64,000 nt of DNA from Thermocrinis minervae (GTDB taxonomy: Bacteria; Aquificota; Aquificia; Aquificales; Aquificaceae): assembly GCF_900142435.1 (NCBI RefSeq), contig NZ_LT670846.1:290486-354485 (forward strand), given 5' to 3'. Below the pieces are notes generated by a model. That model was not told the origin of the DNA, made no database searches, and saw only the letters and a list, made by a program, of their open reading frames with translations. Below are positions 1-64,000 of the stretch, piece after piece; positions within the stretch are counted from its first letter, which is position 1; each line of letters opens with the position of its first letter. The position numbers and the translations under genes were made by a program.

Positions 1-1
1 C

Positions 2-559
2 AACTTCAAAGTCTCCATAAAGGGTTCCGATGTGCTTGAGAACATAAGGGCCAACGAGATGTTTGCCAAATACACTGATGTGCCACTTCACATAGGTATA
101 ACAGAAGCTGGCATGGGCCTTCAGGGTATAGTCAAGTCCTCTGTGGGTATAGGTATACTTCTTTACAAAGGTATAGGAGACACGGTAAGGGTATCTCTAA
201 CAGACGACCCAGTAGTGGAGGTGGAGACAGCTTATTACATACTATCATCCTTGGGTATAAGAAGGAGAGGACCAGAGATAGTGTCCTGTCCCACCTGTGG
301 TAGGATAGAGGTGGACCTTCCTAAGGTGGTATCTCAAGTAAAAGAGAAGTTAAAGGACGTGAAAACACCCCTTAAGATAGCCATAATGGGCTGTGTGGTG
401 AACGCCATAGGGGAGGCCAGAGAGGCAGACCTTGGACTTGCCTGTGGAAGGGGTTTTGCCTGGCTCTTTAAGAAGGGCAAGCCTATAAGGATGGTAAAGG
501 AAGAAGAGATGGCCCAAGCCCTTTTAGAGGAGATATACAAGGAGAACGGCCATGAGTGA
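2..559 (+). CDS. ispG: 4-hydroxy-3-methylbut-2-enyl diphosphate synthase, C-terminal part (cut by window edge)
   Basis: Penultimate enzyme of the methylerythritol phosphate isoprenoid pathway: it reductively opens the cyclic diphosphate MEcPP to HMBPP using a [4Fe-4S] cluster. The open frame runs in from the left edge, so the N-terminus is missing. The visible part carries the conserved core ending (ITEAGMGLQGIVKSSVGIG), then the cluster motif CPTCGR and the GCVVNAIGEA stretch with the third cluster cysteine, as in the bacterial family. It overlaps the next gene by 8 bp. IspD of the same pathway lies elsewhere in the window at 44909-45550. The family call is very secure. Confidence 0.97.
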   Translation, partial: NFKVSIKGSDVLENIRANEMFAKYTDVPLHIGITEAGMGLQGIVKSSVGIGILLYKGIGDTVRVSLTDDPVVEVETAYYILSSLGIRRRGPEIVSCPTCGRIEVDLPKVVSQVKEKLKDVKTPLKIAIMGCVVNAIGEAREADLGLACGRGFAWLFKKGKPIRMVKEEEMAQALLEEIYKENGHE

Positions 560-887
560 GCTGGAAAAGTATCAGAGGCTTATGCAAAAAGCTCAGCTTG
601 TAGAGGGTGCCACGCTTAATTTTGTCATGTTGGACCTGAAACCAAGGTGGATGAAGTGTAGGAGGACAAAGAGGGTAGTCTTTCAGTTTCACAAGCTGGG
701 ACAGGAAGAAGGAGTCACACACTGCGGTAAAAAACTTGAGGAGTATCAGATACTTCCCGAAAGACAGGAGAATCTAGTAATCACTCAGATAAACATGATG
801 CTAGGAGGCTTAGGCCTCTTGGTCTTCTTTGACCTATGTCCTGAGTGTTTTGGTAACATAAACAGGTGTACACCTTTGGAGGGTTAG
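552..887 (+). CDS. Uncharacterised 111-aa cysteine-containing protein
   Basis: I do not recognise a family. It starts with ATG inside the last codons of ispG (8-bp overlap), so the two are probably translationally coupled. The protein is soluble-looking and has cysteines near residues 36 and 58, a CPEC motif near 95-100 and a last cysteine near 106, which could bind metal. The middle is basic and contains a glycine/leucine-rich stretch (MMLGGLGLL). It ends convergently against moaA with a 4-bp overlap. A role linked to IspG, for example Fe-S handling, would be inference from position only. Confidence 0.75.
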   Translation: MSELEKYQRLMQKAQLVEGATLNFVMLDLKPRWMKCRRTKRVVFQFHKLGQEEGVTHCGKKLEEYQILPERQENLVITQINMMLGGLGLLVFFDLCPECFGNINRCTPLEG

Positions 888-1894
888 CCACCCACCTTGA
901 ACATCTCTATTTTTCTTGGAGATTTTCCCTCTTTTAAGAGGGTTAGTCTCTCTTCAGAGTACCTGTCTTTCCTCGATAACCACACGCTCCTTACAAACTC
1001 CCTTATATCTTCGTCGCTGGCTCCAGATCTTATGAGCCTTTTAACGTCGTAGCCGTCCTGAGCAAAAAGGCACGTAAGCACCTTACCATCTGCTGTAAGC
1101 CTTAGCCTGTTGCAGTCGCCGCAGAAAGGCTCAGTCACGGAGGCTATTATGCCAAACTCAAGGCCATCGTCCTTGTACCTGTACCTCTGGGCAGTCTCCC
1201 CTCTGTAGCCTCTCCCTATAGGTTCTACCTCAAACTCCTTCTGTATTATGCTCAGTATCTCTTTGGCACTTACAACCTTGTCCAGGCTCCATCCGTTCAG
1301 AGTGCCTACATCCATAAACTCGATGAACCTTACGGTAAGACCCATACCTTTGAAGAACTTGGCTATGTCCAAGATCTCAGAATCGTTTACTCCCTTGACC
1401 ACGCACACGTTTACCTTCACAGGCACAAGGCCTACCTTGATGGCTTCCTCTATGCCCATCAGTATGGTCTTCACCTTTACATCCCTTCCTACCATCCTAG
1501 ACAGGACATCATCCCTAAGGGATGGTAAGCTCACAGTTACTCTCTTTAAACCTGCTTCCTTAAGAGCTTTTGCTTTTTCTTTGAGTAAAAAGCCGTTGGT
1601 GGTCAGGCTTATATCTACGTCAAACTCGGAGATAAGCCTTATGAGGTTCTCAAGGTGTTTCCTCACTAAGGGTTCTCCGCCAGTTATCCTTATCTTCTTT
1701 ATCCCCAAGGGTAATACAGCCTTTACGAACCTGGCTATCTCCTCAAAGGTAAGGATCTCTTCCTTTGGAAAAAAGGAGTAATCTCCGTCTGCTGGCATGC
1801 AGAAAAAGCATCTAAAGTTACACCTGTCTGTGACGGATATGCGCAGGTCCCTTAGCTCTCTACCCAGAAGATCCTTTACGCTCCCAGTACCCAT
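884..1894 (-). CDS. moaA: GTP 3',8-cyclase MoaA (molybdenum cofactor biosynthesis)
   Basis: Radical SAM enzyme for the first step of molybdopterin synthesis, converting GTP to 3',8-cyclo-GTP before MoaC makes cPMP. The N-terminal SAM-cluster motif CNFRCFFC covers Cys25, Cys29 and Cys32. ITGGEP follows, and the C-terminal second-cluster region reads [19 protein letters not shown]. The C-terminus ends in Gly-Gly, typical of MoaA. At 336 aa the length is normal. It is downstream of moaE and overlaps it by 19 bp, so the two are co-transcribed. moaC, moaD and moeA are not in the window. Confidence 0.97.
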
Positions 1895-2298
1895 TCACCC
1901 TTTCCATCCTTGAACACTTCCTTCTTCCATATGGGTGCCCTCTTTTTTACCTCATCCACCGCGTACCTGCAGGCTTTAAAGGTCTCTTCCCTGTGACCGC
2001 CAAAGACTACCACCATGAAGGATGGCTCCCCCACCTTCACTACACCAAGCCTGTGGTGTATAAACACCTCTTTAACTCCAAACTGTGATATAGCTTCCTC
2101 CCTTATCTGCTCCATAACTTTTATGGCCATCTCGGGAAAGGCTTCGTAATGGAGCTCTACAACGTCTCCGTCCTCAGGCGCTGCCCTAGCTATACCTAGG
2201 AAGCTAACGCTGGCACCACAATCAGGAGGAACTTGATACTCAGAGAAAACCTTCTCTATGCCGAACCATTCTATGCCTATGTATACCTTAGGTACCAT
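1876..2298 (-). CDS. moaE: Molybdopterin synthase catalytic subunit MoaE
   Basis: Large subunit of molybdopterin synthase, which transfers sulfur from MoaD thiocarboxylate to cPMP. Family features visible are the early [11 protein letters not shown] segment, [10 protein letters not shown], the [12 protein letters not shown] region and the lysine-rich catalytic segment [10 protein letters not shown] near residue 120. The length of 140 aa fits. The ATG is preceded by GGAG at about 6 nt. It is the first gene of a moaE-moaA pair, 16 bp downstream of argH. MoaD is not encoded nearby, so it must lie elsewhere if the pathway is complete. Confidence 0.95.
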
Positions 2299-2313
2299 GT
2301 CTCCGGTTTAAAT

Positions 2314-3687
2314 TTAAAGTCCTTCTTCTCTTATTGCAATTTCTACCTGCTTCTGTACCTGCTCCTTTGATGTGCCTCCGTAGGTGTTCCTCCTGTCGGC
2401 CGATACCCTTGGATCTAGAAGCTTTAGCGCATCCTCCTCGTAAAGGGAGGAAAAGCTCTTTAGCTCTTCCAAGGTTAACTCCTCTGGTTTTTTACCTTCC
2501 TTGAGGAGGTAAGATGTTATCTTACCGGCTACAGAGTGGGCCTCTCTGAAGGGAAGGCCCTTCTGCACGAGGTAGTTAGCAAGGTCTGTCATAAGGCTAA
2601 AGCCTCCAGCTTGCTGTTGCATCCTGTCTGCTTTTATGGTAAGTCCATCGAGCACTAGGGTCATAGCCTTTATGCAGGCCTTTATCGTGTCCAAGCTGTC
2701 AAACAGGGGCTCTTTGTCCTCCTGGAGGTCCCTGTTGTAGGCCATAGGAAGTCCTTTGAGAGTGGTAAGTAAGGACATGAGGTTACCGTAGAGCCTTCCC
2801 GTCTTACCTCTGATAAGTTCAAGCACGTCTGGGTTTTTCTTCTGGGGCATGATGGAGCTGCCTGTACACAACCTGTCTGGAAGTTCTACGAAACCGAACT
2901 CTTCGGAGGACCATAGGATTAGATCCTCGGCTAGCCTTGAAAGATGCATGCCTGTGCTGGCGCATGCGTAAAGGACATCCAGGATATAGTCTCTATCGGC
3001 GGTTGCCTGTATGGAGTTTCTCAGAACTCTGTTAAAACCAAGCTCATGAGCTGTGAAGAACCTGTCCAAGGGGAAATCCACCCCAGCCACCGCACCGCTA
3101 CCCAAAGGTGACCTGTCTGCCATCTTGTAAGCAAGCATAAACCTCTCCTCGTCACATAGGAACATCTCCCTGTATGCAAGGAAGTAGTGGGCAAGCCTTA
3201 TGGGCTGGGCCTTCTGCAGGTGTGTGTAAGAAGGGACGATTACATCCACGGTGTTCTGTGCAAGCTTTACAAGTGCTTTCCTTAGCCCTTTAAGGAGCTC
3301 CAGTATCTCCAAGATCTGTCCCTTTATGTGCAGTCTTTCGTCCGTGGCCACCTGGTCGTTACGAGATCTACCTGTATGCAGCTTCTTCCCCACTTGCCCT
3401 ATCCTTTCGGCCAGGGCAAACTCTATGTTCATGTGTACGTCTTCTAAAGACTCCTTGAATTCAAAGCCCCCCTTTTCTATCTCCTCTGCTATCTTGTTTA
3501 GTCCTTCAACTATGGCTTTTGCTTCATCCTGTGTAAGCACACCGGCCTTCTGAAGGGTCTTTACATGGGCTATGCTCTGTCGTATATCCTCAAGGGCCAG
3601 CCTTCTGTCAAAGCTTACTGACTGGGTGAACCTCTCTACAAACTCATCAGTCTTTTCTGAAAACCTTCCTTCCCAAGGCTTTTCCAT
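2314..3687 (-). CDS. argH: Argininosuccinate lyase
   Basis: Last enzyme of arginine synthesis, cleaving argininosuccinate to arginine and fumarate. The 457-aa length is normal. It carries the superfamily signature GSSIMPQKKNPD, the N-terminal MEKPWEGRFSEKTDEFVERF region and LHTGRSRNDQV, which are diagnostic of ArgH rather than fumarase or aspartase. Its start codon sits just beyond the stop of the nrdD remnant. A TATAAA box 8 nt before the ATG lies inside that remnant, so the gene may be transcribed without a leader. It is followed by moaE after 15 bp. Confidence 0.97.
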   Translation of the reverse strand: MEKPWEGRFSEKTDEFVERFTQSVSFDRRLALEDIRQSIAHVKTLQKAGVLTQDEAKAIVEGLNKIAEEIEKGGFEFKESLEDVHMNIEFALAERIGQVGKKLHTGRSRNDQVATDERLHIKGQILEILELLKGLRKALVKLAQNTVDVIVPSYTHLQKAQPIRLAHYFLAYREMFLCDEERFMLAYKMADRSPLGSGAVAGVDFPLDRFFTAHELGFNRVLRNSIQATADRDYILDVLYACASTGMHLSRLAEDLILWSSEEFGFVELPDRLCTGSSIMPQKKNPDVLELIRGKTGRLYGNLMSLLTTLKGLPMAYNRDLQEDKEPLFDSLDTIKACIKAMTLVLDGLTIKADRMQQQAGGFSLMTDLANYLVQKGLPFREAHSVAGKITSYLLKEGKKPEELTLEELKSFSSLYEEDALKLLDPRVSADRRNTYGGTSKEQVQKQVEIAIREEGL

Positions 3688-3689
3688 GA

Positions 3690-3953
3690 TTAAATTTTAT
3701 ACTCAAGCCTTTGTCTAAACTCTTCCTGCTTGCCTCTGTTCCACCTTTGTACTGGTCTGTAGTAACCTACCACCCTTGAGTAGACCTCTGTAGGCTTCCC
3801 ACAGTGGGGACATGTGAAGTGTTCTCCTTTTATGTAGCCATGGTCCTCGCAGACGGAGAAGGTGGGCGTTACGGTTATGTAAGGCACCGGATAGTTCTCA
3901 AAGACGAACTTTATAAACTTGGCTGTCAGGTACAATACTTTCCACGCATTCAA
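3690..3953 (-). pseudogene. Remnant of anaerobic ribonucleoside-triphosphate reductase (NrdD), C-terminal end only
   Basis: The open frame of 87 codons matches only the C-terminal end of class III ribonucleotide reductase. It has the segment around PYITVTPTFSVCEDHGYI, the zinc-site pair CPHCGKP, and the typical ending with VVGYYRPVQRWNRGKQEEF. An intact NrdD is several hundred residues longer, with the glycyl-radical site near this end. Everything upstream is missing, and the frame runs back into the NirJ-like remnant. It is therefore a deletion product rather than a gene, although the ATG-like start could still be translated. No nrdG activase is in the window. Confidence 0.85.
3696..3701 (-). 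promoter_or_regulatory. Possible -10 box of argH (leaderless type)
   Basis: TATAAA on the minus strand, separated from the argH ATG by 8 nt and with no Shine-Dalgarno sequence between. The same geometry recurs at several other genes in this window. The box overlaps the last codons of the nrdD remnant. No clear -35 was seen. Confidence 0.4.
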
Positions 3954-4440
3954 AGGCCTTTTCTAGAGAGGAAAGTTTTTCTCTTCCGGCGTACACGAGG
4001 TGAGATACGTAGACCTTTGGTCAAAGATGAAGGGTAAAGAACTCTTGGTGCCCTCAGAGAGGGTAAACCTCAAACCGACCCTTATACCCTCCGAAAGACA
4101 CAGCCTTATAGAGTCTAACGATTCTTTAAAGGAGCTCTTCCTAACTCTAAAGAGGTCATGTACCTCTTGAGTTCCGTCTACGCTTATTCCCATTATAAAC
4201 TCCCTTACCAGAAGGCCGTTGATGAAAAGGTTAGTGTGTATTCCTTCAGTCTTTAATGCCTTTGCTACGGAAAAGATGTCTTCCCTGAGTAAGGGTTCAC
4301 CACCAGAGAGTATGACAAACCTAACTCCTGCGAGCTTCAGTTGTTGGATAAGCTCTAGAGCTTCCTGCAAGCTTATATCTTCACATGAGGTCAGCTTTGC
4401 TGAAGAGTAAGGACAACACTTCCAAAGGGTTTTGGCTTTA
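3954..4440 (-). pseudogene. Decayed radical SAM protein of the NirJ type (heme d1 biosynthesis)
   Basis: The largest open piece (3963-4370) reads as the core of a NirJ/AhbC-type radical SAM protein: SLQEALELIQQL, VILSGGEPLLREDIF, ISVDGTQEVHD and LCLSEGIRVGLRFTLSEGT. Upstream, the SAM-cluster motif is reduced to KCCPYSSAKL, so the CxxxCxxC triad is lost. Near the end, shifting frame recovers VYVSHLVYAGRE, a stretch typical of NirJ, so there is a frameshift after FIFDQ. An internal deletion is also visible at LLVREFIMGIS. The C-terminal half with the auxiliary cluster is absent and is replaced by the nrdD fragment. Confidence 0.8.
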
Positions 4441-4475
4441 CCCCTACTAATGTCTCCCTTATGTACTAGGTTATC

Positions 4476-4757
4476 CTAATCATTCCCAAGTTCCACAACC
4501 ACCTGGCATATTCCCTCACCGTTCGCGTTACACTTGCTCTCATAAGCCTTGACCCTTTTGTTTAGGTGAGTTTCCAAGAGACCAGCTACGAAACCCACCT
4601 CAAAGTGACAGATCCTCTTACCTATCTCTCATGGTTTAACTTAGCTCCAAGATCTTTCCCAAGCTGTCTTCCTGCGTTCTGTGTAAAGTCTAAAGGCTCT
4701 GAATACAAGCACGGGGACTTCCTCCCCCAGCTGGGGCCTACGTATCTTAGAAAGCAT
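4476..4757 (-). pseudogene. Frameshifted V4R (4-vinyl reductase) domain protein
   Basis: Three short frames read consecutively as one small V4R-domain protein. Frame one begins MLSKIRRPQLGEEVPVLVFR. Frame two gives AGRQLGKDLGAKLNHE. Frame three gives IGKRICHFEVGFVAGLLE and then VKAYESKCNANGEGICQVVV, which matches the conserved Cys-rich ligand-binding end of V4R domains (C...G..aG.......E..C.a.G...C). At least two frameshifts are needed, so the gene is dead. It lies between the cytochrome and NirJ-like remnants in the same direction, 1 bp after the cytochrome stop, as in an operon. Confidence 0.75.
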
Positions 4758-4758
4758 C

Positions 4759-4964
4759 TCAGCGTTTATCATCCTTGAGAACCTCCATAAACTTCATAAG
4801 AGCATAAAGTTCCTCCTAAGTTAGCTTCATCCTTGGCATGGAATTCCTTATTATAGGTTCCCTGTTCTTTGCCACCCATTTTAGCGGTGGTCCGAAGGCA
4901 TCCTCCGTTATGTGGTGACAGCCCCAACATCTTTCCATAAAGACCTGATAGCCAAGGAGGGGGT
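4759..4964 (-). pseudogene. Remnant of a small c-type cytochrome
   Basis: Read in the right frame this stretch gives a haem-attachment site, YQVFMERCWGCHH. It is followed by AFGPPLKWVAKNREPIIRNS, a methionine-ligand region (MPRMKLT) and the helix EELYALMKFMEVLK, the usual layout of a class I cytochrome c of about 80-100 residues. A TAG stop at 4816-4818 interrupts it just after MKLT. There is no signal peptide or start; upstream it runs into the end of the Rrf2 gene. NirC- or NirM-like identity is inferred from the neighbouring heme d1 gene remnants. Confidence 0.75.
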
Positions 4965-5405
4965 TTATAGTGATAAGGTAGCATTCTTTCTGTGCTTCTC
5001 TTCTACCTGTGCAAGCTCCGCTATGGTCGTTGTACTCAAGTACTTCATTATCTCATTCCTCAGATGAGTCCACTTGTCGTGCACCGCGCACGGGAACGTT
5101 TCCCACTCCTCACACCTCCCGGGTCTTAATGCGCAGTAGTCTAACTTATACTCTTCGTCAAGAAACCTTATGACATCCAGTATGGTTATGTTCTGCGGAT
5201 CTACAGCTAAGGTAAAACCACCAGTGGGTCCCCTGAAAGACTTGAGCACACGCTCTCTGGCCAGCTTATGGAATATCTTAGACAGAAAGGGCTTTGGGAT
5301 CCTCTGAGCCTCTGCTACCTCCTCCACCTTCACGAGCCTATCCTTGTTGAGCGCCAAATACGACAAGGCCAGCAGTGCATACTTAACAGTTTCTGAGTAA
5401 ATCAT
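4965..5405 (-). CDS. Rrf2-family transcriptional regulator, probably Fe-S (NsrR/IscR-like)
   Basis: Winged-helix regulator of 146 aa. The N-terminus (YALLALSYLALN...EVAEAQRIPKPFLSKIFHKLA) and the wing (KSFRGPTGGFTLA) are typical of Rrf2. Three cysteines at 91, 98 and 106 lie in the position used by NsrR and IscR to bind an Fe-S cluster, which suggests a nitric oxide or redox sensor. It is intact although both neighbours are broken. It is divergent from the siroheme decarboxylase remnant, with 36 bp between starts, so it probably once controlled that locus. Its present targets are unknown. Confidence 0.88.
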   Translation of the reverse strand: MIYSETVKYALLALSYLALNKDRLVKVEEVAEAQRIPKPFLSKIFHKLARERVLKSFRGPTGGFTLAVDPQNITILDVIRFLDEEYKLDYCALRPGRCEEWETFPCAVHDKWTHLRNEIMKYLSTTTIAELAQVEEKHRKNATLSL

Positions 5406-5441
5406 AGTCTTATATTACACCCATAATCGGAGGAAAAGGTT

Positions 5442-5921
5442 ATGATTGATATCATCTTAAAAGCTTTACAGGAACTTGTGCCTCTAGTGGAAAAACCTTT
5501 CCTATCCGTGGCCCCTAGGGTGGGACTTTCGGAGGAGGAGCTCTTTAGATATCTCTTCAAGGAGGATTTTAAGAAGGGTGTGTGCTATCCTCAACCATAG
5601 GAAGGCAGGCTTTGCAGCCAACGGTATGGTGGTGTGGAAGGTACCTGAGGAAAGAGTTCAGGAGGTAGGGAATTACCTAGCGGGCTTTAAGGGAGTCTCT
5701 CATTGCTATGAGAGGACAACCACGGATAGCTGGCACTACAACCTCTTCTCTATGGTGCATGGGAGAGAAGCTCATGAAGTTCAAACCTTTGCGGAAAGAG
5801 TTTCGAAGGAGTTAGGTATAGATGATTATCGTATACTTTTCTCTACCAGGGAGTTCAAAAAAAGCGTGTAGAATATTTCTCCGAGGAGTTCTACAGATGG
5901 TATGAGGGACTTGCCTACTGA
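5442..5921 (+). pseudogene. Siroheme decarboxylase (NirD/L/G/H, AhbA/B family) with two frameshifts
   Basis: Three frames reconstruct one protein. The first starts at the ATG at 5442 after GGAGG and gives ALQELVPLVEKPF and VGLSEEELFRYL, the HTH part. The second, from about 5577, gives AILNHRKAGFAANGMVVWKV, VSHCYERTTTDSWHYNLFSM and the typical end IDDYRILFSTREF. The third, after a run of seven A at 5857-5863, gives KRVEYFSEEFYRWYEGL and stops at 5921. Family members decarboxylate siroheme on the way to heme d1 or haem. Two independent shifts and the decayed neighbours argue for a pseudogene rather than programmed frameshifting. Its end overlaps the start of engB. Confidence 0.85.
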
Positions 5922-6414
5922 TCTGCCTCACGTGGTGTTTGTGGGAAGGTCTAACGTAGGTAAGTCTTCTCTCATAAACATGATATTTGGCCGTAATGTG
6001 GCCAGGGTTAGCAAAGAGCCAGGAAGGACGAGGAACATATACCTATACCCTTTTGAAGAAAAGATCTACGTAGTGGATGTTCCAGGGTACGGTTACGCCA
6101 AAGTATCCAGAAGCATGCTTCAAGAGTGGAAGAAGATGATGGAAGAATACTTTAAGAGGTACAAGGAAATCATAAAGATAGTCTTTGTTCTTGTGGATTG
6201 TGTTGTGGGTCTTACAGAGCTTGACCTTCAGATGTTAGAGTACCTAAATCATATGGGTATCAAAAGGATGATAATACTTACCAAATGCGACAAAGCATCC
6301 CAAAAAGAGCTATCAAGAGTAAAATTTGAGCTTCAAAGAATAGGCGTAGAGTATGTAGTCACTTCTGCAAAAGAAGGTATAGGAAAAAAGGAGATAATAA
6401 AACTTATGCTATGA
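5902..6414 (+). CDS. engB: Ribosome-biogenesis GTPase EngB/YsxC
   Basis: Small TrmE-Era-like GTPase acting in assembly of the large ribosomal subunit. It has the P-loop GRSNVGKSS, the switch region around EPGRTRNIYLYP, the G3 motif DVPGYGYAK, the G4 motif TKCDK and the G5 TSAKEG. At 170 aa it is slightly short: most family members have about 20 more residues before the DLPTDLP segment. An in-frame stop lies 27 nt upstream, so the ATG at 5902 is the only credible start. The start lies inside the tail of the siroheme decarboxylase remnant. It overlaps lipA by 4 bp (ATGA). Confidence 0.93.
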   Translation: MRDLPTDLPHVVFVGRSNVGKSSLINMIFGRNVARVSKEPGRTRNIYLYPFEEKIYVVDVPGYGYAKVSRSMLQEWKKMMEEYFKRYKEIIKIVFVLVDCVVGLTELDLQMLEYLNHMGIKRMIILTKCDKASQKELSRVKFELQRIGVEYVVTSAKEGIGKKEIIKLML

Positions 6415-7226
6415 AACCAAAGGTTAAGGCACCTTCTTCGGAGATTACAGGACATGTGATAAACATACTGAAGAAATATTCTCTAAACACCGTCTGCGAA
6501 GAGTCCTTATGTCCTAATATCTCTGAGTGCTTCTCGATGGGTCATGCCACCTTTCTAATACTGGGGAAGGTATGTACTAGGGCGTGTAAGTTCTGTCATG
6601 TGGCAACAGGAAGACCGTACCCACCCGACCCTTCAGAACCCTACAGATTATTCCTGGCCGTGAAGGAACTCGGGCTAGAGTATGTGGTTATAACCTCTGT
6701 GGACAGGGATGATCTTCAAGACTACGGAGCTTCGCACTTTAAGAGGTGTGTGGACTTTCTGAAAAGCAGGCTTGAAGTCTATGTGGAGGTCTTAACGCCA
6801 GACTTTATGGGGGATGTGAATGCCCTTCACACGGTGGCAAGCTCTAGAGCAGACATACTTTCCCATAACATAGAGACGGTAAGGAGGCTACACAGGCTTA
6901 TAAGACCTAAGGGGGATTACGACAGAAGCCTTGAAGTCCTTAGGTTTTACTCTACCTATGGAAAGCCTGTGAAGTCTGCCATCATGCTTGGGCTCGGTGA
7001 GACGAGGGATGACCTACTTTGGACCTTTGAAGACCTAAGGAAGGTAGGCGTTGAACATCTCGTTATAGGACAGTACCTTAGACCTTCTTACAAGCAGATG
7101 CCAGTAGTAAAACATTACATGCTTGAAGAGTTCAAAGAGATAGAAGAGTGTGCCAGGTCCTTCGGCTTTAAGGAAATCTTTGCGCATCCTCTTGCCAGAT
7201 CTTCCTATGTGAGGGGTTTAAAATAA
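6411..7226 (+). CDS. lipA: Lipoyl synthase
   Basis: Radical SAM enzyme that inserts two sulfur atoms into octanoyl groups on lipoyl domains. Both cluster motifs are present: the auxiliary C-x4-C-x5-C (Cys29, Cys34, Cys40 in CEESLCPNISEC) and the SAM cluster CTRACKFC (Cys55, Cys59, Cys62). The C-terminal RSSY serine that ligates the auxiliary cluster is also present (ARSSYVRG). The 271-aa length is near the family norm, with a short N-terminus. The start overlaps engB by 4 bp. LipB was not found in the window. Confidence 0.96.
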   Translation: MKPKVKAPSSEITGHVINILKKYSLNTVCEESLCPNISECFSMGHATFLILGKVCTRACKFCHVATGRPYPPDPSEPYRLFLAVKELGLEYVVITSVDRDDLQDYGASHFKRCVDFLKSRLEVYVEVLTPDFMGDVNALHTVASSRADILSHNIETVRRLHRLIRPKGDYDRSLEVLRFYSTYGKPVKSAIMLGLGETRDDLLWTFEDLRKVGVEHLVIGQYLRPSYKQMPVVKHYMLEEFKEIEECARSFGFKEIFAHPLARSSYVRGLK

Positions 7227-7233
7227 AATCTCC

Positions 7234-8538
7234 ATGGTTGTAAGGGTAGGAATAGTTGGATGTGGTACTGTAGGAACGGGCGTAGTGAGGCTTATCCTTG
7301 AAAACTCCCACTTGATACAGCAGAGGACAGGCATAAGGTTAGAGCTTTCAAAGGTTGCCGACAGGGATTGGGAAAGGGAAAGGGAGATTGAAGTACCTCA
7401 CCATCTTAGGACCACAGACTACAGGGAAGTTTTGGAAAACTCAGACATAGTGGTGGAGTTGGTAGGTGGCAAGACATTCGCCAAGCAACTCATACTGGAG
7501 GCTCTGAAATCTGGTAAGCATGTAGTGACTGCTAACAAACATCTTCTTGCTGAGGATGGGAAGGAGATACTCCAAGAAGCTCAAGATAGGGGGCTTTTCT
7601 TGGGCTTTGAAGCCTCAGTAGGGGGTGGTATTCCTATAGTGAAGGTCCTAAGGGAAAGCTTGTCTTCTAATAGGATAAAGAGCATACAGGGTATATTGAA
7701 CGGTACCACCAACTTCATACTTACCAAGATGTTGGAAGAGGAGGAGAATTTTGAAGAGGCCTTAAACCAAGCCAAGGCCTTGGGCTACGCAGAGGCAGAT
7801 CCAACTCTTGACGTGGATGGATGGGACTCAGCTCACAAGATAGCCATACTGTCTATGCTTGCCTACGGCTTTTATGTACCCTTTGAAGAGGTACATGTGG
7901 AAGGTATCAGAAATGTAGAGCTCTTGGACGTGGAGCTGGGTAAAGAGCTGGGCTACACTCTAAAGCTCCTGGCCATAGCAAAGAGAGTAGATTCTCAGGT
8001 GGAGGTAAGGGTCCATCCTACCTTCATACCTTCAGACAACCCACTGGCAAAAGTTTCCGACGTATACAACGCTGTTCTTCTAGAAGGTGATTTTGTAAGC
8101 AAGGTAATGCTTTATGGTAAGGGTGCTGGTTCTCATCCTACAGCCACCTCAGTCCTTTCAGACATACTGGATGCGGTGAAGTTCATGGCTTGCAAAGAAG
8201 GGCATCCTCAGAGATTCTTCTGGTCTTCGGAAAAGCTGGAGATAAACAAGAACTTTTACAGCAGGTATTACCTTAGGTTTGACGTCCCGGACAGGCCGGG
8301 AGTACTGGCAAGCGTGGCCAGAGTCCTCGCTGACTACAACATAAGCATAGCCTCCGTGCTCCAAAAGGAAAAGGTGTGCCATCTTTCAGGAAGAGAAGGA
8401 CAACCCATCATACCCCTGGTCATACTCACCCACAAGGCGTACGAAAAGGATATGAAAAGAGCTCTTGAAGACATAGTAAAGCTGCCTGTGGTGGAGGGTA
8501 ACCCTGTACTCATACGTGTTGAAGAGGAGGTATACTGA
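7234..8538 (+). CDS. hom: Homoserine dehydrogenase with C-terminal ACT domain
   Basis: NAD(P)H-dependent reduction of aspartate semialdehyde to homoserine, the branch to threonine and methionine. Residues 1-130 form the nucleotide-binding domain (VGIVGCGTVGTGVV, then ANKHLLAEDG). The catalytic domain carries GILNGTTNFILTKM and the GYAEADPTLDVDGWDSAHK signature. An ACT regulatory domain lies at about 350-430 (FDVPDRPGVLASVARVL), consistent with threonine feedback. The length of 434 aa is standard. It shares one base with the following rpe start (TGATG). Confidence 0.97.
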   Translation: MVVRVGIVGCGTVGTGVVRLILENSHLIQQRTGIRLELSKVADRDWEREREIEVPHHLRTTDYREVLENSDIVVELVGGKTFAKQLILEALKSGKHVVTANKHLLAEDGKEILQEAQDRGLFLGFEASVGGGIPIVKVLRESLSSNRIKSIQGILNGTTNFILTKMLEEEENFEEALNQAKALGYAEADPTLDVDGWDSAHKIAILSMLAYGFYVPFEEVHVEGIRNVELLDVELGKELGYTLKLLAIAKRVDSQVEVRVHPTFIPSDNPLAKVSDVYNAVLLEGDFVSKVMLYGKGAGSHPTATSVLSDILDAVKFMACKEGHPQRFFWSSEKLEINKNFYSRYYLRFDVPDRPGVLASVARVLADYNISIASVLQKEKVCHLSGREGQPIIPLVILTHKAYEKDMKRALEDIVKLPVVEGNPVLIRVEEEVY

Positions 8539-9209
8539 TGGTTAAGCTTTTAGCTCCATCCATTCTTTCAGCGGACTTCTGGCGCTTGGGAGAACAGGTT
8601 CAGGCTTGCATAGAGGGAGGAGCTGACATACTACACTTTGACGTCATGGATGGACACTTTGTACCAAACATTACCTTTGGCCCTGTACTTCTTGAAAGTA
8701 TAAGGAAGCACTCCCAAATACCACTAGACGTGCACTTGATGATAGAGAACGCTGAGAAGTATATACCAGAGTTTGTGAAGGCTGGAGCCAACATGATAAG
8801 CGTGCATGTAGAGAACAACTACCATCTTCATAGGGTAGTAGAGCTCATAAAGAGCCTTGGCTGTAAGGCAGGAGTGGCCATAAACCCAGGGACATCTCTG
8901 AAGGTCCTGGAGGAGATACTCCACTACGTGGACTATGTGCTAGTCATGTCTGTCAACCCAGGCTTTGGTGGTCAGAGGTTCATAGACAGGTCCTTGCAGA
9001 GGATAAGGGAACTCAAAGTCATGATAGAGGAAATAAACCCTCAGGTGCTTATAGAGGTGGACGGTGGAATAAAGGAGGGAAACATAACTCAAGTAGTCCA
9101 AGCAGGTGCCGACATACTCGTGGTAGGATCGGGTATCTTTGCTGCCCAAGATGTTAAAGCGCAAGCCAAAAAGCTAAAGGACCTTATTGTCTCTTCAGTG
9201 GTAGTGTAA
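8538..9209 (+). CDS. rpe: Ribulose-phosphate 3-epimerase
   Basis: Interconverts ribulose-5-phosphate and xylulose-5-phosphate in the pentose phosphate pathway. It is a TIM barrel with the expected metal-site motifs: LAPSILSADF at the N-terminus, HFDVMDGHFVPNITFG, HLM(I), VMSVNPGFGGQRFI and EVDGGI. It is 223 aa, normal length. The start is coupled to the hom stop by one shared base. Its last 26 bp overlap the 3' end of lptD on the other strand. In autotrophs that fix carbon by the reductive TCA cycle it serves pentose supply rather than a Calvin cycle; that is inference. Confidence 0.97.
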   Translation: MVKLLAPSILSADFWRLGEQVQACIEGGADILHFDVMDGHFVPNITFGPVLLESIRKHSQIPLDVHLMIENAEKYIPEFVKAGANMISVHVENNYHLHRVVELIKSLGCKAGVAINPGTSLKVLEEILHYVDYVLVMSVNPGFGGQRFIDRSLQRIRELKVMIEEINPQVLIEVDGGIKEGNITQVVQAGADILVVGSGIFAAQDVKAQAKKLKDLIVSSVVV

Positions 9210-11166
9210 ACCTCTGCAGGTCAAAGATGTTGAAGGTTAAAAACACCTCTTTTATGTACTTTCCTCGGTTACCGTCGTAGGTGTCTCTTAGCATAACTCC
9301 AAAGTTCCAGCAGGCCCCTCTATAATCCAAGTTCAGCTGTCTGTAAAGGTCCTTTGATGTTTTTATATCATGGATCATGCTGTAGACAATGCGGAGGTTA
9401 TCTCGTTGAGCTTCAAAGCTAGCGTTCCACTGATTCGTAAGGGTGTTACCGTAGTAATCCCTGTTTTGAACAAGACCCAATGTAGCCTTGTAGTCTTTGT
9501 AAGAAAGACTTGTGTAGGTGGATGTGCTAAGAATCTTAGAATCCTGGAAGTTGTAGTAAGTGTCAGATCCGATGATAAAGTTGTCCAGAGGAGTAAAAGC
9601 CAGTACAGCATGTAGTGGAAAGAACCTTCCCTTTACCTTTTGACCGTTGTAGGTGAAGCTCCCTAGTGTGTTGTAACCACCTTCTAAATAAAGGTTCAAA
9701 AACTGCCTTCCAAAGGCATAAGAAAAGTTCTTGAAGGAGAACTTAAGGGCGTTCTCTTTGTCCATGTTGTCCAGGCTGTCAAACCTTGGGTTGTTATAAC
9801 CCTTGGGTCTGAAGGAGTAAGAAAGCTCAAGGAAGTTCTTAAAGTCAAACCTTTTAAGGCTAAAGTCAAAGAAAAAAGGAACTCTCTCTGTAAATCTTAC
9901 GCTTGTTATGGATTTCTTGTATCCTTCTTGGTTTACTCCAAAGTAGTATATGTTTTCTAGGGTTAGTGTGGAAAGGAAAGTCCTCCCAAAGAGGTCTTTC
10001 TGCAGGGAAAGCTCTGGCATGAAGGCTACCCTTTGTGATCTTAGACCTTCTTCCCTGTAGAAGTTGGTGTAGCCGAGGTACGAGTCTATACTAAGGGTGC
10101 TAAAAAGTGACCTTTGCTTGTAGTATAGGGATATCTCTGGAAGCCTCTGAATAGTCTGACGGTTGTTGGGGTTCGTAGTGTCGTAAAACCTAAAGGCATC
10201 TACTATAAGCAGGAAGCTGTCCCAGTCTTTCTTGTAGCTGAGATAAGAAGTAAGGTATGGTATAGTTCTTTCCTTCGTGTGGATATATATGTCCTCTAGG
10301 AAGTATGGATCTGAGGCTGTGTCTATGCCCAGCCTTAGGTTCCCGAGAGAAAGCTGGGATGAGATCCTGTACCTGTTTTCTTTAAAAGCGGATAGGTTTC
10401 TACCTTCCCACCACTTGCCTGGTGGTGTTGGCTCCTTATATAAGGACATATCAAGGGTAAAATCGTTGCTGGTCAAAAAGGCTTGCCTGTACTCTAAGCT
10501 CAGACCCTTTGCCTGCTTGTCTCTTAAGTCTAAGGTAAGGGTCAGGTCTTTATCCCTTGATATGGCCCAGTATATGGGCTGCTGGTATATGAAAGTGTTG
10601 TAGCTGTTTGAGCCTATAAGGGGTGGTAAAAGTCCAGAACGCCTTTCTCCAACTGGGAAGGCTGCTAATGGACTGTAAGCTATGGGTAGATTAAAGAGCC
10701 TTAGAGTGTTTGAGAAGCTAAAGACGTACTTTTGATCTACCCTTGCCCTGAATAAACAAAGGTTCATTTCCTTCTTGTTTGGCGGACATGTGGTTATGCT
10801 TCCCTCCTGCACGTAGTAGGTGTCTCCTTCCTTGTCTATCCTTTTTGCTTGAAAGTAAAACTTTTCGTACCTTCCTTCCGCCTTTAGAAAGTAACCTACA
10901 CCTTTTTCTTCGTTTATGTAACCTTCTTCTCCTGTGGTTTCAAACCTCCCGTCCTGTGATTTTACGTACACGTTCCCCTTTAGGTATACATCCTTGGACT
11001 CTGGGTCGTAGAGGGCGTAGTCGGACTTTATGTAGTAGTCCCTGTAGTGTATCTCCACGTTTCCCTGTGCTTCAAGCTTACCGTCTGGTAACCTATCCAG
11101 TCTATCCGAGTATACTTCTAAAGAAAAGCACAGTGAAAGTGCTGTAAGTAGTATAAGGATGAGCAC
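9184..11166 (-). CDS. lptD: LPS-assembly outer-membrane protein LptD
   Basis: Outer-membrane beta barrel that inserts lipopolysaccharide. An N-terminal signal peptide (LILILLTALSLCFSL) precedes an OstA/LptA-like jelly-roll domain at about 20-150 (GKLEAQGNVEIHYRDYYIKSD, then DVYLKGNVYVKS). A conserved proline/aromatic segment follows (LPIAYSPLAAFPVGERRSGLLPPLIGSN). The rest is a long barrel rich in alternating aromatic strands, ending in a hydrophobic strand. At 660 aa it is shorter than proteobacterial LptD. It follows trmD directly, with no gap, and overlaps rpe at its 3' end. Confidence 0.92.
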   Translation of the reverse strand: MLILILLTALSLCFSLEVYSDRLDRLPDGKLEAQGNVEIHYRDYYIKSDYALYDPESKDVYLKGNVYVKSQDGRFETTGEEGYINEEKGVGYFLKAEGRYEKFYFQAKRIDKEGDTYYVQEGSITTCPPNKKEMNLCLFRARVDQKYVFSFSNTLRLFNLPIAYSPLAAFPVGERRSGLLPPLIGSNSYNTFIYQQPIYWAISRDKDLTLTLDLRDKQAKGLSLEYRQAFLTSNDFTLDMSLYKEPTPPGKWWEGRNLSAFKENRYRISSQLSLGNLRLGIDTASDPYFLEDIYIHTKERTIPYLTSYLSYKKDWDSFLLIVDAFRFYDTTNPNNRQTIQRLPEISLYYKQRSLFSTLSIDSYLGYTNFYREEGLRSQRVAFMPELSLQKDLFGRTFLSTLTLENIYYFGVNQEGYKKSITSVRFTERVPFFFDFSLKRFDFKNFLELSYSFRPKGYNNPRFDSLDNMDKENALKFSFKNFSYAFGRQFLNLYLEGGYNTLGSFTYNGQKVKGRFFPLHAVLAFTPLDNFIIGSDTYYNFQDSKILSTSTYTSLSYKDYKATLGLVQNRDYYGNTLTNQWNASFEAQRDNLRIVYSMIHDIKTSKDLYRQLNLDYRGACWNFGVMLRDTYDGNRGKYIKEVFLTFNIFDLQRFTLPLKRQ

Positions 11167-11916
11167 TCAAAAATTATAAGCTTTTAACCACTCCTCAAAG
11201 GATAGGCCAGACTCTATGGCCTTTAGCATACTCTCTTCAAGGGGTGTAAGGTCTTTTGGTATAAGGTCGGGTCTTTTCCTGTAAGTTCTCTCTATGGAGT
11301 GCCAGAGTTTCCAAAGCTCTAATACTTTGTGGTTTCCGGATAGTAGTACCTCTGGTACCTTTAGGCCTTCAACCTCTGCAGGTCTTGTGTATACTGGATA
11401 ACCCAACCACCTCCTGAAGGAATCTTCTTCTAGACTCTTTGGTTCGCTCAGCACACCAGGTATTAACCTTGTAATACCCTCTATCAGTATCAGGGCACCC
11501 AGCTCACCACCTGCCAGGACATAGTCCCCCAGAGATATCTCCTCATCCACCAAGACGTTTACCCTTTCGTCTACTCCTTCATAGCGACCACACAGGATAC
11601 CTATCGTTCTTCTCTTGAGTAACTCGTAGAATACCTCCTGCTTTAAAACCCTGCCCCATGGCTGTAAGGATACGAAGTAAAGGTCTGGATGCTTCTCCTT
11701 TACTTCTCTGTAGGCTCTAAATATGGGCTCTGGCTTTAGCACCATCCCGGGAAAGCCACCGTACGCTTCATCGTCTACCTTTCCTTTATCCGCATACTTC
11801 CTTAGGTCTACAGCTTCAACATACACTAACCCTTTTTTTATGGCCTGGTGGACTATTCCATACTGGCAGTAACACTCTATTATGTTAGGAAATATAGTAA
11901 AGACAAAGAAGTTCAT
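11167..11916 (-). CDS. trmD: tRNA (guanine-N1)-methyltransferase
   Basis: Makes m1G37 in tRNAs and so prevents +1 frameshifting. This is a SPOUT-fold methyltransferase with the trefoil-knot motifs GILCGRYEGVDERV and EISLGDYVLAGGELGALILIEGITRLIPGVL (split across residues 120-170), the substrate segment GGFPGMVLKPEPIF and the C-terminal YTRPAEVEGLKVPEVLLSGNH. It is 249 aa, normal length. The start overlaps the preceding recombinase gene by 4 bp, and its stop abuts lptD. The usual partners rpsP, rimM and rplS are not adjacent. Confidence 0.97.
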   Translation of the reverse strand: MNFFVFTIFPNIIECYCQYGIVHQAIKKGLVYVEAVDLRKYADKGKVDDEAYGGFPGMVLKPEPIFRAYREVKEKHPDLYFVSLQPWGRVLKQEVFYELLKRRTIGILCGRYEGVDERVNVLVDEEISLGDYVLAGGELGALILIEGITRLIPGVLSEPKSLEEDSFRRWLGYPVYTRPAEVEGLKVPEVLLSGNHKVLELWKLWHSIERTYRKRPDLIPKDLTPLEESMLKAIESGLSFEEWLKAYNF

Positions 11917-12770
11917 CTTAGAAACTCTTCTACCATCCTGCGTGCCCTTTCCTGTGAGAATCTGTAGTAGATGTCTACAGTGGTCTTTATATGAGCGTGG
12001 CCGGCAAATTCTTTAACTACTTCTATAGAAAACCCGTTGTTTATGAGGTTTGTTATGTAAGTATGTCTAAAGCTGTGTATAGAAAAGGGAATGTTTAGCC
12101 TTTTTGAGAGTCTGTTGGTATAAACCTGTAGAGTACCCCTGCTTACCCTAAAGTTTTCCTCAAAGTCTTCCAGCCACCTCAGGATCTTCTGAGTAGCTTT
12201 CAAGGTATCTTCCTTTGTAGCTCCGAGTATGGGTACTATCCTAGGCTTCCTACCCTTTGTAGCCTCGGCGGGAAGGTGGATCCAGAGTATACCGCTCTTG
12301 TCAAGTTGGAAGAAGTCCTTCCTTAGGGCTTGATATTCTAAAAGCCTCAGACCGCTGTAGAGTAGCAGAGAGTAGACTTTTTCGTACTTGGTGTTTTTGG
12401 TACACTGCATTATGAGCTCTATTTCTCTTTTGCCCAGAGCCTTAAGACTTCCGTATATTCTCCTTGGTTGTATTTCTTCCCTGATGTCTTCTATGGCCTT
12501 CTGTACGCGGAGATAAACCTCTTCGTCAACGTAACCTCTCCTGAAGGCAAACTTGTAAAAGTGGAGTATGGCGGAAAAGTGAGTCAGGAGGGAGGTAGAA
12601 GAGAGGCCGGAGGAGTCTGCATAAGAGTAGAGGTCCTTTACGCTCATATTCCTCAGGTCTTGAATGTTCTGCCTCTTTATGAAGCTAAGGAGGGCAAGCT
12701 CGTAAGTTTGAACCGTCCTCGGGCTCTTTGTCCTCTCTAGATGTCTCTTCCAAAGCTCCAGAAGGTCCAT
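11913..12770 (-). CDS. Tyrosine recombinase, XerC/XerD/XerH-like
   Basis: Site-specific recombinase of 285 aa with an N-terminal SAM-like DNA-binding domain (about 1-90) and a C-terminal catalytic domain. The catalytic set is complete: Arg142 (SGLRLLE), Lys172 (EATKGRKPR), His232 and Arg235 (HSFRHT), His258 (GHAHIKTT) and the nucleophile Tyr268 or Tyr269 (VDIYYRF). It sits between housekeeping genes and overlaps trmD by 4 bp, with no other phage or transposon gene nearby. A chromosome-dimer-resolution role is therefore more likely than a prophage integrase. I did not identify a dif site. Confidence 0.88.
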   Translation of the reverse strand: MDLLELWKRHLERTKSPRTVQTYELALLSFIKRQNIQDLRNMSVKDLYSYADSSGLSSTSLLTHFSAILHFYKFAFRRGYVDEEVYLRVQKAIEDIREEIQPRRIYGSLKALGKREIELIMQCTKNTKYEKVYSLLLYSGLRLLEYQALRKDFFQLDKSGILWIHLPAEATKGRKPRIVPILGATKEDTLKATQKILRWLEDFEENFRVSRGTLQVYTNRLSKRLNIPFSIHSFRHTYITNLINNGFSIEVVKEFAGHAHIKTTVDIYYRFSQERARRMVEEFLR

Positions 12771-12776
12771 GCTAGA

Positions 12777-13256
12777 TTATTCTAATTCTAACAGAGCCTG
12801 AGGGGTTTGAGTGCCGTTTACAAAGGAACCTTCCCTTACATAAAACTTTTTTACTCGGCCGTCAACAGGAGACCTTATCTTACAGTAGTCTATGAGTACA
12901 TCAAGCCTTTCAATCTGAGCTTGTATCTGCTGGTACTTGGACAGCTCCACATGGTAACGTGTCTGCCAGTCTTCAAGCTCGCTTCGTGAGAGAAAACCCC
13001 TGTTGTACAGCTCTTGGTACCTATCGAAGTCTCTTTTTACGCTTTCTACCCTTAGACCCTGTTCTTTTAGCTGCGCCTGCAGTCTCTTCTTTTCAACCTC
13101 GTACAAAGAAGAGTCTATCTCTACAAGGAGCTGTCCCTTCTTAACCTTCTGACCCACCCTCACATGCAGGGCCTTTACCCTCCCCATGACTATGGCATCT
13201 ACTCTGACCTCTGCCCACGCTAAGGTAAGAAGTAGTACTAAATTAATCCAGAGCAT
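12777..13256 (-). CDS. Minimal membrane-fusion (HlyD/AcrA-type) adaptor
   Basis: A 159-aa periplasmic adaptor. The preferred start is the ATG at 13256, which has GGAGG 7 nt upstream and a following signal peptide (MLWINLVLLLTLAWA); an upstream ATG at 13286 lacks a site. After the signal comes a half lipoyl motif (GRVKALHVRVGQKVKKGQLL). A coiled-coil hairpin at about 50-125 and the second lipoyl half (IRSPVDGRVKKFYVREGSFV) follow. The beta-barrel and membrane-proximal domains usual in AcrA are missing. The start overlaps the stop of the TolC gene by 14 bp. No pump gene is adjacent. Confidence 0.8.
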   Translation of the reverse strand: MLWINLVLLLTLAWAEVRVDAIVMGRVKALHVRVGQKVKKGQLLVEIDSSLYEVEKKRLQAQLKEQGLRVESVKRDFDRYQELYNRGFLSRSELEDWQTRYHVELSKYQQIQAQIERLDVLIDYCKIRSPVDGRVKKFYVREGSFVNGTQTPQALLELE

Positions 13257-14508
13257 GGCTTTCCTCCAAAACGCCAAAGGGATCAAGACCTACAAGATTC
13301 CTAAGACGCGCCAAGAAGAGAAGGATATCTAGCTTTGTCTTTAAGAGCTGTGCCTGAGCTTGGCTTTTTTCAGACATGGCGTAACCAAGATCAAAGGCAA
13401 GTTCAAGCTCGTAGGTGGACCTGCTGTAGTTTAACTCTTCTTCTTTGAGCTTGTCCTTTACTTGAGCATGTATGAGCTCCTTAATGAGGCTTTCATACTC
13501 GTACTCAGAGGAGAGGATCTTTAACTCAAGGGCCTTCCTTAGGTCCTCTCTCTGAGTTTGGAGCTCTTTCATCCTACTGGAAATGGACATTTTCTTGTAG
13601 AGGACGGAGGCATCAAAGATGGGGATAAAGAGCTCTATACCTATTCTTGCCCCGTTTTGAGGGTAGGACTTGGTTGCAGGGAAGCCAGACCTTATGGTGG
13701 TCCCGAGCTCTCCCCTAAGGTTTACTATAGGTTTAAAGAGGTTGTCTATAGCCCGCAGCCTGCTTTCTAGCTCTCTTATCTCGTAGTCTTTTATCCTGAG
13801 CATGGGATTGTTGTCCAACCTAGACAAAAAGGCCTTTGCGTCCAGGGTATCGGGTAGATTTTTGGGCTCCATGTGTGCAATCTCTACTGTTGCATGCATG
13901 TCAATGCCACACAGCTTTTTGAGTTCTAACAATTTTCTGTTGTACTCTTCTTGTATCTTTGCAAGCTCTGCCGACCTCTTCCTGTAGACCTCCTCCAGGG
14001 AGAGTACCTTTAGATCTGTGGAAAGACCAAGCTCCTTCTTGACCCTCTCCCTGTCAAACCTGACAAAAGCAACGGCCATCTCCTCCCTTTTTGCCTGAGC
14101 CATCCTTTCAAGGTAGAGGATGCTGGCAAAGAGCTCAAGTATCCTCAGTTTTATCTGGTTTTCCAACTCCTTCAGGGCTTCTTGCCTTGCCTTAAGCCTT
14201 AGCTCGTTGGACTCTATCAGGGCGCTAGTCTTGCCCACCTCGTAGAAGACAGAGTAGAGGGAAAGGCCGAAGGTCTTATCCCACTCGTCCTTCTTTGAGT
14301 CCCAGATTAAGCCTGTGCCTACGAGTATCTTAGGAAGGAAGTAATTCTTGCTTTCTTCAAGCTCGTATGAGATGCTCTCAAGGCTATAACGTAGGGCCTT
14401 TAGCTGTAGGTTGTTCTTAAAGGCAAGCTCGTAAGCCTTTACGGGATCTAACCTTATAACTTCCTGGGGAAAGCATAAGGAAAAGAGTAGGATGAAGAGG
14501 AGGAGCAT
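13243..14508 (-). CDS. TolC-family outer-membrane efflux protein
   Basis: Outer-membrane channel of a type I secretion or efflux system, 421 aa from the ATG at 14508. That start shares one base with the stop of the thioredoxin-fold gene (TAATG), follows AGAAGG and opens a signal peptide (LLLFILLFSLCFPQE); an upstream in-frame start would add 22 charged residues before the signal. The body shows the internal duplication of TolC: two long coiled-coil halves, each led by a short strand (DPVKAYELAFKNNLQLKALR; later FKPIVNLRGELGTTIRSG). It is followed by the minimal adaptor. The exported substrate is unknown. Confidence 0.87.
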   Translation of the reverse strand: MLLLFILLFSLCFPQEVIRLDPVKAYELAFKNNLQLKALRYSLESISYELEESKNYFLPKILVGTGLIWDSKKDEWDKTFGLSLYSVFYEVGKTSALIESNELRLKARQEALKELENQIKLRILELFASILYLERMAQAKREEMAVAFVRFDRERVKKELGLSTDLKVLSLEEVYRKRSAELAKIQEEYNRKLLELKKLCGIDMHATVEIAHMEPKNLPDTLDAKAFLSRLDNNPMLRIKDYEIRELESRLRAIDNLFKPIVNLRGELGTTIRSGFPATKSYPQNGARIGIELFIPIFDASVLYKKMSISSRMKELQTQREDLRKALELKILSSEYEYESLIKELIHAQVKDKLKEEELNYSRSTYELELAFDLGYAMSEKSQAQAQLLKTKLDILLFLARLRNLVGLDPFGVLEESHALD

Positions 14509-15005
14509 TACCTTCTGTTTTCTTTGAGGAAGGTTATAAAGCTTTTGTTCTTGTAGTGTCCCTCCACTATCCATCTCCCCAGGATCAGGAAATCCCTTGG
14601 TTCTATGTAGCCGGGTATCTTGGCTATCACCTTACCCTCCTGATCATAGAACATAAACACAGGAGTAAGCCTCACGTCGTGTTTCCTCGCAAACTCCTTC
14701 TCTGTCATCTTTTTACCATCCACGTCCACAAGCTCGTTGGACCCCCTTATGTCTACCTCCACCATGTAGAAGTGTTTGGTAAAGTAGTCTCCGACAGCTT
14801 TGTCCTGAAAGGTTACTCTTCTCATCCTGTCGCAGAAAGGACAACCTTCCTGATGAAACATGATGAAAAGGTACTTCCCTTCCTTTCTGGCGTCCTCCAG
14901 GTCTTCCTTAAGGTTCAGGAAGGATGGCTTTAAAAAAGGTATGCTGGCGCCCAAGGAGGCTGTTACGAGAAGCCATAAGACCAAAAAAACCTTCCACCCT
15001 AACAT
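14508..15005 (-). CDS. Exported thioredoxin-fold protein (CPFC active site)
   Basis: Periplasmic thioredoxin-like protein of the SoxW/thioredoxin_2 type. From the ATG at 15005 it is 165 aa with a signal peptide (MLGWKVFLVLWLLVTASLGAS). A GTG at 15026 would add seven residues. The fold contains FIMFHQEGCPFCDRMRR with the redox pair, a long insertion with DIRGSNELVDVDGK, and the cis-proline segment DVRLTPVFMFYDQEGKVI. It leads a three-gene minus-strand run with the TolC and adaptor genes. Thiol reduction or oxidation in the envelope is the likely job; its partner is unknown. Confidence 0.85.
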   Translation of the reverse strand: MLGWKVFLVLWLLVTASLGASIPFLKPSFLNLKEDLEDARKEGKYLFIMFHQEGCPFCDRMRRVTFQDKAVGDYFTKHFYMVEVDIRGSNELVDVDGKKMTEKEFARKHDVRLTPVFMFYDQEGKVIAKIPGYIEPRDFLILGRWIVEGHYKNKSFITFLKENRR

Positions 15006-15027
15006 GAGGATATAAAATATACCCACG

Positions 15028-16038
15028 ATGAAGGTTGTCTTCTTTGAAGCAAGGGAATACGAAAGGGAGTTCTTCCAGAGGGAGCTAAAGGATCTGGAGC
15101 TTGAGTTTTACCCATATCCGTTGACGGAAGAAAGCGTGGATAAAGCAGCCAACGCTCAAGTGGTAAGCGTGCGCGTGCTTTCCAGGTTGGACAAAGACCT
15201 CCTTTCTAAGCTTAAGGGTTGCAGGCTTATAGCCACAAGGAGCACAGGTTATGACCACATAGACGTAGAGTATGCTAGAAAGCTCGGTATAGCCGTTTGT
15301 AATGTTCCTGCATACGGATCTGGAAGCGTGGCTGAACACACGGTTGCTTTGATGCTAGCCCTTTCTAGGAGGCTCATAGAGAGCATAGAAAGAACAAGGA
15401 AAGGTATCTTTGACTTTGAAGGACTTACAGGTTTTAACCTTTTGGGCAAAACCCTTGGGGTGATAGGTGCTGGAAACATAGGTAGAAAGGTAATAAAGAT
15501 AGCACTGGCTTTTGGTATGAAGGTTTTAGCCTACGACATAAGAAGGGATGAGGAGCTTGCAAAAACTTTGGGTTTTGAGTACGTAGATCTGGATTACCTT
15601 CTGCAGAACAGTGACATCATATCCCTTCATGCAAACCTTACAAAAGAAAACTACCACATGCTTGATGAAGAGGCTTTCAGCAAGATGAAGGATGGGGTCA
15701 TCATAGTGAACACGGCAAGGGGAGGGTTAATCGACACAAAGGCGCTCATAAAAAACCTTTTATCTGGAAAGGTAAAAGCTTGTGCCCTTGACGTTCTAGA
15801 GGATGAGTACACCTTAAGGTACGAGAAAGAGCTATTGCTTAAGGAGAACTTAGAAGAAGACAAGCTGAAAACCTTAGCTATGAACCACGTCCTCTTAAAG
15901 CTTCAGCATGAGGGCAGGCTCATAATAACCCCCCACAACGCTTTCAACTCCTACGAATCTTTGCAGGAAGTGCTTCGGACTACCCTCATGAACATACTAT
16001 CCTTCTTAGAAGGCAAACCCATAAACTTGGTACAATGA
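15028..16038 (+). CDS. D-isomer-specific 2-hydroxyacid dehydrogenase (D-lactate dehydrogenase-like)
   Basis: NAD-dependent dehydrogenase of 336 aa. The substrate domain flanks a Rossmann domain carrying GVIGAGNIGRKV and the signature MKDGVIIVNTARGGLIDT. The catalytic Arg is in NTARGG, the Glu in LDVLEDE and the His in ITPHNAFNS. The N-terminal pattern and the GSGSVAEHTVAL segment fit the LdhA/D-lactate branch better than the phosphoglycerate one. Its start is back-to-back with the thioredoxin-fold gene. A TATAAA(AT) sequence 11 nt before the ATG may serve as -10. The physiological substrate cannot be told from sequence. Confidence 0.88.
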   Translation: MKVVFFEAREYEREFFQRELKDLELEFYPYPLTEESVDKAANAQVVSVRVLSRLDKDLLSKLKGCRLIATRSTGYDHIDVEYARKLGIAVCNVPAYGSGSVAEHTVALMLALSRRLIESIERTRKGIFDFEGLTGFNLLGKTLGVIGAGNIGRKVIKIALAFGMKVLAYDIRRDEELAKTLGFEYVDLDYLLQNSDIISLHANLTKENYHMLDEEAFSKMKDGVIIVNTARGGLIDTKALIKNLLSGKVKACALDVLEDEYTLRYEKELLLKENLEEDKLKTLAMNHVLLKLQHEGRLIITPHNAFNSYESLQEVLRTTLMNILSFLEGKPINLVQ

Positions 16039-16050
16039 ATAAAGAAAAGA

Positions 16051-16332
16051 ATGAAGCTTAGAAAGGTTCTCGTAGCTGTCTTTCTAATACTGCTTCAGTT
16101 ATTGGTGGGGGAGGTTTCTATACTACACAGCCACGAGGATCACAAGCTTCACCTTGACTGTCAGCTCTGTCTGCTTCAGGCAAACCCACAGAAGAAGGAG
16201 GACTTTAGGGCTGCTCCCAAAAGCCTTACCTTATTTGTCGTCTACATACAGGATCAAAAACCGGGAGTCTTAAGACCTCTAGAACCTTTCCATATTACCT
16301 ACTACCTTAGGGCACCTCCTGGTCAAGGATAA
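16051..16332 (+). CDS. Small exported His/Cys protein ahead of the zinc-uptake genes (DUF2946-like)
   Basis: A 93-aa protein with an N-terminal signal or anchor (LVAVFLILLQLLVGEV), then a metal-binding-looking stretch HSHEDHKLHLDCQLC and an ending RAPPGQG. Short proteins with HxxH/CxxC and a C-terminal R(A/G)PP occur next to metal-transport genes (DUF2946-like); my assignment to that family is tentative. It is the first gene of a run with a porin, ZnuA-like and ZnuB-like proteins. A TACAAT at 16030-16035 may be its -10. Periplasmic zinc or copper handling is inference from context. Confidence 0.7.
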   Translation: MKLRKVLVAVFLILLQLLVGEVSILHSHEDHKLHLDCQLCLLQANPQKKEDFRAAPKSLTLFVVYIQDQKPGVLRPLEPFHITYYLRAPPGQG

Positions 16333-16341
16333 GACTTATCC
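16327..16341. repeat. Perfect 15-bp inverted repeat between the small gene and the porin
   Basis: GGATAAG-A-CTTATCC, arms of 7 bp with a 1-bp centre, overlapping the stop codon of the preceding small gene. It could be a protein-binding site (for example a metal regulator) rather than a hairpin, since the centre is too short for a loop. There is no T-run, so it is not a terminator. Function unknown. Confidence 0.5.
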
Positions 16342-16387
16342 AGGATCTCGGCAAAACCCAAAAAAAAACTAAAAGGAGGTGCCCACC

Positions 16388-17746
16388 ATGAAAAAAGTGT
16401 GTTTGCTTTTAGCTCTCTTTGGTTCCTTTGCCTTTGCAAAGGATGACGTGCAGGAGCTAAAGAAAGAGATAGAGCTTTTGAAAAAGAGACTTGATGAGCT
16501 TGAGAGAAGACTAAAGGAGGCTGAGGCTGCAAAAAAAGAGGCAAAGGAGTATGTCCAGACCCAAAGGCCAGAGTCTGCCGACAGGAATATACAGCTACGT
16601 TTAAAGTACTCGGAGACCTTAGGAGTTTACTCACCCTTCAGGCAGACGGCCTTCTTACCAGACATATCCCTCATAGTGGATACCTCTGCAGTGGGCAGGA
16701 GCTTGAACGACGACAGGTACAAACAGCTTACCATACCTGGTTTTACCTACAGGAATACGGACGATACACCCAACGTAAACAGAGGCTTTAACCTCAACTA
16801 TGCGGAGCTCTACCTTTACGCTCCTGTGGATCCGTACTTTGACCTTTATGCCACCATACCCTTTTCGGAACACGGTTCAGAGTTGGAGGAGGCATACGCA
16901 GTAACCAGAGGCCTGCCGGGTGGTTTGCAGGTAAAGCTTGGGAAGTTTAGAAGCTCCTTCGGTAGGTTGAACTCTCTTCACCCACACGTCTGGGACTTTG
17001 TAGATGCTCCTTTGGTATACAGGGTTTTCCTCGGGGATGATGGACTGGTAGAGAAGGGCATTCAGGTAAACTGGCTAGCTCCTCTACCCTTCTACCTGCT
17101 GTTTGGTGCTGAGGTCCTGCAGGGTGAAAACCAGGAAAGCTTCGGAACGGATGGTTTTCAAGTTGGAAGCTTTAGCGTCTCTAGCACCAGGAAGCCAAAC
17201 CTCTACGTGGGCTTTGTGAAGACCTCCTTTGACTTGGGGAACCTTTCCGTACTTACTGGCCTCTCTTTAGCCACAGGACACGCTAGGAACGCAAGCGAAG
17301 GCTTTGCCGGGAGGACCAGGCTTTACGGTTTTGACCTCACAGCCAAGTACTTCATAGACTCCTACAGGTACTTGGCTTTCCAGACGGAGTACCTTTACAG
17401 GGATCAAAAGGGTCAGATTTACGATGGGACTAACAGCACGGTCCAGGACGTATCCAAAAAGCAGGGTGGACTGTATGCCCAAGTTGTCTGGAGGTTTGAT
17501 CCACGTTGGAGGGTAGGCCTAAGGTACGACCTTATAGACAAAAACTCAGTGACTGGCATGCAGACATACAAGAACCTTTACGCCTATTACGGTATGCTGG
17601 AGTATAACCCCACTGAGTTCTCCCGCATCAGGTTTCAGGTGGGTCAAAACAGGGCCTTCTTTGAAGGAACCAACAGGAAGACTGTAAACGAGGTTATACT
17701 CCAGTTTAACTTTGCCATAGGTGCCCATGGTGCTCATCCCTTCTAA
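16388..17746 (+). CDS. Outer-membrane porin/receptor with N-terminal coiled coil, in a zinc-uptake operon
   Basis: A 452-aa outer-membrane protein. The ATG at 16388 follows a strong AAAGGAGGT. The signal peptide (VCLLLALFGSFAFA) is followed by a heptad coiled coil at about 22-60 (VQELKKEIELLKKRLDELER). A beta barrel with girdles of aromatic strands follows and ends in a phenylalanine strand (VILQFNFAIGAHGAHPF). Similar proteins are annotated as zinc-regulated outer-membrane proteins because they sit with znu genes; here ZnuA and ZnuB homologues follow directly. The C-terminal GAHGAHPF could bind metal. Specificity is inferred from neighbours. Confidence 0.8.
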   Translation: MKKVCLLLALFGSFAFAKDDVQELKKEIELLKKRLDELERRLKEAEAAKKEAKEYVQTQRPESADRNIQLRLKYSETLGVYSPFRQTAFLPDISLIVDTSAVGRSLNDDRYKQLTIPGFTYRNTDDTPNVNRGFNLNYAELYLYAPVDPYFDLYATIPFSEHGSELEEAYAVTRGLPGGLQVKLGKFRSSFGRLNSLHPHVWDFVDAPLVYRVFLGDDGLVEKGIQVNWLAPLPFYLLFGAEVLQGENQESFGTDGFQVGSFSVSSTRKPNLYVGFVKTSFDLGNLSVLTGLSLATGHARNASEGFAGRTRLYGFDLTAKYFIDSYRYLAFQTEYLYRDQKGQIYDGTNSTVQDVSKKQGGLYAQVVWRFDPRWRVGLRYDLIDKNSVTGMQTYKNLYAYYGMLEYNPTEFSRIRFQVGQNRAFFEGTNRKTVNEVILQFNFAIGAHGAHPF

Positions 17747-17761
17747 ATAGGAGGTATAAAC

Positions 17762-18631
17762 ATGAGGGTGTTAATCTTTCTTTTTCTAGCTCTTTCCCTT
17801 TCCTTTGCCCAGCTTAGGGTGGTTGCCACGTATCCCTGGATAGGTGACCTGGTGAAGAGGATAGGTAAGGACAGGGTGGATGTTTTTATCCTAGCAAAGC
17901 CTACAGAAGATCCTCACTTTGTAGTTCCCAAACCTTCCTTTATCGCAAGGCTCCGGAGTGCTGACCTTCTGGTAATACAAGGTGCTTCCTTGGAAGTAGG
18001 CTTTGTTCCTGTGCTCCTTCAACAGTCTAACAACCCAAAGATACAGCCGGGTAGAGAGGGTTTCCTGGATCTGTCTGGGTTTGTCAGGCTGATAGAAAAG
18101 CCTCAAAGCGTGTCAAGGGCCATGGGAGATGTCCATCCTGAGGGTAACCCTCACTACAACCTAGACCCTCATAACATACCCATCCTAGCAAGGGCCATAA
18201 AGGAAAAGCTCTGTTCCCTTGACCGTTCAGGGTGTGCTAGCTACGAGGAGAACCTGAGGGTCTTTGAAAGAGAATGGTCTGACAGACTCAGAGAGTGGGA
18301 CAGAAGACTTTCCGTATTAAGGGGCCAGAAGGTAGTATCGTACCACATGCTCTACGACTACCTTCTCCTTAGGTACGGTGCTCAGCTCGTAGGGACAATA
18401 GAACCCCTTCCTGGTATACCACCTACACCAAGGCATACCCAGGAGCTCGTAGGTCTTGTAAGATCCCAGGGAGTCAGACTCATACTCCAGGACGTGTACC
18501 ACGAAAAGAGGACTGCCCAGTATATAGCATCACAGACGGGCGCGAGGGTAGTAGAGCTCCCGCACGATGGCTACAACCTGGTGGAGCTCTTTAACACCAT
18601 AAGCATCAAGTTGGAGGAAGCTCTAAGATGA
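17762..18631 (+). CDS. Metal ABC transporter substrate-binding protein (ZnuA-like)
   Basis: Cluster A-I periplasmic binding protein for Zn(II) or Mn(II), 289 aa. The signal peptide is LIFLFLALSLSFAQ. Metal ligands are recognisable as the His in EDPHFV, the His pair in DVHPEGNPHYNLDP, the His in VVSYHMLYDYLL and an acidic residue in ILQDVYHEKRT. The long His-rich loop of classic ZnuA is reduced. The GTG-free start has GGAGG 5 nt upstream. It overlaps the permease gene by 4 bp. Zinc is the best guess from the Pxx-H pattern; manganese or iron is possible. Confidence 0.9.
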   Translation: MRVLIFLFLALSLSFAQLRVVATYPWIGDLVKRIGKDRVDVFILAKPTEDPHFVVPKPSFIARLRSADLLVIQGASLEVGFVPVLLQQSNNPKIQPGREGFLDLSGFVRLIEKPQSVSRAMGDVHPEGNPHYNLDPHNIPILARAIKEKLCSLDRSGCASYEENLRVFEREWSDRLREWDRRLSVLRGQKVVSYHMLYDYLLLRYGAQLVGTIEPLPGIPPTPRHTQELVGLVRSQGVRLILQDVYHEKRTAQYIASQTGARVVELPHDGYNLVELFNTISIKLEEALR

Positions 18632-19356
18632 TGGACATACTTTGGCCTGCTCTCCTGCTCTCTTTTGTACTCCTTGGCATACATGCTTACTTTGGTAGGG
18701 AGATAATAAAAAGAGGTGTCATCTTTACAGATCTTGCAGTGGGCCAGCTCTCAGCCGTGGGTGTTGCCCTGGCCCTCCTTCTAAATTCAGAGATCCATGT
18801 CCTTTCTGTGTTATTTGCCCTTTTGGGAGGTCTTTTAGTCCTGCTCTTTGAGAGGTCCCAGTACAAGGAAGCTCTGATAGGCCTTCTCTATGCCCTTGGC
18901 GTATCCTCCGTTTACCTTATCCTTTCCAAGTCACCCCACGGTGCGGAGGACTTTTTAAGGCTTACCGCCGCTGATATCCTCTTTGTACCCATGCAGGAGA
19001 TACTAAAGACGGCAGTGGCTTACAGTTTTATAGGCCTCCTCCTGTTTGTGAGATCTAAGTTCCTTGAGGGTTTCCTGAAAGAGCTTACCTTCTACCTTCT
19101 CTTTGCCTTTACTGTATCCAGCTCTGTGAAGTTAGCGGGTGTTGTTGTGGTGTTTAGCATACTCCTTGCTCCTGCCCTGGTAAGCTTGTTCTTGATGGAC
19201 AACCTTCTCTTCGCCTGGCTATGGGGTGCTGCCGTAAACACTGTAGCCATGATCATCTCTTACAAGCTTGACCTTCCTACAGGATTTAGCGTGGCCTTCC
19301 TTCAGGCTCTGTGTTCCCTCTGCGTCTTTTTCTTGAGGATGGTGAAGACCTCGTAG
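18628..19356 (+). CDS. Metal ABC transporter permease (ZnuB-like)
   Basis: Inner-membrane permease of the ABC-3 family, 242 aa with about seven hydrophobic segments. Segments such as FTDLAVGQLSAVGVALALLL and KLAGVVVVFSILLAPALVSL match the ZnuB/MntB pattern. The start ATGATG overlaps the stop of the binding protein. Its last 55 bp overlap the 3' end of the RND pump gene on the opposite strand. No ABC ATPase (ZnuC) is encoded in this operon or anywhere in the window, so the ATPase must come from elsewhere. Confidence 0.88.
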   Translation: MMDILWPALLLSFVLLGIHAYFGREIIKRGVIFTDLAVGQLSAVGVALALLLNSEIHVLSVLFALLGGLLVLLFERSQYKEALIGLLYALGVSSVYLILSKSPHGAEDFLRLTAADILFVPMQEILKTAVAYSFIGLLLFVRSKFLEGFLKELTFYLLFAFTVSSSVKLAGVVVVFSILLAPALVSLFLMDNLLFAWLWGAAVNTVAMIISYKLDLPTGFSVAFLQALCSLCVFFLRMVKTS

Positions 19357-22325
19357 AGTACGGGAAGCAGGAAGAGGCTCAGGGGTAGGCCTGATAGGAT
19401 ACCACCTATTATAGCCACGGCCAGAGGCTTTCTAAACTCTGAACCTGCTGTGAGTCCTAGAGCAACAGGAAGTAGGGCAGCTACTACAGTGAGAGTAGTC
19501 ATGAGTATGGGTCTTAACCTCTCCCTTCTTGCTTGGAGTATAGCCTCCCTTGAGCTTACACCTTCCTTTTCCAGCTGTAGTATACGTTCAATGAACAGGA
19601 CGGCATCCCTCACTATTATTCCTATGAGGAGTATGATGCCAAAGTAGGAGGGTACGCTTAGAGATGTACCCGTCAAGGAGAGGAGTCCAAAAGCTCCCAT
19701 GGCTGCAAGAGGCACCATTAAAAGCACTATGAAAGGAAGTCTATAGCTTTCAAAGAGGCTTGCCAGGATCATGTAAACTCCTAGCAAGGCTACCAACACG
19801 GAAAAGCCAAACCCTTGGAACGATCTAGCAAACTCCCTGGCCTGTCCTACCCTTTCGTAGCTGTATCCAGGGGGTAAGTTGGCTTGAAGCCAGCTTTCTA
19901 CCTCTGACAGTGCACTTGCCAGGTCTTTGCTACCTGAGAGGTTGGCGTATAGGGTAAAGGAGTACTGCCTGTTGAACCTGTTTATCACGTGGTAACCAGG
20001 TCCCTGCTGTATCTGAACCACATCGTACAAGGGCACTAGGTTCCCGTTCTTTGCCCTGACATAGACCTTCTTTAGGTTTTCAACCTCTTTGATGAAGTCT
20101 TCGTCTGCCTTTATGTAGGCGTTGTAGCTTTCGGATCCTACTTCATAAGTACCTACCTTATACTTTCCAAATAATATCTGGAGCGTGTCTGAAACAGCCT
20201 TTACGTCTATGCCCAGATCTGCAAGCTTCTGCCTGTCTGGGATTATCCTGACCTGGGGCTCGTTAAGCCTTAGGTCTGTGTCTACGTCTTTAAACCCGGG
20301 CCTGTTTCCAAAATCCCTCATGTAAGCGTCTGCTATCCTTTGAAGCTCTTCTAGGTAAGGGCCCTTTACTACGTACTGAACGTCCGTCTGGCGCCCAAGC
20401 CCCAACGATATGGGCGCAGACTCAACGCTCACCCTTACATCCCTAAGCTTGGAAAACTCGTTCCTCAGTTGGTTCATTATGACTGTCATGTGAGGTCTCT
20501 TCCCCGATTTGAGGTACACAAAGCCCATTCCACCGTTCACGTCCGGCCTTCCCGCCACACCCTGTCCCATGGCTACACCAAACCTGTCTACGTAAGGGTT
20601 TCTGCGCAGTATAGCCTCTATCTCCCTCGTCTTCTGCTCTGTAAAGTCGAAGGAGGATCCTATGGGTGTTTCGAACCTGACTAGGAACCTCCCTTCGTCC
20701 ACCACTGGGAAAAACTCCTTCTTTGTCTTCTGGAATAGGAAAAAGCCGAGGACAGCAGTAACCAAGGATATGACTATCACAAAAAGCTTGTGTCTCAAAG
20801 ACCAAAGGAGGGCTTTATCAAACAAGGCTTCAAACTTTGCGTAGGCTCTCATAAACTTGTTCTCATGAGAGACGCCCACGAGCCTAGCCGTGGCCATAGG
20901 GGTAAAGCTCAGCGAGACCAGGTAGGATATAGCTATGGCCACTATAAGGGTGAAGACAAAACCCGAGAAGAACTTACCTATGACACCCTTCAGGAACAGA
21001 ACGGGTAAGAATACCACTATCAGCGAGGCTGTAGAGGCAAGTAGGGCAAAGATTACTATCCTAGTACCGAGCTCTGCGGCCTCCAAGGGATTTAGACCTT
21101 CCTGAGCCCTTCTGAAGATGCTCTCCAGGACTACTATGGCATCGTCTATCACTATACCCACGGCCACAGCCATGGCAAGAAGGGTAAAGGTGTTGAGCGA
21201 GTCCCCCTTTATGTATAGGAAGAAGATAGTACCAAGGAGTGCCACGGGTATAGCAAAGACAGGCACGAAGGTAACCCTTAAAGAACCCAGGAAGAGATAG
21301 ACAACCACAGCTGTAAGGAAGCTTCCCATCACTATCTCTTCTATGGCAGCCCTGACGCTGTCCTTTATGAAGATGCTAGCGTCGAAGGTGTAATCAAGGC
21401 GCATACCTGCTGGAAGCCTTTTGTTCCACTCTTCCATCTTCTTCTTTACAGCATCTACCACCTGTACCGTGTTGGCGTTGGACTGCTTGTACACCACGAT
21501 TACTATGGCCTGCTCTCCCATGAACCTTGCCATACCCCTCTTTTCATCCTCTCCAAAGTAGACTTTGGCTACATCCCTGAGTTGTAAGCCATTGGGTAGA
21601 CTGCTCAGACCAAGATCTTCGGGTTTCTCTGGCTTGCCGTACAGCCTGAGCACGTAATCTCTCTGCGTGCCATAGATACTACCAGCTGGGGAGTTGAGAA
21701 GGTTGTTCTGGACTACCTGTGCCACGTCAGAGGGTGTAAGCCCTCTAGCCCAAAGTTTTTCTGGGTTTATCCTAACCCATAGGACGTTATCCCTAAAACC
21801 ACCAAGATCTACCTCTCCAACGCCGTATATCCTCTCCACATCCCTTCTTATGAGCTTGTCTGCATAGTAGGCCAGGGTTTGGTAGTCAGCCGTCTTTGAG
21901 TGGAGGAGCATTACAAACACGGGAACACCGCTCGTGTCTACCTTTCTAACTACAGGCGGGTCTACACCTATGGGCATCCTTCCGTATGCCCTTTGTACAG
22001 CATCCCTCACTTCCTGGGCTGCCACATCTACATCCTTTTCCAGGGAAAAGACTACGCTTATCCTAGAGGTTCCGTAGTAGCTTGAGGAGGCTATGTACTC
22101 TATCCCACTTATGGTGGCGAGCTCATCCTCGATCTGTCTAGTGACTACCGCGTCTACTGTCTGCGCATCTGCACCGTTATAAGTGGTGGATATGGTTACC
22201 GTAGGAAAGTCCACGTTGGGCAGTCTGTCGATGGGTATGTTAAAGTAGGAGTAGAGGCCAAGAAGTATAAAAGAGAACATGAGCATCCAGGAGGTGACTG
22301 GCCTTCTTATGAAAAACCTGTACAT
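19302..22325 (-). CDS. RND multidrug efflux pump, HAE1 (AcrB/MexB-like) family
   Basis: Inner-membrane proton-driven exporter of 1007 aa. The N-terminus MYRFFIRRPVTSWMLMF, the twelve membrane segments split by two large periplasmic loops, and the conserved TM4 block (LLAMAVAVGIVIDDAIVVLE) with the proton-relay Asp pair identify the hydrophobe/amphiphile branch rather than the metal branch. The repeat is seen at VPSYFGIILLIGIIVRDAVLFIE, where one usual Asn/Asp is changed. No adaptor gene is adjacent; the minimal adaptor and TolC genes at 12777-14508 are possible partners. It has a TetR-type palindrome directly upstream. Confidence 0.93.
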   Translation of the reverse strand: MYRFFIRRPVTSWMLMFSFILLGLYSYFNIPIDRLPNVDFPTVTISTTYNGADAQTVDAVVTRQIEDELATISGIEYIASSSYYGTSRISVVFSLEKDVDVAAQEVRDAVQRAYGRMPIGVDPPVVRKVDTSGVPVFVMLLHSKTADYQTLAYYADKLIRRDVERIYGVGEVDLGGFRDNVLWVRINPEKLWARGLTPSDVAQVVQNNLLNSPAGSIYGTQRDYVLRLYGKPEKPEDLGLSSLPNGLQLRDVAKVYFGEDEKRGMARFMGEQAIVIVVYKQSNANTVQVVDAVKKKMEEWNKRLPAGMRLDYTFDASIFIKDSVRAAIEEIVMGSFLTAVVVYLFLGSLRVTFVPVFAIPVALLGTIFFLYIKGDSLNTFTLLAMAVAVGIVIDDAIVVLESIFRRAQEGLNPLEAAELGTRIVIFALLASTASLIVVFLPVLFLKGVIGKFFSGFVFTLIVAIAISYLVSLSFTPMATARLVGVSHENKFMRAYAKFEALFDKALLWSLRHKLFVIVISLVTAVLGFFLFQKTKKEFFPVVDEGRFLVRFETPIGSSFDFTEQKTREIEAILRRNPYVDRFGVAMGQGVAGRPDVNGGMGFVYLKSGKRPHMTVIMNQLRNEFSKLRDVRVSVESAPISLGLGRQTDVQYVVKGPYLEELQRIADAYMRDFGNRPGFKDVDTDLRLNEPQVRIIPDRQKLADLGIDVKAVSDTLQILFGKYKVGTYEVGSESYNAYIKADEDFIKEVENLKKVYVRAKNGNLVPLYDVVQIQQGPGYHVINRFNRQYSFTLYANLSGSKDLASALSEVESWLQANLPPGYSYERVGQAREFARSFQGFGFSVLVALLGVYMILASLFESYRLPFIVLLMVPLAAMGAFGLLSLTGTSLSVPSYFGIILLIGIIVRDAVLFIERILQLEKEGVSSREAILQARRERLRPILMTTLTVVAALLPVALGLTAGSEFRKPLAVAIIGGILSGLPLSLFLLPVLYEVFTILKKKTQREHRA

Positions 22326-22337
22326 TTGGAATATGAT

Positions 22338-22361
22338 AACATACTGACTGGTCGGTATGTT
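22338..22361. promoter_or_regulatory. TetR-type operator upstream of the RND pump
   Basis: A 24-bp near-perfect inverted repeat: left arm AACATACTGAC, centre TG, right arm GTCGGTATGTT, with one mismatch. Size and the (A)CATACnGAC core resemble TetR-family operators that control efflux genes. It lies 12 bp upstream of the pump ATG and just past the glnE stop. The cognate regulator is not in the window. Confidence 0.7.
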
Positions 22362-22365
22362 GCGT

Positions 22366-25146
22366 CTAGCCGAACACTTCCAAAAAGAGTTCTCTCATGC
22401 CTTTAAGGGTGTTGAAAAGCTCTTCTGAGAATTCGTCTACGTCCATCCCCAGAGAACTTGCTAGTCTTTGGAGGTCTTGCCTATGCAACACGGAGCCAGC
22501 TCTCTCCTTTGAGAGCCTAAGCCTTGTTTCTACAAGCCTCAAAAACATGTACTTTTGGTACACGTCTTTCAGTATACTGTGCTTTTCCATGAGCTTCTGA
22601 CATGCCCTTATCATAGAAGGCTCTCTTAGACCTTCTAAGATTATGTAGTACTGGATTATGAACTCTCCATCCAGCAGCCCGCCTGGGGAGAACTTTAGGT
22701 CTATAAGGTCTTTACCCTTCTTGGCCTGACCTTCTAGCATATGTCTCATCTGTTTTATCTCTTCCCTTTCCTTCTTACCCACAGGCTTTTCAAAGAGGAA
22801 TTCCGTCAGGAGCTTCTCCATCTCCTCCTTTAGATACTCTGGCCCTACTACGTATCTACACCTTGTCCATGCTAGCCTTTCCCAGGTTCTTGCTGTGTTC
22901 CTAAAGTACTCCCTGTAGAACTCAAGAGGTGGCAGAAGCTCTCCCTTTGTACCCATGGGTCTTAGTCTAAAGTCTACATCGTATAGGTAGCCTTCAGAGG
23001 TGTGAGTGGTTAAGAACCTTACAAAGTTTTGAGCCTTCTTTGTAAGCTCGTAGTCCACTTGAGAGGAAACAAAGACGAGGTCAAGGTCTGAACCTATGCT
23101 TAACTCAGCGCTACCGTACTTTCCAAGGGATAGAAGGAGTATACCGTCAAGCTCTAGAAACTGGTATGCTTTCTTAAGCAAAAAGTCTGCGAGCATGGTA
23201 AGGCTTGCAAAGAAGTCCATAAGCTTTTTGTACCTGTGGTCCTTCTTAAGAAGGTACACTAGAGCAATTCTTACTTCCCAGACTTTTTTGAAACGTCTGA
23301 AGAGATTCTCAGGGCTTAGATTAAGCGTCTGCTTGTACTTTTCAAACTCTTCGGTGAGTTTTTCCTCTTCTGGAAAGTCTTGGTAAAGGGTAAGAACGTC
23401 TTCCACCAGGTCTGGATTCCTGCTTATCAGGTTAGAAAGGTATGAAGATAGGGAAAAAACCTTGCAGAGCTTTTGGTTTACATCTTCCTTGGCTGGGCTT
23501 AGCACTACCTTCCTGCCTGTGGGGTTGGAGAAGAACTTGTCAAAGTTTATGAGCGTCTCGTCTGGATCCGTGGACATGGACATGTTCTTTATAAGACTCG
23601 GAAGAAGCTCTATGAACTTCTTCTTTTCTTCGCTTGAAAGTATAACTCCTTCCTTACCGTGTATGTAGCTTACCAGTATGCTGTAGGCTCTCAGGGGGTT
23701 TTTAAAGCCGTATGCGCTTAGAACTTCCCTTGCCAGGTTTTCGTCTTCTGTTAAGATGGCCTGCTGGATGGGATCAAGCTCCTTTGGCCTTTCTTCCGGC
23801 ATTATGCCTTCAAAGACCTTGCTTACCTCCGAAGTGTAGTACCGGAATGTCCTTTCAAACTCTTCCCTTGATAGGCCCATCAGGAAAGCTAGAGCATCCA
23901 CATCGTTGGGAGAAAAGCTGTGTGTCTGTGTGCACCTGAACATCTGTATTGTGTGTTCAAGCCTCCTTAAAAACTCGTATGCCTTCTCTAGGATGACTGT
24001 CTGTTCGTTTGAGAATATACCTTTCTGGTTTAGCTTCCATATAGCCCTGAAGGTGTTGCTCTCTCTCAGGAAAGGGTTTTTACCACCCAGGAGTAGGACC
24101 AAAGCCTGGACGGCAAATTCTACCTCCCTTATGCCACCCTCACCTGTTTTGACATCTACCTTGTTTAGAACTCTCTTCTTTGATTGGGCAAGTATCTGGG
24201 CTTTGAGGAGCTTTATTTCTTCTATGACCTTATAGTCTATGGATTTTCTAAAGACAAAAGGGTTTTTTACCTCCCTTTCAAACACCTCGTACAGCTCTTT
24301 GTCTCCAGCACAGAAACGTGCTCTTAGAAGGGCAAACCTCTCCCACACTCTTCCATAGGATTCGTAGTAGAGTTCTGCACTCCTTACAGACATGCTTATA
24401 GGACCCGATCTCCCGAAGGGCCTAAGATCTAAATCCACCTCGTAGGGTTTTCCCTCAGGTGTTACTGTGTTCATGAGGGTAAAGACCTTTTGAAATACCT
24501 TAGAGAAGAACTCGTTTAAAGTTAGCTTTCCGGCTTGCCCATTGTCGGAAGAGTGGATGAACATAAGGTCTATGTCTGAGTAGTAGTTAAGTTCGTAGCT
24601 TCCCAGTTTACCTAGGGCTATTATGCATCCTGTGACCTCCTTCCCATTTTCTTCCAAGGGCTTCCCGTATTTTTCCGTATATTCACTTAGGGCTCTTTCG
24701 TAGGCGCACTCAAGCATGGCGTCTGGAAGCTCCGAGTACTCGTGAAGGATGTCCTCAAGCTTTGCAGTTCCAAGGATCTCCTTTGAGAGCAACCTCATAA
24801 GCTCCCTGTGCCTATAGTAAGCAAGCCTTTCTGAAAACTTCTCGTCGCTGAGGGAGTCCGAAAGAAGGCTCTTAAGCTCCTTCAGGTAGTCCTCCTTTTT
24901 CTTCCTTACGTACCAAAGGCCAGGGATAGTGTTCTGAAAGTCTTCTGGGTGGTTGATGAGGAACTTCCTTATACATTCGGACCTATCTAGAAGCTCAAGC
25001 AGGAGGATAAACCTTCTTTCGTTGAGGTAGGAGATGAGGCTCTGTGGGTCAGGATGGCGTTTTAACAGCTCCTCGAGGCTTTCCTTGGCCCTTTGGGGGT
25101 TTAGAAGCTTACCTTTAGCTTTTTCAAACCACTCGGAAGGAAACAC
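22366..25146 (-). CDS. glnE: Glutamine-synthetase adenylyltransferase/deadenylylase (GlnE)
   Basis: Bifunctional nitrogen regulator of 926 aa that adenylylates and deadenylylates glutamine synthetase. Two nucleotidyltransferase domains are visible. One is near residue 180 (GKLGSYELNYYSDIDLMFIH) and one near residue 675 (GKYGSAELSIGSDLDLVFVS), each followed by the DLRPFG/DFRLRPMG strand and a helical GlnD-type domain (GGIREVEFAVQ; GGLLDGEFIIQ). The start is a GTG with in-frame stops just upstream; AGGAG is almost in contact with it, so translation initiation here is unclear. It is divergent from the ferredoxin gene, with 69 bp between. Confidence 0.95.
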   Translation of the reverse strand: MFPSEWFEKAKGKLLNPQRAKESLEELLKRHPDPQSLISYLNERRFILLLELLDRSECIRKFLINHPEDFQNTIPGLWYVRKKKEDYLKELKSLLSDSLSDEKFSERLAYYRHRELMRLLSKEILGTAKLEDILHEYSELPDAMLECAYERALSEYTEKYGKPLEENGKEVTGCIIALGKLGSYELNYYSDIDLMFIHSSDNGQAGKLTLNEFFSKVFQKVFTLMNTVTPEGKPYEVDLDLRPFGRSGPISMSVRSAELYYESYGRVWERFALLRARFCAGDKELYEVFEREVKNPFVFRKSIDYKVIEEIKLLKAQILAQSKKRVLNKVDVKTGEGGIREVEFAVQALVLLLGGKNPFLRESNTFRAIWKLNQKGIFSNEQTVILEKAYEFLRRLEHTIQMFRCTQTHSFSPNDVDALAFLMGLSREEFERTFRYYTSEVSKVFEGIMPEERPKELDPIQQAILTEDENLAREVLSAYGFKNPLRAYSILVSYIHGKEGVILSSEEKKKFIELLPSLIKNMSMSTDPDETLINFDKFFSNPTGRKVVLSPAKEDVNQKLCKVFSLSSYLSNLISRNPDLVEDVLTLYQDFPEEEKLTEEFEKYKQTLNLSPENLFRRFKKVWEVRIALVYLLKKDHRYKKLMDFFASLTMLADFLLKKAYQFLELDGILLLSLGKYGSAELSIGSDLDLVFVSSQVDYELTKKAQNFVRFLTTHTSEGYLYDVDFRLRPMGTKGELLPPLEFYREYFRNTARTWERLAWTRCRYVVGPEYLKEEMEKLLTEFLFEKPVGKKEREEIKQMRHMLEGQAKKGKDLIDLKFSPGGLLDGEFIIQYYIILEGLREPSMIRACQKLMEKHSILKDVYQKYMFLRLVETRLRLSKERAGSVLHRQDLQRLASSLGMDVDEFSEELFNTLKGMRELFLEVFG

Positions 25147-25202
25147 TCCTGATAAAACATTTTATGATAAAAGTCTTCTTCCCGGAAGGAGGTCTGTATT
25201 AG

Positions 25203-25208
25203 TATATT
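25203..25208 (+). promoter_or_regulatory. -10 box of the ferredoxin gene (leaderless type)
   Basis: TATATT 7 nt before the ATG at 25216. A good Shine-Dalgarno-like GGAAGGAGGT at about 25183-25192 is 23 nt or more away from the ATG, too far to serve it. This supports a transcript starting at or next to the start codon. Confidence 0.45.
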
Positions 25209-25215
25209 TTCCACT

Positions 25216-25503
25216 ATGGCCAAGGTGAAGATAAACGGAAAGGTGTTTGACATACCTGTAGGTGTTAGATTTGGTGAGCTACATCATGAGATAGAGAAAG
25301 CTGGGATTGAGTTTGGATGCACCGATGGTCAGTGCGGCGTCTGTGTGTGTACTGTGAAGAAGGGACTTGAGTGTCTAGCTGAGCCTTCTGAAACTGAAGA
25401 GGAGACCTTGTGGCGCATAGGCGAGTACCAGGAGGAGAGAAGGCTCACCTGTCAGCTGGTAATAGAAAAGGAAGGTTGCGAGATAGAGCTAGAGACGGAC
25501 TAA
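25216..25503 (+). CDS. [2Fe-2S] ferredoxin
   Basis: Soluble plant-type/adrenodoxin-like electron carrier of 95 aa. The cluster motif GCTDGQCGVCVCTV gives three ligands, with the fourth cysteine in the RLTCQLVI strand near residue 80. The ending is acidic. It heads a plus-strand run (ferredoxin, radical SAM protein, CDF transporter, pyrC). A role as electron donor to the radical SAM protein 10 bp downstream is attractive but is inference from position. Confidence 0.9.
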   Translation: MAKVKINGKVFDIPVGVRFGELHHEIEKAGIEFGCTDGQCGVCVCTVKKGLECLAEPSETEEETLWRIGEYQEERRLTCQLVIEKEGCEIELETD

Positions 25504-25513
25504 ATTTAAGACT

Positions 25514-26452
25514 ATGATAGGCCTGCAGGCACCTTTTTTTTCTTTGAAAGACTACCTTAAAGGCAAGTACGGGAAGAGAGTGCAGAAGATAACTGTGGCC
25601 TTACCCTTCACATGTCCAAACATAGACGGAACAAAGGCTAGGGGAGGATGTACTTACTGCTTTGCTGGTACAAGGCCTGCTCATCTTGAGCCTCACGTAC
25701 CTTTAAGGACGCAGATAGAGGAAGGTATAAGAAGGGCGAAGAATAGGTACGGTAAAAACATACTCTTCTTTATCTACTATCAGTCTTACTCCAACACTTA
25801 CGGAGATTACGAGTTTTTAAAGAGGGCGTATGACACGGCTTTGGAGTTTGATGAGGTAGTGGGTATAGATGTGGGTACACGGCCAGACTGTGCTCCCGAG
25901 TGGGTCCTAGACCTTCTTGAGAGCTACGCAGACAGGGGATTAGAGGTTTGGGTAGAGTATGGACTTCAGAGTGCAAACTTTAGTACGCTTAGGTTCATAA
26001 ACAGGGCTCACGGAGTGTCTGACTTTGTGGATGCAGTACTCAGGACCAAGAGAAGGAACTTAAAGGTTTGTGCCCATGTAATACTAGGACTTCCCCATGA
26101 GGACGAGGAGGATATGTTGGAGACGGCTAAGCTCATCAGCGCACTGCCCGTGGACGGTGTGAAGATCCATCCCCTTCATGTAATAAAAGGGACCAAGATG
26201 GCTGAACAGTACCTAAAGGGTGAGTTCAGAGTTCTATCACTTGAAGAATACGCAAGGAGAGCGGCAGACTTTATAGAGGTGTTGCCAGAGCATGTGGTGA
26301 TACACAGGCTGACGGGAGAGGTAGAGGAAGACAGGCTCATAGCTCCAGACTACTGTACCTACGCCAGAAAGCATGACGTTATAAAGGCCATAGTGGATGA
26401 ACTCATCTCAAGGAGGTCAAGGCAAGGTTCAAAGAAGCTCTTAAACAGATGA
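25514..26452 (+). CDS. Radical SAM protein of the YhcC (TIGR01212) type
   Basis: A 312-aa radical SAM protein. The SAM-cluster region reads TCPNIDGTKARGGCTYCFAG, the spacing typical of the YhcC/TIGR01212 family rather than a canonical CxxxCxxC. The conserved QSYSNTYGD, GTRPDC, VEYGLQSAN and HVILGLPHE(D) segments follow. The reaction catalysed by this family is not something I can name with certainty. It sits 10 bp after the ferredoxin gene and overlaps the CDF gene by 4 bp, so all three are probably co-expressed. Confidence 0.88.
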   Translation: MIGLQAPFFSLKDYLKGKYGKRVQKITVALPFTCPNIDGTKARGGCTYCFAGTRPAHLEPHVPLRTQIEEGIRRAKNRYGKNILFFIYYQSYSNTYGDYEFLKRAYDTALEFDEVVGIDVGTRPDCAPEWVLDLLESYADRGLEVWVEYGLQSANFSTLRFINRAHGVSDFVDAVLRTKRRNLKVCAHVILGLPHEDEEDMLETAKLISALPVDGVKIHPLHVIKGTKMAEQYLKGEFRVLSLEEYARRAADFIEVLPEHVVIHRLTGEVEEDRLIAPDYCTYARKHDVIKAIVDELISRRSRQGSKKLLNR

Positions 26453-27600
26453 AGAAACATCATTGGGCTTTGATTTCTCTATTGTTAAACCTAATGCAAT
26501 CCCTTTTAAAGGCTGTAGGAGGTTTTTACACAGGTAGCCTTTCCATGCTTGGGGAGGCCATCCACTCCCTGTCTGATTCCTTTGCCTCACTGGTGGCATA
26601 CATCAGCGTGCGCTTTTCTGAGAGAAAGAGTCAAAGGTTTCCCTATGGGCTTTACAAGCTTGAAAACGTAGGTTCGACTGTTATAGGGATCTTTTTGGTA
26701 CTGGCTTCCTACGAAATAATAAAAAGAGCTTTCGAGGAAGAGGTGAAAATAGACAGAAACCACCTACCCTTAGGCATCTCCATAATAGTACTATCTTTGG
26801 CAAGCTCTTTGATACTCTCCCTTTTGGAAAGGAAGGCTGGAAAAGAGCTCAACTCTCCAACGCTCATAGCCGATTCTTATCATACGCTCACAGATGCCCT
26901 AGGATCTTTCCTAGTCCTTATGAGCCTTGTAGGGTCATACCTTGGCTACAGCCTAGACAGGTACTTTGCTGTAGGAGTTTCCTTGCTCATACTCTACACA
27001 GCCATAGGAATCTTCAAAAGGGAACTGTCTGTACTTCTGGACGTTTCCGTGGACGAGGAGATATTAGAGCAGATGAGGCAAACTATCCTTGAATTTGAGG
27101 AAGTTAAAGAGATAAAGTCTTTGTTTGTCAGGTCATCGGGGGGTAGGCTCTTCGCAGACATAACCATCACCATAACAGGCAACGATGCCGTAAGCATACA
27201 TAAAAGAGTAGACCAGATAGAGATGGCCTTAAAGCAGAAGTTTCCCAACCTTGAGGCTGTCTTCATACATTACGAACCTATAGTAGAGCAAAAGGTAGCT
27301 GTACTTTTGGATGCGAGCGGTAACGTAAGCAAGACCTTCGCAGAGGCTAAGGAGATCCTCTTCCTGGGCGATTCAATCGAGAAGGTAAAGAAGGTTAAAA
27401 ACCTCTCTGAGTTCCAAATAGCCAAGATAATACAAAAAGAAAAAGCCTCTACTGTGATATGCGGACAACATCCAGAGTGTAATATGGCAAAGGCAGTTCT
27501 AAGCCATGAGGGTATATTTGTGTGGGAGACAGACAAGAAAAACCCCTACGAAGCTGTTTCAGAGGTTTTAAAGTATAAGGAAAACGTAAACTCTGGTTAA
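26449..27600 (+). CDS. Cation diffusion facilitator fused to a NifX/NafY-type domain
   Basis: Inner-membrane metal/proton antiporter of 383 aa. Residues 1-205 form the transport domain with six hydrophobic segments and both metal-site HxxxD motifs (HSLSDSF in TM2, HTLTDAL in TM5). A cytoplasmic CDF dimerisation domain covers about 206-285. Unusually, an extra C-terminal domain of about 95 residues follows (KVAVLLDASGNVSKTFAEAK, then STVICGQHPECNMAKAVLSH). It resembles the dinitrogenase Fe-Mo-cofactor binding fold, with Cys and His that could sense metal. It overlaps the radical SAM gene by 4 bp. Confidence 0.88.
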   Translation: MKKHHWALISLLLNLMQSLLKAVGGFYTGSLSMLGEAIHSLSDSFASLVAYISVRFSERKSQRFPYGLYKLENVGSTVIGIFLVLASYEIIKRAFEEEVKIDRNHLPLGISIIVLSLASSLILSLLERKAGKELNSPTLIADSYHTLTDALGSFLVLMSLVGSYLGYSLDRYFAVGVSLLILYTAIGIFKRELSVLLDVSVDEEILEQMRQTILEFEEVKEIKSLFVRSSGGRLFADITITITGNDAVSIHKRVDQIEMALKQKFPNLEAVFIHYEPIVEQKVAVLLDASGNVSKTFAEAKEILFLGDSIEKVKKVKNLSEFQIAKIIQKEKASTVICGQHPECNMAKAVLSHEGIFVWETDKKNPYEAVSEVLKYKENVNSG

Positions 27601-27602
27601 CC

Positions 27603-28883
27603 ATGAGTAAGATACTCATAAAGAATGCTAGGATAGTAGATCCTTCCCAAAGCCTTGATGTTGTTGGAGACCTTCTCATAGAGAAGGGAAGGATAAAGGA
27701 GATAGGGCAGAACCTTATAGAGTTTGAAGCTCAGATAGTGGACGCAAGGGGGCTCATCCTTTGTCCTGGTTTCGTAGACCTGCACGTACACGCCAGGGAC
27801 CCAGGCCAGACTTACAAGGAGGATATACGTACGGTAAGCATGTGTGCGGTTGCTGGTGGTTTTACCACCATAGTGTGTATGCCCAACACAAACCCACCCA
27901 TAGACAGTCCAGAAGTGGTCAACTATGTGATCTGTGAATCCCAGAAGGTAGGTCTGTGCAGGATACTTCCAGCAGGTGCCATCACCAAGGGAAGAAAAGG
28001 GAAGGATCTAACAGACTTTTACGCTCTAAAGAAGGCTGGCTGTGTGGCACTAACAGACGATGGAAGTCCTCTTATGGACTCAAGGCTCATGGAGATTACC
28101 CTAAAGCTCTCAAGAGACTTAGGTCTTCTAGTGATGAATCACTGTGAGGATGACAGGTTAGCCTATGGCCATATAGACGAAGGTTACGTAAGCTCCCTTC
28201 TAGGTATTGCCTCAAGGCCAGCATCCGCGGAGGATGTGCTAGTGGCCAGAGATTGCATCCTCTCATACAGGACAGGCGGAAGGCTCCACGTACAGCATAT
28301 ATCCTCAAGTTTAAGCCTTGATATAGTGAGGTTCTTCAAAGAAAAGGGAGCTCCTGTCTCGTGCGAAGTAAACCCTTACCACCTTACCCTTACCCAAGAG
28401 GAGCTTTTGAAGAGTGGCTCCAACGCCAAAGTAAACCCGCCTCTCAGAACAGAAGAAGACAGAAGAGCTCTTATTGAAGCTCTTAAGGATGGGACCATAG
28501 ACTGTGTGGCCACGGACCATGCACCCCACGCAAGCTGGGAAAAGGGACTTATAGAGAAAGCCATGCCAGGCATGATAGGCCTACAGCTAGCTCTTCCTAT
28601 GATGCTCAAACTCGTTGATGAAGGACACATAAGCCTCAGCAAAATGGTAGAGCTTATGTCTTATAAGCCTGCTCAGCTTATAGGTTTGGGATGTGGAACT
28701 CTAAAGCCTGGTGCCGTAGCCGATGTGATACTATTTGATCCAAAGAAGGAATGGGTACTTTCGGAGGAAACAAACCTTTCCAAGTCAAGGAATACACCAC
28801 TGTGGGGAAAGGTACTAAAGGGAAAGGTAATGCTCACCATCCTTCAGGGAAAGGTGGTTTACAAAGATACTGATACGTCCTAA
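27603..28883 (+). CDS. pyrC: Dihydroorotase
   Basis: Zinc amidohydrolase of pyrimidine synthesis, type I (426 aa). The metal-binding motif DLHVHARDPGQTYKED follows the GFVD strand. Other metal ligands lie in MNHCEDD, VQHISS and ATDHAPH. Full conservation of these suggests an active enzyme rather than the inactive subunit found with ATCase in some bacteria. It starts 2 bp after the CDF stop and is followed after 10 bp by the KaiC-like gene. Confidence 0.96.
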   Translation: MSKILIKNARIVDPSQSLDVVGDLLIEKGRIKEIGQNLIEFEAQIVDARGLILCPGFVDLHVHARDPGQTYKEDIRTVSMCAVAGGFTTIVCMPNTNPPIDSPEVVNYVICESQKVGLCRILPAGAITKGRKGKDLTDFYALKKAGCVALTDDGSPLMDSRLMEITLKLSRDLGLLVMNHCEDDRLAYGHIDEGYVSSLLGIASRPASAEDVLVARDCILSYRTGGRLHVQHISSSLSLDIVRFFKEKGAPVSCEVNPYHLTLTQEELLKSGSNAKVNPPLRTEEDRRALIEALKDGTIDCVATDHAPHASWEKGLIEKAMPGMIGLQLALPMMLKLVDEGHISLSKMVELMSYKPAQLIGLGCGTLKPGAVADVILFDPKKEWVLSEETNLSKSRNTPLWGKVLKGKVMLTILQGKVVYKDTDTS

Positions 28884-28886
28884 AAT
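28881..28886 (+). promoter_or_regulatory. -10 box of the KaiC-like gene (leaderless type)
   Basis: TAAAAT overlapping the pyrC stop codon, 7 nt before the ATG at 28894. No Shine-Dalgarno sequence lies in the 10-bp gap. The geometry equals that at several other genes here. Confidence 0.4.
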
Positions 28887-28893
28887 TTGATGT

Positions 28894-29796
28894 ATGGAGC
28901 ATAGAGAAAAGCATTACAAGGAGGAGCTGGAGGAAGGACAGCACGAAAAGCCAGAACCTGATCTGTCCGCTGTTTACACAGGTTCCGAAGCGCTTAAGAA
29001 AGCTCCCGAGATATACGGGGTACCCACGGGTGTAGAAGGGTTGGATGACCTTTTCTTCATAGTCAAGGAAGAAAACGGAAAGCTGGTCAAGAAGTCTCTG
29101 AACGGTATACCAGCCTACTCGGTTCTAAACATAACGGGGGTTTCCGACACTGGAAAGTCTCTCATGGTAGAACAGTTCTCTGTCTACCAGGCCAGTAGGG
29201 GACAGAAGGTGGCCTTCATCACCGTAGAGTCTCCCGCCAACTTCGTAGTAGCCTCCCTGAAGTTGAGAGCCAGTGCCATGGGCTTGAAGTTTGAAGACTT
29301 CCAGGACAACATAATACTCATAGACGCTGCTTCTTCAACAAGGCTTAGGGAAAACGTCCCGGATCTGCTTGCCACTTTAGCCTATGTGATAAAGAACTAC
29401 CATGTTAGGTTCACAGTTATAGACTCAGTGACAGGCCTCTTCGAAAACAAGGAGATGATGGCAAGAGCCATAGTGAGAAGACTGTTCAACTTCATGAAGA
29501 AGTGGTACCAAACGGCCCTGTTTGTATCCCAAAAGAGAAGTGGACACGAGGAGCTCACAGCGGAGGCTGCAGGTGGTTACGCAGTAGGCCACATAGTAGA
29601 CGGAACCATGGTTTTGGCTAAGGAGCTAGTGGATTCACCTTACAAGGCAAAGCTTTACAAGAAGAGCGTAGGAGACATAGTTAGGCTCTTCAGGATAGAC
29701 GGCTGTAGAATGTCGGGCCACGACACAAGGACACACTTCCTAGAAATTACAGAAACAGGTCTAGTTAGGATAAAAGAACCTATAGGGGGTAGTTAA
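28894..29796 (+). CDS. KaiC/RadA-like RecA-superfamily ATPase, thermophile family
   Basis: Single-domain RecA-fold ATPase of 300 aa. Walker A is GVSDTGKS (residues 82-89), and Walker B lies in VRFTVIDSVTGLF. An acidic N-terminal extension of about 40 residues precedes the fold. From memory it fits the KaiC-domain family of thermophilic archaea and bacteria (AF_0795 type). It is followed after 1 bp by a protein of the family regularly found beside these ATPases. The pair is thought to act in signalling, but the target is unknown. It is not the DNA-repair RadA, as no zinc finger or Lon-like domain is present. Confidence 0.82.
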   Translation: MEHREKHYKEELEEGQHEKPEPDLSAVYTGSEALKKAPEIYGVPTGVEGLDDLFFIVKEENGKLVKKSLNGIPAYSVLNITGVSDTGKSLMVEQFSVYQASRGQKVAFITVESPANFVVASLKLRASAMGLKFEDFQDNIILIDAASSTRLRENVPDLLATLAYVIKNYHVRFTVIDSVTGLFENKEMMARAIVRRLFNFMKKWYQTALFVSQKRSGHEELTAEAAGGYAVGHIVDGTMVLAKELVDSPYKAKLYKKSVGDIVRLFRIDGCRMSGHDTRTHFLEITETGLVRIKEPIGGS

Positions 29797-29797
29797 C

Positions 29798-30457
29798 ATG
29801 GTGGTCGTGCTTAGTGGCTTACCAAGCGAGATGGATCAAAAGGAACTGGAGCACTTAGCAAGCAGAGTCTTTTTCAAAGCCATTGACCTGCTCGGTGGCC
29901 TCAACAAGCTTACCGAGTACAGGACGCTTACATGGTTACCTAGCCTAGCAAGGGCTGCCTATGTGGTAGTTCTAAAGGATGAATACCTAAAGTCGGAAGA
30001 GGAGATAGCCCAGAAGGTAGGTCTTACTAAGAACACAGTGAGGAACATACTAAGGGCAGACCCAACGGCAGCGCTGGAAAAGCTAAAAAGGCTTGAAGAG
30101 CTTGTAGGTGAGGAAAAGAAAGAACTCAAGGTACATACGGCAGGTGGTATAGCAAAGCTTGCCTACAAGATGGTTAAAGAGGGTGGTGATGCAGAGACGC
30201 TCATACACTACTGCGAAAGAGTGGCCGAGGACATAGTGAAGACCCTTGACATACCCTGGGCTTATGTAGTACTCAAGCACTCCAAAGGTACCAAATATCC
30301 CATCCAAGATCCATCGATCCTTTCGGAAAAGTTAAAAGACATAAAGATAAAAGGAATAGACGCTCAGGAGATCATCCAAAAGCTTCATTATCCCATAAGG
30401 AACCCAGCCCAGCTCCTGCATGAGATAAAGCTAGCCCTTAGTGAATACACTCAGTAG
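29798..30457 (+). CDS. Partner protein of the KaiC-like ATPase (near-KaiC domain, HTH)
   Basis: A 219-aa soluble protein. Residues about 18-100 look like the probable regulatory domain that neighbours KaiC-like ATPases, including an HTH-like segment SEEEIAQKVGLTKNTVRNIL. The rest is helical (GGIAKLAYKMVKEG, then HYCERVAEDIVKTLDIPWAYVV) and unassigned. The ATG follows the ATPase stop by one base, so the two are coupled. DNA binding under control of the ATPase is a reasonable inference. Its last 20 bp overlap the 3' end of the next gene on the minus strand. Confidence 0.78.
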   Translation: MVVVLSGLPSEMDQKELEHLASRVFFKAIDLLGGLNKLTEYRTLTWLPSLARAAYVVVLKDEYLKSEEEIAQKVGLTKNTVRNILRADPTAALEKLKRLEELVGEEKKELKVHTAGGIAKLAYKMVKEGGDAETLIHYCERVAEDIVKTLDIPWAYVVLKHSKGTKYPIQDPSILSEKLKDIKIKGIDAQEIIQKLHYPIRNPAQLLHEIKLALSEYTQ

Positions 30458-31415
30458 GAGCTTCAAAACTAGGGATAAGGTAGCCGGCCATCACGGAAAG
30501 ATAAAAGAGGAAAGAGTAGGAAAGTAAAAATACCCGTCCCTCCCTCTCTGGGAAGATGTCCTTGAGGGTGGGCACCCTTTGTCTTCCCATCAGGGGTGCG
30601 TACTTCTTCCACCAAAGTAAGAAGGGCATGATATGGTACACGGCGCCGGCGCTAAGCAGAAGAAGAAAACCATACAGAAGCCCATCGTGGTGAATGGCAG
30701 CAAAGGTAAAGTCTTTACTGCTTGCACTAAGAATTCCAAAGCTTAGGAAGGTGAAAAGCAGGAAGAGAGAAAGGATAAGGTACTCCACTGACAGATCAAG
30801 ACCTTTGAGGGGACTCTTCCTCTGGTGGAGGCTATCGTAAAGGTTGAAGGCCAACACAAAGAGGGAAGCTATCAGAAAGAGTCCGAAGGTGGCCACATAC
30901 TTAAAGTAACCTGTATACCAGCCATACAAGAAGGGCAGGAGGGATAGATTTAGCAAGAGAAGGTTTAGCTTTAATAGCTTTGGATGCTTTATCTCCTCCA
31001 CCTGGAGCATGGGCACGAAGATGTAATAAGCACCCACTATGGTGTTAAGCAAGCTTCCTACACTTACCGTATGTACCACCAAGAGTCTGGGAAGGCCCAA
31101 AAGGAAGAAGACGCTGGCCAGCAGTTGGTAAAGACTTCCCAGGATAAAGTAGAGTGCTATGGCGCTTGGTCTTGAGGTGTTTACAAGCAGGAAGAGCACG
31201 AAAGAGAGGTTCATAAGAAGGTACATGTAGATGTCTACAGTCCAGTATGCGAAAAAATGTACGAGGTTTACAAGGAAGAGTATGCTGTACACGTATGAAA
31301 GAAACTCCCACCTTATCCTTGTGCCTTGGACTGTTGGGTACATCTGGAAGAGTGTTCCAGCAACCAAGGAAGGGTAGACGAGGAAAACAAGAAAACCCAC
31401 GTAGTCCTTGCCCAA
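30438..31415 (-). CDS. Polytopic membrane protein with haem-oxidase-like histidines
   Basis: About 325 aa from a TTG start, with nine or ten hydrophobic segments. No better start was found upstream, so the N-terminus is uncertain. Histidines occur inside or at the edges of segments: LVVHTVSVGSLLN, AAIHHDGLLYGFLLL and GAVYHIMPFLLWW. This recalls heme-copper oxidase subunit I or NnrS-type proteins, but I cannot make a firm assignment. It is the last gene of a minus-strand run with a cytochrome c'-like and a DUF2249-type protein. A role in nitrogen-oxide or haem metabolism is inference. Confidence 0.7.
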   Translation of the reverse strand: MGKDYVGFLVFLVYPSLVAGTLFQMYPTVQGTRIRWEFLSYVYSILFLVNLVHFFAYWTVDIYMYLLMNLSFVLFLLVNTSRPSAIALYFILGSLYQLLASVFFLLGLPRLLVVHTVSVGSLLNTIVGAYYIFVPMLQVEEIKHPKLLKLNLLLLNLSLLPFLYGWYTGYFKYVATFGLFLIASLFVLAFNLYDSLHQRKSPLKGLDLSVEYLILSLFLLFTFLSFGILSASSKDFTFAAIHHDGLLYGFLLLLSAGAVYHIMPFLLWWKKYAPLMGRQRVPTLKDIFPEREGRVFLLSYSFLFYLSVMAGYLIPSFEAPTECIH

Positions 31416-31467
31416 GAGCTTGAGAAGGATATATAGAAGGGTGTTGTCTTGGAGAAGCTTGCAGGCC

Positions 31468-31926
31468 TTATAATCCTTGGAGTTTTCTTATCTCTTCCAG
31501 CATGGCTTGAAACTTTTCATCGGAGAGTTTTCTTATCTTTTTGGCCTGCCCCAATGTAACCGTGTGGGGTAGTATCTTACGCAGGAGGGGATTCTTCAAG
31601 GGTGTAAAGCCGTACCTTATGAGTATCTCCAGGGCCTGAGGGTACCTCTTTAGGAGCTGTCCTACGTTGGTGTTTTCATCTATGGTAAACTTCTCTGGTT
31701 CCTTTTCTTTAACCTCTTGGCCAGATCTCCATATTTTCAGTAGATATCCATCTTGCGTTTGAATAAGCTCGTAGTCAAAGCCAAGCTCTTTGAGCCTTGG
31801 TAGGAGATGGGTAAAGGGTCTTGAGCCTAAAACTTCCAGAACCTCACCCTCCTTTAGGCTCTCTAAAGCCTGAGCTATCTTGATCATAGGCTGGGGAGGC
31901 TCAAGGCCCCTGACGTCAAGCTTCAT
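31468..31926 (-). CDS. DUF2249 / DUF1858-type two-domain protein
   Basis: A 152-aa soluble protein from the ATG at 31926. A TTG at 31989 would add a His-rich leader and overlap the previous gene, and I cannot exclude it. Residues 1-70 look like the TusA-like DUF2249 domain (LDVRGLEPPQPMIKIAQALE) without a clear catalytic cysteine. Residues 80-145 resemble DUF1858 (NTNVGQLLKRYPQALEILIR, then HTVTLGQAKKI). This pair of domains is known from proteins near nitric-oxide and Fe-S repair genes. It lies between the cytochrome c'-like gene and the membrane protein. Confidence 0.75.
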   Translation of the reverse strand: MKLDVRGLEPPQPMIKIAQALESLKEGEVLEVLGSRPFTHLLPRLKELGFDYELIQTQDGYLLKIWRSGQEVKEKEPEKFTIDENTNVGQLLKRYPQALEILIRYGFTPLKNPLLRKILPHTVTLGQAKKIRKLSDEKFQAMLEEIRKLQGL

Positions 31927-31975
31927 GGTCTTATGTTCACCATGTCTATGCTCGTATGGGGGTCTATCACATCTT

Positions 31976-32386
31976 TCAGTGCTTACCAAAGTCTCTGAAC
32001 ATCTGATGACATGCCATACACCCCCTTACCATCTTCATATACTCTTCGTAAGCTTCTTCTCTTCTGCCCTCCCTTATAAACTTAACCAACCTCTCTGCGC
32101 TACCGTGTACTTGCTCTTCAAAGGTAGGCATAGCCTTTATAAACTCCTCTCTTCTTGAGGGGTCTATGTACCTGATTGGACCGCCCTTCGGCATAGGATG
32201 GTGCACTATCTGCTGAGCACCGCTAATTATAAGGTAGTCGTTGTTAAACAGAAAACCCTGGAGTATGCTTATGGTTGCCTGGTTTACAAGCTGCATCACC
32301 TGTCTGAAGGTCATGTCCGACTCTTGGGTATGCTCTACAGCTCCTGCCAGGCTAACAGCCGCAAGAAACACCCAAAACCTTCTCAT
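31976..32386 (-). CDS. Exported cytochrome c'-like protein
   Basis: A 136-aa periplasmic haem protein. The ATG at 32386 follows AGGAGGG by 6 nt and opens a signal peptide (MRRFWVFLAAVSLAGA). The body is helical, and a single haem site CMACH lies near the C-terminus (MVRGCMACHQMFRDFG), the placement seen in four-helix cytochromes c' and c-556. The c' family binds NO. Its Shine-Dalgarno sequence is embedded in the end of the upstream small gene, indicating coupling. Electron transfer or NO binding are both possible. Confidence 0.82.
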   Translation of the reverse strand: MRRFWVFLAAVSLAGAVEHTQESDMTFRQVMQLVNQATISILQGFLFNNDYLIISGAQQIVHHPMPKGGPIRYIDPSRREEFIKAMPTFEEQVHGSAERLVKFIREGRREEAYEEYMKMVRGCMACHQMFRDFGKH

Positions 32387-32388
32387 CT

Positions 32389-32613
32389 TTACCCTCCTAT
32401 ATTGTTTATGAGCACCTTCCAGTAGGTTCCGCCCCACTCTTCGTAACGCCACCCTACGGAAATGGGAAATAAAGGCAGTGGGTCGTGATTGTTGACTATG
32501 TTAAAACTCTTACACATGAGTGCATCACCCATCGGCATAAAGCCAAAAAGCTCTCCCTTCTTAACTCCGAAGAAACACCTTCCGCTGATCTTACCAAACA
32601 AAGTATTCTTCAT
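32389..32613 (-). CDS. Small 74-aa protein of unknown function
   Basis: Not a recognised family. It starts at an ATG at 32613 and stops 2 bp before the cytochrome c'-like start. Its last codons (GGA GGG) double as the ribosome site of that gene, which argues that it is translated. The sequence is mixed, with motifs such as KKGELFGFMPMGDALMC and VGWRYEEWGGTYWK and two cysteines, and has no signal peptide. It is the first gene of the minus-strand run and lies beside a Crp/Fnr-like palindrome. Confidence 0.55.
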   Translation of the reverse strand: MKNTLFGKISGRCFFGVKKGELFGFMPMGDALMCKSFNIVNNHDPLPLFPISVGWRYEEWGGTYWKVLINNIGG

Positions 32614-32627
32614 ACCTGAGTTAGTAA

Positions 32628-32641
32628 ATGATTACTATCAT
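32628..32641. promoter_or_regulatory. Possible Crp/Fnr-type site in a divergent promoter region
   Basis: ATGAT-TACT-ATCAT, a perfect inverted repeat with a 4-bp centre. It matches the TTGAT-N4-ATCAA layout of Fnr-type regulators except for the outer base. It lies between the divergent starts of the small gene (32613) and the TolC gene (32687). A TATAAT at 32671-32676 could be the -10 for the plus-strand genes. Confidence 0.45.
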
Positions 32642-32686
32642 ACTGTTAATCTACCGTTAAACTATGTCTTTATAATTTCCTACTCA

Positions 32687-33856
32687 ATGCTTCTCCTGCT
32701 TGTGCTCGTCTGTCTTTCCTTTGGGATGGACATAAGGCAGGCCATGGATCTTCTGGAGGAGCATCCCACCCTAAAATCCCTCGAGGAGGAGAGGAAAGTT
32801 ATAAGGGCTTTACCCTTGACCTACAGGTCTTACCTAAACCCTACGGTAAGTTTCCAGCTTGGAAACTTTGGAACCTCAACCGAAAGTTATACCAAGTCTC
32901 CTGTGTACAACTTCTCCTATTCTCAGCCTATAGCACCTCCTTCCATCAGGAAAGGCTATGTGAAGCTGTCTGAGTTAGAAGAGAACATTCTCACCTGGAG
33001 GATAGAGAGCCAGAGGGTAAGCCTTAGGGGGGAACTCTACAGGGCTTTTATGCATGCCCTATACCTTAGAGAGAGGATACGTGTGCTTGAGGAGAGCCTA
33101 AAGCTAAGCTCGGAGGTCTACAGTTTTGTGAAGAGGACTTACGATCTTGGAGAGACTACAAAGCTAGACCTCTTTAGAGCAGAAAGGGAGATGAAGATGG
33201 CTCAGTGGGATCTTGACCTAGCAAAGAAGGAGTATGCCGCAGCTCTTGTAGAGCTATCTTACTTTACGGGCAGACCTGTCGATTCTGTAGATGGAGACTT
33301 CTTTAGCCTACCAGAGATAAAACTTAGAAACTTAGAGGATGTACCAGTTTTGAAGGTCTACAAAAGCTCCATAGAGTCTGAGGGACAGAGACTAGTCATA
33401 GAGAGAATCCTTTCAAAACCCAAGTGGTCCCTGGAAGCTTTGACAGAAAAGGTTTCAGACAGAAGCTATGGGGTCAGGGTAGGTCTAAGCGTGGAGCTTC
33501 CCCTTTTCTACAGTCGTGAGTTGGAGATAATCCAAAGGCTCTCTCAAAGGGAGATTCTGACAAGGCAGAGTGAGACAGAGGAGCTGAGGCTAAAGGCCCT
33601 TACAGGTTCTCAGCTGGAGATATGTTCAGAGCTCAAGAGACAGATAGACCAGCTTGAGAATAACCTCGTACCAGAGGCACAGAAAGAACTTGCCCTGGCT
33701 CTCAAGAGCTACAGGCTAAAGGTTATAACCCTCCTTGAACTCTCTGAAGTAAAGAGAAGATACTACGAGCTTCTTTCGAGAAGGCTTGAGCTTTACCTTA
33801 GGTACCATCAGGCTTTTGGTGAGCTTCTGAAGGCGGGGGTAGTTTTATGGCGTTGA
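32687..33856 (+). CDS. TolC-family outer-membrane protein of a metal RND system
   Basis: A 389-aa outer-membrane efflux protein. The ATG at 32687 opens a signal peptide (MLLLLVLVCLSFG); upstream in-frame starts would add an improbable polar leader. The TolC-type coiled-coil halves are visible (LRERIRVLEESLKLSSEVY; QIDQLENNLVPEAQKELALA). It is the first gene of a three-gene set with adaptor and pump, overlapping the adaptor by 10 bp. A CusC/CzcC-like role is inferred from the metal-type pump downstream. Confidence 0.87.
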   Translation: MLLLLVLVCLSFGMDIRQAMDLLEEHPTLKSLEEERKVIRALPLTYRSYLNPTVSFQLGNFGTSTESYTKSPVYNFSYSQPIAPPSIRKGYVKLSELEENILTWRIESQRVSLRGELYRAFMHALYLRERIRVLEESLKLSSEVYSFVKRTYDLGETTKLDLFRAEREMKMAQWDLDLAKKEYAAALVELSYFTGRPVDSVDGDFFSLPEIKLRNLEDVPVLKVYKSSIESEGQRLVIERILSKPKWSLEALTEKVSDRSYGVRVGLSVELPLFYSRELEIIQRLSQREILTRQSETEELRLKALTGSQLEICSELKRQIDQLENNLVPEAQKELALALKSYRLKVITLLELSEVKRRYYELLSRRLELYLRYHQAFGELLKAGVVLWR

Positions 33857-34875
33857 TGCTTTTGTTATGGCTGGTAGCCTTTGCCTTTCCCCAGGTTGTA
33901 AAGGTTGACAAACAGCAATTAAAAAGACTTGGCATCCAAACCTACGAGCTTAGGCTGAGTACAGAGCAATACGAAATAAAGCTTCCCGCAGAGGCCAAAG
34001 AGTATCTACCAGAATCATCGGAAGTCTATCCACCCGTAGGAGGTATAGTGAGGGAGGTCTATGTCAAAGAGGGTGATTACGTGAAAAAGGGACAACCTTT
34101 GGCCTTGGTATACTCACCGCAGGTAGCAGAGCTAAGAAGCCAGCTGAGGATGGCCGAGGTGAGGCTAAAGACAGCAGAGGAAACCCTAAAGAGGGAAGAG
34201 CTCCTCTTTAAGGAAGAGGTAATACCTTATGCACGCTATTACTCGGCCAAAGTGGAGTACGACCGAGCAAAGGGTGAATACAGGGCTCTTATGGAATCTT
34301 TGAGATCCTTTGGCGAGGTGAAAGGAGATAATCTCGTGGTCAGAGCACCAACAGAGGGATACGTGGTAAAGCAGGAAGTAAGGAAGGGATCTTCTGTAGA
34401 CTTGTCTAAACGTATGTTCCTGATAGTGTCCAACAGGAAGGTATGGGTCTTTGGCTACGCTCCTTATGAGATCTCGAGGAGTATAAGAAAGGGTATGAAG
34501 GCTTACGTGGTAGTTGAGGGTACTAAATTGGAGGGGATTGTGGATTACGTGGGTGGGTACGTGGATCAGAAGATAAAAAGGGTTCCCATAAGGGCTCTAG
34601 TGGAACAGAAGAAAAGCATCCTTAAGCCAGGTGGTATGGTAGACCTTGTCGTAGTGGTGGGTCAGGTGAAGGGTTTCTTGGTGCCTTCTGAGGCTGTACA
34701 AAGGATAGAGGGTAAAAGTTACCTGTTTGTTGAAGTTCCAGAAGGCTTTAAGCTCGTTGAGGTAAGACCTATTAAGGAAGTTAAGGGCAAGACGCTCGTT
34801 GAGGGACCGCTCAAGGAAGGAGATAGAGTGGCCATGAGCGGCCTGGTGTTCTTAAGGTCAGTGCTGGGAAGATGA
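33847..34875 (+). CDS. RND periplasmic adaptor (CzcB/CusB-like)
   Basis: Membrane-fusion protein of 342 aa. The signal peptide is LMLLLWLVAFAFPQ. A lipoyl half-motif (VGGIVREVYVKEGDYVKKGQ), a coiled-coil hairpin at about 95-150, the second half (VRAPTEGYVVKQEVRKGSSV), a beta-barrel domain and a membrane-proximal domain (ILKPGGMVDLVVVVG) follow in order, a complete adaptor unlike the minimal one at 12777-13256. It overlaps the pump gene by 4 bp. There is no His/Met-rich N-terminal metal loop, so the transported ion is not evident. Confidence 0.92.
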   Translation: MALMLLLWLVAFAFPQVVKVDKQQLKRLGIQTYELRLSTEQYEIKLPAEAKEYLPESSEVYPPVGGIVREVYVKEGDYVKKGQPLALVYSPQVAELRSQLRMAEVRLKTAEETLKREELLFKEEVIPYARYYSAKVEYDRAKGEYRALMESLRSFGEVKGDNLVVRAPTEGYVVKQEVRKGSSVDLSKRMFLIVSNRKVWVFGYAPYEISRSIRKGMKAYVVVEGTKLEGIVDYVGGYVDQKIKRVPIRALVEQKKSILKPGGMVDLVVVVGQVKGFLVPSEAVQRIEGKSYLFVEVPEGFKLVEVRPIKEVKGKTLVEGPLKEGDRVAMSGLVFLRSVLGR

Positions 34876-37800
34876 GTGCAATAATCTCTTACAGGTTCTT
34901 CATACTTGTGCTTATGATCCTTTTATCTGCCTACGGAGTTTACAGCTTCCTAAGGCTTCCAGTGGATACCTTTCCAGACCCAACACCCGTTCAGGTAGTC
35001 GTCTACACGGAAACGCCAGGACTTTCTGCCGAGGAAACGGAAGTGCTCGTGACAAGACCTATAGAGTCCTCCCTCTCGGGCATAAGGGACGCTCAGCTTG
35101 TCAGGTCCATAAGCCTTCCTGGTCTTTCTTACGTTACCGTCTTCTTCAAAGATGGCACAGATGTCTACCAGGCCAGGAACTTGGTATCTCAGAAGCTTTC
35201 AGAGGTACAGGGCAAGCTGCCATCAGGGTACACGCCACGCATGGGTCCAAACACCTCAGGTTTGGGAAACGTTCTCTTTTATGCTCTTGTAGATCAAAAA
35301 GGAAACTACACCTTAGAGGACCTAAAGACCCTACAAATCTGGAAGGTCAAGCCTATGCTTACATCGGTAGATGGTGTGGAGGACATATCTCAATGGGGTC
35401 CCGAAAAGGCCTATAGAGTCTCTTTAGACCCAGAGAAAATGCTACTGCTTGGCGTAACCTTTGAGGATGTTATAAAGGCCCTTGAGGAGTACAATCAGAC
35501 GGCTGGGGGTGGTTTTACTACAGGTCCTGAGGGTGACCTAGTAGTGAGGGGTATAGGCAGGGTAAGAAGTCTAGAGGACATAAAGAACATACCTGTCAAG
35601 AAAGGAGAGGGTTACAGCATAACACTCGGCCAGGTGGCCGACGTTTACCCTTCTGAGCTTCCCAACAGGAGGGGAGCTTTCACTTACAACGGTCAAGAGG
35701 TCCAGGGGAACATAGTCCTAAAGCGTATAAACGTAAACACCATGGAGCTAGTTGAAGCTCTCAAACAAAGGCTTAAAGAAGTTCAAAGCATACTGCCAGA
35801 TGGAGTAAAGGTGGATATACTCTATGACCAATCTTACTTAACCCAAAAAGCCCTCCAGACCATAGAGAAGGCCCTTCTGGAAGGCGTACTTTTGGTGATA
35901 GGGGTAGTAAGTCTTTATCTATGGAACGTGAGGACGGCCATACTCATAGCCCTTTCCATACCCCTTACCCTTACCCTTTCCTTCATCTTAATGGAGCACG
36001 CTAACATCTCTGGAAACCTTATGTCCTTTGGTGGACTCACCATAGGTATAGGTCTCTTTGCGGACGCAAGTGTGGTAGTAGTGGAGAACATCTTTAAACA
36101 TCTCTCAGAGAGACCAGACAAGCCAAAGCATACGGTGATACTAGAATCCCTTAGGGAGGTTGTAAGGCCTGTAGCTTTCGCCGTGGGCATTATAGTCACC
36201 GTCTTCTTGCCCATCTTTTCCTTTGAGTCGGTAGAAGGAAAGTACTACAAACCTCTGGCCCTGACCATAATATTTGCTCTAATATCTTCCCTCTTAGTGG
36301 CCTTTCTCTTCATGCCCGTGCTCTCCTTCTACCTACTGAAGTCAGGAAAGGAGGAGAGCCTTCTTTTCGCAAAGCTAAGAGATGCCTACCTTAGGCTGTT
36401 AAACAGAGCCTTCGCTTACAGGAAGTACATCCTTGTTTCAGTGGTGTTTCTCTTCCTCTCGAGCCTTTTGCTGCTTTCCAGGATAGGTACTGAGTTTACA
36501 CCGCAGCTGGAGGAGGGAGCCCTTCTGGTAAAGTCCTTCCTCAACCCTAACGTGACCCTTGAGGAAGCAAAAAGAGTAGCGAAGGTGGTAGAGGAGACAG
36601 CCTTAAAGTATCCTGAGGTGGTGAGGACCTTTTCCAACATAGGAAGGGCTGAGGTGGGCGAGCCGGAGGACGTGAGCTACATAGAGACCTTTATAATCCT
36701 AAAGCCTGCCGAAGAGTGGAAGAACTTCAAAAGCAGGGAAGAGTTCGAGCAGATCCTTAGGAAAGGATTGGAGGGAATTCCAGGTGTGGAGTTTAGCTTT
36801 ACCCAACCCATACAGATGAGGATAGATGAGCTTCTATCAGGCGTGAAGTCCACACTTGCCGTGAAGGTGTTCGGGGATGATCTGAAGGAGATAAACCAGA
36901 TAGCATACAGGGTGGAGGAGATCATCAAAGGTATAAAAGGTGCCGTTGATGTGGAGACAGAAGCCCAGAGCGGGAAACTTCAACTCAGGATAGTACCAGA
37001 CATGGAAAAGCTACAAAGGTATGACCTTACCACGGCTGACCTTATGAACCTTGTTTCCTATGCCCTTGGTGGTAAGGAGGTAGGCTATCTGCAAGAAGAT
37101 TCTATCCTCTTTCCCATATACCTAAGCCTTAAAGATAAGGACCCTAAGAGTATTGAGAACTTGCCCTTGCTTTTGAAGGACTCAAGCATAGTAAGACTTT
37201 CGGATGTGGCAAGAGTTGAGATGGCGGAGGGCTTTTTGAAGATAAGAAGGGAAAACGGCATGAGGTTTGCATTAGTACAGTCGGATGTAAGTGGTAGAGA
37301 CCTTGGCTCTTTCGTGAAGGAGGTCCAAGAGAAAATAGCCAAGGAGATAAAGCTACCACAGGGGTACTTTATAACCTTTGGTGGACAGTTTGAAAACCAG
37401 CAGAGGGCTATGAAAAAGCTAGCCGTTGTGGTGCCCATAACTGTGGTCTTAATATTCTTCCTTCTCCTTATGAACTACCGATCCGTTAGAGATGCATTGA
37501 TCGTTATGCTAAACGTTCCCTTCGCCACAGTAGGAGGAGTTTTTGCCCTTTATCTGTCTGGCTACAACCTTTCCCTACCTGCTGCCATAGGCTTTATAGC
37601 TGTCTTTGGTATAGCAACCCTCAACGGTGTGGTGTTAGTCTCCTACATAAGGAGCTTAGTGGATGAAGGTATGGATGTAAAAGAGGCTGTCTTCCTAGGA
37701 GCTTTGAGGAGGTTAAGGCCTATACTGATAACTGCAAGCGCCGCTTCCATAGGTATAGTTCCTATGCTTCTTTCCAGGGGTGTGGGTTCCGAGATGCAGA

Positions 37801-37931
37801 AACCTCTGGCCGTCGTCGTGGTAGGTGGCATATTCACATCCACGATACTTACCCTGATAGTGCTACCTCTGGTGTACGAGAAGTTTGGAAGGTCAGGAAA
37901 CCAACAAACTTATGGCAAGGAGAGGTCATAG
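34872..37931 (+). CDS. Heavy-metal efflux RND pump (CzcA/CusA-like)
   Basis: Inner-membrane pump of 1019 aa in the HME branch of RND exporters. The N-terminus has the typical LRLPVDTFPDPTPVQVVV, then ETPGLSAEETEVLVTRPIE. TM4 reads SFGGLTIGIGLFADASVVVVEN, the block that gives HME subfamilies their specificity; the single charged Asp there fits monovalent-ion (Cus-like) or divergent members better than CzcA with DxxD/E. The second half has GFIAVFGIATLNGVVLVSYI. It closes the TolC-adaptor-pump operon and overlaps the ElyC-like gene by 22 bp on the other strand. Confidence 0.93.
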   Translation: MSAIISYRFFILVLMILLSAYGVYSFLRLPVDTFPDPTPVQVVVYTETPGLSAEETEVLVTRPIESSLSGIRDAQLVRSISLPGLSYVTVFFKDGTDVYQARNLVSQKLSEVQGKLPSGYTPRMGPNTSGLGNVLFYALVDQKGNYTLEDLKTLQIWKVKPMLTSVDGVEDISQWGPEKAYRVSLDPEKMLLLGVTFEDVIKALEEYNQTAGGGFTTGPEGDLVVRGIGRVRSLEDIKNIPVKKGEGYSITLGQVADVYPSELPNRRGAFTYNGQEVQGNIVLKRINVNTMELVEALKQRLKEVQSILPDGVKVDILYDQSYLTQKALQTIEKALLEGVLLVIGVVSLYLWNVRTAILIALSIPLTLTLSFILMEHANISGNLMSFGGLTIGIGLFADASVVVVENIFKHLSERPDKPKHTVILESLREVVRPVAFAVGIIVTVFLPIFSFESVEGKYYKPLALTIIFALISSLLVAFLFMPVLSFYLLKSGKEESLLFAKLRDAYLRLLNRAFAYRKYILVSVVFLFLSSLLLLSRIGTEFTPQLEEGALLVKSFLNPNVTLEEAKRVAKVVEETALKYPEVVRTFSNIGRAEVGEPEDVSYIETFIILKPAEEWKNFKSREEFEQILRKGLEGIPGVEFSFTQPIQMRIDELLSGVKSTLAVKVFGDDLKEINQIAYRVEEIIKGIKGAVDVETEAQSGKLQLRIVPDMEKLQRYDLTTADLMNLVSYALGGKEVGYLQEDSILFPIYLSLKDKDPKSIENLPLLLKDSSIVRLSDVARVEMAEGFLKIRRENGMRFALVQSDVSGRDLGSFVKEVQEKIAKEIKLPQGYFITFGGQFENQQRAMKKLAVVVPITVVLIFFLLLMNYRSVRDALIVMLNVPFATVGGVFALYLSGYNLSLPAAIGFIAVFGIATLNGVVLVSYIRSLVDEGMDVKEAVFLGALRRLRPILITASAASIGIVPMLLSRGVGSEMQKPLAVVVVGGIFTSTILTLIVLPLVYEKFGRSGNQQTYGKERS

Positions 37932-38635
37932 AACAAAAGGGCCACATACTCCCTTATTGCTTTGTAAGAGTCGTAAAGAACACCCATTTTGGGCATAAAG
38001 CTGAAGAAGTTGTACTTTAGGTCCCTCTTAAAATCTGTGGGGTAGGGTACCACTTCGAGGCCTTCTCTTTGGAATTCCTTGACGGCTCTCTTCATGTGGT
38101 AGGCCGAGGTTACAAGGACAACCTTCTTGTAGCCCATCTTCTCGCATATCTCCTTTATCATCTTTGCATTCTGCTCCGTGTCCCTGCTTTGCACGTCTGT
38201 GATTATCTTCCTTTTGTCTATTCCAAGCTCCACGAGGAAGGATTTCATTATGTCTGCTTCGGGCAGGTTGCCAACGGCTGAGCCACCAGAGAGTATTAGG
38301 GGAAGGTTTGTTCTTTTGTGTAGTACAAAGGCAGCAAGGACCCTCTTCATAGAGTCTTCTTTGAGTATTCCAGTGCTATAAGATCCCCCTCCCAGGACCA
38401 CTATAGCGTCGGCTTCCACTTTCTCAGGTACTGGATAACTTCTCTCTAGAGGTGTGAGAAGAAGGTCCTTAACAGGTTCTGTGGACAGAAGATACAGAGA
38501 TAGAGCCAAGCTAATGCTTAAAAAGTATGAGAGCCTATCTTTCCTTAGTCTGTAGGAGAGGAATAGGAGCAGAAGGATAAACACACCAGGAGGAAACATC
38601 CAAAAGGATAGAAGCTTTTTTACCAAAAATATCAT
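37910..38635 (-). CDS. ElyC/YdcF-like DUF218 membrane protein
   Basis: A 241-aa protein with two N-terminal membrane segments (FPPGVFILLLLFLSY; LSYFLSISLALSLYLLS). A DUF218 domain follows: ADAIVVLGGGSYSTG, LPLILSGGSA, SRDTEQNAKMI and VLVTSAYHMKRAV. ElyC/SanA-like proteins affect envelope and undecaprenyl-phosphate metabolism, but the reaction is not established. It starts inside the end of exbD (4-bp overlap) and so forms one unit with exbB-exbD. Confidence 0.88.
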   Translation of the reverse strand: MIFLVKKLLSFWMFPPGVFILLLLFLSYRLRKDRLSYFLSISLALSLYLLSTEPVKDLLLTPLERSYPVPEKVEADAIVVLGGGSYSTGILKEDSMKRVLAAFVLHKRTNLPLILSGGSAVGNLPEADIMKSFLVELGIDKRKIITDVQSRDTEQNAKMIKEICEKMGYKKVVLVTSAYHMKRAVKEFQREGLEVVPYPTDFKRDLKYNFFSFMPKMGVLYDSYKAIREYVALLFYDLSLP

Positions 38636-39027
38636 TGAAGCTTTCTTGAGGCTAGTAGCAGATTCTGCACCTGGTGTTTCTTCAAAACGTCTATGAGTGC
38701 TACCACATGTTTGTACTCCACGTCCTGGTCCGCCTCTATCACCACCGTGTCCGCCGGTGAACTAGAAAGAAGGCTGTCTATTCCATCCAAGGATATACTG
38801 TTCCCCTGGTACCTGTACGTGCCGTCCTTTAGTACTTCAAGTCTTAGGACTTTTGTAAGCTCTTGCTTTTGTGCTTCTTTTGAAAAGGGCAGCTTTATTG
38901 CCAAAAAGACCATGGGAGACTGGAAGGCAAGTATGGCCAAAAACAGAAAGACAGCCAGGAGGGTGTCTACCAGAGGAACTACGTCTATGTAAGCTCTTTC
39001 CTCATAGGAAAGCCTTCTTCTTCTCAC
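38632..39027 (-). CDS. ExbD/TolR-type energy-transducing protein
   Basis: A 131-aa inner-membrane protein with one N-terminal membrane segment. It carries the proton-path Asp in VDTLLAVFLFLAILAFQ, after the conserved DVVPLVD segment, and a periplasmic domain ending in the QDVEYKHVVALIDVLKKHQV helix typical of the family. It overlaps exbB by 4 bp and the ElyC-like gene by 4 bp. TonB or TolA is not encoded nearby, so whether it serves TonB-dependent uptake or the Tol system is open. Confidence 0.92.
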   Translation of the reverse strand: MRRRRLSYEERAYIDVVPLVDTLLAVFLFLAILAFQSPMVFLAIKLPFSKEAQKQELTKVLRLEVLKDGTYRYQGNSISLDGIDSLLSSSPADTVVIEADQDVEYKHVVALIDVLKKHQVQNLLLASRKLQ

Positions 39028-39632
39028 TTCAACACCCTCAACACCTGGACTATCTGCCCTTCTAATTCATCCAGTATGCTGTTGGCGTATATCTTGAAAA
39101 GCCAGTAGGCGAGTAACGATGGTATGGCCACGGTCAGACCTGTCGCTGCCGATATAAGGGCTTCACTTATACCCATGGACAGGAGGTTGAGCCCTTGATT
39201 CATCTCTGCTGCAGAGAAGGCAGAGAAGACTTTTATAAGTCCTATTATGGTTCCCAGAAGACCTACTAAGGGCGAAAGACTTGCTATAGCCGAAAGAAGA
39301 GGGATGTTTCTCTCGAGCTTAGGCACTAGCAAAGACAGTTCAAATTCCAAATTCTTGAGTAGTAGCTCTCTGTCCTTGCCTTCCTTGTACTTTTCAAGGA
39401 GGCTCTGTAGTATCTTTGCTCCTTCTGAAAGATCAAGGGAGAGTAGCTTTATTGCTGCCTCCAAGTCTCCCCTTGCTACTAAGGTGCTCACCTCCTGTAT
39501 GCCTTTGGGTAAAAACTTTCCCTTACGAAGGTTTAAAAGCCTCTCTACTATGACGGCCCAGGATACTATGGATAAGATTAGCAGGATGTAAACGGAGACA
39601 CCTCCCTTCTGAAGGAAGCTTATAAGGTCCAT
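39024..39632 (-). CDS. ExbB/TolQ-type proton channel
   Basis: A 202-aa inner-membrane protein with three membrane segments: one near the N-terminus (GVSVYILLILSIVSWAVIVE) and two after a cytoplasmic loop (LLSAIASLSPLVGLLGTIIG; EALISAATGLTVAIPSLLAY). The last two carry the MotA/TolQ/ExbB signature with the conserved threonines of the proton path. It begins 14 bp after the stop of the sigma-54 activator gene, so read-through from that operon is possible. Confidence 0.93.
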   Translation of the reverse strand: MDLISFLQKGGVSVYILLILSIVSWAVIVERLLNLRKGKFLPKGIQEVSTLVARGDLEAAIKLLSLDLSEGAKILQSLLEKYKEGKDRELLLKNLEFELSLLVPKLERNIPLLSAIASLSPLVGLLGTIIGLIKVFSAFSAAEMNQGLNLLSMGISEALISAATGLTVAIPSLLAYWLFKIYANSILDELEGQIVQVLRVLK

Positions 39633-39646
39633 GAAGCTATTATAGA

Positions 39647-41200
39647 CTAAGTTAGTCCATACTCCTTTAGCTTTCTCCAGAAGGTGGTCCTGTGCATACC
39701 GAGAAGCTTAGAGGCTAGCGTCTTGTTACCACCAGCCTGTCTTAAAGCTTCTATGATCCTTTCCCTTTCATCATTGTATGGTTCCCGATGTTTGTCAAAG
39801 AGGCCTGAGAACCTTATACTATCTGGAAGGTCTTCTTCCTTGATCATGGTGCCGCTGCAGACCACTATGGCATGTTCTATGGCATTTTCAAGCTCCCTTA
39901 TGTTGCCAGGCCAATCATACTCTAGGAATCTTTTCATGACTGCAGGAGATACACCCTTTATCTTCCTATTGTGAAGCTTTGAATACTTGGTTATAAAGTG
40001 ATTGACCAAGTGGGGTATGTCTTCTTTCCTCTCTCTAAGTGGTGGTATGTGTATGGAAAAGACGTTTAACCTATAATAGAGATCTCTTCTGAACTTTCCT
40101 TCCTCTATTAACTTGTTTATGTCTGCGCTTGTTGCAGCTATGATTCTTACATCCACCCGTATTTCTTTTCTCCCTCCTACTCTGAAAAAGCTCTTATGCT
40201 CTACGGCTCTCAGTAGCTTGGCCTGTACTTCCACAGGGATTTCTGTGACCTCATCCAGGAAAAGCGTACCCTTGTGAGCAAGCTCAAAGAATCCTTCTCG
40301 TGATTGGACAGCTCCCGTAAAGGCTCCCTTCTCATAACCGAAGAGTTCGGCCTCTACTAGATCCTTTGGTATGCTCGGCAGGTTTATGGTAACCATAGGT
40401 TTGTCTCTTCTAGGGCTAAGCTGGTGTATCAGCCTGGCTATGACTTCCTTCCCTACACCCGTCTCTCCTGTTATGAGTACGTTTACATCTAGCTCTGCTA
40501 CAAGCTTTACCTTCTCCAGGACGTTTAAGAACTTGGGGCTTTTTGATACAAAGGTGGGACCTTCTCCCTCAGGCAGTAAGAGTTCGGGTACAAGGTAGAA
40601 GGATACTACGTAACCCTCACCCTCTTTTAGCTTCGACACTAAGACAGATGCCTTCCGTCTACCACACGGCGTATCTATGTAGACATCCACTCTTTCGCCT
40701 ATGGGTGGTAGGTCATCCATGGATAGCCTTATTACATCGCTTATATGCATACCTCTTATCTCTGTAAACTCCCTACAGAGGACATCTTTAGCCCTCTGGT
40801 TGTGGTCTACTATCCTGCCTTCAAGGTTTAGTATGAGCACACCTTCCACAAGGGAGTCTAACACAACCTGTACGAACTCTTTTTGTCTGCGAACTTCCTC
40901 CATGTAGCTTATTACCCTGCTCACGTCCCTAAAGATCTCTATGACTCCCTCATGATGTGGGCTCATACTCCAACACACATGAGAACCCTTGGCTGTAGTA
41001 ACGTCATAAACCTGAACTCCCCCAGTATCCTCCAGTATTTCCATAGGACAGGAGGAGCATATGGAGAATAGACCTCTACACTCCTGACCCTCCTCCACTC
41101 CCAACAGCCTTTTGGCACTTTGGTTGGCGTAAACTATCCTCCTTTCCCTGTTTATTATGAGTACACCGTCGAAGAGCCCTTCTAGAATGTTCCCCTCCAT
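39647..41200 (-). CDS. Sigma-54-dependent activator with two PAS domains (first with a cysteine cluster)
   Basis: Enhancer-binding protein of 517 aa. PAS-like domains occupy about 1-100 and 108-205. The first has Cys41, Cys48 and Cys51 (ECRGLFSICSSCP) plus Cys76, a pattern suited to Fe-S or redox sensing. The AAA+ domain starts near 220 with Walker A GETGVGKE (245-252) and the sigma-54 contact loop GAFTGA (292-297). A Fis-type HTH ends the protein (GGNKTLASKLLGMHRTTFWR). There is no receiver domain, so it senses directly. It is the last gene of the DUF2173/SCP2 run, whose promoter is of the sigma-54 type, so autoregulation is likely. Confidence 0.95.
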   Translation of the reverse strand: MEGNILEGLFDGVLIINRERRIVYANQSAKRLLGVEEGQECRGLFSICSSCPMEILEDTGGVQVYDVTTAKGSHVCWSMSPHHEGVIEIFRDVSRVISYMEEVRRQKEFVQVVLDSLVEGVLILNLEGRIVDHNQRAKDVLCREFTEIRGMHISDVIRLSMDDLPPIGERVDVYIDTPCGRRKASVLVSKLKEGEGYVVSFYLVPELLLPEGEGPTFVSKSPKFLNVLEKVKLVAELDVNVLITGETGVGKEVIARLIHQLSPRRDKPMVTINLPSIPKDLVEAELFGYEKGAFTGAVQSREGFFELAHKGTLFLDEVTEIPVEVQAKLLRAVEHKSFFRVGGRKEIRVDVRIIAATSADINKLIEEGKFRRDLYYRLNVFSIHIPPLRERKEDIPHLVNHFITKYSKLHNRKIKGVSPAVMKRFLEYDWPGNIRELENAIEHAIVVCSGTMIKEEDLPDSIRFSGLFDKHREPYNDERERIIEALRQAGGNKTLASKLLGMHRTTFWRKLKEYGLT

Positions 41201-41204
41201 GGAT

Positions 41205-41594
41205 TTAAATATGGTCCCAGATGGTAGGGACGCGTGACATCATCCTAAGACTTTCTTCAAAGGCAGACATGTACCTCATGGCAGTTATCATAGACCCCTT
41301 AAACTTTAACCTTTTGGTCAGCATGGCAGCTCTGGGTCCCATCTCTCCAGTTGCCAGCTTTTTCCAGTTTTCCGGTGAAGCCCAAAGTTCAAAGTCGTAG
41401 GTGCCACCCGTAGCCTTTCCAGCACTTACAGCCACGCCTTTTTCCACTGTGAGTTCTACAGCATCTTCGGGTTTCCCGTCTATGTAGTACTTTATACGCG
41501 CACTAAAGTCTTTTAACTCTGACTTTAGCTTTTCGTTTTGGTTCCAGAGTTCCGCATAGGCTTTTATCCAATCCTCAGATAAAAAGGTGTACAT
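41205..41594 (-). CDS. SCP2 sterol-carrier-domain protein
   Basis: A 129-aa soluble protein with an SCP2-like fold, which in other proteins forms a hydrophobic tunnel for lipids. The central pattern (GKPEDAVELTVEKGVAVSAG, the DFELWASPENWKKLATGE segment, then AMLTKRLKFKGSMITAMRY) is that of bacterial SCP2 domains. The start has AGGAGG 6 nt upstream. It follows a hairpin terminator and precedes the activator gene by 4 bp. Its ligand is unknown; a hydrophobic substrate or carrier in the DUF2173 system is a guess. Confidence 0.85.
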   Translation of the reverse strand: MYTFLSEDWIKAYAELWNQNEKLKSELKDFSARIKYYIDGKPEDAVELTVEKGVAVSAGKATGGTYDFELWASPENWKKLATGEMGPRAAMLTKRLKFKGSMITAMRYMSAFEESLRMMSRVPTIWDHI

Positions 41595-41612
41595 TGGAAC
41601 CTCCTAATCATC

Positions 41613-41644
41613 AAAAAGGTGGCGGGAGTTCCTTATCTCCCGCC
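41613..41644 (-). terminator. Intrinsic terminator/attenuator inside the DUF2173 operon
   Basis: On the minus strand GGCGGGAG, an 8-nt loop, CTCCCGCC and then ACCTTTTTG. The GC stem and T-run fit a Rho-independent terminator for the two DUF2173 genes. It stands before the SCP2 and activator genes, so it may make the first two genes more abundant. Confidence 0.8.
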
Positions 41645-41653
41645 CATTACTTT

Positions 41654-41989
41654 TTACTTGCCTGCTACTTCCCTTAGGACCTTAAACACCTCGTTGAAGG
41701 AAACCTCGTCGTTGTTTACAAACACACCCACGTTACCAACTACGCAAACTGAGTACTTGGGACCTGTAAGAGCCCAACCTATTAGGGGCGTCCACTCTTG
41801 GCCGGAGAAAGCTGTGTACCCGTCACACTGCATCTTGGCCATCATACTGTTGGCTGCGCACATCTCAGCAGCCATAGCTGCATGTTCTTCGGAGATGTTG
41901 CCCTTGTAAGCTACTAACTTACCGTCATCTGTAAACTCACCAGCAGCCCAAACGCCTTTTATTTTCATCAGTCTGTCAAGGTCTGCCAT
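41654..41989 (-). CDS. DUF2173 protein, second copy
   Basis: A 111-aa soluble protein of the DUF2173 type. It shares with its neighbour the pattern G(V/A)xAAGEFxDDGxLxAYxGNI, then AAxMCAAN, GQ and NVGVFV near residue 90. Cysteines at about 44, 55 and 83 are partly shared. The GxxAAG...DG...A arrangement recalls Roadblock/LC7 folds, which is an inference by eye. The function of DUF2173 is not known to me. It lies 15 bp after the first copy and is followed by the terminator, so the two form the strongly expressed part of the sigma-54 operon. Confidence 0.85.
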   Translation of the reverse strand: MADLDRLMKIKGVWAAGEFTDDGKLVAYKGNISEEHAAMAAEMCAANSMMAKMQCDGYTAFSGQEWTPLIGWALTGPKYSVCVVGNVGVFVNNDEVSFNEVFKVLREVAGK

Positions 41990-42004
41990 GGCTAAAACCT
42001 CCTT

Positions 42005-42346
42005 TTAGATGTACTTAGAAAGCACTTCAAATATCTTGTCAAAGTCTGCCTTGTCTAGCTCTACAAAGACACCTACGTTGCCCATTATGCATGCTGCGTA
42101 CTTACCACCCGCAACAGCAAAGCCACAAACTGGGTAAAAACCTCCCTGACCCGTGTACGCAGACCATCCCTTTGCCTGCATGTTGCCCATAAGCTTGTTA
42201 GCTGCACACATCATGGCAGCTATCTCGGCAGACTTTTCATCTATGTTTCCATAGTAGGCCAAAAGCCTACCGTCATCCGAAAACTCTCCGGCGGCCACAG
42301 CTCCAGGTATAGACATGAGCTCCTTTAACTTGCTGAGCGTTGCCAT
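42005..42346 (-). CDS. DUF2173 protein, first copy
   Basis: A 113-aa protein of the DUF2173 type, from the ATG at 42346 (GGAGG 9 nt upstream). Longer upstream frames would run through the promoter. It begins MATLSKLKELMSIPGAVAAG and contains the shared FSDDGRLLAYYGNIDE, AAMMCAANKLMGNMQ and NVGVFV segments. It is the first gene after the sigma-54 promoter, whose predicted start site lies about 35 nt upstream of the ATG. Two diverged copies side by side suggest a heteromer. The biochemical role is unknown. Confidence 0.87.
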   Translation of the reverse strand: MATLSKLKELMSIPGAVAAGEFSDDGRLLAYYGNIDEKSAEIAAMMCAANKLMGNMQAKGWSAYTGQGGFYPVCGFAVAGGKYAACIMGNVGVFVELDKADFDKIFEVLSKYI

Positions 42347-42384
42347 CTTTTGCACCTCCTTGAAGGTTTCTATTAGACGATGTT

Positions 42385-42400
42385 TGCAAAAATCGTGCCA
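42385..42400 (-). promoter_or_regulatory. Sigma-54 (-24/-12) promoter of the DUF2173 operon
   Basis: TGGCACGATTTTTGCA on the minus strand matches the TGGCACG-N4-TTGCA consensus at every conserved position, with GG at -24 and GC at -12 in the right spacing. The first downstream gene starts about 39 nt later with its own ribosome site, and the operon ends with a sigma-54 activator gene. Confidence 0.92.
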
Positions 42401-42442
42401 AACGAAAGGTGTTTGTCCTTCAAGTTTTTGAAGATGGTTAGG

Positions 42443-42469
42443 GTGTTGCAGTGTTGCATCAGTGTTGCA
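42443..42469. repeat. Three GTGTTGCA direct repeats (candidate activator-binding sites)
   Basis: GTGTTGCA occurs at 42443-42450, 42451-42458 and 42462-42469, that is 43 to 84 bp upstream of the sigma-54 promoter. Two copies are adjacent and the third is offset by 3 bp. Position and repetition fit an upstream activating sequence for the operon's own activator; no binding data are available. Confidence 0.6.
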
Positions 42470-42495
42470 GCTGCGAAACCAAGTATCTGGAGTGT

Positions 42496-42986
42496 TCAAA
42501 GGAAAGCTTGACAATGCTGAGCTTTAGTGGCATCGGATGTTACTGCAGATATACCAGAGGATATGGTGGAAGGCATCACCCTTATGCCAAAGACCTCCCG
42601 TGCAGGTATACCACAAGCTCTTACAAGTCCAACAAAATCGGGTCCCTGAAGGTGTTTTCCACTATCCAGTCGTATATAGCTCTAGCCTTCTCAAGATCTG
42701 TCCTTGCACCTTTAGTTATCCGTAGGGCGTACTCCCGTACTATGCCGTCTGTCTGCACGTGTTTCGTAGGTCTTAAGAAGAGTTCTACATCCCTAGGTAT
42801 GCTTGCGTTTGTAGGAGGTAATCTGTTTATGTTTATCCTCCTGTCCCAAAACTCTACTAGGAAATCCACTCTCGCAAACTTGGTTGGTTCACCAGGGTTG
42901 AACTTGGAGCCAAAAGAGAAGTATGGGCAGAAACCTGCGAAGGCCAAAGACACAGTAGAAACCTTCAAAAAGGCGCGCCTGTCCAT
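42496..42986 (-). pseudogene. Broken transglutaminase-like protein with Tat signal
   Basis: The intact first part (121 codons) starts MDRRAFLKVSTVSLAFAGF, a twin-arginine-type leader. It continues to the transglutaminase-like segment TDGIVREYALRITKGARTDL and AIYDWIVENTFRDP, where it runs into a stop. In another frame the later domain part resumes (FVGLVRACGIPAREVFGIRV, then SDATKAQHCQAF). The stretch between, which should hold the catalytic cysteine (GGKCAD region), is deleted. Its tail stops at 42496, next to the operon's upstream repeats. It is clearly a remnant of an exported transglutaminase-like protein. Confidence 0.82.
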
Positions 42987-43066
42987 AGTAGCACATCCAC
43001 ACGGATCTTTCTTAAAGTCTATCCACCTAACAGGTGCGCATCCTTACAACCTTTCAAAAGATATCC

Positions 43067-43477
43067 TTACTTTCTTTCTGGAGGTTCGTAAAGAAGGCCT
43101 GTCAGTCCTCCCCAGACAAGGTGAAGTATAAAGGTGGATACCTGAACGTTCATAGGTATAGGGTTTTTAAACCACTCCGCTCCACCAACTGAGCCTATTA
43201 TGGACACTACTACGACGAATATGTGCCATATCACTCCGTATATGAGCCCCTTCACTAGACCGGAACCGGGTAGCCTGTTCCACACGTAGGGAAGTACCAA
43301 GGGTATGGCAAAGAGGGTGGCGTCTATCTGGTGATGGATAAACCAGGCTGGGTTTTTTATGCCTGGGAAGAGGCCAAAGAGCCCAAACCACTTGGCGTAG
43401 ACTTCGTCAAGGAGGACCATGGCATAACCGCCCATCTGGCTGGCGAAGATAAAACTAGGAAGATTTATTCTGTTCAT
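43067..43477 (-). CDS. Small four-helix membrane protein
   Basis: A 136-aa protein with about four hydrophobic segments (ASQMGGYAMVLLDEVY; ATLFAIPLVLPYVW; LIYGVIWHIFVVVVSIIGSV; VSTFILHLVWGGLTGLLYEP). Histidines lie at WFIHHQID, GVIWHIF and ILHLVWG. The family is not recognised with certainty; bacterial YagU/DUF1440-like membrane proteins have a similar layout. The ATG has AGGAGG upstream, and it lies 13 bp after the CDGSH gene, forming a pair with it. Confidence 0.72.
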   Translation of the reverse strand: MNRINLPSFIFASQMGGYAMVLLDEVYAKWFGLFGLFPGIKNPAWFIHHQIDATLFAIPLVLPYVWNRLPGSGLVKGLIYGVIWHIFVVVVSIIGSVGGAEWFKNPIPMNVQVSTFILHLVWGGLTGLLYEPPERK

Positions 43478-43490
43478 CGCGTATGACCTC

Positions 43491-43685
43491 CTACAGTTTT
43501 ATCTCCACCCTGGAGTTCTCATCGTATATGTACAGCTTCCCATCCTCCTCATCCCTTGTCCTCTTGTGGGACCCATCGCAGAAGGGCTTTTTGTTAGAAA
43601 GCCCACACTGGCATATGTAGTATGTCTCCCCGTTTACCTCAAGCTTGTAAGGGCCTTTTTCTGTAAGCTTTACAAGCCTTGCCAT
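43491..43685 (-). CDS. CDGSH iron-sulfur domain protein
   Basis: A 64-aa protein with the [2Fe-2S] CDGSH motif: CQCGLSNKKPFCDGSHKR gives the three cysteines and one histidine that bind the cluster. The length equals a single minimal domain. It is soluble, probably an electron or cluster carrier. Its ATG follows an AGGAGGTTG site, with a T-rich stretch upstream. It is the first gene of a minus-strand pair with the small membrane protein and is divergent from the MFS gene (118 bp apart). Confidence 0.93.
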   Translation of the reverse strand: MARLVKLTEKGPYKLEVNGETYYICQCGLSNKKPFCDGSHKRTRDEEDGKLYIYDENSRVEIKL

Positions 43686-43757
43686 GACACAACCTCCTTT
43701 TTTTGTTCATTTTAAGCAGTACATAAATTTTTTCAAGAACTGTCTTATCTGTAATAT

Positions 43758-43775
43758 ACTTACAGATCTGTAAGT
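43758..43775. promoter_or_regulatory. Perfect 18-bp palindrome upstream of the MFS gene (operator candidate)
   Basis: ACTTACAGATCTGTAAGT is fully symmetrical. A further ATCTGTAA copy lies at 43748-43755, giving a direct plus inverted arrangement. It ends 14 bp before the TATAAT at 43790 and so covers the -35 region, which fits a repressor site. The regulator is unknown. Confidence 0.6.
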
Positions 43776-43789
43776 TAACCCTGATGACG

Positions 43790-43795
43790 TATAAT
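43790..43795 (+). promoter_or_regulatory. -10 box of the MFS gene (leaderless type)
   Basis: TATAAT 8 nt before the GTG at 43804. A transcript starting about 7 nt after the box would begin at the start codon. Confidence 0.55.
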
Positions 43796-43803
43796 ACAGG
43801 TAA

Positions 43804-44934
43804 GTGAAGGGTAAGGGCTCTTACAAGCTGATAATCCTCTTTGGCTTGGTCAGTCTTATTTCGGACTTTACCTACGAAGGTGCCAAATCTATAATAGGAC
43901 CTTACCTTTTTACCCTTGGTGCTAGCGCGGTTGTTGTAGGGTTTGTATCTGGAATTTCTGAATTCCTTGGGTACTTTCTCAGGCTCGTCTCAGGACACAT
44001 AGCGGACAAATTAAAAGCCTATTGGTTTTTAACCATACTTGGGTATGCCGTAAACCTCTTTTCGGTTCCCTTAATAGGTCTTACAAAAAACTGGAAAGTT
44101 GTAGCATTACTTATGTCCTTAGAGAGGTTTGGTAAGGCTGTAAGGACACCGCCTAGGGACGTGCTTCTTTCCTTTATAACCCAGAAGGTAGGACATGGAA
44201 AGGGTTTTGGGCTTCACGAGTTTATGGACCAGGTAGGTGCCATCTTGGGACCCTTGTACGTTGCTCTCATGCTTGGCTTTGGTTATCAGCTGGCCTTTGT
44301 ATCTCTATTTATCCCAGCGTCTTTAGCCATGCTCCTACTTGCGTGGATAAAGAGGGTATACCCTGAGGAAGAGGTAGAGAGGGTTAGTTCAAAGGATGGG
44401 GTTAAAAATGTTTCACTAAGCGGTGATTTTCTACAGTACCTTGCCGCTTCGTCCATATACGCTTTGAGTTTTCTTCCCTTTCCCATAGTCTCTTACCACC
44501 TTAAGGCTTCAGGGTTTACTGATATGAGTATACCTGTCCTCTTTTCCTTGGCTATGTTTTCTGATGCTGTGTTTGCCCTTCTCTTTGGCTACATCTTTGA
44601 CAAGTATGGTGTGAAGTCTGTGGCTTTTGCTCCTTTGCTTAGCTCTGTAGCATCCCCTGTGATCCTCTATCTTAGTCCTATCTTAGGTCTTTTGATCTGG
44701 GGTGGTAGCCTTGGTATCCAAGAATCTATCATGAGATCGGCTGTGGCAAGCATGGTCGCCGAAAGTTCAAGAGGTAGAGCCTATGGGATCTTCTACTTTT
44801 CCTTTGGACTTTTCTCTTTCTTGGGCTCTCTGGCTCTTGGTTACCTGTACAGTTTAGAACCAGCTTATATGGTACTTTGGTCCGTACTGCTGGGACTCAT
44901 ATCTACCTCTATATTAGTCCTCTTGAGAGTATAG
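43804..44934 (+). CDS. Major facilitator superfamily transporter
   Basis: A 376-aa permease with about eleven or twelve membrane segments. The start is a GTG whose N-terminus (KGKGSYKLIILFGLVSLISDFTYEG) leads straight into TM1. MFS motif-A-like loops appear at SGHIADKLKAYW and, in the second half, GYIFDKYGVKS. SLERFGKAVRTPPRDVLLSF is typical of a bacterial group of unassigned MFS proteins. The substrate cannot be told. It is controlled by a palindrome over its promoter and ends convergently in ispD (26-bp overlap). Confidence 0.87.
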   Translation: MKGKGSYKLIILFGLVSLISDFTYEGAKSIIGPYLFTLGASAVVVGFVSGISEFLGYFLRLVSGHIADKLKAYWFLTILGYAVNLFSVPLIGLTKNWKVVALLMSLERFGKAVRTPPRDVLLSFITQKVGHGKGFGLHEFMDQVGAILGPLYVALMLGFGYQLAFVSLFIPASLAMLLLAWIKRVYPEEEVERVSSKDGVKNVSLSGDFLQYLAASSIYALSFLPFPIVSYHLKASGFTDMSIPVLFSLAMFSDAVFALLFGYIFDKYGVKSVAFAPLLSSVASPVILYLSPILGLLIWGGSLGIQESIMRSAVASMVAESSRGRAYGIFYFSFGLFSFLGSLALGYLYSLEPAYMVLWSVLLGLISTSILVLLRV

Positions 44935-45550
44935 CCTCTGCCAGCAGTATGTCCTCGGGATACGTTATCTTTAAGTTTAGTGGAGAGCCTTCTACCACAC
45001 CCACCCTGTAGCCGTACCTTTCAAGGAGTGCTGCATCATCTGTGGCGTAGTAACCTTCCTTTCTTGCCCTAAGATGACACTCAAGGAGTATATCCCTTCT
45101 AAAACCTTGGGGTGTTTGAGAGAGCCAAAGGTTGGACCTGTCCACAGTCTTTATCACCATGCTGTCGGCCACCTGCTTTACAGTATCCCTCACAGGTACT
45201 GCCGTTATTTTGCCCTCATAGTCTTCCAAAGAACATACTTTTAGGAAGAGCTCTAATTTCGCGAGAGGCCTTGCACAATCGTGGACTACTACTATCTCAC
45301 CCTTGGCCTGTAGTAAAGCTTTTAAAACAGAGTCCTGTCTTTCGTTCCCGCCTGGAACCTTTTTCACATCCTGTGGTACTTCTACCTTGTTTATGTCTTC
45401 CTCTGGTAAAACCAGGAGGATCTCCTCAAAATAACCATAGGTCCTATCCAAGGAATGCATGTAGAGAGGCTTTCCTAAAAGCTGTACAAACTGCTTCTTT
45501 CTACCAAAACGCCTACCAGACCCAGCAGCTAGGAGGACGAGGCTTATCAT
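44909..45550 (-). CDS. ispD: 2-C-methyl-D-erythritol 4-phosphate cytidylyltransferase
   Basis: Third enzyme of the methylerythritol phosphate pathway, making CDP-methylerythritol from CTP and MEP. The nucleotide-binding motif LLAAGSGRRFGRKKQFV, the VHDCARPL segment, AVPVRDTVKQV and the LWLSQTPQGFRRD motif near 140 identify it. It is 213 aa, slightly short. It overlaps the preceding gene by 4 bp. IspF is not adjacent, unlike in many bacteria. IspG of the same pathway opens this window. Confidence 0.94.
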   Translation of the reverse strand: MISLVLLAAGSGRRFGRKKQFVQLLGKPLYMHSLDRTYGYFEEILLVLPEEDINKVEVPQDVKKVPGGNERQDSVLKALLQAKGEIVVVHDCARPLAKLELFLKVCSLEDYEGKITAVPVRDTVKQVADSMVIKTVDRSNLWLSQTPQGFRRDILLECHLRARKEGYYATDDAALLERYGYRVGVVEGSPLNLKITYPEDILLAEAILSRGLI

Positions 45551-45876
45551 TCCTCCCTGAGGGTCTGTATCCTCCTTATGGCCTCTTCAAGTATCTCCTG
45601 GGAGAGGTCCATGTCTGTGGAGACCTTTCCTTCGTGGGTAATGAGAGCCGCAAGCTTGTAACCAAGCACTTCCTTCTCCAAAGACTCGCGGGTTATCCTG
45701 TCCAAGAGCTTTTTCTTATCCTCAGGCTCCAGGCTTTCAAGCTCAAACTCAGAGACTTCTATAGTATCCGGATCCTCGTCCTTTATGTAAAGGGCATAAA
45801 CAGGCAATGCCTCTTCAAGACCGAGCCTGTTAAAGAGATCCTCCACTCTTTGCCTTACTAAATGTCTTACGCTCAT
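45547..45876 (-). CDS. Uncharacterised acidic protein (109 aa)
   Basis: No family recognised with confidence. From the ATG at 45876 (an in-frame ATG at 45897 would add seven residues and run across the shared promoter) it gives 109 aa, acidic and helix-rich: SVRHLVRQRVEDLFNRLG, then DPDTIEVSEFELESLEPEDK and ILEEAIRRIQTL. There are no membrane segments or cysteines. It overlaps ispD by 4 bp and is divergent from dtd across a symmetrical AT-rich promoter. Confidence 0.75.
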   Translation of the reverse strand: MSVRHLVRQRVEDLFNRLGLEEALPVYALYIKDEDPDTIEVSEFELESLEPEDKKKLLDRITRESLEKEVLGYKLAALITHEGKVSTDMDLSQEILEEAIRRIQTLREE

Positions 45877-45882
45877 GCTATA

Positions 45883-45888
45883 TATAAT
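45883..45888 (+). promoter_or_regulatory. -10 box of dtd (leaderless type), within a symmetrical divergent promoter
   Basis: TATAAT 7 nt before the dtd ATG. The surrounding ATGCTATATATAATAGCAT is nearly palindromic, and its minus strand offers TATTAT for the divergent gene starting at 45876. No Shine-Dalgarno sequence precedes either ATG. Confidence 0.5.
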
Positions 45889-45895
45889 AGCATCC

Positions 45896-46339
45896 ATGCG
45901 AGCTGTTCTTCAGAGGGTTAAGGCTTCCTGGGTGCTAGTTGATGGGAAAGAGGTGGCACGTATAGGAGAGGGTCTTAACATACTCTTGGGTGTGGGTAAA
46001 GGAGACACCGATGAAGATGTGAAGAAACTCATCCAAAAGATTGTTAACCTGAGGATATTTGAGGATGAAAGAGGGAAGTTTCAATACTCTCTGCTTGACG
46101 TTAAAGGCTCTGCACTTGTGGTATCACAGTTTACCCTATACGCAGACGTAAAGAAGGGAAGAAGGCCGAGCTTTGAACAGGCAGAAGAACCAAACAGAGC
46201 CAAAGAGCTTTACGAGGAGTTCGTAAGGGAGCTTTCCAAGCTGGTAGAAGTGCAGACGGGTATATTCGGAGCCATGATGGAGGTACACATAGTCAACTGG
46301 GGTCCTGTGACTATAATCCTGGACAGCAAGGAACTTTAG
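45896..46339 (+). CDS. dtd: D-aminoacyl-tRNA deacylase
   Basis: Proofreading enzyme that hydrolyses D-aminoacyl-tRNAs, 147 aa from the ATG at 45896. The start MRAVLQRVKASWVLVDG, the catalytic-face motif SQFTLYADVKKGRRPSF and the Gly-cis-Pro motif NWGPVTIILDS are diagnostic. An in-frame upstream ATG (45875) would place the promoter inside the gene and is unlikely. It ends against the PLD-HerA gene with a 4-bp overlap. Confidence 0.95.
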   Translation: MRAVLQRVKASWVLVDGKEVARIGEGLNILLGVGKGDTDEDVKKLIQKIVNLRIFEDERGKFQYSLLDVKGSALVVSQFTLYADVKKGRRPSFEQAEEPNRAKELYEEFVRELSKLVEVQTGIFGAMMEVHIVNWGPVTIILDSKEL

Positions 46340-48180
46340 AGCTCTATCTCTACGAGCATACCAAAGGGTACGGCAAGGCCTGTGATGTAGGCAAGTCCTG
46401 GCCTTAGGGATGGTAGAAGTTTCAGCGTATCCATGTCTCTTTCACCAAAGAAGGGATACACAGCATCCAAATCGTTCTTCGTGTTTAACCTAAAGACTAC
46501 CTGTGTGTTTAGCTGGGATAGGACATACTTGCTTAGATTTGCAGGCCTTTGGGTTACGGCTATAAGGCCCAGGGATAGCTTCCTTCCCTCCATGGCTATC
46601 TTCTTCACCATGAGCTGAGCCAAGTTCTCTCTTCCGGCTGGGACTTCAAAGGCACCCTTCTCAGGTGCAAAGTTGTGAGATTCCTCTAGAACTACCAGAG
46701 TCCTTTCTGTACCCTCTAAAGCTCTTATGAAGATCTCTCTCAAGAGGAGTCCTACCACGTTTGTGCGTGTGGAGATGTCTGGCAGATGTTTCATGTCATA
46801 GATAACTATCTTCTCCTCGCATGACAAGCCTTCAAGCATTGCTTTTATGAGTGTGGGTTGGTCTGTTATGGCCCTTTCTCCTACCTCCCTTGAGAGGATG
46901 TTCAAAAAGTCTTCCACATCTTTCCTTATGGCCGGGTCCTTGGCTGAGCTTAGCATGATATCCTTGAAGGAAAGTTCCCTGTAGGGGAGGTATCTTAGAT
47001 CTGATTTCAGTAAGCTTCTCAGATTTGCATAAAAGTCTCGCTCTTCCGATGATCTTTCCTGTATGTCAAAGCCATACTGCTTTAGAAGATCCTTAATCTC
47101 ATCAGCGCTTATAAACATGAGACAGTAGGGGAGTTCTATGTGTTTTAGTGATATTCCAGATAGCTTTGGTGTATACTCTCCGTAAAGGTCAAAGAGGAAC
47201 ACCTTAGGGCCATCCTGCGGCATGTTTTCTAGGAGTCTCCTTACAAAGGTAGTCTTTCCTGAACCTGTAGTTCCTAGGACTGCCATATGCATGCTTAGTA
47301 CCTTCTCCAGGTCTACGTAGATGGGTCTTTGGGTACCAGCCAGCGTTCCCACCTTCACAGGTAACCCCATAGGGTATCCTGACATATTGAGGGTGAAGAG
47401 CCTTGAGTCTTCGTCGGTAAGCTTTAGAAGCTGGGTACCTGGTTCAAGGATGCGAAAGTTGGGGCTTAGGTATCCCTCCTTTTCTTCCTTCTTCTGCCTG
47501 TACTCAAACAAGACGGATACATCTGCAAACTTGGGTTTTCCCTTCTCCTGCCAGAGGGCAAAGAGGTAAGAAGTGAGCCAGTCCTTTTGATCTGTGGGGA
47601 GTTTCTCTAAATTTGAGGCTGGGGGTGTGTACACCCTGTTTACCTTCAGGAGTATAAAGCCATCTGGTGTTATAGCCTTTAGAAAGGTCTGCTCTTGTAT
47701 CTCTTCTAAGAGTAAAGCCTGCAGGTTTAGGAAACTTTCCAACTTTAGGACTACAGCCTTTGCATCTTGGTTAAGCTCGTAGGACTCTGCCTTTAGCTCC
47801 TCGTAGAGTTCTATAAGTTCCTTCACCTGCTCCGTCTGTACTACAGCTTCTATGTTTCCGTCTGTGGATAGTCCCCTGTAGGTTAGGTTTGCAGATCCTA
47901 CAAGGGCAAAGCTGTCATCTACGAGTATGAACTTGGCATGTAGCCGCGGGTTTAAGAATATCCTTCCCCCCTTTTTCCTTACTGCCTTGAAAACCCTCTG
48001 GTCTGTTATCTCTAGGTCCTTACCTTCTCCAGCTCTGACCACCAGCTCTATGCTTACCCCCTCCTCAACCCTGTCAAGCAGGGATTCCATGATCTCCCCT
48101 CTTGCCCATGCAGACACTATGCGTAGGCTAGACTTTGCTTTTCCAAAGGCTTCAAGAAGGAGAGTATATAAATCCTGCAT
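46336..48180 (-). CDS. PLD-family nuclease fused to a HerA-type DNA-translocating ATPase
   Basis: A 614-aa two-part protein. Residues 1-130 carry one phospholipase-D-type active site (HAKFILVD at 81-88, then GSANLT at 95-100), as in PLD nucleases. A linker and a beta-rich region at about 170-290, resembling a HAS barrel, follow. Then comes a HerA/FtsK-like ATPase with Walker A GTTGSGKT (303-310), DLYGEY, Walker B LVVLEESHNFAPE (495-507), Arg533 in AMEGRK and TQRPANLS. HerA normally works with the NurA nuclease on DNA ends; here the nuclease is in cis. It fits an end-processing or phage-defence role, but this is inference. A TAAAAT box lies 6 nt before its ATG. Confidence 0.9.
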   Translation of the reverse strand: MQDLYTLLLEAFGKAKSSLRIVSAWARGEIMESLLDRVEEGVSIELVVRAGEGKDLEITDQRVFKAVRKKGGRIFLNPRLHAKFILVDDSFALVGSANLTYRGLSTDGNIEAVVQTEQVKELIELYEELKAESYELNQDAKAVVLKLESFLNLQALLLEEIQEQTFLKAITPDGFILLKVNRVYTPPASNLEKLPTDQKDWLTSYLFALWQEKGKPKFADVSVLFEYRQKKEEKEGYLSPNFRILEPGTQLLKLTDEDSRLFTLNMSGYPMGLPVKVGTLAGTQRPIYVDLEKVLSMHMAVLGTTGSGKTTFVRRLLENMPQDGPKVFLFDLYGEYTPKLSGISLKHIELPYCLMFISADEIKDLLKQYGFDIQERSSEERDFYANLRSLLKSDLRYLPYRELSFKDIMLSSAKDPAIRKDVEDFLNILSREVGERAITDQPTLIKAMLEGLSCEEKIVIYDMKHLPDISTRTNVVGLLLREIFIRALEGTERTLVVLEESHNFAPEKGAFEVPAGRENLAQLMVKKIAMEGRKLSLGLIAVTQRPANLSKYVLSQLNTQVVFRLNTKNDLDAVYPFFGERDMDTLKLLPSLRPGLAYITGLAVPFGMLVEIEL

Positions 48181-48195
48181 GGGAATATTTTAAGG

Positions 48196-48270
48196 TGGTG
48201 GGCGGTGGCGGAATCGAACCGCCGACCTCCATCTTGTGAGGATGGCGCTCTCCCTCTGAGCTAACCGCCC
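48196..48270 (-). tRNA. tRNA-Val (anticodon CAC)
   Basis: On the minus strand the 5' acceptor arm GGGCGGT pairs with ACCGCCC and is followed by encoded ACCA. The D arm contains AGCTC, the anticodon loop CTCACAA gives CAC, and the T loop is TTCGATT with GGCGG/CCGCC stem. The 72-nt body plus CCA is normal. It reads the GUG codon. A TATAAT on the minus strand at 48281-48286 is a plausible -10. Confidence 0.97.
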
Positions 48271-48291
48271 TATAGGGATAATTATAACCCC

Positions 48292-48320
48292 TTGACAGTT
48301 TATAATGTTATTTATATTAT
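48292..48320 (+). promoter_or_regulatory. Strong sigma-70 promoter
   Basis: TTGACA at 48292-48297, a 17-bp spacer and TATTAT at 48315-48320. It is the best -35/-10 pair I see in the window, and it points towards the candidate RNA and sfsA. It partly overlaps the upstream region of the divergent tRNA-Val promoter. Confidence 0.75.
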
Positions 48321-48325
48321 TAAGT

Positions 48326-48410
48326 AATAGCTGTAAAGAAGAGGAGGTGATAAACTCCCTCCCCCTCCCTCCCCTAATTTGTTTGCCCCACCGCCAGGTG
48401 GGGCCTTTCT
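48326..48410 (+). ncRNA. Candidate small RNA or sfsA leader with C-rich anti-Shine-Dalgarno stretch
   Basis: Between the strong promoter and sfsA lies an untranslated stretch of about 85 nt. It holds a purine block AAGAAGAGGAGGTGATAAA, a block made almost only of C and T (CTCCCTCCCCCTCCCTCCCC) and a GC hairpin near the end. The CT block could pair with its own GGAGG or with ribosome sites of other mRNAs. A stand-alone sRNA or a leader that attenuates sfsA are the alternatives. A 22-codon frame from the GTG at 48346 exists but looks unlikely to be a real peptide. Confidence 0.4.
48385..48410 (+). terminator. Hairpin with short T-rich tail before sfsA
   Basis: GCCCCACC, loop GCCA, GGTGGGGC (an 8-bp perfect stem), then CTTTCT. 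It ends 5 bp before the sfsA ATG, so it acts either as an intrinsic terminator or attenuator, or as a structure hiding the sfsA start. The T-run is weak. Confidence 0.6.
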
Positions 48411-48414
48411 AAAC

Positions 48415-49059
48415 ATGAAGTTCCCACCTTTAAAAGAGGCTATCTTCTTACAGAGGGAAAACAGGTTTGTAGGAAAGGTTCTTCTGAATAGGGAGGAGGT
48501 AAGGGCCTACATAAGGAACACAGGAAGGCTTACCGAACTCCTCAGAAGAGGAAACAAAGTATACCTAAAGGAGAAGCATCAGGGGAAGTACCCTTACGAG
48601 ATACTTTTGGTAGATTACATGGGCACTCTTGTCTGTATAGACTCTCATATAGCTCCAAAGATCTATGCCGAAAGCTTGATGCCTAAAAACGTAGTTTTCG
48701 AGCCAAAGGTCAACGCTTCCAGGTTTGACCTCCTGGTGGATGACCTTCTTATAGAGGTAAAGTCTGTGAACTTAGTGGTAAACGGTGTGGCGCTTTTCCC
48801 AGATGCTCCAACAAAGAGAGGAGCCAGGCACCTAAGAGAGCTGGCATACCTAATAGATAGTCGTCCTGCCTGTGTGGTGTTCATAGTACAGAGGGAGGAT
48901 GCCCTTGCCTTTGCACCCAACTGTTCTGTAGACCCTGAATTTTGCAAGGCCTTTGAGGAGTTTCGTAGAAAAGGTGGCATGGTGAAAGCTTACAGGTGTA
49001 GCGTGAGCATTGAAGGTATAAGCCTAAAAGATGAGATTATAGTATTAGGAGGGTCTTAG
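48415..49059 (+). CDS. sfsA: SfsA-family protein (sugar fermentation stimulation homologue)
   Basis: A 214-aa protein from the ATG at 48415; an upstream in-frame start would cut through the hairpin. The N-terminal OB-like part (RENRFVGKVLLNREEVRAYI, then HIRNTGR-like YIRNTGRLTELL) and the nuclease-like C-terminal part (SRFDLLVDDLLIEVKSVNLV, PDAPTKRGARHL) follow the SfsA family. SfsA is reported to bind DNA and has a PD-(D/E)xK-like core; its exact role is unclear. No ribosome site precedes the ATG except Gs in the hairpin. pncA follows after 1 bp. Confidence 0.92.
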   Translation: MKFPPLKEAIFLQRENRFVGKVLLNREEVRAYIRNTGRLTELLRRGNKVYLKEKHQGKYPYEILLVDYMGTLVCIDSHIAPKIYAESLMPKNVVFEPKVNASRFDLLVDDLLIEVKSVNLVVNGVALFPDAPTKRGARHLRELAYLIDSRPACVVFIVQREDALAFAPNCSVDPEFCKAFEEFRRKGGMVKAYRCSVSIEGISLKDEIIVLGGS

Positions 49060-49060
49060 T

Positions 49061-49648
49061 ATGCGGATAAGGCTTTCAAGTAGGGATGCTCTCATAGTAG
49101 TAGACATGCAGGTGGACTTTATGCCGGGTGGCGCCCTTCCTGTACCTGAAGGTGATAAGATAGTCCCAAGGCTCAACGAATACATAAAGGCTTTTTCTTC
49201 TATGGGCCTGCCTGTGTTCTTCACTAGAGACTGGCATCCAGAGGACCATATATCCTTCAAAGGTCATGGTGGTGTATGGCCTCCTCACTGCGTCCAAGAC
49301 ACACCGGGGGCCCAGTTTCATCCCGACCTATTCATACCCCTTGATAACAAGTTCATAGTATCCAAAGGAACAAGTAGGGATTTTGATGCCTATTCTGGCT
49401 TTCAGGGAACAGTGCTAGACCAGCTCTTAAGAGAGAGAGGAGTAAAAAGGATATTCGTCGGAGGTGTTGCTACAGACTACTGCGTGAAGAACACAGTCAT
49501 AGGAGGCCTTAACCTTGGTTACACTACTTTCCTACTTTTGGATGCCATAAAAGGAGTTGATGTAAACCCCGGAGACTCAGAGAAGGCCATCCAGGAGATG
49601 TTAGAACGTGGTGCCATAGGTATAACCCTTGAAGAGGTTGAACTATGA
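49061..49648 (+). CDS. pncA: Nicotinamidase
   Basis: Cysteine hydrolase of NAD salvage, nicotinamide to nicotinate, 195 aa. Catalytic Asp lies in IVVDMQVDF, Lys in NKFIVSKGT and Cys in GVATDYCVKNT. The metal-site pattern DWHPEDHISF and the preceding Asp are conserved, which separates it from other isochorismatase-like proteins. Its ATG is 2 nt past the sfsA stop, and its end overlaps the ligase gene by 4 bp. Confidence 0.92.
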   Translation: MRIRLSSRDALIVVDMQVDFMPGGALPVPEGDKIVPRLNEYIKAFSSMGLPVFFTRDWHPEDHISFKGHGGVWPPHCVQDTPGAQFHPDLFIPLDNKFIVSKGTSRDFDAYSGFQGTVLDQLLRERGVKRIFVGGVATDYCVKNTVIGGLNLGYTTFLLLDAIKGVDVNPGDSEKAIQEMLERGAIGITLEEVEL

Positions 49649-51342
49649 AGTTTTCCCAGCTTGCAGATTACTTTGAAAGGCTTGAAAGGATAACGAGCAG
49701 GATAGAGCTGAGTGAGGTCCTAGCTGAAGTTTTGAAAAACTGCCTTCCCGAGGAGGTGGATAAAGTCATATACCTCCTCATGGGCGAGATAGCACCCCCG
49801 TATAGGGGTTTAGAGTTTGGTCTCTCGGAAAAGTTAACAGCTGAAGCCACATCAAAGGCCTATGGTGTAAAGATATCTCAAGTAAACGACCTTTATAAGA
49901 AACTTGGAGACCTTGGAGAGGTAGCCCTTCACTTAAACCAGAGGGAAGGGAAAGGCTTAGACGTAGTACAGGTCTACCAGGAACTTTACCAGGTAGCTAG
50001 CGCAAAGGGTACCTGGGAGAAGGTAATGCGACTAGTAAATCTTCTCAGAGGTCTTAGCGGCAAAGAGTCTAAGTACGTTGTAAGGATAGTTATAGGGAGG
50101 CTCAGACTCGGTATAGGAGAGGCAACTCTCATAGAGGCTTTAGCTTTAGCCTTCGGTAGAAGAAGCCTAAAGGAGCTGATAGAGAGGGCCTACAACCTGT
50201 GTTCGGATTTAGGTCTTGTGGCCAGCACCCTCTTTAAAGAGGGTGTGCAATCTCTAGAGTCCTTCAAGATACAGGTAGGCTATCCTATAAGGCCTGCCTT
50301 AGCGGAGAGGGTATCCTCTCCTTCGGAGATAATAAGCAGACTGGGTAGGTGTGCCCTGGAGGTAAAGTACGATGGGTTTAGACTTCAGATCCACAAAAAG
50401 GGCAAAGAAGTAGAGATATACTCCAGGAATTTGGAAAGGATGACTCAGATGTTCCCCGATGTGGTGTCTGCAGTACTTGAGTTACCCTTTGAAGAACTCA
50501 TATTTGAGGGTGAGGCCATAGCTTACAACGAAAGCACAGGAGAGTTCTACCCTTTCCAGATAACCATACAGAGGAAAAGAAAGTACGACGTGCACAAGTA
50601 CTCAGAGGAATATCCTCTGAAGCTTTTTGCCTTTGACCTTCTTTACTTAGAAGGTGAAGATTATACGGTAAAACCTTTCGTGGAAAGGAGAAAAAGGCTT
50701 GAAGGAGTGGTAATCGGCAACAGCTTGATAGAGCCCTCTGAGATGATCATAGCCGAGGAAGTGAAACAAGTAGAAGAGTTCTTTGAGAAGGCCATTGAAA
50801 GGGGTCTTGAAGGTATAATGGCCAAAAGACTTGACGCACCCTACACAGCAGGTTCAAGAAACTTCAACTGGATAAAGCTAAAGAGAAGCTACAAGGGACA
50901 GCTCTCGGACAGCCTGGACCTTGTGATAGTGGGTTACTTTTACGGAAGAGGAAACCGTGCCAAGCTGGGTATAGGAGCTGTTCTCGCGGCAGTATACGAT
51001 AGAGACTCTGACACTTTCAAGACTGTGGCCAAGGTAGGCTCCGGCTTTACGGAAGAAGAGTGGATAAAGTTAAAGCATATGCTGGATGAAATAAAGCTTG
51101 AAAGAAAACATCCACGGGTGGAGTCTACCATAGAGCCGGATGTGTGGACAGAGCCACGTTACGTCATAACTGTCCTAGCCGATGAGATAACCATATCACC
51201 CATACACACAGCAGGATACGCCCTTAGGTTCCCGAGAGCTGTAGGCTTTATCAGGGCTGACAAGAACCCTGAGGATGCTACGGACCTTTCGGAGATACTA
51301 AGACTCTATGAGATACAAAGGAAGGTTACCGTTGGTGAATAA
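49645..51342 (+). CDS. ATP-dependent DNA ligase (archaeal-type)
   Basis: A 565-aa ligase. An N-terminal DNA-binding domain of about 200 residues (KYVVRIVIGRLRLGIGEATL is typical) precedes the nucleotidyltransferase core. Motif I EVKYDGFR carries the adenylated Lys241. Further motifs are EAIAYN, the FDLLY strand, EGIMAKRLDAPY and WIKLKRSY, with an OB domain at the end. Domain order and length match archaeal Lig1-type enzymes rather than the short bacterial LigC/D forms. Bacteria also carry NAD-dependent LigA for replication, so a repair role is likely. It lies just before the SRP RNA. Confidence 0.94.
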   Translation: MKFSQLADYFERLERITSRIELSEVLAEVLKNCLPEEVDKVIYLLMGEIAPPYRGLEFGLSEKLTAEATSKAYGVKISQVNDLYKKLGDLGEVALHLNQREGKGLDVVQVYQELYQVASAKGTWEKVMRLVNLLRGLSGKESKYVVRIVIGRLRLGIGEATLIEALALAFGRRSLKELIERAYNLCSDLGLVASTLFKEGVQSLESFKIQVGYPIRPALAERVSSPSEIISRLGRCALEVKYDGFRLQIHKKGKEVEIYSRNLERMTQMFPDVVSAVLELPFEELIFEGEAIAYNESTGEFYPFQITIQRKRKYDVHKYSEEYPLKLFAFDLLYLEGEDYTVKPFVERRKRLEGVVIGNSLIEPSEMIIAEEVKQVEEFFEKAIERGLEGIMAKRLDAPYTAGSRNFNWIKLKRSYKGQLSDSLDLVIVGYFYGRGNRAKLGIGAVLAAVYDRDSDTFKTVAKVGSGFTEEEWIKLKHMLDEIKLERKHPRVESTIEPDVWTEPRYVITVLADEITISPIHTAGYALRFPRAVGFIRADKNPEDATDLSEILRLYEIQRKVTVGE

Positions 51343-51349
51343 AACTTTT

Positions 51350-51424
51350 CCCTGCACCCGGGACGGCAGGCTTACCGTTGCTCCCTTTCGGGCCTGGCGG
51401 GGTTCACCCTGTCCCGTTGCAGGG
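51350..51424 (-). ncRNA. ffs: Signal recognition particle RNA (4.5S type)
   Basis: On the minus strand the 75-nt hairpin begins CCCTGCAACGGGACAGG and ends with the complementary CCTGCCGTCCCGGGTGCAGGG. The apical Ffh-binding part contains GCCAGGCCCGAAAGGGAGCA, which matches the conserved SRP domain IV with its GNRA-like loop and asymmetric A/C bulges. There is no Alu domain. It is followed by a T-run (TTTTATT) and preceded by an AT-rich -10 shared with dnaX. It lies between the ligase and dnaX genes. Confidence 0.92.
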
Positions 51425-51429
51425 ATGTA

Positions 51430-51435
51430 TATAAT
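51430..51435 (+). promoter_or_regulatory. -10 box of dnaX (leaderless type), symmetrical with the SRP RNA promoter
   Basis: TATAAT 7 nt before the dnaX ATG at 51443. The surrounding ATATAATATA reads as TATATTATAT on the other strand, where it is correctly placed about 6-8 nt upstream of the SRP RNA 5' end. One AT-rich patch may thus serve both directions. Confidence 0.5.
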
Positions 51436-51442
51436 ATAGCCC

Positions 51443-52840
51443 ATGTACATACCTTTTGCAAGAAAATACAGGCCAAAAACCTTTGAGGAAGTAGTAGGTC
51501 AAGAAGGTGTAAAAACAGTTTTGAAAACCGCCGTCAAGACTGGAAAGGTACACCACGCCTACCTCTTTGCAGGACCTCGTGGAACAGGCAAAACCACAAT
51601 AGCCCGCATACTCACAAAAGCTCTAAACTGTCTAAACCCGAAGGACGGTGACCCATGCAACGCATGCGAAAACTGTTTATCTATAGATAAGGGCAACTTT
51701 CCAGATCTCATAGAGATAGACGCCGCATCCAACAGGGGTATAGAGGACATAAGAGCTATCAGAGATGCTGTCTCCTATGCTCCCATAAAGGGTAAGTACA
51801 AGGTGTACATACTTGATGAAGCCCACATGCTTACGAAGGAAGCCTTCAACGCACTTCTAAAAACCCTAGAAGAACCACCACCAAAGACAGTTTTTGTACT
51901 CTGTACCACGGAATACGACAAGATCCTTCCTACCATACTTTCAAGATGTCAGAGGTTTATCTTTTCAAAGCTCAGGAATGACGAGATCGTCTACCAGCTT
52001 GAGAAGATATGTAAGGCAGAGGGTATAGATTACGAAAAAGAAGCGCTCTACATCATAGCAATGGTAAGTGATGGTGGAATGAGAGATGCTGTATCTTTAC
52101 TTGATCAGGCCAGCATATACGGAGAAGGAAAGATAACCCAAGAAAAGCTTGAAGAGTTTCTAGGCATACCATCCCAAGCTAAGGTAAGAGAGTTCATAAA
52201 TATGCTAATAGAAGCTCGCAAAGATGACGCCATAAAAACATTACAATCTATGTATCACTCTGGCATAAACCTACAACGTTTCTGGGACATGCTTGAAGAG
52301 GAAATAAGGTCTTTGCTACTGTACAAAAGCCTCACGAAACCCGAGGATATCATAGAAGTGGATGAGTTCCATAAACATTTTGATGGTGTACCCTTGACTA
52401 AGATACTCTACCTTGAGAAGGTGGTAAACCAGGCGAGAGCAGATGCTCGTACAAGAGATTTCTACAGAGCATGCCAGCTTGCCATAATAAAGACAGAACT
52501 GATAAAAGACATAATGGACCTTACCGAGCTTCTATCTTCAGGGTATGTCAGAACAAAGGAAGCGCAGGCAAAAGAGGAAGAGAGAACCCCAGAGTTCGCT
52601 ATAAAAGTCGTAGAAGAGAAGGTAGGCTCTTCACAAGCTCAAATCCTCAAAAAGCTAAAGGCTCAAGTGAAAGATGACAAAGTAATCTTTGTTGGAAGCG
52701 CGGAAGACCTTAAGTCCCTAGATATTGACAAAATAAAAAATCTTTTAGCCTGGGTAGACTTTGAAGAAGAAGTATCCGACTTTACAAAACAGGTCAAAGA
52801 TATCTTTGGGGCGAAGATAATAAAGAAAAAAGAGGGATGA
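51443..52840 (+). CDS. dnaX: DNA polymerase III clamp-loader subunit gamma/tau
   Basis: Clamp-loader ATPase of 465 aa. The N-terminus MYIPFARKYRPKTFEEVVGQ and Walker A GPRGTGKTT come first. The zinc-binding insertion of DnaX (NCLNPKDGDPCNACENC), DEAH-type Walker B (YILDEAHML) and sensor 1 SRC motif (ILSRCQRF) follow in order. The C-terminal third is Lys/Glu-rich and less conserved. It is shorter than E. coli tau. It overlaps the next gene by 4 bp. Confidence 0.96.
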   Translation: MYIPFARKYRPKTFEEVVGQEGVKTVLKTAVKTGKVHHAYLFAGPRGTGKTTIARILTKALNCLNPKDGDPCNACENCLSIDKGNFPDLIEIDAASNRGIEDIRAIRDAVSYAPIKGKYKVYILDEAHMLTKEAFNALLKTLEEPPPKTVFVLCTTEYDKILPTILSRCQRFIFSKLRNDEIVYQLEKICKAEGIDYEKEALYIIAMVSDGGMRDAVSLLDQASIYGEGKITQEKLEEFLGIPSQAKVREFINMLIEARKDDAIKTLQSMYHSGINLQRFWDMLEEEIRSLLLYKSLTKPEDIIEVDEFHKHFDGVPLTKILYLEKVVNQARADARTRDFYRACQLAIIKTELIKDIMDLTELLSSGYVRTKEAQAKEEERTPEFAIKVVEEKVGSSQAQILKKLKAQVKDDKVIFVGSAEDLKSLDIDKIKNLLAWVDFEEEVSDFTKQVKDIFGAKIIKKKEG

Positions 52841-53079
52841 AGGCTAGGGTACTTCTGGTAAAGGTTCCAAAGAAGGACATAGGTCTCTTTTCCGCCCTAG
52901 TGGACGGTTCTGGAAGGCTTGCCATCGTAAGGACTAAGGAGAAGAGCTCCGAAGAGGTCTACCTTATAGCCACTCCAGACACCTTTGATAGGCTTTTGAC
53001 TGTCCTTGAAAACATAAAAAGGCACCTTGAAGGTTTAAGTATGGTGGGTGAAGTTCCAGAGGAGAGTGTAGAGTGTTGA
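52837..53079 (+). CDS. Small DUF4911-like protein
   Basis: An 80-aa soluble protein that starts inside the dnaX stop (ATGA overlap). Its core, KDIGLFSALVDGSGRLAIVR followed by VYLIATPDTFDRLLTVLENI, resembles DUF4911, a short domain seen mostly in deep-branching bacteria; the assignment is from memory and tentative. It ends with an acidic tail and one cysteine. It may act with DnaX, but nothing in the sequence shows how. Confidence 0.7.
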   Translation: MKARVLLVKVPKKDIGLFSALVDGSGRLAIVRTKEKSSEEVYLIATPDTFDRLLTVLENIKRHLEGLSMVGEVPEESVEC

Positions 53080-53134
53080 CACTTATACAATTTCTATGGT
53101 AAACTTGTGGGAAACTTGGGATGGAGGTAGAGCC

Positions 53135-53752
53135 ATGAAAAAGTGGATAGTTGGACTTCTGGTAGGGGGCCTTCTGTGTACACCCACGCAAGAGATACAG
53201 AAGCTAGGCGTGGGAGGTCCAGAGAAGGCCTCACCCAGTTCCTTTGAGGAGTTGGAGGGTATCGTAGACACAGAATCTCTGGATACCAAAAAGGTAGATG
53301 AGCTTATATCCATAGGTATCTCCTTAGAAGAGGCCCGTTCTAGGCTTGCAGAGGTCAAAACCGTAGAGATGGTACGTCCAAACATATGGCCTGTAGTGGG
53401 TCTTATAGTGTCTGACTACGGATGGAGGATTATGGGAAGGCGCAAGGAGTTCCATACCGGGGTGGACATATCGGCACCCTATGGTAGCCCTGTAAGCGTT
53501 GCATCCGATGGGAGGGTCATCTTTGCTGGGAGCGTCAGGGGTTATGGAAACACGGTGATAGTTTACCACGGCTATGGATTTGTAACGTTGTACGCACACT
53601 TGAACAAGATCATGGTAGAGACTGGTGACAGCGTGGTAAAGGGTCAGATAATAGGTGCGGTAGGGTGTACTGGTAGATGTACAGGCCCCCACCTTCACTA
53701 CGAGGTGATAAAGTACGGGATAAGACAGAACCCTATAGCGTACTTACCTTAA
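53135..53752 (+). CDS. M23-family peptidoglycan metallopeptidase (LytM domain)
   Basis: A 205-aa exported peptidase from the ATG at 53135, which has GGAGG 8 nt upstream and a lipoprotein-like leader (KKWIVGLLVGGLLCTP). The linker contains one short helix-rich region (EELISIGISLEEAR-like). The LytM domain at about 100-205 has both zinc motifs, HTGVDIS and HLHYE, with DGRVIFAGSVRGYGN and HGYGFVTLYAHL between, so it should be active. It cleaves peptide cross-links in the cell wall. The first of the two cysteines in GCTGRCTGPHLH is unusual but fits an M23 variant. Confidence 0.9.
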   Translation: MKKWIVGLLVGGLLCTPTQEIQKLGVGGPEKASPSSFEELEGIVDTESLDTKKVDELISIGISLEEARSRLAEVKTVEMVRPNIWPVVGLIVSDYGWRIMGRRKEFHTGVDISAPYGSPVSVASDGRVIFAGSVRGYGNTVIVYHGYGFVTLYAHLNKIMVETGDSVVKGQIIGAVGCTGRCTGPHLHYEVIKYGIRQNPIAYLP

Positions 53753-54297
53753 AGCAGGCCCCTTCTCCTTAGGGCGTCCTCGTATATACGCCTGTAGAGG
53801 TGGTTCCATTCGGGAGTACCCTCCACTATCCTCCTTGAGTAGGACCTTATCCTTTCCCTCACTTCCTTGTCTATTTCTTCTTCTTCCTTGACTGCTTCCA
53901 TCAATATCTTTCTTATCCTATTTCTTATTACGTGTGGTTCATCGTAAATTTCAACAGTTTGATCCTCCATTATCATATCCTTTATGAGAGAGGCTATCTG
54001 GTTCATCCTTTCTCTTCTGTTTGTATGTATCTTCATTTCTTCGGCAAGCTTGGTACGGACCACTCTGTAAGCTGTCCTGTAATCAAGGCTAGACTCTTCC
54101 AGGAGTTCAAGCTTTTCTCTAAGTATCTCACGAGTTTTTTCGTCTAAAAGCCTTTCTTCCTCCTCCACCTTTTGAAATATGGCTTTTATCTTCTTCAAGA
54201 AAAGGTACGGATCTTCAACCTCTATAAGCCCTTCGCTCGTTAACTCTTCAAGTATCCTGTTAGCTATTCTCTCCACAAGCTTCTCAGGAAGCCTCAT
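53749..54297 (-). CDS. DUF507 protein
   Basis: A 182-aa highly charged helical protein: MRLPEKLVERIANRILEEL at the start, a segment with EKTREILREKLELLEESSLD and a C-terminal WNHLYRRIYEDALRRRGLL. This is the DUF507 layout of two similar halves of about 90 residues, common in Aquificae and deltaproteobacteria; its function is unknown to me. A TATAAT lies 9 nt before the ATG on the minus strand. It converges with the M23 gene (4-bp overlap). Confidence 0.85.
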   Translation of the reverse strand: MRLPEKLVERIANRILEELTSEGLIEVEDPYLFLKKIKAIFQKVEEEERLLDEKTREILREKLELLEESSLDYRTAYRVVRTKLAEEMKIHTNRRERMNQIASLIKDMIMEDQTVEIYDEPHVIRNRIRKILMEAVKEEEEIDKEVRERIRSYSRRIVEGTPEWNHLYRRIYEDALRRRGLL

Positions 54298-54299
54298 AA

Positions 54300-54995
54300 C
54301 TATGTTATTATATCACAGAAGCTTTGAAGAACACTTTTCGTGTTTTGAGTATCCATAAAAAACGGATATTCTATGCTTGTAAGACATCTACTATTCTTTA
54401 TACATGTAACTATTATGTACTTTGCAGGCTTATTTTCCTTTGAGTATAAAATCTTCATGTTGCAAGGAGAAAGTTTATTATAAATGCTGATTGTAACAAG
54501 CTCTGTCAACCTATGCGCTGGTAATATCACATTAAAGTATCCACCATCCTTCATAACGTAGCTTGCGGCTCTTACAAAATCTTCCAGTTTTGTATCCGTT
54601 TCAAAATGATATTTCTTGGGAAAACCATCTTTAAAAAAAGGTGGATTTGCTATAACTACATCAAAGGTCTGTTTTTGGAATAGCTTGTCTATGTACCTAA
54701 GGTCTCCTTCTACAGGAGTTATCTTGTCCAACAAGCCGTTTACTTGAACATTGTAATGCAAAAGCTCAAGCATGTCCTTATCTCGTTCAAGTGCCCAAAC
54801 TCGGCAACCATACCTGAGGGTAAGGAGTAAAGATAGTGCGCCAAAGCCAGCGCCCAAGTCTAGCACTTTGCTTTTTCTCTTTATACCTCTAGCAAAGTAG
54901 ACGAAGAGGACCTCGACTATAGAAAGCCTATGTCCTTTTACAGGTTGTCTTAGTCTTAGTTTCCCCCTTAGGAACTCAAACTCTTTATACTCCAA
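54300..54995 (-). CDS. tRNA1(Val) adenine-37-N6 methyltransferase-like (TrmN6)
   Basis: Class I SAM-dependent methyltransferase of 231 aa. SAM-binding motif I is VLDLGAGFGALSLLL, an acidic residue follows in WALERDKDM, and motif IV is VVIANPPFF, the (N)PPF/Y signature of N6-adenine methyltransferases. The N-terminal PVKGHRLSIVEVLF resembles the Q-G-Y-R-x-x-D-A-x-L-L start of TrmN6 but is diverged. The coding sequence is more AT-rich than the neighbours. It overlaps atpC by 11 bp. tRNA-Val as substrate is a family inference; the tRNA-Val gene here is 6 kb away. Confidence 0.8.
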   Translation of the reverse strand: MEYKEFEFLRGKLRLRQPVKGHRLSIVEVLFVYFARGIKRKSKVLDLGAGFGALSLLLTLRYGCRVWALERDKDMLELLHYNVQVNGLLDKITPVEGDLRYIDKLFQKQTFDVVIANPPFFKDGFPKKYHFETDTKLEDFVRAASYVMKDGGYFNVILPAHRLTELVTISIYNKLSPCNMKILYSKENKPAKYIIVTCIKNSRCLTSIEYPFFMDTQNTKSVLQSFCDIIT

Positions 54996-55383
54996 ACTTT
55001 TCTACTATCTCCAAGAGCGTGCGGGCTCTCTCCATTATCCTCGTCCACTCTTGTATCTCTTCAAGTGTCTGCGCTGTGGCAAGCTTTCTGTTTGCCTCTT
55101 CAAAGAGTGCTTTTTCCTTTCCTGCGTCTATCTCTCCTACTGTGTAAGCTTCTTCTGCGAGTATGGTAACTTTCTGCGGAGTCACATCAACAAAACCATA
55201 GGTAACCACGATACCTTCCTTAGGGTTACCGTCAAAGTATACAAGGCCTGGTTTTAGAAGGGTCATAAGGTACATGTGCTTTTCCAGAACGCCCATCTCT
55301 CCCTGTTCTGTGGGTATGTTCACCGAGTTTACTTCTTTAGAAAAGGCCAAACCCTTAGGTGTTACTATCTCAACCTTTATCAT
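54985..55383 (-). CDS. atpC: ATP synthase F1 epsilon subunit
   Basis: Central-stalk subunit of 132 aa. The beta-sandwich domain begins with KVEIVTPKGLAFSKEVNSVN and contains PTEQGEMGVLEKHMYLMT, then the family segment VTYGFVDVTPQKVTILAEEA. The C-terminal pair of helices follows (KEKALFEEANRKLATAQT). It stands apart from the other atp genes, which are not in the window. It has a TATAAT 8 nt before its ATG and no ribosome site, so it probably has its own leaderless transcript. Confidence 0.93.
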   Translation of the reverse strand: MIKVEIVTPKGLAFSKEVNSVNIPTEQGEMGVLEKHMYLMTLLKPGLVYFDGNPKEGIVVTYGFVDVTPQKVTILAEEAYTVGEIDAGKEKALFEEANRKLATAQTLEEIQEWTRIMERARTLLEIVEKFGV

Positions 55384-55391
55384 GAGTTTCT

Positions 55392-55397
55392 ATTATA
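55392..55397 (-). promoter_or_regulatory. -10 box of atpC (leaderless type)
   Basis: TATAAT on the minus strand, 8 nt before the atpC ATG and directly after the stop of the ChaN-like gene. No Shine-Dalgarno sequence is present. Confidence 0.55.
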
Positions 55398-56090
55398 TCA
55401 TTCTTGCCTTTGGAGGATCTTCTGGCTTGTGAAAGGCCTAAAAACAGACAAACGGTAAGGAACCCCCTGATCCAGAGAAGGTGCATGCTCCCTTCCTAAT
55501 AGCACGACCACCTTCTTGTTTTCCTTCTTTAGGATGTTTGCTATAGCAAAGGCCATGCTGTTGTCCCATGCATTCTGTACATCTAGAAACACTTTCTCGT
55601 CTACTCGTGGATGATCCTTTAGTACACTCTTCCATCTTTCTATCTCTTCTGGCTTTGGGTCTACTATAGTCGTTGGTAGGGTGCTATCCTTTACATGCCT
55701 TAGGCCTACTGCTTTTATCTTGTTTACCACTTCAGAGGGTAATCCTATGGCGTACAGTTTTATTCCTTTTTCCCTTGCAAACCTCCATACGGGTGCGTAA
55801 AGTTCTTCTGGGTAACCCCATCTTTCCTTGTACTGGGTCTTCCTAAGAAACTCTTCTTCGTCTATCTGTCCACTTACGTATTCATCCAGGTATCTTTGGA
55901 AATTTTGTTGAAACATCTCCATGGCTATGACGAACTTGTTCCCACTTTTCCAGAGGCTTTCTATCACTTTCATCTGAAACTCATGATCCTTTTTGTTAGT
56001 GTGAATCTCAGGAAGGTATATCACCTCTATATTACATACTGCATAAGAAATTTTTATGAAAAAAATCAATGCTAAAGAAATAAAAAACAT
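55398..56090 (-). CDS. ChaN-family protein (haem-binding lipoprotein fold)
   Basis: A 230-aa exported protein. The N-terminal membrane leader (FFISLALIFFIKISYAV) is followed by the ChaN/TraB-like core: VIYLPEIHTNKKDHEFQ, VIAMEMFQQNFQRYLDEYV, YAIGLPSEVVNKI and the ending VVVLLGREHAP. In the ChaN crystal structure such proteins bind haem pairs, and iron uptake has been suggested. Catalytic function is unproven. An AT-rich TATATT is 6 nt before the ATG. Confidence 0.83.
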   Translation of the reverse strand: MFFISLALIFFIKISYAVCNIEVIYLPEIHTNKKDHEFQMKVIESLWKSGNKFVIAMEMFQQNFQRYLDEYVSGQIDEEEFLRKTQYKERWGYPEELYAPVWRFAREKGIKLYAIGLPSEVVNKIKAVGLRHVKDSTLPTTIVDPKPEEIERWKSVLKDHPRVDEKVFLDVQNAWDNSMAFAIANILKKENKKVVVLLGREHAPSLDQGVPYRLSVFRPFTSQKILQRQE

Positions 56091-56131
56091 AGTTATAATA
56101 TAAGCTTATAAATTCGGAAGGAGGTGTCAAT

Positions 56132-56386
56132 ATGGCAAGAAGAGGTAGAAAAAAAGGTGGTCCAAGATACAGGAGAGTTACTCTTTCTCTCCCAAAGAGG
56201 TTATACTATGTGCTCAATGGCATAGCTATGGGAGATGAAAGAAAGTTAAACAGGCTTATCAAGGGTATACTTGAGGACAAGCTCGCCGAATCTACAGTTG
56301 CAGAGTTAGAACTGTACCTAAGGAGAGCTGAAGAGGAGGAGGAAGAGGATCTTATGGAGGAACAGACTCAAGAGTCTAAGGAATGA
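56132..56386 (+). CDS. Small basic ribbon-helix-helix-like protein
   Basis: An 84-aa protein with a basic N-terminus (ARRGRKKGGPRYRRV). A strand and two helices like an RHH/CopG fold follow (RVTLSLPKRLYYVLNGIAMG, then KLNRLIKGILEDKLAEST), and an acidic Glu-rich tail ends it. The ATG has a perfect GGAGG 8 nt upstream. It overlaps hisC by 4 bp, so it is co-translated with it. DNA binding is inferred from the fold and basic arm; a histidine-related target is a guess from position. Confidence 0.75.
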   Translation: MARRGRKKGGPRYRRVTLSLPKRLYYVLNGIAMGDERKLNRLIKGILEDKLAESTVAELELYLRRAEEEEEEDLMEEQTQESKE

Positions 56387-57426
56387 TAAGCAACAGAGTA
56401 AAACTTTTAGAAGCCTACAAGACTGAAACAACACAGGCAAAGGTAAAGCTTTCCTCTAATGAGCTGTCTGTAGACTATCCAGAAGAACTAAAGGATAGAA
56501 TTGCTAAGGAAGTCTCGCGTATAGCTTTCAACAGATATCCAGACCCTACTGCAAGCGAGTTGAAGGAAATAGTAGCGGAGAGGTTTGGAATAAGACCGGA
56601 AAACATAATGCTAGGAAACGGATCCGATGAGCTCATATACTATTTGTCCATGTCTGTTGGTGAACTATCTACAGGCGTCTTCTTTCCCACACCTACTTTT
56701 CCCATGTACGAGATATCCGCCAAAGCCTTAGGAAGACCTCTAGTGTGCACACCTCTGGGTGAGGATTTTGACATAGACCTAGAAGCTTCCCTCCAAGCAA
56801 TAGAAGGGCACAGGCCTACACTGGCCTACTTCTCCTACCCAAACAACCCTACCGGAAACTGCTTTAGTAAAGAGAAGATACAAAAAATAAGGTCCCTCGG
56901 TGTGTTTACAGTAATAGACGAGGCTTACTACCACTTTTCAAAAAAGACCTTCTTGGAAGAAGCTGTGACCAGAGAAGATACTGTAGTCTTAAGGACCCTA
57001 TCCAAAATAGGGCTGGCAGGTCTAAGGGTCGGAGTACTCATAGGTAAAGAGGAGATTGTTAAGGAGCTTGAAAAGGTGAGGCTTCCCTTCAACATAAGTT
57101 CTACATCGCAAGTCATAGCCAAACTTATACTTAGGGACTATTACCACATCATAGAGGAAGCCGTAGACACAACTATAAAGGAAAGGGAAAAAATGCTACA
57201 GCATATGTCTAATATGAAAGGGATCAAGGTCTACCCTTCAGAAGCAAATTTTATACTATTTAAAGTTGAATGTATGAGTGCCCAAGAGCTGCACAGCAGA
57301 TTACTAAAAGAAGGAGTTCTTGTGAGGAACATGTCCTATCTTGTTGATAACGCTCTAAGGGTTAGTGTAGGAAAGCCCCAAGAGAACGAAATGTTTCTAG
57401 AAGCCCTTCAGAAGGTCCTGGTATGA
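56383..57426 (+). CDS. hisC: Histidinol-phosphate aminotransferase
   Basis: PLP enzyme of histidine synthesis, 347 aa, fold type I. Early KLSSNEL, the FNRYPDP segment, GNGSDELI, SYPNNPTGN, VIDEAYYHF, the PLP lysine in RTLSKIGLAGLRVG and the RVSVG strand near the end are all as expected for HisC. It is the second gene of a plus-strand unit with the RHH-like protein, a PTP-like protein and, after a short gap, LysR and HAD genes. No other his genes are nearby. Confidence 0.93.
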   Translation: MISNRVKLLEAYKTETTQAKVKLSSNELSVDYPEELKDRIAKEVSRIAFNRYPDPTASELKEIVAERFGIRPENIMLGNGSDELIYYLSMSVGELSTGVFFPTPTFPMYEISAKALGRPLVCTPLGEDFDIDLEASLQAIEGHRPTLAYFSYPNNPTGNCFSKEKIQKIRSLGVFTVIDEAYYHFSKKTFLEEAVTREDTVVLRTLSKIGLAGLRVGVLIGKEEIVKELEKVRLPFNISSTSQVIAKLILRDYYHIIEEAVDTTIKEREKMLQHMSNMKGIKVYPSEANFILFKVECMSAQELHSRLLKEGVLVRNMSYLVDNALRVSVGKPQENEMFLEALQKVLV

Positions 57427-57821
57427 AGATAGGCTTTGCTTCCACTACGGGTAAAAAAGCCTATGTTGCTTACAACCTTGCGAAGGATGTATCGAGGAAG
57501 GCTCTCTTAAACCCTGAGCTTTTTTACTTTGCTATAAACCCCGCCGAGGATGTTCCAATTGAGATAGTAAAAACACTGCAGTCCATGGGTTTGCTCTTTG
57601 AAGAGTACAAGCCCAGAAGCATAAAAGATGTTCCCTACGAAGACCTTGACATACTTCTGACCCTATCGCCCGAAGCTAGGGATCTATGTCCCTACTCGCA
57701 GCATCATATGAGAAGAGAGCACTGGCTGATAGATACAGAGAGTCCTTCAGAACTTGTACGGGAGTTGCAAGCAAAACTCATAGAGTTTTTTAGGTTGGGC
57801 CGCAACCCTACATTGCCATAA
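57423..57821 (+). CDS. Low-molecular-weight PTP/ArsC-like fold protein lacking the catalytic signature
   Basis: A 132-aa protein. Its layout parallels low-molecular-weight tyrosine phosphatases and arsenate reductases: GFASTTGKKAYVAYNLAKDV in place of the P-loop, then VKTLQSMGLLFEEYKPRSI, DLDILLTLSPEARDLCP and REHWLIDTESP. The P-loop C-x5-R is replaced by STTGKKAY, so catalysis by the usual mechanism is not possible. It overlaps hisC by 4 bp. The similarity is by eye and moderate. A binding or regulatory role is the natural alternative. Confidence 0.65.
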   Translation: MKIGFASTTGKKAYVAYNLAKDVSRKALLNPELFYFAINPAEDVPIEIVKTLQSMGLLFEEYKPRSIKDVPYEDLDILLTLSPEARDLCPYSQHHMRREHWLIDTESPSELVRELQAKLIEFFRLGRNPTLP

Positions 57822-57835
57822 GAGCTTTTTATAAA

Positions 57836-57841
57836 TATAAT
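57836..57841 (+). promoter_or_regulatory. -10 box of the LysR-type gene (leaderless type)
   Basis: TATAAT 8 nt before the GTG at 57850, in a very AT-rich gap of 28 bp. No Shine-Dalgarno sequence is present. Confidence 0.55.
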
Positions 57842-57849
57842 AAATTTCT

Positions 57850-58761
57850 GTGATAGACATAAGCAAGCTCAAAACCTTTGTGGCTGTCGCAGAGATAGGC
57901 AGCTTTTCCAAAGCTTCCGAGATACTGTATGTAACGCAGCCAGCCGTTACCCAGCAGATAAAGGCTCTTGAAAAGATCATAGGTGCCAAGCTTTTCCAAA
58001 GACAGGGTGGGAAGATAGTGCTCACCGAAGAAGGTAAGAGGATATATCAGATAGCCAAGTCCCTTCTAAACAGCTACGAAAACCTTATGGAGGAGATGGC
58101 GAAGATAAAGAAGGATGTAAGGGATACACTCTTCTTAGGTGTAAGCACTTCTCTTGGTGAGTACAAGATACCCCAGCTCGTGGCCGAGTTTCATGCCCAG
58201 ATGCCGAGCATCAACATAAAGCTCTTTGTGGAAAACTCTCAGCAAGTAGAAGAAGCTCTTTCCTCCGGAGTTCTAAACCTAGGTGTTATAGAGAGGGAGC
58301 CTTCTGAGAAGTTTAGCTTCATAAAGTGGTTAGCTGATGAGATAATCTTCTTCACACATCCTAACCATCCTTTTGCCAAGCGTGGTGAGATAGAGCCTGA
58401 AGAGCTATACGAAGTTGATTTAGTCTTCCGTGAATCTAGTTCTGGTACTAGGAAGATAGTAAAAGATTCTTTAGAAAAGTTGGGGATAATGTTTGATAGG
58501 CTAAACATCAAGATAGAGACCAACTGTAGTAGATCTGCGTTGTGTATAGTCAAAAGCGGCTACGGTGCTAGTTTCCTCTCAAAGGGTCTTTTGGAGAAGG
58601 AAATAGAAAGGGGAACTGTGGTTCCGGTAAAGATAAAAGGCTTTGAAGCTAAAAGGTGGTATTACATCATCTATCTGGAGGGTGGGAAATCCTCCTTCCT
58701 AGCGAATAGGTTTATCAAGTTTCTACTTTCAAAGAAGACCCTTGAAGAGCTAAACGTATGA
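57850..58761 (+). CDS. LysR-family transcriptional regulator
   Basis: A 303-aa regulator. The N-terminal winged HTH reads LKTFVAVAEIGSFSKASEIL, then VTQPAVTQQIKALEKIIGAK and LFQR. The effector domain has the LGVSTSLGEYKIPQLVAEF opening and the VIEREP and RESSSGTR segments typical of CysB/CysL-like members. The start is a GTG directly after a -10 box. It overlaps the HAD gene by 4 bp. Target genes and effector are unknown; divergent genes that it would usually control are absent. Confidence 0.92.
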   Translation: MIDISKLKTFVAVAEIGSFSKASEILYVTQPAVTQQIKALEKIIGAKLFQRQGGKIVLTEEGKRIYQIAKSLLNSYENLMEEMAKIKKDVRDTLFLGVSTSLGEYKIPQLVAEFHAQMPSINIKLFVENSQQVEEALSSGVLNLGVIEREPSEKFSFIKWLADEIIFFTHPNHPFAKRGEIEPEELYEVDLVFRESSSGTRKIVKDSLEKLGIMFDRLNIKIETNCSRSALCIVKSGYGASFLSKGLLEKEIERGTVVPVKIKGFEAKRWYYIIYLEGGKSSFLANRFIKFLLSKKTLEELNV

Positions 58762-59426
58762 AGGCTACCATCTTTGATGTAGATGGCGTTATAGTTGACG
58801 TAAAGGAATCTTACCATCATGCTATAGCAAGGACAGCATCCTACTTCTTGGGTTTTCCCGTTGATGTAGAATTGGCAAGGCGTATAAAGTTTGAAAAAGG
58901 TATAAACAACGACTGGCTTGCTACCTTGGAAGTCATAAGACACTTTGGTAAAGATGCAAAGCTTGAGGAGGTCATACAAGTATTCAACAGGGAGTACGTG
59001 AACGTTAGGGACAAGGAAAGATTGATCCTTAGCAGGCCTTTTTTTGAGGGTCTAAAGAGTATGGGCGTGATGCTTGGTGTAGTTACAGGTAGACCAAGGG
59101 AGGATCTTGATTACGTTTTTAGGAGGTTTTCACTGTGGGACTTGTTTGATTGTGTGGTAGATGACGATACTATAGAGGATCCTTCTCTGAAGAAACCACA
59201 CCCCTACGCACTCTACCTTTGTATTGAGAGCTTAAAGGCTAACAGTGCTGTATACATAGGTGACAGCTTAGCAGACTGGCGTATGGTGGAGGATTTCAAA
59301 AAAGTATATCCTCAAAAGGTTGAATATGTACACTTTGGAGATTCAGTGAAGCTGGATGGTGTACTGTACGCTAAAGACGAGAAGGATCTTTACTCAACTC
59401 TTCAAGAGGTCTTGCGTAATCTCTGA
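58758..59426 (+). CDS. HAD-superfamily hydrolase (TIGR01548-like)
   Basis: A 222-aa phosphatase-like protein. Motif I is FDVDGVIVDV, motif II VVTGRP, motif III Lys in KKPHPYAL and motif IV YIGDSLADWRM. The cap is small and helical. The DVDGVI(V)DV and TGRPREDLDY pattern resembles the HAD-IA group TIGR01548, known partly from its link to histidine genes; hisC lies 1.3 kb upstream. Histidinol-phosphate phosphatase activity is possible but only inferred. Its end overlaps the Trm112-like gene by 56 bp. Confidence 0.83.
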   Translation: MKATIFDVDGVIVDVKESYHHAIARTASYFLGFPVDVELARRIKFEKGINNDWLATLEVIRHFGKDAKLEEVIQVFNREYVNVRDKERLILSRPFFEGLKSMGVMLGVVTGRPREDLDYVFRRFSLWDLFDCVVDDDTIEDPSLKKPHPYALYLCIESLKANSAVYIGDSLADWRMVEDFKKVYPQKVEYVHFGDSVKLDGVLYAKDEKDLYSTLQEVLRNL

Positions 59427-59565
59427 GGAGTATAGGTATATCTTCCTCAACAGGATAATAAACCTTACATTCTTGGCATAGAAGAATATCTCTTTTACTA
59501 TCATACAGAAGATCTCCTTTACATATGGGACAGGCTAGTATGTTTAGAAGGTCCTGAGGTATCAT
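59371..59565 (-). CDS. Trm112/YcaR-like small zinc-ribbon protein
   Basis: A 64-aa protein from the ATG at 59565, which overlaps the rhodanese stop (ATGA). It starts MIPQDLLNILACPICKGDLL, with a second pair in LLCQECKVYYPVEEDIPILL, the exact UPF0434/Trm112 zinc-ribbon pattern (C-x2-C...C-x2-C). Trm112-type proteins stabilise methyltransferases; bacterial members are less understood. The long overlap with the HAD gene is convergent. Confidence 0.9.
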   Translation of the reverse strand: MIPQDLLNILACPICKGDLLYDSKRDILLCQECKVYYPVEEDIPILLRDYARPLEELSKDPSRL

Positions 59566-59879
59566 TTCGGTGGCCCTGATTCTTTTTCGTATGGCCACAT
59601 TAATATTCCACCAGCTAAGTTGTAAGCTTCATATCCCATATGTCTTAGGAAGTAGGTGGCAAAGGCACTCCTTTCCCCACTTCTACAGTACACTATATAC
59701 TTCTTGTTCTTGTCAAGATTGTTATAGGCGTACCTTAACTCATCAAGAGGTATCAGTAGAGAGTTGGGTATGCGAACCTGTACATGTTCTGGCGGCGTTC
59801 TCACATCTAATAAGACCACGTTAGGATCTTCTAACATCCTCTTGGCTTCTTCTGGACCTACCTCTGGGACCTGAAACAT
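59562..59879 (-). CDS. Single-domain rhodanese (sulfurtransferase)
   Basis: A 105-aa cytoplasmic rhodanese without signal peptide. The domain has VVLLDVRTPPEHVQVRIPNS and the active-site loop YCRSGERSAFA with the catalytic cysteine, then the GGILMW end. GlpE/PspE-like single domains of this length transfer persulfide sulfur. A GGAGG-type site (GAGGTGCC) is next to the ATG. It forms a coupled pair with the Trm112-like gene. Confidence 0.93.
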   Translation of the reverse strand: MFQVPEVGPEEAKRMLEDPNVVLLDVRTPPEHVQVRIPNSLLIPLDELRYAYNNLDKNKKYIVYCRSGERSAFATYFLRHMGYEAYNLAGGILMWPYEKESGPPK

Positions 59880-59912
59880 GGCACCTCCTCTTTCAATTAT
59901 TAAATTATATCC

Positions 59913-61497
<1,585 letters not shown>

Positions 61498-61502
61498 TTA
61501 TT

Positions 61503-61508
61503 ATTATA
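61503..61508 (-). promoter_or_regulatory. -10 box of eno
   Basis: TATAAT on the minus strand, about 36 nt upstream of the GTG start; unlike the leaderless set, it leaves room for the GAGGGG ribosome site. No clean -35 at 17 bp was found. Confidence 0.4.
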
Positions 61509-61569
61509 CACAGAGAAGCATGTCAGAAAAAGCTACCTCCTGCGTTATATATAAATAGGAGGGTTTAGG

Positions 61570-62685
61570 TTGAAAAAGTTAACTTACAAAGTTCAGTTTG
61601 AAACACCTGCCTTCATAGGGGGAGCTGATCTTAAAAAAGCAGATCGCGAAAAAACAGATTGTGAAAAAGCTGATCGTGGAAAAGCTGCTAAAAAAGCAGA
61701 GCTTAGACCTGCCAGCTTTATAGGAATACTGCGATGGTGGTGGAGGGTCATCTTAGCAACCTTTTATGATAGTTCTGAGAAGATACATGAAAAAGAATCT
61801 CTGATTTTTGGCTCTAGTAAAAGGGCAGGAGCTGTATATCTGCGGTTGTTGAGTCCTGAGAATTTAAAGCGTTGCTGTGGAAAAGAAATAGATCCTTACA
61901 TGTTTGCCAATAGAGAATGCATAGCTGAAGGAACTAGCTTCAATGTTTGTGTATACACAAAGAAGGAGTATGAAGAAATAGTAGACAATCTATGTAAACT
62001 GGTATTTTGTTGGGGATCAGTAGGTTACAGAAGCAGAAAAGGTGTCGGAAGCCTTAAGTTGATAGAACCTAGATTGGGTTCTGAAAAAGAAGAGCTTAAG
62101 CTTCTTAAAGATGTTTATTGGCGGAATATACTGGAGAAGGTAGAGGATTTTAGGGATATGACAGAAAAGGGGTTTGATGACCTTCCTTCCCTTAAAAACC
62201 TAAAGCTGTTACGAAGAAAGTTGAACTCAAAAGATTTACGTGAGGGGCTTAAAGAATTTAGAGAAGTATACCGGAATATTAGACGTGAAGATAACAATAA
62301 GACTCCCGAATATAACACCATAATTAAAAACTTCATGCAAGGAAAAGAAATAAATGAGCAGCATGTACGTGTACCAAACATAGTCTTTGGACTTCCTATA
62401 CAGTATAAAGGCAGTGTTATGTTAACATGGAAGGGTCCTCAAAATCAGACGGGTAATAATAGGAGGGCTTCTCTATTTCTCTTTAAAGTTAAAGATAACT
62501 ACGTATACGCTATAGGGTTTAAAAGTAAGCTCCTATTAGATGGTGCAAAACTTTACGTAAAATACTTAAAATTAAAAGGTAGAGAGGGTAAGGAAATTGA
62601 TGTTGATTTATCTAGTGTTGATCTTTTTGAACAAGCAATAAAAGCTCTAGAGAAAGGAGGGTTTGAGGAGGTTAAAATAGAATGA
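61570..62685 (+). CDS. cmr1: Type III-B CRISPR RAMP protein Cmr1
   Basis: A 371-aa RAMP-superfamily subunit that caps the Cmr effector complex at the 3' end of the crRNA/target. The start is a TTG with AGGAGGG 7 nt upstream. The N-terminal strand LTYKVQFETPAFIGGAD and the motif ELRPASFIGILRWWWRVILA are the hallmark of Cmr1. A Gly-rich loop (SVGYRSRKGVGSLKL) follows. Between GGAD and ELRPASF lies an insertion of short KADRE-type repeats. The ending overlaps cmr2 by 4 bp. Codon use is A-rich (AAA, GAA) compared with the upstream genes. Confidence 0.92.
   Translation: MKKLTYKVQFETPAFIGGADLKKADREKTDCEKADRGKAAKKAELRPASFIGILRWWWRVILATFYDSSEKIHEKESLIFGSSKRAGAVYLRLLSPENLKRCCGKEIDPYMFANRECIAEGTSFNVCVYTKKEYEEIVDNLCKLVFCWGSVGYRSRKGVGSLKLIEPRLGSEKEELKLLKDVYWRNILEKVEDFRDMTEKGFDDLPSLKNLKLLRRKLNSKDLREGLKEFREVYRNIRREDNNKTPEYNTIIKNFMQGKEINEQHVRVPNIVFGLPIQYKGSVMLTWKGPQNQTGNNRRASLFLFKVKDNYVYAIGFKSKLLLDGAKLYVKYLKLKGREGKEIDVDLSSVDLFEQAIKALEKGGFEEVKIE
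61621..61695 (+). repeat. 15-bp tandem repeats inside cmr1
   Basis: Imperfect in-frame 15-bp units encode KADRE (61636-61650), KTDCE (61651-61665), KADRG (61666-61680) and a degenerate KAAKK. They follow ADLK, which may be the seed unit. They lengthen a loop that in other Cmr1 proteins is only a few residues. Confidence 0.75.
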
Positions 62686-64000
62686 ATAAGTACCTAACCG
62701 TATTTAGCTTTTCACCAGTACAGAGTTTTATAGAAGCCTCGAGGAAGTTAAAGGATCTATTTACGGCAAGCTACATACTTTCATACCTCACCAAAGAAAC
62801 TGCAAAAGATTATCAAGATTCTCTTGTGTTTCCTATGGAGGTAAAGGATGATAGTAACAAAGCTAACTGGCCTCTTGCAAACTATCCAAACAGGTTTGTT
62901 ATCCTGACTGAAGAAAAAGTTGATTGTGAAAAGTTAAAAGAGAACTTTAACAATGCTTGGAGAGGGATTTGGGAAAAAGTTCTCAAATATCTAAAAGATA
63001 AGTATGAAAACTTTCCAGAAGATCAGTTTAAGCTACACGTACAGAATTACTTTCAGACTTTTTGCCATTGTCAAGAGTTTATAGATAGAGACAAATGGAA
63101 ACAGTTGTTGGATTATAAAGAAGATGATAACGAAGATTATGGAAGTAATCCATACGTCTACACGTACGATATTGCTGAAAGAATACTAGGTTCAAAGAAG
63201 AGTAGAAGGTTTTACAAACCACTCTTTGACAAATACAAACATGGCGATCACTACCCGGACGGCTGCACTCTATGCGGTGAAAGGCTCCATCTTGCTCTTG
63301 ATTGGAAAGAGTTGCAAAATAAGTTACCAAAAGGATATCTTGCAGAGAGTGAAAAGCTGTGCGGAGTGTGCTTAGTTAAGAGGCTTGCATGGGATGAGGT
63401 ATTTTCTGCAAAAAATCAAAGTGAAGTAAACTTTCCTTCCGTAGAAGAGGTTGCTGGTATAAAGTTTAAAAAGGCTTTTATTGATAAACTAGAGAAAGAT
63501 GAAGACTTACAGAAAAGCATAGAGAATATATTTGAGCTGCTACCAAGCAAATTTAAGATAAATACAAACCCTATATTTATAAAAATTTTGGAAGAGGATA
63601 AAAACATACCTGCTATCGACAAATTTGCAAGCTTTGTAAACATAGATAGTGAAGTTTTTAGAAGGTTTGATGACGAATTTTGGCTTAAAGAGCTAGAAGA
63701 AGAATATCCAGAAGAAATAGGCAAAATCAAGGAAGCTTTTAACAAACTTAAACAACTTTTTGAAAGGGAAGATCTCAAAGGGTACAGACATAGAAATGCC
63801 TATTATGCCATACTTCTAGCAGATGGTGACGATATGGGTAGGTGGCTTGGTCCTAAAAAAGATTTTAGAGGAGAAGAGCTTACCGATGAATTCCATAAGA
63901 ATTTTTCGAAAAAACTCAGTGATTTTGCAGGAAGTGTGATTAAAGATAAGAAGATGCCTTTTCTGCCCGTTTATGCTGGTGGTGACGACATACTTGCCTT
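62682..64000 (+). CDS. cmr2: Type III-B CRISPR protein Cmr2/Cas10 (cut by right edge)
   Basis: Large subunit of the Cmr complex, producer of cyclic oligoadenylate second messengers in this family. 439 codons are visible. The protein begins directly with the first palm-type segment (VFSFSPVQSFIEASRKLKDL), so no N-terminal HD nuclease domain is present. A zinc site follows (CTLC at 195-198, CGVC at 227-230), then DGDDMG at 381-386 and the cyclase motif GGDD at 433-436, right before the window ends. The start overlaps cmr1 by 4 bp. The other cmr genes presumably follow outside. Confidence 0.93.
   Translation, partial: MNKYLTVFSFSPVQSFIEASRKLKDLFTASYILSYLTKETAKDYQDSLVFPMEVKDDSNKANWPLANYPNRFVILTEEKVDCEKLKENFNNAWRGIWEKVLKYLKDKYENFPEDQFKLHVQNYFQTFCHCQEFIDRDKWKQLLDYKEDDNEDYGSNPYVYTYDIAERILGSKKSRRFYKPLFDKYKHGDHYPDGCTLCGERLHLALDWKELQNKLPKGYLAESEKLCGVCLVKRLAWDEVFSAKNQSEVNFPSVEEVAGIKFKKAFIDKLEKDEDLQKSIENIFELLPSKFKINTNPIFIKILEEDKNIPAIDKFASFVNIDSEVFRRFDDEFWLKELEEEYPEEIGKIKEAFNKLKQLFEREDLKGYRHRNAYYAILLADGDDMGRWLGPKKDFRGEELTDEFHKNFSKKLSDFAGSVIKDKKMPFLPVYAGGDDILA

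Follow-up and report, generated by a model that had tools for sequence, protein, structure and literature searches.

The 64,000-nucleotide stretch of Thermocrinis minervae DNA analyzed here (the window) contains a stand-alone gene that joins a PLD-type nuclease domain, a HAS-barrel, and a HerA-type motor, in that order, in one polypeptide. We refer to this gene and its product as PLD-HerA. Re-reading the window sequence returned the open reading frame exactly as the initial annotation had described it. The gene, its domains and motifs, and the features adjoining it are as follows, in window coordinates.

46336..48180, (-): PLD-HerA gene, intact open reading frame with an ATG start, 614 amino acids; Pfam and PDB matches
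47806..48159, (-): PLD nuclease domain, residues 8-125, one HKD motif; Pfam PLDc_2, E 9.8e-15
47887..47940, (-): HKD active-site segment H81-A-K83 ... D88 ... GS96-A-N98, invariant in 49 homologs and in an overlapping set of 41
47311..47766, (-): HAS-barrel, residues about 139-290; the hhalign match to canonical HerA starts at residue 139
46339..47310, (-): HerA RecA-like motor core and C terminus, residues 291-614; Pfam, PDB, Foldseek, hhalign
47251..47274, (-): Walker A GTTGSGKT, residues 303-310; alignment of 49 homologs
46660..46698, (-): Walker B segment LVVLEESHNFAPE, residues 495-507; E499 and E500 invariant
46543..46590, (-): EGRK ... TQRP, motor motifs common to HerA, residues 531-546; conserved
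48196..48270, (-): tRNA-Val(CAC), 15 nt upstream of the PLD-HerA start
45875..46339, (+): dtd (D-Tyr-tRNA deacylase), convergent, with a 4-nt overlap with the PLD-HerA stop; context only

A TATAAT sits just 5' of the tRNA gene, so PLD-HerA may be transcribed through tRNA-Val. The flanks of PLD-HerA in the window encode IspD, SfsA, an isochorismatase-like protein, and an ATP-dependent DNA ligase, as identified by Pfam. The ligase (49645-51342), near SfsA (48379-49059), is of the archaeal/eukaryotic-like three-domain type although the genome is bacterial. A 116-aa open reading frame between ispD and dtd (45547-45897, minus strand) matches no Pfam family above the cutoff.

Pfam also matched the PLD active-site motif as such (E 7.3e-7). 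The HxKx4D and the GSxN of PLD superfamily nucleases are both present, with only one HKD motif per chain, and profile matches of the domain in the PDB include NucT, Nuc, and mitochondrial cardiolipin hydrolase, as well as phospholipases; the nucleases NucT and Nuc are among its closest single-domain PLD relatives with a solved structure. In the motor, Pfam places the DUF87/HerA central domain at residues 275-483 (E 6.2e-27), and the PDB sequence matches are HerA chains, which cover the C-terminal part as well as the part with Walker A. The HAS-barrel went undetected in the Pfam search of PLD-HerA and was overlooked in the initial annotation. We add it here from an hhalign comparison in which residues 139-614 align with the HAS-barrel and core of canonical HerA (probability 100, E 5.1e-58); the region is also beta-rich in the AlphaFold2 model. 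This model, of a single chain only, has a pLDDT of 88.7 and a pTM of 0.83, and its best Foldseek matches in the PDB are the HerA chain of T. kodakarensis HerA-NurA (top, E 2.5e-29), SIR2-HerA, and S. solfataricus HerA. The open reading frame, Pfam, PDB, hhalign, and AlphaFold2 thus confirm what had been read from the sequence, namely, that one stand-alone gene encodes a PLD nuclease and a complete HerA ATPase as a single fused protein.

The single PLD active site (HxK...D...GSxN) claimed for the protein likewise holds. Across 49 aligned homologs, little or no variation occurs in H81, K83, D88, S96, N98, GTTGSGK, D331-GEY, E499-E500, EGRK, and QRP, and 49/49 members keep the PLD and Walker catalytic residues. 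The same residues and motifs are conserved in a second set of 41 homologs from named contigs, which overlaps the first and derives partly from the same genomes. Given this conservation of the HKD and key ATPase residues, intact members are very likely active.

PLD-HerA occurs in about 78 of 136 Aquificota genomes, one of these holding a remnant (G078); the initial match count of 83 included five genomes with canonical HerA only, which were removed. Relatives in named contigs, recovered with an alignment query (a single-protein query gave no match), come from Aquificota and from MAGs assigned to WOR-3, Pyrinomonadaceae, Thermotogota, and Archaeoglobaceae. Many of the genomes are MAGs, so errors of assembly or binning may account for some absences of PLD-HerA and for the archaeal assignment. 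The Archaeoglobaceae copy (L121:867-5184), on a 6.3-kb contig, may be such a binning error; it is followed by an overlapping 806-aa gene of no assigned family and then by a Cas4-like gene. Viral contigs and phage records gave only HerA-core or terminase-like matches and no PLD-HerA.

In a tree with other HerA proteins, built by a quick method with SH-aLRT support only, PLD-HerA forms a single clade on a long, supported stem, separate from the canonical, archaeal, and antiphage forms, which suggests one ancient fusion event. Two subfamilies are distinguished: A consists of separate clades for f2 and f1, and B contains members of f1 and f5, with the f5 clade distinct. Only one clear transfer, G064, appears in subfamily A, and inheritance of PLD-HerA seems largely vertical, mainly so in that subfamily. 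Roughly a quarter of well-assembled Aquificaceae genomes have no PLD-HerA. G048 shows a clean absence between coaE and the dtd region; the gene is broken in G078 and split in G133. G038, considered as a further loss, proved uninformative, as coaE sits at a contig end there. A Hydrogenothermaceae MAG (L127:8007-9774) carries PLD-HerA in three reading frames, probably the decaying copy seen in G078.

PLD-HerA shares its HAS-barrel and RecA-like motor with HerA-NurA of archaea, Deinococcus, and Thermus, whereas the nuclease of the latter is a separate NurA dimer and that of PLD-HerA is a fused PLD domain within a HerA clade of its own. The HAS-barrels of D. radiodurans HerA are the docking site of NurA (PMC9960219), and DUF4297 binds its antiphage HerA at the HAS domain (PMC11291478). 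The domain order suggests that PLD would lie at or near this partner-docking HAS face, and since it would sit where NurA and DUF4297 dock on HerA rings, we read PLD-HerA as a one-polypeptide translocase-nuclease. SIR2-HerA (Nezha) and DUF4297-HerA resemble it as HerA rings with a partner effector; PLD-HerA differs from them in being one polypeptide, in its effector fold, in having no two-gene operon, and in its mostly non-defense neighborhoods. No SIR2 or DUF4297 partner gene was present among the window neighbors and the 25 most frequent neighbor families (147 proteins, 26 loci). Membership in the antiphage HerA equivalogs was rejected on NCBIfam scores and gene context, with PLD-HerA scoring 66-106 bits, below the curated cutoffs of 800-970 for NF040819/NF040937 (HerA equivalog) and NF042943/NF042944 (antiphage HerA).

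The nuclease half has its own precedents. NucT, Nuc, and other single-HKD PLD nucleases (profile matches PDB 6ehi and 1byr) also have one HKD per chain, but their PLD domain is not fused to a translocase. Since single-HKD enzymes, Nuc and NucT among them, work as dimers, the six PLD nucleases per ring proposed in the initial annotation would be better put as three dimers. An HKD nuclease fused to an SF2 helicase or BrxL is found in defense systems (PMC10853773, PMC12839542). Such proteins, PbeA (HKD-SF2 helicase, BREX-related type 2) and BrxL-HKD, resemble PLD-HerA in combining an HKD nuclease with an ATP-driven DNA motor in one chain; their motors are an SF2 helicase or BrxL encoded in multigene defense operons, whereas PLD-HerA has a HerA motor and stands alone. 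DrmC models detect its PLD domain at 47 bits against a cutoff of 133, and no other DISARM gene (drmA, drmB, or methylase) was found beside the window PLD-HerA; DISARM membership was therefore rejected.

We assign a probability of roughly 0.5 to the reading that PLD-HerA is a self-contained HerA-type DNA translocase-nuclease whose likeliest role is DNA-end processing or degradation in Aquificota chromosome maintenance. A hexameric ring of HAS-barrels and RecA-like cores would pump double-stranded DNA; on its HAS face, the single-HKD PLD domains would pair as dimers to complete two-HKD active sites, and these dimers would cut DNA as it emerges from the pore. A ring-forming motor-nuclease suited to DNA-end processing, as originally suggested, is thus plausible, with the residues intact in all relatives, and both the ring and its DNA substrate are predicted. 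The lineage has no detectable RecB/AddAB-type nucleases, and PLD-HerA would work there alongside SbcCD, RecJ, and NurA.

Among 64 Aquificaceae genomes, PDDEXK_1 nucleases (RecB/AddAB type) have weak matches in 2, SbcD is found in 59, and a NurA-like nuclease with conserved D-E-D residues is found in 58, the window genome included. The NurA count comes from a family-specific profile, as the standard Pfam NurA misses several divergent Aquificaceae NurA proteins. The window genome has a RecJ match below the curated cutoff. No canonical HerA was found in Aquificaceae genomes; f2 and f5 have both canonical HerA and NurA. The initial annotation had set the PLD domain in the place of NurA; it is indeed fused to HerA, but a NurA-like nuclease is present in nearly all Aquificaceae, which makes substitution too simple a description. 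A co-loss of NurA and PLD-HerA was considered and dropped once the family-specific profile showed NurA to be near universal in the family. The divergent NurA-like gene of the window genome (G000:C1:471981-472916; L166:6979-7920) adjoins obgE, encodes conserved D54, E145, and D163, and is not adjacent to PLD-HerA.

Gene order elsewhere brings PLD-HerA closer to end-processing genes. The order in G079 is PLD-HerA, obgE, nurA, comEA; PLD-HerA and nurA lie within about 5 kb in its sister f2 genus and 7 kb apart in L109. On two WOR-3 MAG contigs (L115:5812-9388 and L135:6310-9791), recJ is directly upstream of PLD-HerA, at 37 bp, with the same RecJ in both, and RecJ binds D. radiodurans HerA (PMC4663267). 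The nurA links in two sister genera and the recJ link in WOR-3 point toward DNA-end processing. NurA is kept in Aquificaceae genomes without any PLD-HerA (e.g., G030, G033, and G060), so the two are not obligate partners and the NurA link is suggestive.

A nuclease directed at invaders, in which the same machine would, as DUF4297-HerA or Nezha does, capture and degrade the DNA of phages or plasmids, is possible but doubtful, and we favor DNA-end processing in genome maintenance over defense. Support comes from two Desulfurobacteriaceae genomes in which the 3' end of a type III-A csm operon and PLD-HerA overlap, through a TGATG stop/start overlap with csm5 in one (L063:788-8762, G135) and an overlap of about 20 nt with cas6 in the other (L068:3-9079, G131). 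These were the only clear defense hits when PADLOC was run on the 147 neighbor proteins from 26 loci, and the proposed restriction of invading DNA therefore receives little support. Csm5 occurs in 9 of 22 f5 genomes and is adjacent to PLD-HerA in just these two; G133, which shares its genus, locus, and downstream genes with G135, has no csm operon, and its PLD-HerA is split. No CRISPR array was found beside the csm loci within the stretches read. A comparable arrangement is the nurA-csm6-herA cluster of Thermoproteales, which places HerA-NurA near type III CRISPR (PMC3396285); as at the csm loci, a HerA-class motor is encoded near type III CRISPR genes, but there nurA and herA are separate. 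PLD-HerA usually lies among housekeeping genes, for example, coaE, dtd, obgE, and secF. The initial annotation had recommended a survey of homologous neighborhoods for defense islands and regarded non-defense contexts with mutated motifs as evidence against its proposal: the contexts are mostly non-defense, but no intact member has a mutated motif. Defense would also fit the patchy loss of PLD-HerA, the paralogy of subfamily B, and the scatter of this subfamily among the WOR-3, Pyrinomonadaceae, Thermotogota, and Archaeoglobaceae MAGs. An interrupted subfamily B copy lies on Aquifex aeolicus VF5 plasmid ece1 (NC_001880.1; L210:6001-7930), where it is annotated as two separate proteins labeled only DUF87 or ATP-binding protein, with toxin-antitoxin-like genes nearby (PIN, Fic, and AbiEii). 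PADLOC HerA and DrmC models give scores on the window protein, and the authors of the T. kodakarensis HerA-NurA study now favor antiviral degradation (PMC12977600). Against this stand the mainly vertical descent of subfamily A and the position of PLD-HerA in the tree, where it does not nest with antiphage HerA examples. Subfamily B may nevertheless serve defense in places.

Two further explanations concern the partner and the chemistry. NurA might dock on PLD-HerA as its motor in Aquificaceae, giving one complex with two nucleases; the retained HAS-barrel, the presence of NurA without canonical HerA in this family, and the proximity of the two genes noted above speak for such a complex. We nonetheless consider it unlikely, given that NurA persists where PLD-HerA is absent, that the gene clusters cover two sister genera and probably reflect one event, and that a PLD domain on the N-terminal side of the HAS-barrel could block docking. 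It is very improbable that the PLD domain is not a nuclease but a module for DNA binding or a lipid-related function. The PLD superfamily does include lipid enzymes and noncatalytic members, and phospholipases are among the PDB profile matches, but none of the HKD residues varies, the layout with one HKD agrees with that of NucT and Nuc, and a domain attached to a DNA motor more plausibly has nucleic acid as its substrate.

The preferred reading, DNA-end processing in chromosome maintenance, has evidence against it as well. PLD-HerA is dispensable, being absent, broken, or split in some genomes, unlike core repair genes; moreover, f2 and f5 have canonical HerA and NurA of their own, NurA persists without PLD-HerA, no conserved operon partner was found across Aquificota, and a type III-A operon or a plasmid harbors some of the copies. 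A stronger version, in which PLD-HerA is a NurA-independent, main end-processing motor-nuclease of Aquificaceae and a sub-branch was recruited into type III-A CRISPR operons, seems rather unlikely to us.

The HerA translocase-nuclease design is known; what is new is the effector, fused as a PLD domain in one chain. No description of this fusion was found in the literature searched, a coverage outside which Iyer et al. 2004, the likeliest place for one, falls. The finding raises the question of how Aquificaceae, apparently without RecB/AddAB-type nucleases and canonical HerA, process DNA ends. HerA motors usually recruit a separate effector to the HAS face, and PLD-HerA represents the same design principle in a single chain, offering a simple, thermostable one-gene system in which to study the control of a nuclease by a ring translocase.
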